DNA of 11,672 nucleotides from Promethearchaeota archaeon (GTDB taxonomy: Archaea; Asgardarchaeota; Lokiarchaeia; Sigynarchaeales; SOKP01), in NCBI GenBank assembly GCA_004524425.1, contig SDNN01000074.1, positions 1 through 11,672 of the forward strand. Reading direction: 5' to 3'. The notes below the pieces were generated by a model, which was given only the letters and a program-made list of their open reading frames with translations, was not told where the DNA came from and made no database searches. Positions 1-11,672 of this stretch are shown piece by piece (within the stretch, counting starts at the first letter, position 1; the number at the start of each line of letters is the position of its first letter). Made by a program: the position numbers and the translations under genes.

Positions 1-680
1 ATTGTCCTAAGCCAATAAAAATGCTTCAAACAATTATCAAGTAGATTTTGCTTTAAATTAGGATAGTGTAATCTACAGATTTCTGCCATGAATTCCTTGG
101 AGGGAAATTCTATCCAATGGAATACACATCTTCTTAAGAACGCATCTGGCAACTCTTTTTCATTATTAGAAGTTATGATAACAATGGGTCGAGTTTTTGC
201 TTTCACGAATTCCTTTGTTTCTTTGATATAAAACTCCATGACATCAAGTTCTTGAAGTAAATCATTAGGAAATTCGATATCGGCCTTATCAATCTCATCA
301 ATCAAAAGTACTACTTGTTCATCTGAGACAAATGCTTCCCCTAATGGACCTAGCGTGATATAATCTTTAATATTATCTACATTACGATCATCACATCCAA
401 ATCTACTGTCGTTTAACCTTTGCACCGTGTCATACATGTAGCACCCGTCTATTGCCTCAGTTGTACTTTTTATGTTCCAGATTATTAATCTCTTTCCGAG
501 AGCTTCCGCGATTGCGTGTGAAAGTAAGGTTTTTCCCGTTCCAGGCTCACCTTTTACGAGGAGAGGTCTAGCAAGTGCAATAGAAACATTAACGATATTT
601 CGAAGCTGAGGATCTGCAATATACCTCACACTGTCCGTATTAACGCTTCCCTGGAACTTGTTAAAATCAGAATTGCTCAT
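1..680 (-). CDS. MoxR-type AAA+ ATPase, partial (C-terminus beyond left edge)
   Basis: An open frame runs from an ATG at 680 to the window edge without a stop, giving 226 codons of the N-terminal part. It shows a complete AAA+ core: Walker A GEPGTGKT at residues 44-51, Walker B VVLLIDEID at 123-131, a sensor-1 stretch TSNNEKELPDAFLRR around 170-184 with the conserved Asn, and Arg183/184 as likely arginine finger. The spacing and the TSN-(x)n-ELPDAFLRR form are typical of the MoxR/RavA group, ATP-driven chaperone-like machines that usually act with a von Willebrand factor A protein encoded next door. Such a partner would lie left of the window and cannot be seen. The start is supported by a TATA-like element centred about 27 bp upstream and by the absence of a Shine-Dalgarno, which suggests a leaderless mRNA. 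The family call is secure; the client is unknown. Confidence 0.9.
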   Translation of the reverse strand, partial: MSNSDFNKFQGSVNTDSVRYIADPQLRNIVNVSIALARPLLVKGEPGTGKTLLSHAIAEALGKRLIIWNIKSTTEAIDGCYMYDTVQRLNDSRFGCDDRNVDNIKDYITLGPLGEAFVSDEQVVLLIDEIDKADIEFPNDLLQELDVMEFYIKETKEFVKAKTRPIVIITSNNEKELPDAFLRRCVFHWIEFPSKEFMAEICRLHYPNLKQNLLDNCLKHFYWLRT

Positions 681-702
681 AATTAATGAAAATAATTTTA
701 AA

Positions 703-710
703 ATTAAATA
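703..710 (-). promoter_or_regulatory. TATA-like box of the AAA+ ATPase gene
   Basis: On the minus strand this reads TATTTAAT, preceded by an A-rich BRE-like run. Its centre is about 27 bp before the ATG at 680, so transcription should begin at or next to the start codon. No Shine-Dalgarno precedes that ATG, which fits a leaderless transcript. The region is so AT-rich that chance matches are likely. Confidence 0.4.
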
Positions 711-764
711 TTTTTTGAATTAATTTCATAAATGGGCATTAAAAGAAAAATTGAAAAAAATTGT

Positions 765-1490
765 TCATTCTCTCAAAAAAATGTTTCTGGTCCATTCAGG
801 GAAGATTAATCCCATGTAGAATTCAAATGACGCTGAAACCAAGATGAGTCGAGCAATGACATAGATGAGAGTTAAAGCAAACATGAAATCGAGAATCGTT
901 CCAATAACAAATGAAATGAAGGCAACCAGGAGTAATTTTCCTCTCATATTATCTTTCAAATCTCCTGCGTCTAGAAGTTGTTTTGAAAATGATATGCCTG
1001 TTATTAAAAATACAATAAGCCCAAATATGAAATAGATTTGGCTGAAGATGCTATATTCTATTGTAAAAGTGCCTGTAATAGTTGCTATAAAAGAAAGATC
1101 GGTGAAATAGAAATAGAACAGTAAAATTTCAAATCCTAAGTTTGGAATGGCGATTATAAATACTATCAAACTACGCTTCCATTTCTCAATTTTCATGATA
1201 CCCGTAAAAGCGATTAATCCTATGATAATGGTTATGGGTAACACGGCAAAACCAACTATTAAAAAATCTGCAATGCTTATTGGAGCATTGAAAATTAATA
1301 TAAGTAAAAAGGTAATGACGTTTGGCCACCACGGAGAGGTGATTCCTATCCAGAAAATGCCCAATAGAAGTAATTCTTGAATCTTATAAGTAAGATATTT
1401 GGTAGATATTTTTATGCCAATAATAATTGAAATTACGACAAATATCAAGCTAAAGGTTGCTTGCAATATATCCAAAGGCGCTAACTGCAT
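765..1490 (-). CDS. Seven-helix integral membrane protein of unknown function
   Basis: A 241-aa, very hydrophobic protein with about seven predicted membrane segments (roughly residues 8-28, 38-67 possibly split, 73-97, 106-129, 147-168, 184-205 and 206-224) and only short loops. The positively charged stretch KIEKWKR (100-106) and the short tail after residue 230 (EWTRN) are the only clearly polar parts. I see no catalytic motif or cofactor-binding residue. The final segment, with R214 leading into an aromatic-rich FYMGLIFPEW, resembles 7TM sensor-like proteins that I recall as abundant in Lokiarchaea, some of which carry kinase modules; this one has none. The start is well supported: GGGAG lies 7 nt before the ATG. 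It is a separate unit 84 bp upstream of the AAA+ gene. Role in sensing or transport is open. Confidence 0.8.
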   Translation of the reverse strand: MQLAPLDILQATFSLIFVVISIIIGIKISTKYLTYKIQELLLLGIFWIGITSPWWPNVITFLLILIFNAPISIADFLIVGFAVLPITIIIGLIAFTGIMKIEKWKRSLIVFIIAIPNLGFEILLFYFYFTDLSFIATITGTFTIEYSIFSQIYFIFGLIVFLITGISFSKQLLDAGDLKDNMRGKLLLVAFISFVIGTILDFMFALTLIYVIARLILVSASFEFYMGLIFPEWTRNIFLRE

Positions 1491-1497
1491 TGTTTTT

Positions 1498-1502
1498 CTC
1501 CC
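1498..1502 (-). promoter_or_regulatory. Shine-Dalgarno of the 7TM protein gene
   Basis: GGGAG on the minus strand, 7 nt before the ATG at 1490. It fixes that start and shows that this gene, unlike several neighbours, has a leadered mRNA. Confidence 0.6.
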
Positions 1503-1615
1503 ATTTGTTTATTTCATTAGAATAATAATACTTATTGTTTTAATTAATTTAAATATTTTTTAAAGAATTTTTACTGAATGTCATTGGAATTGAATAATTC
1601 AACCTTAGTTTAATT

Positions 1616-2197
1616 TTAATGAAGTATTTTTTCAATTTTTTTTATAACTTCCTTGATTTCTTCCCAATTATAAACTCTAATAACATTTTTCTCACATTTC
1701 TCAGTTTGATTCCAGGGTTGATCGAATAAAAGTAAGTATATTTCTTCATGTCTTTTCACGGATTCCACTAGATTCGGATTATCATCTACATAAATATCGT
1801 ATTCATATTTTAGTTTAATATCATATGGTTTATGATCTACCACCACTATTTTTTCATAGTGAATCCCTTTTTTAATCTCATGCAAATTTAACTTTTCAAC
1901 TAATTGAGGTCTGAACTTCACGTTTCTTGCCGTGACGATGTCAACTTGATATTTAGAATTCAAGGCTTTTAATATATTGGGAATTTTATTAGAAATTAAT
2001 GGAACATTCATGGTGTTTTCATAGACAAGGGAAAAGATCTCATAACATTCTTCCTCTGAAATCTCCCAATCCTTAAAGAATTCCCAGTGTTTCACGTCTT
2101 CTTTACGACATGCAGAATTATATCGATCGTTATATATCTTACAGAAATTTATCATGAGATCTAACAATACACCATCAACATCAATCGCTATTTTCAT
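1616..2197 (-). CDS. HAD-superfamily 5'(3')-deoxyribonucleotidase-like phosphatase (NT5C type)
   Basis: A 193-aa haloacid dehalogenase fold protein. Motif I is DVDGVLLD at residues 6-13 (D6 nucleophile, D8 acid/base). Motif II is Thr89 in DIVTAR, motif III is probably one of the lysines around 123-130, and motif IV is the VDDNP stretch at 137-141 (D138, D139 for Mg2+). A small helical cap lies between motifs I and II. The FDQPWN stretch at 158-163 is characteristic of the NT5C/YorS-like nucleotidase family, which removes the 5' phosphate from deoxynucleoside monophosphates. Length fits that family. The likely role is nucleotide-pool housekeeping in the cytosol, although some members act on other phosphate esters. 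It is probably monocistronic, with a TATA-like box about 30 bp before the ATG and no Shine-Dalgarno. Confidence 0.85.
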   Translation of the reverse strand: MKIAIDVDGVLLDLMINFCKIYNDRYNSACRKEDVKHWEFFKDWEISEEECYEIFSLVYENTMNVPLISNKIPNILKALNSKYQVDIVTARNVKFRPQLVEKLNLHEIKKGIHYEKIVVVDHKPYDIKLKYEYDIYVDDNPNLVESVKRHEEIYLLLFDQPWNQTEKCEKNVIRVYNWEEIKEVIKKIEKILH

Positions 2198-2220
2198 TGA
2201 TTTTACACTAGTTTTTAGGA

Positions 2221-2235
2221 TTATTATAAAATAAA
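2221..2235 (-). promoter_or_regulatory. TATA-like box of the HAD nucleotidase gene
   Basis: On the minus strand this is TTTATTTTATAATAA, centred about 30 bp before the ATG at 2197. It predicts a transcript with almost no leader, consistent with the missing Shine-Dalgarno. Confidence 0.4.
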
Positions 2236-2355
2236 CATGAATTTTTCATAAATATAATGGATGATCATGACAAAAATTCGATAAAAAGAATTCCTTTACA
2301 AAAAATGTTATTAACTAATTTTAAATTGGCTTTTTTCTCACGTTCATAAATTAGA

Positions 2356-2372
2356 AAACTGTAAACCAGTTT
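2356..2372. repeat. Palindrome next to a TATA-like box, possible operator
   Basis: A perfect inverted repeat AAACTG-N5-CAGTTT sits immediately upstream of the TTTATTTA box at 2376-2383, where the BRE and TFB would bind. A dimeric regulator bound here could block or recruit initiation for the small gene at 2406. It could also form a small hairpin in RNA, but no stable GC stem is present. Confidence 0.3.
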
Positions 2373-2375
2373 GAG

Positions 2376-2383
2376 TTTATTTA
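2376..2383 (+). promoter_or_regulatory. TATA-like box before the 55-aa small gene
   Basis: TTTATTTA centred about 26 bp before the ATG at 2406, the spacing expected for a leaderless archaeal transcript. Its agreement with the start codon is the main argument that the small open frame is real. Confidence 0.35.
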
Positions 2384-2405
2384 TGATTTTAATCATTCAT
2401 AATAC

Positions 2406-2573
2406 ATGGAAAAGTGTCAGTCATTTTTCGATTGGGAATTAAGGATGAAAAATAAAACCAAGTCTATAATGGATCAACAATCGAAAAAAAACCCCACTAA
2501 TTCACTAGGGCTTTCGCAAGAAGAATATGAAGAGTTTCTACACGACTGGAAGGATAAAAACTTGCGTAAATAG
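2406..2573 (+). CDS. Candidate small protein, 55 aa, hypothetical
   Basis: An open frame of 55 codons plus TAG in an otherwise empty gap. The product starts MEKCQSFFDW, has a Lys/Asn/Gln-rich middle, and ends in a helix-like acidic segment (LSQEEYEEFLHDW, residues 36-48) with a basic tail. It is soluble and has no known motif that I can name. Support comes from the TATA-like box 26 bp upstream, the adjoining palindrome and an amino-acid composition unlike random translation of AT-rich DNA. Internal Met14 (2445) and Met22 (2469) are alternative starts. The stop lies 16 bp from the stop of the convergent 94-aa gene. Function is unknown and the gene itself is not certain. Confidence 0.45.
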   Translation: MEKCQSFFDWELRMKNKTKSIMDQQSKKNPTNSLGLSQEEYEEFLHDWKDKNLRK

Positions 2574-2589
2574 CATTAATCTTCTTTTT

Positions 2590-2874
2590 TTAAAACTCTT
2601 TAATGAATTTAGTAATATATAAAAATTTTTCTTGATATTCTTTTCCTAATTTTGTCAAATGGCCATGCCTTATGATTAATTTTGAAAAAGACCTGAATTC
2701 TTCGAGAAAATCGTCGATTTTGAACTTTTCTTTATTATTAATTACAAAAATAAAGGAATCTATCTGATCCTGCATGAGTTCTATGTTAGGTTTTTCAGTA
2801 TCAACTTCCTTGGACCAATTATATTCAAATACTGGTAATTTAATCTTTCCTGAACGAGATTTTTTAATCATCAT
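2590..2874 (-). CDS. Hypothetical protein, 94 aa
   Basis: A small, charged, soluble protein. Residues 1-12 are basic (KKSRSGKIK), then a hydrophobic patch PVFEYNW leads to a mostly helical body (residues 31-94) in which hydrophobic residues alternate with Lys and Glu. No catalytic motif, metal-binding cluster or membrane segment is visible, and I do not recognise the family. A strong GAGGGG Shine-Dalgarno precedes it. Two ATGs stand in tandem, at 2874 and 2871; the second has the better spacing (5 nt from GAGG rather than 2), so the true protein may lack the first Met. It is transcribed alone, downstream of the thiolase operon terminator, and converges on the small plus-strand frame. Confidence 0.65.
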   Translation of the reverse strand: MMIKKSRSGKIKLPVFEYNWSKEVDTEKPNIELMQDQIDSFIFVINNKEKFKIDDFLEEFRSFSKLIIRHGHLTKLGKEYQEKFLYITKFIKEF

Positions 2875-2876
2875 AT

Positions 2877-2882
2877 CCCCTC
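2877..2882 (-). promoter_or_regulatory. Shine-Dalgarno of the 94-aa gene
   Basis: GAGGGG on the minus strand, 2 nt before the ATG at 2874 and 5 nt before the ATG at 2871. It favours the second ATG as the start and supports the gene as real. Confidence 0.6.
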
Positions 2883-3011
2883 TATTAATTAGTGTAGTTT
2901 AAATACATAGACCATGGTTTTAAAATCATTTGACTTCTTAAGTTTATTAATTTTTTTACCCTAAGATATTGAATACTACTATTAGAAGGGAAAAAAGAAA
3001 AAATATATCAG

Positions 3012-3045
3012 AAAAAAATTGAAAAGTAAATAAAAAAAAGAAAAT
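3012..3045 (-). terminator. T-rich terminator of the thiolase operon
   Basis: Just after the thiolase stop, the minus strand carries several runs of T, including eight in a row (3032-3039) and seven (3012-3018). Runs of T without a stem are the usual archaeal termination signal. Confidence 0.5.
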
Positions 3046-3050
3046 TAAAT

Positions 3051-4244
3051 TTAATCTCTTTGACTCAAAATGCTTACAGAACAGACTGTAAAAGCTCCAC
3101 CAAGATTATGGGCTAATCCTATTTTCGCATCAGGAACTTGCCTTCCTTCTGCACGTCCTTGAAGTTGCTTGCAGACTTCCGTGAGCATTCTGCATCCAGT
3201 AGAACCTATAGGATGTCCGAAACTTTTTAAACCTCCGGAGGCATTTACTGCGGTTTCGCCATCCCAATTAAACGTACCGTTTTTTAATTCTTCCGCTGCT
3301 TGTCCCCGATCGCAAAATTGAAGATCTTGGCAGTTTAACAATTCAGTAATGGTAAAACAGTCATGTACTTCAGCTACATCAATCTGCTTTCTAGGATCTG
3401 TTATCTGTGCTTCTTTGTAAGCTAATTCAGCTGCTTTTTCAGTGGCAGGAAAGTGCGTTAAATCCGCTCCGGGATGTCCCGGTGGTATATACCATGGAAA
3501 ATTAGTTTGACAGGAAATGGCATTTGCTTTGACTAATATATAATCATCAGCATGCGCATAACTTTCAGCCAGTTCTGGAGTCGTCAAGATGAGAGCAGCA
3601 GCACCATCACTCATGGCACAACAATCAAATCTGCCAAGAGGATCAGCAATCATTGGTGCTTTCATGACTTGTTCTACGGTAACCTCACTTCTGAAATGAG
3701 CTTTTGGATGATGAACTCCATTTGCATGGTTCTTCACGGCAACTCTTGCTAAATCTTCCTTTGACCATCCATATTCATGAAAACTTCGAGTAGCTGCCAT
3801 TGAGAACATCGCTGGAGCTGAAGGAGTGGGATATAAAGGATGACCGAAAATTCTGAATCCCGGTAATCCACTACCACCCTCATCCATTAGTTTTTCAACA
3901 CCACAAGCTAGAGCGACATCATAGGCACCAGAGGCGACGGCAAAAGAAGCGTTTCTAAATGCATCCATTCCACTAGCACAATAGTTTTCTACTCTGGTTG
4001 CTGGTTTACCATCCATTCTAAGCATGTCCTCAACCATGGCTCCAGATAATCCCGTGAAATAATAGAAAATACCAATCCAAGAAGCATCAATCTCGTCTTT
4101 TTTGATGCCTCCATCTTTTAAAGCGCTTTGGAAGGCCTCAAAAAGTAAATCATACTGATTCTTGTCCCATCTTTCTCCATATTTTGTCATATCACAGCCA
4201 ATTATGGCCACTTTATCTTTAATTCCTTTTCTAACCATTTTCAT
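3051..4244 (-). CDS. Archaeal thiolase (SCP2-type acetyl-CoA C-acyltransferase family)
   Basis: A full-length thiolase of about 397 aa. Numbering from a TTG at 4247, the nucleophilic Cys90 is in NYCASGMDAF, and the family motifs VHDCF (His295), NASGGLKSFGHPIGSTG (His345) and AHNLGG (His380) follow in order. Classical thiolases have a second Cys (CxG) where AHNLGG lies; His-Asn here is usual for the archaeal/SCP2 branch. Such enzymes condense two acetyl-CoA to acetoacetyl-CoA, or transfer acyl groups, and in archaea work in a complex with HMG-CoA synthase bridged by a DUF35 protein. The gene directly upstream encodes both of those folds fused, with only the intercistronic Shine-Dalgarno between them, so the two products almost surely form a complex. 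The start is taken as the ATG at 4244; the ATG at 4238 is also possible, and the TTG at 4247 abuts the Shine-Dalgarno and is unlikely. Exact substrate is not determined. Confidence 0.9.
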   Translation of the reverse strand: MKMVRKGIKDKVAIIGCDMTKYGERWDKNQYDLLFEAFQSALKDGGIKKDEIDASWIGIFYYFTGLSGAMVEDMLRMDGKPATRVENYCASGMDAFRNASFAVASGAYDVALACGVEKLMDEGGSGLPGFRIFGHPLYPTPSAPAMFSMAATRSFHEYGWSKEDLARVAVKNHANGVHHPKAHFRSEVTVEQVMKAPMIADPLGRFDCCAMSDGAAALILTTPELAESYAHADDYILVKANAISCQTNFPWYIPPGHPGADLTHFPATEKAAELAYKEAQITDPRKQIDVAEVHDCFTITELLNCQDLQFCDRGQAAEELKNGTFNWDGETAVNASGGLKSFGHPIGSTGCRMLTEVCKQLQGRAEGRQVPDAKIGLAHNLGGAFTVCSVSILSQRD

Positions 4245-4246
4245 CA

Positions 4247-4253
4247 ACCTCCT
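4247..4253 (-). promoter_or_regulatory. Intercistronic Shine-Dalgarno of the thiolase gene
   Basis: AGGAGGT on the minus strand follows the TAA stop (4256-4254) of the upstream gene directly. Counted from its GGAGG core (4252-4248), it lies 3 nt before the ATG at 4244 and 9 nt before the ATG at 4238. It implies efficient re-initiation on a shared mRNA and excludes the TTG at 4247 as start. Confidence 0.75.
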
Positions 4254-5693
4254 TTATTTTCTCCCCCTTACGGGTCTACATTTCCAATAATAATTCTTGA
4301 AATCGGCACCTTCATGTTCTTTTCTGAACGTTAATTCCACTTCCATTCCTATTTTCACGTTCTCTTCAGGTTTTTCAATTTCAGTCATGTTTAACAAGAC
4401 TCTTCCTCCGCCATCGAGATCAATGACACATCGGGGCACGGGAGTATCTAAGTACGCGCCGCCAACTAAATGATCCAAAGTAAATGTATAAATGGTACCC
4501 TTGTAAGAAAGTTTAACTCTTTCAAGCGTGTCATCAGCCCTGCACATGTAACAAGATCGAATCATATCTGGATATTGAATAGTTCCGCAATTGGTGCATT
4601 TTACACCATACCATTTATATACCGAATATCGATCCCGCCATATGGTAACTGCTGAACTTTTCCTGGTGTATCGGTCTTTTTCAAGCAATTCCTTGAAATC
4701 AAGGTATTTATTATAATTTTTAATAGTGGCCATGGATTTCTGATGTCCTTGCACGCCCATTCTCGTTTTACCAAGGTCTCTGAGGGCATTTCTATCACGA
4801 ACCTGCATTAGTATAGCATCTGCACCGTCTCCAAAACCAGCCAATATTACTTTATCATCTGGTTTAGGTCTACGTAATCCCCCAATTAAGAGTATGAAAG
4901 ACATTGGAGTTCCAAGATCTCCTAGTTGAAAAAACACGCTATTTTGAGCCACGCCTCCGCCGAATTTCATCATTTTTGAAACTCGGCTAAATAATCTAGG
5001 ATTATTATAATAATATGCTGCTATGTTTATATCCTCGGGATTTAGATTATTTCTTTTCAATAATTCACTCATCGCCGCGGAAATGCTTTGAACATAAAAT
5101 CGGGCATCCATTTTCACTTCAAATGTCCTAATGAACTCATCTTCATCAGCTCTCTTCCAAGGACCAGTCACATTAGCAGAAACAGAATAATAATCATCGA
5201 TGGATAATGGCAAGGTTTCTCCTTCAGCAATGAGAAAGGCTGCTGCTCCATCAGCAAAACCATATTCCCACATGGTTGAAGGTTCGGGTTTTCTAGTATC
5301 TGCAGCTACTACAAGAATACTATTTATATCCTTATTAGCTTTTATAGTATCTACTGCTCGAGTAATTGCGGTTGTACCAGCTTTTAGAGAATCAGTAAAA
5401 TCAGCAGTTATGACGTTTTCTCTCATGTCTAACACAGATGCTATCATCGAGGCAGAATCCTTTTCAGTATATACTTGAGTGGTTGACGCAAAAAATAATC
5501 CATCAACGGATTTAGGGTCAAAACCAGCTAAACAGTCCATTCCTGCTTCTACTGACATGGTTATCGTGTCCTCGTCTGCCATGGCGATTGCCTTGGTTCC
5601 TGGAACAATAGGAAAATCCCATGCTTTTCCTATTAACTCTCGTGGTAACATGTATTTTGGAAGGTAAGCTCCATAACTTTTGATACCAATCAT
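4254..5693 (-). CDS. HMG-CoA-synthase-like domain fused to DUF35 zinc-ribbon/OB-fold domain, catalytic residues replaced
   Basis: A 479-aa two-domain protein. Residues 1-300 follow archaeal HMG-CoA synthase from GIKSYGAYLPKY to a GFGDGADA stretch at 286-293. Residues 355-479 form a DUF35 module: a zinc ribbon with Cys366, Cys369, Cys381 and Cys384, then an OB-fold. In the archaeal mevalonate complex these are two separate chains. Aligned from memory with archaeal HMG-CoA synthase, the catalytic Cys (in FACKAGT) is Leu103 in TDSLKAGT, the Glu of SES is Thr71, and the His of FHQPN is Tyr229. The synthase reaction therefore looks impossible by the known mechanism. A scaffold or acyl/CoA-binding role for the partner thiolase is inferred, as in bacterial PhlACB, where as I recall the thiolase-like PhlC holds the active site. 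It is the first gene of the operon; an AGGT lies upstream of the ATG. Automatic labels of HMG-CoA synthase would mislead. Confidence 0.88.
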   Translation of the reverse strand: MIGIKSYGAYLPKYMLPRELIGKAWDFPIVPGTKAIAMADEDTITMSVEAGMDCLAGFDPKSVDGLFFASTTQVYTEKDSASMIASVLDMRENVITADFTDSLKAGTTAITRAVDTIKANKDINSILVVAADTRKPEPSTMWEYGFADGAAAFLIAEGETLPLSIDDYYSVSANVTGPWKRADEDEFIRTFEVKMDARFYVQSISAAMSELLKRNNLNPEDINIAAYYYNNPRLFSRVSKMMKFGGGVAQNSVFFQLGDLGTPMSFILLIGGLRRPKPDDKVILAGFGDGADAILMQVRDRNALRDLGKTRMGVQGHQKSMATIKNYNKYLDFKELLEKDRYTRKSSAVTIWRDRYSVYKWYGVKCTNCGTIQYPDMIRSCYMCRADDTLERVKLSYKGTIYTFTLDHLVGGAYLDTPVPRCVIDLDGGGRVLLNMTEIEKPEENVKIGMEVELTFRKEHEGADFKNYYWKCRPVRGRK

Positions 5694-5767
5694 TTTTTTA
5701 ACCTTTTTATTCTTTTAAATTGTTTTGTAATTAATTTTTGATTATATTAATTTGAATTATGAAAAGT

Positions 5768-5775
5768 TAAAAATA
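5768..5775 (-). promoter_or_regulatory. TATA-like box of the synthase-like/thiolase operon
   Basis: The minus strand reads TATTTTTA after an A-rich BRE-like AAAAGAAA. Transcription would start near 5743-5748 and leave a leader of about 50 nt, consistent with the AGGT Shine-Dalgarno-like sequence before the ATG at 5693. Confidence 0.35.
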
Positions 5776-5838
5776 TTTCTTTTGATTTTGCTCATGAGAA
5801 TTGTTGATATGAATTCTTAAATTATTGAAAAATGAAAT

Positions 5839-5917
5839 TGCAACGTAGAAAATCTATCAAAAATATGCTCAGACGTGGTAGATGTTTAAGTTTTTGATAA
5901 CTAAACTCGAAGTTGCA
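5839..5917. repeat. Nested inverted repeat
   Basis: The inner arms are a perfect 9-bp pair, TATCAAAAA (5855-5863) and TTTTTGATA (5891-5899), around a 27-nt loop. Outside these lies a second pair, TGCAAC (5839-5844) and GTTGCA (5912-5917), at near-symmetric distances of 10 and 11-12 nt. Such nesting could fold as one long hairpin with an internal loop in RNA, or be a set of protein-binding half-sites. The AT-rich inner arms alone could be chance. Confidence 0.4.
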
Positions 5918-6000
5918 TTCAAATTTGATTAAACTCCAATTCTAAAAGCAAAAAGTAAGTTAGTAGAACTAAATATTATTTTCGAAATTATCACTATAAT

Positions 6001-6016
6001 GAGAAAAAATGAAAAA
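6001..6016 (-). terminator. T-rich terminator after the GNAT gene
   Basis: Downstream of the stop at 6059, the minus strand holds ATTTTTC followed by ATTTTTTC. These T runs without a stem fit archaeal termination of the two-gene unit from 7598 to 6059. Confidence 0.35.
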
Positions 6017-6058
6017 TGAATGAATAATTTCGAAATATCTTAAATTAAATAAGATTAA

Positions 6059-6553
6059 TTAGTCATTCTCACTTATTTTCTTTTCTAACACTATTAAAAT
6101 GGGATTAAAGCCTGTTTTCGAGAAAACTTTAATCAATTTTTCAGGAACATCATAGCTCACGTTAATTCGAATTGATTCACATCCCCACGATTTTAGGATT
6201 TGTATCGCCCTATCAGCTAAAATTTTGCCCACGTGTTTTCCAATATATTCTTTTTTAGTTGCCCAATTATCAAGATAACCAATATATTGACCTAATGGAT
6301 TCTTCTGGGCTTCAAGCATTCCCATCCCCACTACTTCTCCCGTGTCTTTGGTTTCTGCAATTAAGGTAATGCGTTTTAAGTTCGGCTTAAATTGTCTCAA
6401 GCCGGAGGATTCTCTCCATTGTTCCTCTTTCAAACCGATGTCATATTGATGATGAAGTTCCTTTAAAATTTCTAATGTTGCTTCATAATCTGAAGTTCGA
6501 TAATTTCGAATTATAATTTCATCCTTTTCAAGTGATTCATCTGACATTTTCAT
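6059..6553 (-). CDS. GNAT-family N-acetyltransferase
   Basis: A 164-aa protein with the Gcn5-related acetyltransferase fold, which moves an acetyl group from acetyl-CoA to an amine. The N-terminal strand is IIIRNYRTSDYEAT (13-26). The middle strands are LIAETKDTGEVVGMGML (64-80) and YLDNWATKKEYIG (93-105). The pyrophosphate-binding loop GKHVGK at 105-110 corresponds to the family motif R/Q-x-x-G-x-G/A and is followed by helix ILADRAIQIL. The end has the usual FSKTGF turn (144-149). The acceptor cannot be told: small molecule, ribosomal protein and other proteins are all possible. It lies 10 bp downstream of the 344-aa gene on the same strand, so the two are probably co-transcribed. Start at Met1 (6553) or Met3 (6547) is not settled, as no strong Shine-Dalgarno is present. 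Confidence 0.88.
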   Translation of the reverse strand: MKMSDESLEKDEIIIRNYRTSDYEATLEILKELHHQYDIGLKEEQWRESSGLRQFKPNLKRITLIAETKDTGEVVGMGMLEAQKNPLGQYIGYLDNWATKKEYIGKHVGKILADRAIQILKSWGCESIRINVSYDVPEKLIKVFSKTGFNPILIVLEKKISEND

Positions 6554-6563
6554 ACCAACTTAT

Positions 6564-7598
6564 TTATTTTTTAATTATATTTAGTAAATTTACATCTACT
6601 CTTTTAGATAGTAATTTTTTCTTATCATTTTTATCCTCAATGATAAAGAAAAGATATTCGTCAATATGAGGTAATATTGGTGAAATAAATAAAAGTTCCT
6701 CTTCAGGATACCATATTTCAACTACTTGGTTCATGATTTCTTTCTCAAAAAATTCCTTGACGTGCGTAATTGAGACCCTTAGATCATTCATCTCTTCTTC
6801 TGTATTATTTTTTACTAATATTTCGAGTTCTTGGCTGTCTTCTATGACATTAATATTCAAAATGGAAAGTGCTGTTTTTAAGGATATATCATCAGCTTTT
6901 TTCTTTGAAGGATCAAATAATTTAATGCTTGAAAAAGAATTTGGTTCACCACCACTGCTCAAGTGAGACACATCAATTCCCTTTAAGGTTAAATATGAAA
7001 TGGCTTTTTGTTTTTTGATGGAACTAGGATCAATTTCTCTCACCGCCTTTTCAAAATAATCATCAACGGTTTTACCGATTAGATTCCACAGTTCTTTAGC
7101 AAATTTGTCACCTTTTTCAATTAGCTGTTTTACTTTCGGAGTTTTAATTACTTCGTCTTTTGCAATTTCACTTTCAATTATTTTAAATAGATCATCTTCA
7201 AAATTTTCGCGAATAGTTGAAGTTAATTTCCCAATTAGCTCGTCTCCAAAAATTTCAAGATCATTCGGCAATGAAATAATTATGACTATGGTTTCTGGAG
7301 TTTCTTCCTCTAATCCTGCTCGTCTTTTCTTTCTTTTTGATGTAGTTAAAAATTTTTTACCGAAAAAAGTGTATCCCTTATATTCTAAATCTATGTGGTC
7401 CAAAGCTGCTTGCTCTTCAACATCTAGAAACCAGATACTATGATATTTAATCGGTCTCATGTAATTTTTATCATCTTTATATTGGTCATCTGGATAGATC
7501 ATTAGAGGGATATGGCCTTTGGCCTCATCGAAGTATAAGACATAAACTACGCATAAATCCTCGATCCTTTCTTTTTCATCCCGTTCTTTCTTCGACAT
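6564..7598 (-). CDS. Uncharacterised 344-aa protein, possible longin-like N-terminus and beta-sandwich C-terminus
   Basis: A soluble, charged protein that I cannot assign to a named family. Residues 14-36 form two hydrophobic strands (LCVVYVLYFDE, then HIPLMIYPD). Further strands lie at 53-60, 68-85 and 103-110 and are followed by two amphipathic helices (118-146). This order resembles longin or related small-GTPase-associated folds, of which Asgard archaea have many. A helical linker spans 150-205. Residues 235-340 look like a beta-sandwich: LEILVKNNTEEEMNDLRVSI, IWYPEEELLFISPILPHIDEY, then FFIIEDKN and KRVDVNL. The KNNT-x-DLRV pattern recalls Ig-like or appendage domains. Both domain calls are inference from strand patterns. 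No membrane segment or signal peptide is seen. The gene is first in a unit with the GNAT gene, and has a TATA-like element near 7639-7646 and no Shine-Dalgarno. Confidence 0.75.
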   Translation of the reverse strand: MSKKERDEKERIEDLCVVYVLYFDEAKGHIPLMIYPDDQYKDDKNYMRPIKYHSIWFLDVEEQAALDHIDLEYKGYTFFGKKFLTTSKRKKRRAGLEEETPETIVIIISLPNDLEIFGDELIGKLTSTIRENFEDDLFKIIESEIAKDEVIKTPKVKQLIEKGDKFAKELWNLIGKTVDDYFEKAVREIDPSSIKKQKAISYLTLKGIDVSHLSSGGEPNSFSSIKLFDPSKKKADDISLKTALSILNINVIEDSQELEILVKNNTEEEMNDLRVSITHVKEFFEKEIMNQVVEIWYPEEELLFISPILPHIDEYLFFIIEDKNDKKKLLSKRVDVNLLNIIKK

Positions 7599-7638
7599 CT
7601 TAGATTTTTTGAGCCAGCTACTTAACTATCAAATGAGA

Positions 7639-7646
7639 ATAATATT
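7639..7646 (-). promoter_or_regulatory. TATA-like box before the 344-aa gene
   Basis: Minus-strand AATATTAT following a GAAA that could be part of a BRE. It predicts initiation near 7618 and a leader of about 20 nt. The match is weak because the intergenic region is nearly all A and T. Confidence 0.25.
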
Positions 7647-7708
7647 TTCACTTAGTAATAAGTTCTTTTTAACAAAAAATTTAATAATACTTATCCTAAA
7701 AGTTTAAC

Positions 7709-7716
7709 TATATAAT
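7709..7716 (+). promoter_or_regulatory. TATA box of the enolase-superfamily gene
   Basis: TATATAAT, close to the archaeal consensus, is preceded by an A-rich BRE-like AAAAGTTTAAC. Transcription should begin near 7738, about 17 nt before the ATG at 7755. No Shine-Dalgarno is visible in that short leader. Confidence 0.5.
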
Positions 7717-7754
7717 AAAAAGCTATAATTAAAACGTTTGGATTTGAATTTATC

Positions 7755-8843
7755 ATGAAAATAACGGATGTTAAGACTTATTTATTAGAACTTGATTTTA
7801 AAATTAAAATCGGTTCAATGCCGAGATTTAAAGCAACAGGATTATATACGAATATTCTAACTGATGAAGGAATTGACGGGTGGGCCTTATCTCATTGGAA
7901 TTTGAGCAATCTTGCCCAAAAACATTTTATCGACGAAGCCTTGAAGAGATTAGTGGTGAAAAAAGATCCTTTCATGGTGGAAGAGATTTTTAATGAAGTC
8001 TATCAAAACACTAATCGGATAATGTTTGGAATTCCCGTATCTACATCAGCCATTCAAATAGCATGCTGGGATATTATAGGAAAGGCGACTAAACAACCGA
8101 TCTATAAATTATTAGGGGGTAGAAAAAACAAAATAAAGGCATACGCTTCAATGCCTCGAGGATATTCTGCCAAGGCAGCCGTAGGTGCAGTTGAGGCTGC
8201 ATTAAATCCAGAATTAGGTGGGTTTAAAGCTGTAAAGTTACGAATTGGAAATGGAGTCAAAAAAGATGAGGAATTGATTAAAAACGTGAGAGATGCTTTT
8301 CCTGATATTGACATCATGTTGGATGCAAACTCAGCCTATCATTCCGTTAAAGATGCAGTAGAATTAGCGAAAGTTTGCGATAAATATAGAATAACTTGGT
8401 TAGAAGAGCCCATTCCTACAGACAATTTAAATGGTCTTGCGAAAATAAGAGAACAAGCTCCAGTTGAAATTGCTGGCGGCGAGAATGATTTCGGTATTTA
8501 TCGATTTGAAGATATATTATCAAAAGAATGTTTTGATATTGTACAACCTGATGTAACAAGAAGTGGCGGTTATCTACAATTAAAGAAGATCGATGCCATG
8601 GCAGAAGTGAAGGGCGTGAGATGCATTCCCCATATATTTGGGTTTGGTCATATTCTCGCCGCAAATCTTCATTTTGTCATGTCAACGAGATGTGAATGGT
8701 GCGAATTTCCATTCATTCCCGATGAGTATCAATTACTTGAAGAGCCGATAAAAGCAGAGAAAGGCTGGGTATCAGCAATAGATAAACCAGGCTTAGGAGT
8801 GGAAATTAATAAAGAAATGTTTGAAAAAAACGTGCTTAAATGA
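7755..8843 (+). CDS. Enolase-superfamily enzyme, mandelate racemase/muconate lactonizing type
   Basis: A complete 362-aa member. The N-terminal capping domain (1-125) precedes the beta-barrel. The metal ligands are Asp190 (LDANSAY), Glu217 (LEEP) and Glu243 (GGEN). A His-Asp dyad is formed by Asp265 (QPDVTRSGG) and His293 (IPHIFGFGH), whose 28-residue spacing matches mandelate racemase. The first base motif is K161-x-R163 (VKLRIG), with Arg where mandelate racemase has its catalytic Lys166. Enzymes of this kind take the proton next to a carboxylate and then racemise or dehydrate, often acid sugars such as galactonate or rhamnonate. The intact dyad favours an acid-sugar dehydratase or a related reaction, but the substrate cannot be read from sequence. 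No sugar kinase, aldolase or transporter lies next to it. It is a single-gene unit, divergent from the 344-aa gene and followed by a T-rich terminator. Confidence 0.88.
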   Translation: MKITDVKTYLLELDFKIKIGSMPRFKATGLYTNILTDEGIDGWALSHWNLSNLAQKHFIDEALKRLVVKKDPFMVEEIFNEVYQNTNRIMFGIPVSTSAIQIACWDIIGKATKQPIYKLLGGRKNKIKAYASMPRGYSAKAAVGAVEAALNPELGGFKAVKLRIGNGVKKDEELIKNVRDAFPDIDIMLDANSAYHSVKDAVELAKVCDKYRITWLEEPIPTDNLNGLAKIREQAPVEIAGGENDFGIYRFEDILSKECFDIVQPDVTRSGGYLQLKKIDAMAEVKGVRCIPHIFGFGHILAANLHFVMSTRCEWCEFPFIPDEYQLLEEPIKAEKGWVSAIDKPGLGVEINKEMFEKNVLK

Positions 8844-8846
8844 ATC

Positions 8847-8866
8847 ATTTTTAATTTTTCTTTTTC
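8847..8866 (+). terminator. T-rich terminator after the enolase-superfamily gene
   Basis: Three runs of five T, separated by AA and C, begin 4 bp after the TGA stop. No stem is needed for archaeal termination, and the tract separates this gene from the 7TM gene at 9010. Confidence 0.5.
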
Positions 8867-8979
8867 TAATTCTTCATTTGATATAATCAATTTATTACTT
8901 ATTCTTCAAATAATTAAAAAGCATATTAGCACGATTATTTAACCAATCTTTAGATGATTTTTTTAATATTAAAGTCAAC

Positions 8980-8987
8980 TTTTTATA
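8980..8987 (+). promoter_or_regulatory. TATA box of the 7TM-phosphoacceptor gene
   Basis: TTTTTATA with a preceding AAAGTCAAC that could serve as BRE. Its centre is 26 bp before the ATG at 9010, the exact spacing of a leaderless archaeal mRNA, and no Shine-Dalgarno precedes that ATG. Confidence 0.5.
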
Positions 8988-9009
8988 ATAGTTCTTTAAT
9001 ATAAACCGT

Positions 9010-9864
9010 ATGAATACTCTCATTTTTTATAATTTGATAATTTATCTTTTAATTAGAATTATCGGATTGGGTATTGCCGTTGATCTCTACCATAAAACGA
9101 AGGGATTTAGGTTTAGGTTTCCCATTTTTGGATGGTCTTGCATGGTAATTGCCTCCCTCGCATCATTGTATGTAGGGTTAATAACCAACAATGATCTGAT
9201 AGAGCTCTTTCTATTTTTTAATACCTTATTCGTATCTCTAGGCATTATCTTCTTTATATGGTGGATTTTTACCTATTTCTTAGAGGTTCCTAATAGAGTA
9301 TTCTACTTTTTATTGATTTCCATGGTTTTTTTTCTCATAATAATATTTTATGCTACAAACTATAGATTAGCCATAAATTTTGCTGTATCAATCGTCATTG
9401 TCATGTTATCTAGCTTATATGTCATACCATTTTTAAAATGGAAGGAATTTAAAGCAAGCATGGGCATCGCACTTAAGTGGTATTATGCGTTTCTTATTAG
9501 TTTGGGAATTCATATTCCCATCACGTTATATATCACGTTTCAAGGATTAGGTTATCAGGGTATACGTAGCTCATATGATCTGTATTTAATATTTTTTAAT
9601 TTCGTCCCTTCTATACTTTATTCTATAGTGTTAATTATCCTGCTAATACACGTGGAATATAACTATTCCTACAATCAAAAAGCTGAATTAAAAGATAAAT
9701 ATTCTCATGATTTAGGAAATATTTTACAGTTTATCACGGGATACATGGATGTCGCATCTCCAAATGATGAATTAAATGATAAAGAAAAATTAGAATTGAA
9801 AAATACATTTAAAGTAAAATGCAAGGAAGCAGCTGATCTTCTCAAGGAAATAAGAGAATTATGA
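9010..9864 (+). CDS. 7TM membrane protein with histidine-kinase-type phosphoacceptor tail and no ATPase domain
   Basis: A 284-aa protein. Seven hydrophobic segments (about residues 4-27, 36-59, 64-90, 97-116, 121-142, 155-178 and 190-214) are followed by a cytosolic tail of 70 residues. The tail holds SHDLGNILQFITGY (232-245), which matches the H-box H-D-x-x-N of histidine kinases with His233 as possible phosphate acceptor. A second helix (259-284) could complete a dimerisation hairpin. The N, G1 and G2 boxes of a HATPase domain are absent: the frame ends at TGA 9862-9864, and the opposite-strand gene begins 12 bp later, so no frameshifted domain follows. It may be a phosphorelay intermediate, a sensor that needs a separate kinase, or a dimerisation tail only. 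The start is supported by the TATA box at 8980. No response regulator lies nearby. Confidence 0.8.
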   Translation: MNTLIFYNLIIYLLIRIIGLGIAVDLYHKTKGFRFRFPIFGWSCMVIASLASLYVGLITNNDLIELFLFFNTLFVSLGIIFFIWWIFTYFLEVPNRVFYFLLISMVFFLIIIFYATNYRLAINFAVSIVIVMLSSLYVIPFLKWKEFKASMGIALKWYYAFLISLGIHIPITLYITFQGLGYQGIRSSYDLYLIFFNFVPSILYSIVLIILLIHVEYNYSYNQKAELKDKYSHDLGNILQFITGYMDVASPNDELNDKEKLELKNTFKVKCKEAADLLKEIREL

Positions 9865-9876
9865 ATCATGCGACTT

Positions 9877-10722
9877 TTAGAAGTTATTGTTATTAAATAA
9901 ATCAATTTTTTTGGCATATACCATGAAAACACCAAGTTTAGTACTAACATTTTCCTCTCCCACGTGAACTTCAAAATGTTTATTCTCTAATAATTGGATC
10001 ACTTCATTTAATAAATTCTCTCCTCCTTTTATGTGCTCGTGCACTTCTATGGATATCTGCTTGATGATTTTCCAATGCTCATCTGAAATGCCAGCAAGTA
10101 CTTGTCTCTCATAATTTTCCGCATCAATTTTTAATAAATCAATTTGATCCACATTATTTTCTTTTATGATATCTGAAAGAGGTTTTAGCTGGCATATGAC
10201 CTTTTCACTTCTATATGTCTTTTTGAGAGCTGATTTTACCACGCGTTTTCGCAAGAATTTAGGCACAATCCGAGCGATGGGCTTGTCTTTACAAACTGCT
10301 TCTTTATAGTTCTTAACATATAAATCCACTTTCAAATCTAAATCGAATGGAACGGCTGTAGAGTCTGCACTTACGTTAGGATAATAAAAAAATTCGATGG
10401 TTTTTGCTTTTTCAGCTAAGCCGATATTGAAAGTTTTAATAAAACAAGGAAGACCTCGAACATTAGCTTTCAATACTGTAAAAATGGGCTCTATTGGTTC
10501 AAATGCAAAGATCTTGAGATTAGGAGCTTGTTTAGCTATAAATCGAGAAAAAATGCCAATATTTGCCCCAACATCGAACACGAAATCTCCTTCTTTAACA
10601 TTTATTCCATGTTTTAAGTATTCATTATCGACAAATATCTCATTGTAAACCCAAAGAGCAGTTAATTCATCAAGATAAGAGATTTCATCTCCATTTGGTA
10701 ACGTGAGTGTTTTCATGATCAT
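9877..10722 (-). CDS. FkbM-family SAM-dependent methyltransferase
   Basis: A 281-aa class I methyltransferase. The SAM-binding glycine loop is VFDVGANIG at 48-56, the acidic residue that binds the ribose is in FAFEPIEPIF (73-82), and the FkbM signature LLKIDAENYERQVLAG lies around 195-210. FkbM enzymes O-methylate sugars, polyketides and other secondary products. The 165-190 region is basic and predicted helical, which suggests a polyanionic or surface-associated acceptor, but the substrate is unknown. Its ATG (10722-10720) overlaps the TGA of the upstream MFS gene in a 4-nt ATGA, so translation is probably coupled and both proteins are made together. An alternative ATG lies at 10716. The product could act on a molecule the transporter moves; this is inference from position only. 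Confidence 0.88.
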   Translation of the reverse strand: MIMKTLTLPNGDEISYLDELTALWVYNEIFVDNEYLKHGINVKEGDFVFDVGANIGIFSRFIAKQAPNLKIFAFEPIEPIFTVLKANVRGLPCFIKTFNIGLAEKAKTIEFFYYPNVSADSTAVPFDLDLKVDLYVKNYKEAVCKDKPIARIVPKFLRKRVVKSALKKTYRSEKVICQLKPLSDIIKENNVDQIDLLKIDAENYERQVLAGISDEHWKIIKQISIEVHEHIKGGENLLNEVIQLLENKHFEVHVGEENVSTKLGVFMVYAKKIDLFNNNNF

Positions 10723-11672
10723 CTATCTTTTTGATCCATTTCCCTCCTTCTTTCTGCAAGTGTTTCTCGACATTCTTTTGATTCTCTTGGATAATAAACA
10801 TAAGTTATGAGCCAAAATAATGATCCAAATAACCAAAAAAACAACACTACCGTTATGGCTAGAGGCAACAATGATAAATCTCTTTCTATCATGGAAGAGA
10901 GTAATAGATTTCCTATTATTCCTCCTATATTTACCATTATTCCATTAAATCCATTGACTCTACCTCTTAACTCTGGAGTGCAAACTTCAGAGTAAATGGC
11001 GAAGATGTTTCCTGCACTTAACGATATCAAAAAATAACCTGAAAAACCCAATGCTAAAAGTAAAATCCAAGATATAACAGTTTCAATGATATTGCTTGCT
11101 GCAAATGGTAACAAATAGAATAATAATAAAAGTAAGATTCCAGAAATGAGCCCAAGGAGAGAAATTATTACTCTCCCTCTTAATTTTCCTGAATGGTAAA
11201 ATTTGTCACCAATTTTACCTCCAAAAATAGCCCCGGGAAGTATTCCCATACCCGAGAGAAGATATAATGTAGTAGCATAAACTTCGGCATCTGGACCACT
11301 GAATTTAAAACTCAAATAATATATAGCCCAATTCCCGAGTGCAGAGCTGGCAATCCCCGAGAATAATATATATATCAATATGGCTAATACTGATTTTTTA
11401 TTAAATATCTCTTTAAGGCTTGAAAAGGTTAACTTGTAATCATATCTAATAGTGCCTTTAAAGTTCTCAAATTCCGGCTCAGCACGCCCCCTTTCAGGAT
11501 CCATTCCTTTTAAACTGTAATTTATTAGAGCTAAGGATCCCAAAATGAATGCCAAACCATATGCCAATCTCCATCCGTCCGGACCTCCATATCTGCCTAA
11601 TAATCCACCAAGTATGATTCCTAAACCACTACCCAAGGTAAGGGAGAGATGCATGCTCCCGTATTTATTTCC
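10719..11672 (-). CDS. MFS transporter, partial (N-terminus beyond right edge)
   Basis: The frame is open to the window edge, so the Met at 11654 is internal and the true start lies to the right. About 317 residues are visible. They begin in the middle of the first half (GSMHLSLTLGSGLGIILGG, TM4-like, then a WRLAYG loop) and contain the central charged linker at about 50-85 (numbered from Met 11654) and most of the second half. The loop GGKIGDKFYHSGKLRGR (145-161) is a motif-A variant of the major facilitator superfamily, and a GRVNGFNGIMVNIGG stretch marks the TM10-11 region. About nine or ten membrane segments are present. Such proteins move small solutes by proton symport or antiport; no substrate-specific motif is visible. 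Its last codon overlaps the FkbM gene start. Confidence 0.85.
   Translation of the reverse strand, partial: GNKYGSMHLSLTLGSGLGIILGGLLGRYGGPDGWRLAYGLAFILGSLALINYSLKGMDPERGRAEPEFENFKGTIRYDYKLTFSSLKEIFNKKSVLAILIYILFSGIASSALGNWAIYYLSFKFSGPDAEVYATTLYLLSGMGILPGAIFGGKIGDKFYHSGKLRGRVIISLLGLISGILLLLLFYLLPFAASNIIETVISWILLLALGFSGYFLISLSAGNIFAIYSEVCTPELRGRVNGFNGIMVNIGGIIGNLLLSSMIERDLSLLPLAITVVLFFWLFGSLFWLITYVYYPRESKECRETLAERRREMDQKDR

What the first reader, a model, noticed from the sequence alone, without database searches (positions are those of the whole stretch)
4254..5693. HMG-CoA-synthase-like domain with all three catalytic residues replaced
By alignment from memory with archaeal HMG-CoA synthase, Glu of SES becomes Thr71, the nucleophilic Cys of FACKAGT becomes Leu103 in TDSLKAGT, and the His of FHQPN becomes Tyr229. 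The surrounding sequence still follows the family, so this is loss of chemistry and not poor alignment. Sequence identity with real HMG-CoA synthase will lead annotation pipelines to call it active. A conserved dead paralogue fused to an acyl-carrying module and paired with an active thiolase points to a different acyl-transfer system.
Basis: partly seen in the sequence, partly recalled or inferred. Interest (0 to 1): 0.72.

Follow-up and report, generated by a model that had tools for sequence, protein, structure and literature searches.

The report
Inactive HMG-CoA-synthase-like partner of a thiolase
A Lokiarchaeial gene that looks like the isoprenoid enzyme HMG-CoA synthase has lost every residue needed for that chemistry and most likely serves as the non-catalytic half of a neighbouring acyl-CoA (thiolase) enzyme, in a wide family that databases often mislabel.

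Summary
The minus-strand gene 4254-5693 encodes 479 aa: an HMG-CoA-synthase fold fused to a Zn-ribbon/OB domain (DUF35). Profile alignment to the M. thermolithotrophicus enzyme puts Thr71 at Glu82 and Leu103 at Cys114; the catalytic His falls on Tyr228, not Tyr229. None of 240 aligned relatives has Glu, Cys or His at these places. Close pairs show purifying selection, and 13 of 14 Lokiarchaeial genomes searched carry a separate, intact HMG-CoA synthase. A thiolase gene follows in 26 of 28 loci (the other two end too early) and stands beside it in 12 of 12 further Asgard loci; its catalytic motifs are kept in 47 of 47 aligned.

The precedent exists: PhlA, the dead HMGS-fold subunit of the PhlABC acylase (PMC6392133). 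Relatives on plasmids sit among beta-oxidation genes in 10 of 13 regions viewed, so I read the pair as a beta-ketoacyl-CoA thiolase with a pseudoenzyme scaffold; but Lokiarchaeial loci lack such neighbours and often have an aromatic-amino-acid lyase instead, which keeps an aromatic C-acylation/deacylation reading open. Real, widespread, often misnamed; a new variant of a known kind.

The parts
4254..5693 (-). HMG-CoA-synthase-like / DUF35 fusion protein, 479 aa (P0001)
4659..5693 (-). HMGS-fold (thiolase superfamily) domain, residues 1 to about 345, without the catalytic triad
5481..5483 (-). Thr71, at the place of catalytic Glu (Glu82 in 6esq_I)
5385..5387 (-). Leu103, at the place of the nucleophilic Cys (Cys114 in 6esq_I)
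5010..5012 (-). Tyr228, at the place of the catalytic His (reader gave Tyr229)
4272..4649 (-). DUF35 domain (Zn ribbon plus OB fold), residues 349-474
   Evidence: PF01796 44.5 bits over cut-off 27.1; 6esq_E E 9.3e-10
4542..4598 (-). four presumed zinc-ligand Cys: 366, 369, 381, 384
   Evidence: Cys at all four in 240 of 240 sequences
3051..4247 (-). thiolase, 398 aa from TTG 4247 (ATG at residues 2 and 4 are possible starts); 6 bases after the fusion gene's stop
   Evidence: NF004810 511.3 bits over cut-off 403
3978..3980 (-). thiolase nucleophile Cys90 (VENYCASG)
   Evidence: Cys in 47 of 47 aligned pair thiolases
3363..3365 (-). thiolase His295 (HDCF motif)
   Evidence: 47 of 47
3213..3215 (-). 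thiolase His345 (GHP motif)
   Evidence: 47 of 47

Best explanation
The pair encodes one thiolase-type enzyme complex, with a fused A-B chain and a separate C chain. Shown: the HMGS-fold domain has no HMG-CoA-synthase triad, the thiolase has its catalytic Cys and His residues, and the two genes travel together in Asgards, bacteria and one haloarchaeal plasmid. Inferred: they assemble like the M. thermolithotrophicus thiolase/DUF35/HMGS and PhlA2C2/B4 complexes. The thiolase Cys90 takes the acyl group. The DUF35 domain bridges the two chains and walls the CoA/substrate cavity. The HMGS-fold domain is a pseudoenzyme that closes and shapes that cavity and is needed for assembly. The likeliest reaction is reversible thiolysis of an unusual (branched, cyclic or aromatic) beta-ketoacyl-CoA in a beta-oxidation-like pathway; the substrate is not known.
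For: Triad absent in 240 of 240 and in 7 of 7 plasmid relatives aligned. Thiolase directly downstream in 26 of 28 loci, the other 2 being cut off, and beside it in 12 of 12 further Asgard loci chosen. Thiolase Cys, HDCF and GHP in 47 of 47. P0002 is nearest to the acetoacetyl-CoA thiolase of the three-part archaeal complex: 222 bits, against 159 for benzoylsuccinyl-CoA thiolase 7pxp, 92 for Sal (9myr), 87-88 for PhlC, 62 for the 9vbo complex. Enoyl-CoA hydratase/MaoC or acyl-CoA dehydrogenase genes in 10 of 13 annotated plasmid regions viewed. In distant Asgards: 3-hydroxyacyl-CoA dehydrogenase (L123, L131, in pieces in L124), acyl-CoA dehydrogenase (L130), CoA-transferase and acyl-CoA ligase (L121); a CoA-transferase relative behind the thiolase in L028. 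dN/dS 0.07-0.12 in four pairs. Dead precedent with only the C subunit held to be catalytic: PhlABC (PMC6392133).
Against: No complex was modelled and no assay exists. A tblastn with ten beta-oxidation-type proteins found no relative in the window or in the 27 Lokiarchaeial loci; of Lokiarchaeial-type loci only L129 has an enoyl-CoA hydratase gene, about 4.9 kb from the fusion gene. The Lokiarchaeial neighbours are a GNAT, an MLE-type enzyme, an AAA ATPase and often an aromatic amino-acid lyase. Three of 13 plasmid regions lack hydratase and acyl-CoA dehydrogenase genes. Such genes are common on catabolic plasmids; no control with other thiolases was run. Listed plasmid relatives are only 28-34% identical to P0196, itself about a third identical to P0001. 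Because I lowered this from 0.6 to 0.55.
Confidence: 0.55

Rival explanations
1. A PhlABC/MucABC-like C-acyltransferase (or deacylase): the thiolase Cys moves an acyl group to or from a carbon nucleophile such as a phenol, indole or tetramate-like ring, with the dead HMGS and DUF35 as scaffold.
Against: The thiolase is far nearer to CoA thiolases than to PhlC (222 against 87-88 bits). PhlA/MucA branch apart from this family (100/99). Bacterial and some Asgard neighbours are acyl-CoA enzymes. No lyase stands beside the pair in the window or in 19 of 28 loci (L026 has no upstream sequence).
Confidence: 0.22
2. The HMGS-fold domain keeps a binding role of its own: it holds acyl-CoA or a product and gates or regulates the thiolase (chain-length-factor-like), with conserved Glu77 and Glu192 part of the new pocket.
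For: Glu77 is in 239 and Glu192 in 235 of 240 sequences, while the intact HMGS rows have Val at the place of Glu77. PMC2954200 proposed a length-setting role for PhlA. PhlA has room for acetyl-CoA (PMC6392133).
Against: No ligand evidence. Conserved residues may serve the interface only. CoA-binding residues were not tested here.
Confidence: 0.12
3. It is a working HMG-CoA synthase with a shifted or non-canonical active site.
For: Fold match to HMGS and database names in the list. A Cys stands one place before the usual one (position 102) in 33 of 120 L028-type relatives, though not in P0001.
Against: P0001 has no His in residues 1-316 and a single Cys (54) there. 0 of 240 keep any triad residue. 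Intact HMGS exists in 13 of 14 Lokiarchaeial genomes. Scores are under the curated HMGS cut-offs.
Confidence: 0.02
4. It is a decaying pseudogene.
For: Loss of all three catalytic residues.
Against: Open frame of steady length, zinc Cys kept in 240 of 240, dN/dS 0.07-0.12 in relatives.
Confidence: 0.01

Closest known systems
PhlABC, multicomponent (Friedel-Crafts) C-acyltransferase of Pseudomonas protegens (5m3k, 5mg5); Chromobacterium sphagni ATase (9skh)
   Same: HMGS-fold subunit without Cys and Glu (Gly115 and Cys83 in PhlA, PMC6392133), a DUF35 chain, and a Cys-bearing thiolase-fold catalytic chain
   Different: A and B are separate chains in Phl; the replaced residues differ; PhlC is much further from P0002 than CoA thiolases are; PhlA branches apart; Phl works without CoA (PMC6392133)
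[quoted passage not shown]
   Different: There the HMGS is active (Glu82, Cys114, PMC6392133); here the triad is gone and the domain is fused to DUF35
MucABC complex (9vbo, Streptococcus macacae)
   Same: Multi-component acyltransferase whose HMGS-like chain also lacks the triad (Cys, Glu and Gln at the three places, read from the alignment)
   Different: Very divergent; the S. mutans MucABC is given a tetramate C-3 acetylation role (PMC10161427, passages); not in the same branch
Benzoylsuccinyl-CoA thiolase BbsAB (7pxp) and DUF35-thiolase-fold aldolases (Sal/Shy, Ltp2/ChsH2); IpfDE of ibuprofen breakdown
   Same: A DUF35/OB-fold partner of a thiolase-fold enzyme acting on CoA esters (PMC12329534; PMC11347016 for IpfDE, passages)
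   Different: No HMGS-like chain is described for them in the passages read; the BbsA model scores 35.5 against a cut-off of 250

Membership tests
HMG-CoA synthase | thiolase-superfamily HMGS fold | tested here: met
HMG-CoA synthase | catalytic Glu, Cys and His | tested here: not met
   Thr71, Leu103, Tyr228; 0 of 240 sequences have any of them
HMG-CoA synthase | curated model cut-off (NF003274, TIGR00748) | tested here: not met
   167.6 against 244 and 110.9 against 353.35 bits
[quoted passage not shown]
   needs an assay
PhlABC-type multicomponent C-acyltransferase | triad-less HMGS-fold A subunit | tested here: met
   PhlA residues in PMC6392133
PhlABC-type multicomponent C-acyltransferase | DUF35 B component with Cys4 zinc ribbon | tested here: met
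   present, but fused to A
PhlABC-type multicomponent C-acyltransferase | thiolase-fold C subunit with nucleophilic Cys | tested here: met
   47 of 47
PhlABC-type multicomponent C-acyltransferase | same sequence branch as PhlA/MucA | tested here: not met
   PhlA+MucA 100/99 against this family 100/97; tree unrooted, MucA branch very long
PhlABC-type multicomponent C-acyltransferase | CoA-independent C-acylation of activated rings | not testable with these tools
   needs an assay
DUF35-associated beta-ketoacyl-CoA thiolase | thiolase with Cys, HDCF and GHP motifs | tested here: met
DUF35-associated beta-ketoacyl-CoA thiolase | physical complex with DUF35 partner | not tested
   inferred from gene pairing and homologous complexes only
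DUF35-associated beta-ketoacyl-CoA thiolase | beta-oxidation context | tested here: inconclusive
   10 of 13 plasmid regions and some distant Asgards yes; window and 27 Lokiarchaeial loci no

The most novel reading that the evidence does not exclude
In Lokiarchaeia the complex is a CoA-dependent aryl C-acylase/deacylase: the pseudo-HMGS and DUF35 hold a phenol or indole released (or captured) by the divergently encoded aromatic amino-acid lyase, while thiolase Cys90 carries the acyl group. This would be an archaeal Friedel-Crafts-type route linking aromatic amino acids to acyl-CoA metabolism.
Probability: 0.1. Interest if true: 0.75.

Novelty: new variant of a known kind. Interest (0 to 1): 0.42.

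Why it matters
37 of 148 genomes drawn from this phylum have a strong match to the fusion protein (E at most 1e-100; one, G077, has two stops inside the match), and named bacterial relatives come from several groups. Databases often name it HMG-CoA synthase, which can mislead reconstructions of the Asgard mevalonate pathway and lipids. It also gives a large natural set in which a synthase became the non-catalytic half of another enzyme, so the role of the A subunit in PhlABC-like complexes can be tested. The Lokiarchaeial link to aromatic amino-acid lyases is a concrete lead for an unknown pathway.

Tried and rejected
Active HMGS, pseudogene: rejected (rivals). Archaeal-type HMGS in Lokiarchaeia: TIGR00748 gave no hit over its cut-off in 15 genomes; PF01154 then found enzymes in 13 of 15, that is 13 of 14 Lokiarchaeial. 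The first extraction of these used the wrong strand for 9 of 17 loci; those nine short reads were discarded and all 17 were redone: Glu, Cys and His present in 17 of 17 (in L075 the Cys motif differs slightly and fails the strict pattern). In one search the wrong ORF of L138 was taken (a 385 aa protein); it was dropped and replaced by its 351 aa ORF, whose triad was checked only (present). Whole-genome check of the window's own organism: not possible. Beta-oxidation relatives beside the pair in Lokiarchaeia: none in the window or 27 loci, one distant hydratase in L129. A TPL relative in the window: none found. Pfam on an L124 fragment thought to be a dehydrogenase did not support it, but tblastn shows dehydrogenase pieces in other frames there. 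Literature: ten searches (listings and starts of abstracts seen) showed no paper that I recognised as describing this fusion family; a search for tyrosine phenol-lyase with Lokiarchaeota listed no paper. The PNAS 2018 paper on the archaeal complex is not held and was not read. Not done: third protein search, second structure job, complex modelling, a control for thiolase neighbourhoods.

Full report
What is there. The window is of Lokiarchaeial origin by its protein relatives (nearest named relatives are Promethearchaeota/Lokiarchaeia MAGs; 27 of 28 loci carry Lokiarchaeota or Lokiarchaeia titles). The finding's ORF lies on the minus strand: 479 aa, residues 1 to about 345 an HMG-CoA-synthase/KAS-III fold and 349-474 a DUF35 domain. 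Six bases further on is a 398 aa thiolase on the same strand.

The replaced residues. In 120 Asgard-type sequences Thr71 is constant, Tyr228 is Tyr in 117 (Ser 2, Ala 1) and position 103 is Leu 82, Thr 37, Ile 1. Glu71, Cys103 and His228/229 occur in 0 of 240. A Cys stands at the neighbouring position 102 in 33 of the 120 L028-type rows; I do not count it as the nucleophile, but this was not tested structurally. P0001 has one Cys (54) and no His in residues 1-316. Only the 120 listed of 1141 and the 120 listed of 623 hits were aligned.

Not decay. Four close pairs give dN/dS of about 0.07 (L003/L004), 0.12 (L002/L006), 0.09 (L012/L013) and 0.085 (L016/L017); against the window itself dS is saturated. 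The four zinc-type Cys are kept in 240 of 240.

A separate true enzyme. PF01154 finds an HMG-CoA synthase in 13 of 15 genomes, 13 of the 14 Lokiarchaeial ones (not found in G007 nor in the Cellulomonas-labelled G015; completeness of these genomes is not given). Read on the right strand, 17 of 17 hits keep Glu, Cys and His. Seven archaeal-type enzymes from other Asgards keep them too (six, L138). So the mevalonate step need not depend on the dead protein. The window's own genome is not held.

The partner. The thiolase follows directly in 26 of 28 loci; the other two are cut off at the contig end; in L019 it is in two pieces and in L014 cut. It also stands next to the fusion gene in 12 of 12 further Asgard loci that I chose from the hits. 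Cys90, HDCF and GHP are kept in 47 of 47 aligned thiolases, second tandem copies in L010, L015 and L016 included; the fourth motif (HNLGG) varies in L028, L149 and L154; partial or broken copies (L011 and L017 second copies, L014, L019) were left out. The nearest solved structure is the thiolase of the archaeal three-part complex (222 bits), then 7yvy (213), SCP2-thiolases (177), benzoylsuccinyl-CoA thiolase 7pxp (159); 9myr (Sal) 92, PhlC 87-88, 6ok1 78 (listed as lipid-transfer protein; Ltp2 by recall), the 9vbo chain 62.

Family history. A tree of 51 HMGS-like domains sets 11 intact enzymes on one side of a branch (99/96), this family and unfused dead relatives of other Asgards in one group (100/97), and PhlA plus MucA in another (100/99). 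Unrooted, it allows a single loss of the triad but does not show it. The fused state needs two changes on this tree (two fusions, or one fusion and a split), because the haloarchaeal plasmid protein L154, a long branch of unsure place, groups with unfused ones.

Context. I viewed 13 of the 36 plasmid records with a match. A thiolase is annotated next to the fusion gene in 12 (before it in the Natrinema record); in the Paraburkholderia record the gap has no listed gene, and that gene table is incomplete. In 10 of 13 the region holds enoyl-CoA hydratase/MaoC or acyl-CoA dehydrogenase genes; one more has CoA-transferase and ligase, one SDR genes only, and the Natrinema one none. Aromatic-ring dioxygenase genes lie in 3 of 13. 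In distant Asgards the neighbours include 3-hydroxyacyl-CoA dehydrogenase (L123, L131; in pieces in L124), CoA-transferase plus acyl-CoA ligase (L121), acyl-CoA dehydrogenase (L130) and an acetoacetate-decarboxylase-type gene (L125, L126). Against this, ten beta-oxidation-type query proteins have no tblastn match (E 1e-5) in the window or in the 27 Lokiarchaeial loci, many of them short; L129, also Lokiarchaeial-like, has an enoyl-CoA hydratase gene about 4.9 kb from the fusion gene, and L028 a CoA-transferase relative behind the thiolase. No control with other thiolases was run, and catabolic plasmids are rich in such genes.

The lyase. A tyrosine phenol-lyase homologue lies divergently upstream in 8 of 28 loci (L001, L002, L006, L007 in two pieces, L010, L015, L016, L017; L026 has no upstream sequence). 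The two copies scored reach 712 and 715 bits, just under the TIGR02618 cut-off of 720.7; copies in 5 of 148 genomes pass it. A different, tryptophanase-like lyase stands at the same place in L127 and L128, and one 30% identical to the phenol-lyase in L011. Of 8 Lokiarchaeial genomes with the full-length enzyme, 6 have it beside the pair. Among 148 genomes of the phylum, 23 of 37 with the fusion gene (E at most 1e-100) and 29 of 111 without have a lyase hit of either kind (Fisher p 1e-4); relatedness is not corrected for, so this is a lead only. The window has no such gene beside the pair.

Known or new. PMC6392133 (passages and section 6 read) states that PhlA lacks the Cys (Gly115) and Glu (Cys83) and concludes that only PhlC takes part in the acyl transfer. 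PMC2954200 (passages read) calls PhlA an inactive thiolase-superfamily member, notes fusions of DUF35 to thiolase-superfamily domains, and proposes DUF35 as acyl-CoA carrier. PMC12329534 and PMC6996347 (passages read) describe DUF35 as scaffold, the first also as pocket wall. PMC12955522 (passages read) attributes the activity mainly to PhlC. PMC10161427 and PMC11347016 (passages read) serve only for MucABC and IpfDE. What is added here is the extent, strict conservation, fusion and gene setting of a dead HMGS family in Asgards and bacteria. In the searches named under Tried and rejected I recognised no paper describing it; subscription papers are mostly absent from that library.

Judgement. 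Observation confirmed with one residue shifted; interpretation partly supported. Best reading: a DUF35-fused pseudo-HMGS that scaffolds an active thiolase, probably acting on beta-ketoacyl-CoA. Shown: sequence loss, conservation, selection in relatives, pairing, thiolase motifs. Inferred: complex, cavity, reaction.

Noticed in passing
L001, L002, L006, L007, L010, L015, L016, L017 (upstream of the pair): Tyrosine phenol-lyase homologue divergently adjacent to the fusion gene in 8 of 28 loci; a C-terminal fragment match in L008 and extra tail fragments in L006, L010, L017.
   Followed up: partly
L127:5163-6776, L128:8656-10269, L011:8-1333: A different beta-eliminating lyase (tryptophanase-like in L127) occupies the same divergent place.
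   Followed up: partly
L010, L015, L016: A second intact thiolase copy in tandem behind the first.
   Followed up: partly
L140-L147: Unfused, also triad-less HMGS-like genes in other Asgards; in several the match runs past a stop into the DUF35 part.
   Followed up: partly
L059-L075: Lokiarchaeial HMG-CoA synthases are long (541-579 aa open frames) and found by PF01154; none passes the archaeal-type TIGR00748 cut-off.
   Followed up: partly
window 6059-6553, 6564-7598, 7755-8843: GNAT, a 344 aa unknown protein and an MR/MLE-type enzyme keep company with the pair in many Lokiarchaeial loci; an MLE-type gene also lies near the pair in L028.
   Followed up: partly
L125:11538-12284, L126:10264-11007: Acetoacetate-decarboxylase-type gene (PF06314) a little downstream of the pair.
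   Followed up: no
window 9010-9864: Membrane protein whose last 60 residues look like a histidine-kinase H-box region (HDLGN) with no ATPase domain; judged by eye, no Pfam hit.
   Followed up: no
window 3-680: AAA-type ATPase, cut by the window end, found near the pair in several Lokiarchaeial loci.
   Followed up: no
one search list: 20 rows show a JGI name and all 20 read HMG-CoA synthase (two cut short); 3 NCBI names read hydroxymethylglutaryl-CoA synthase family protein, although the triad is absent.
   Followed up: yes
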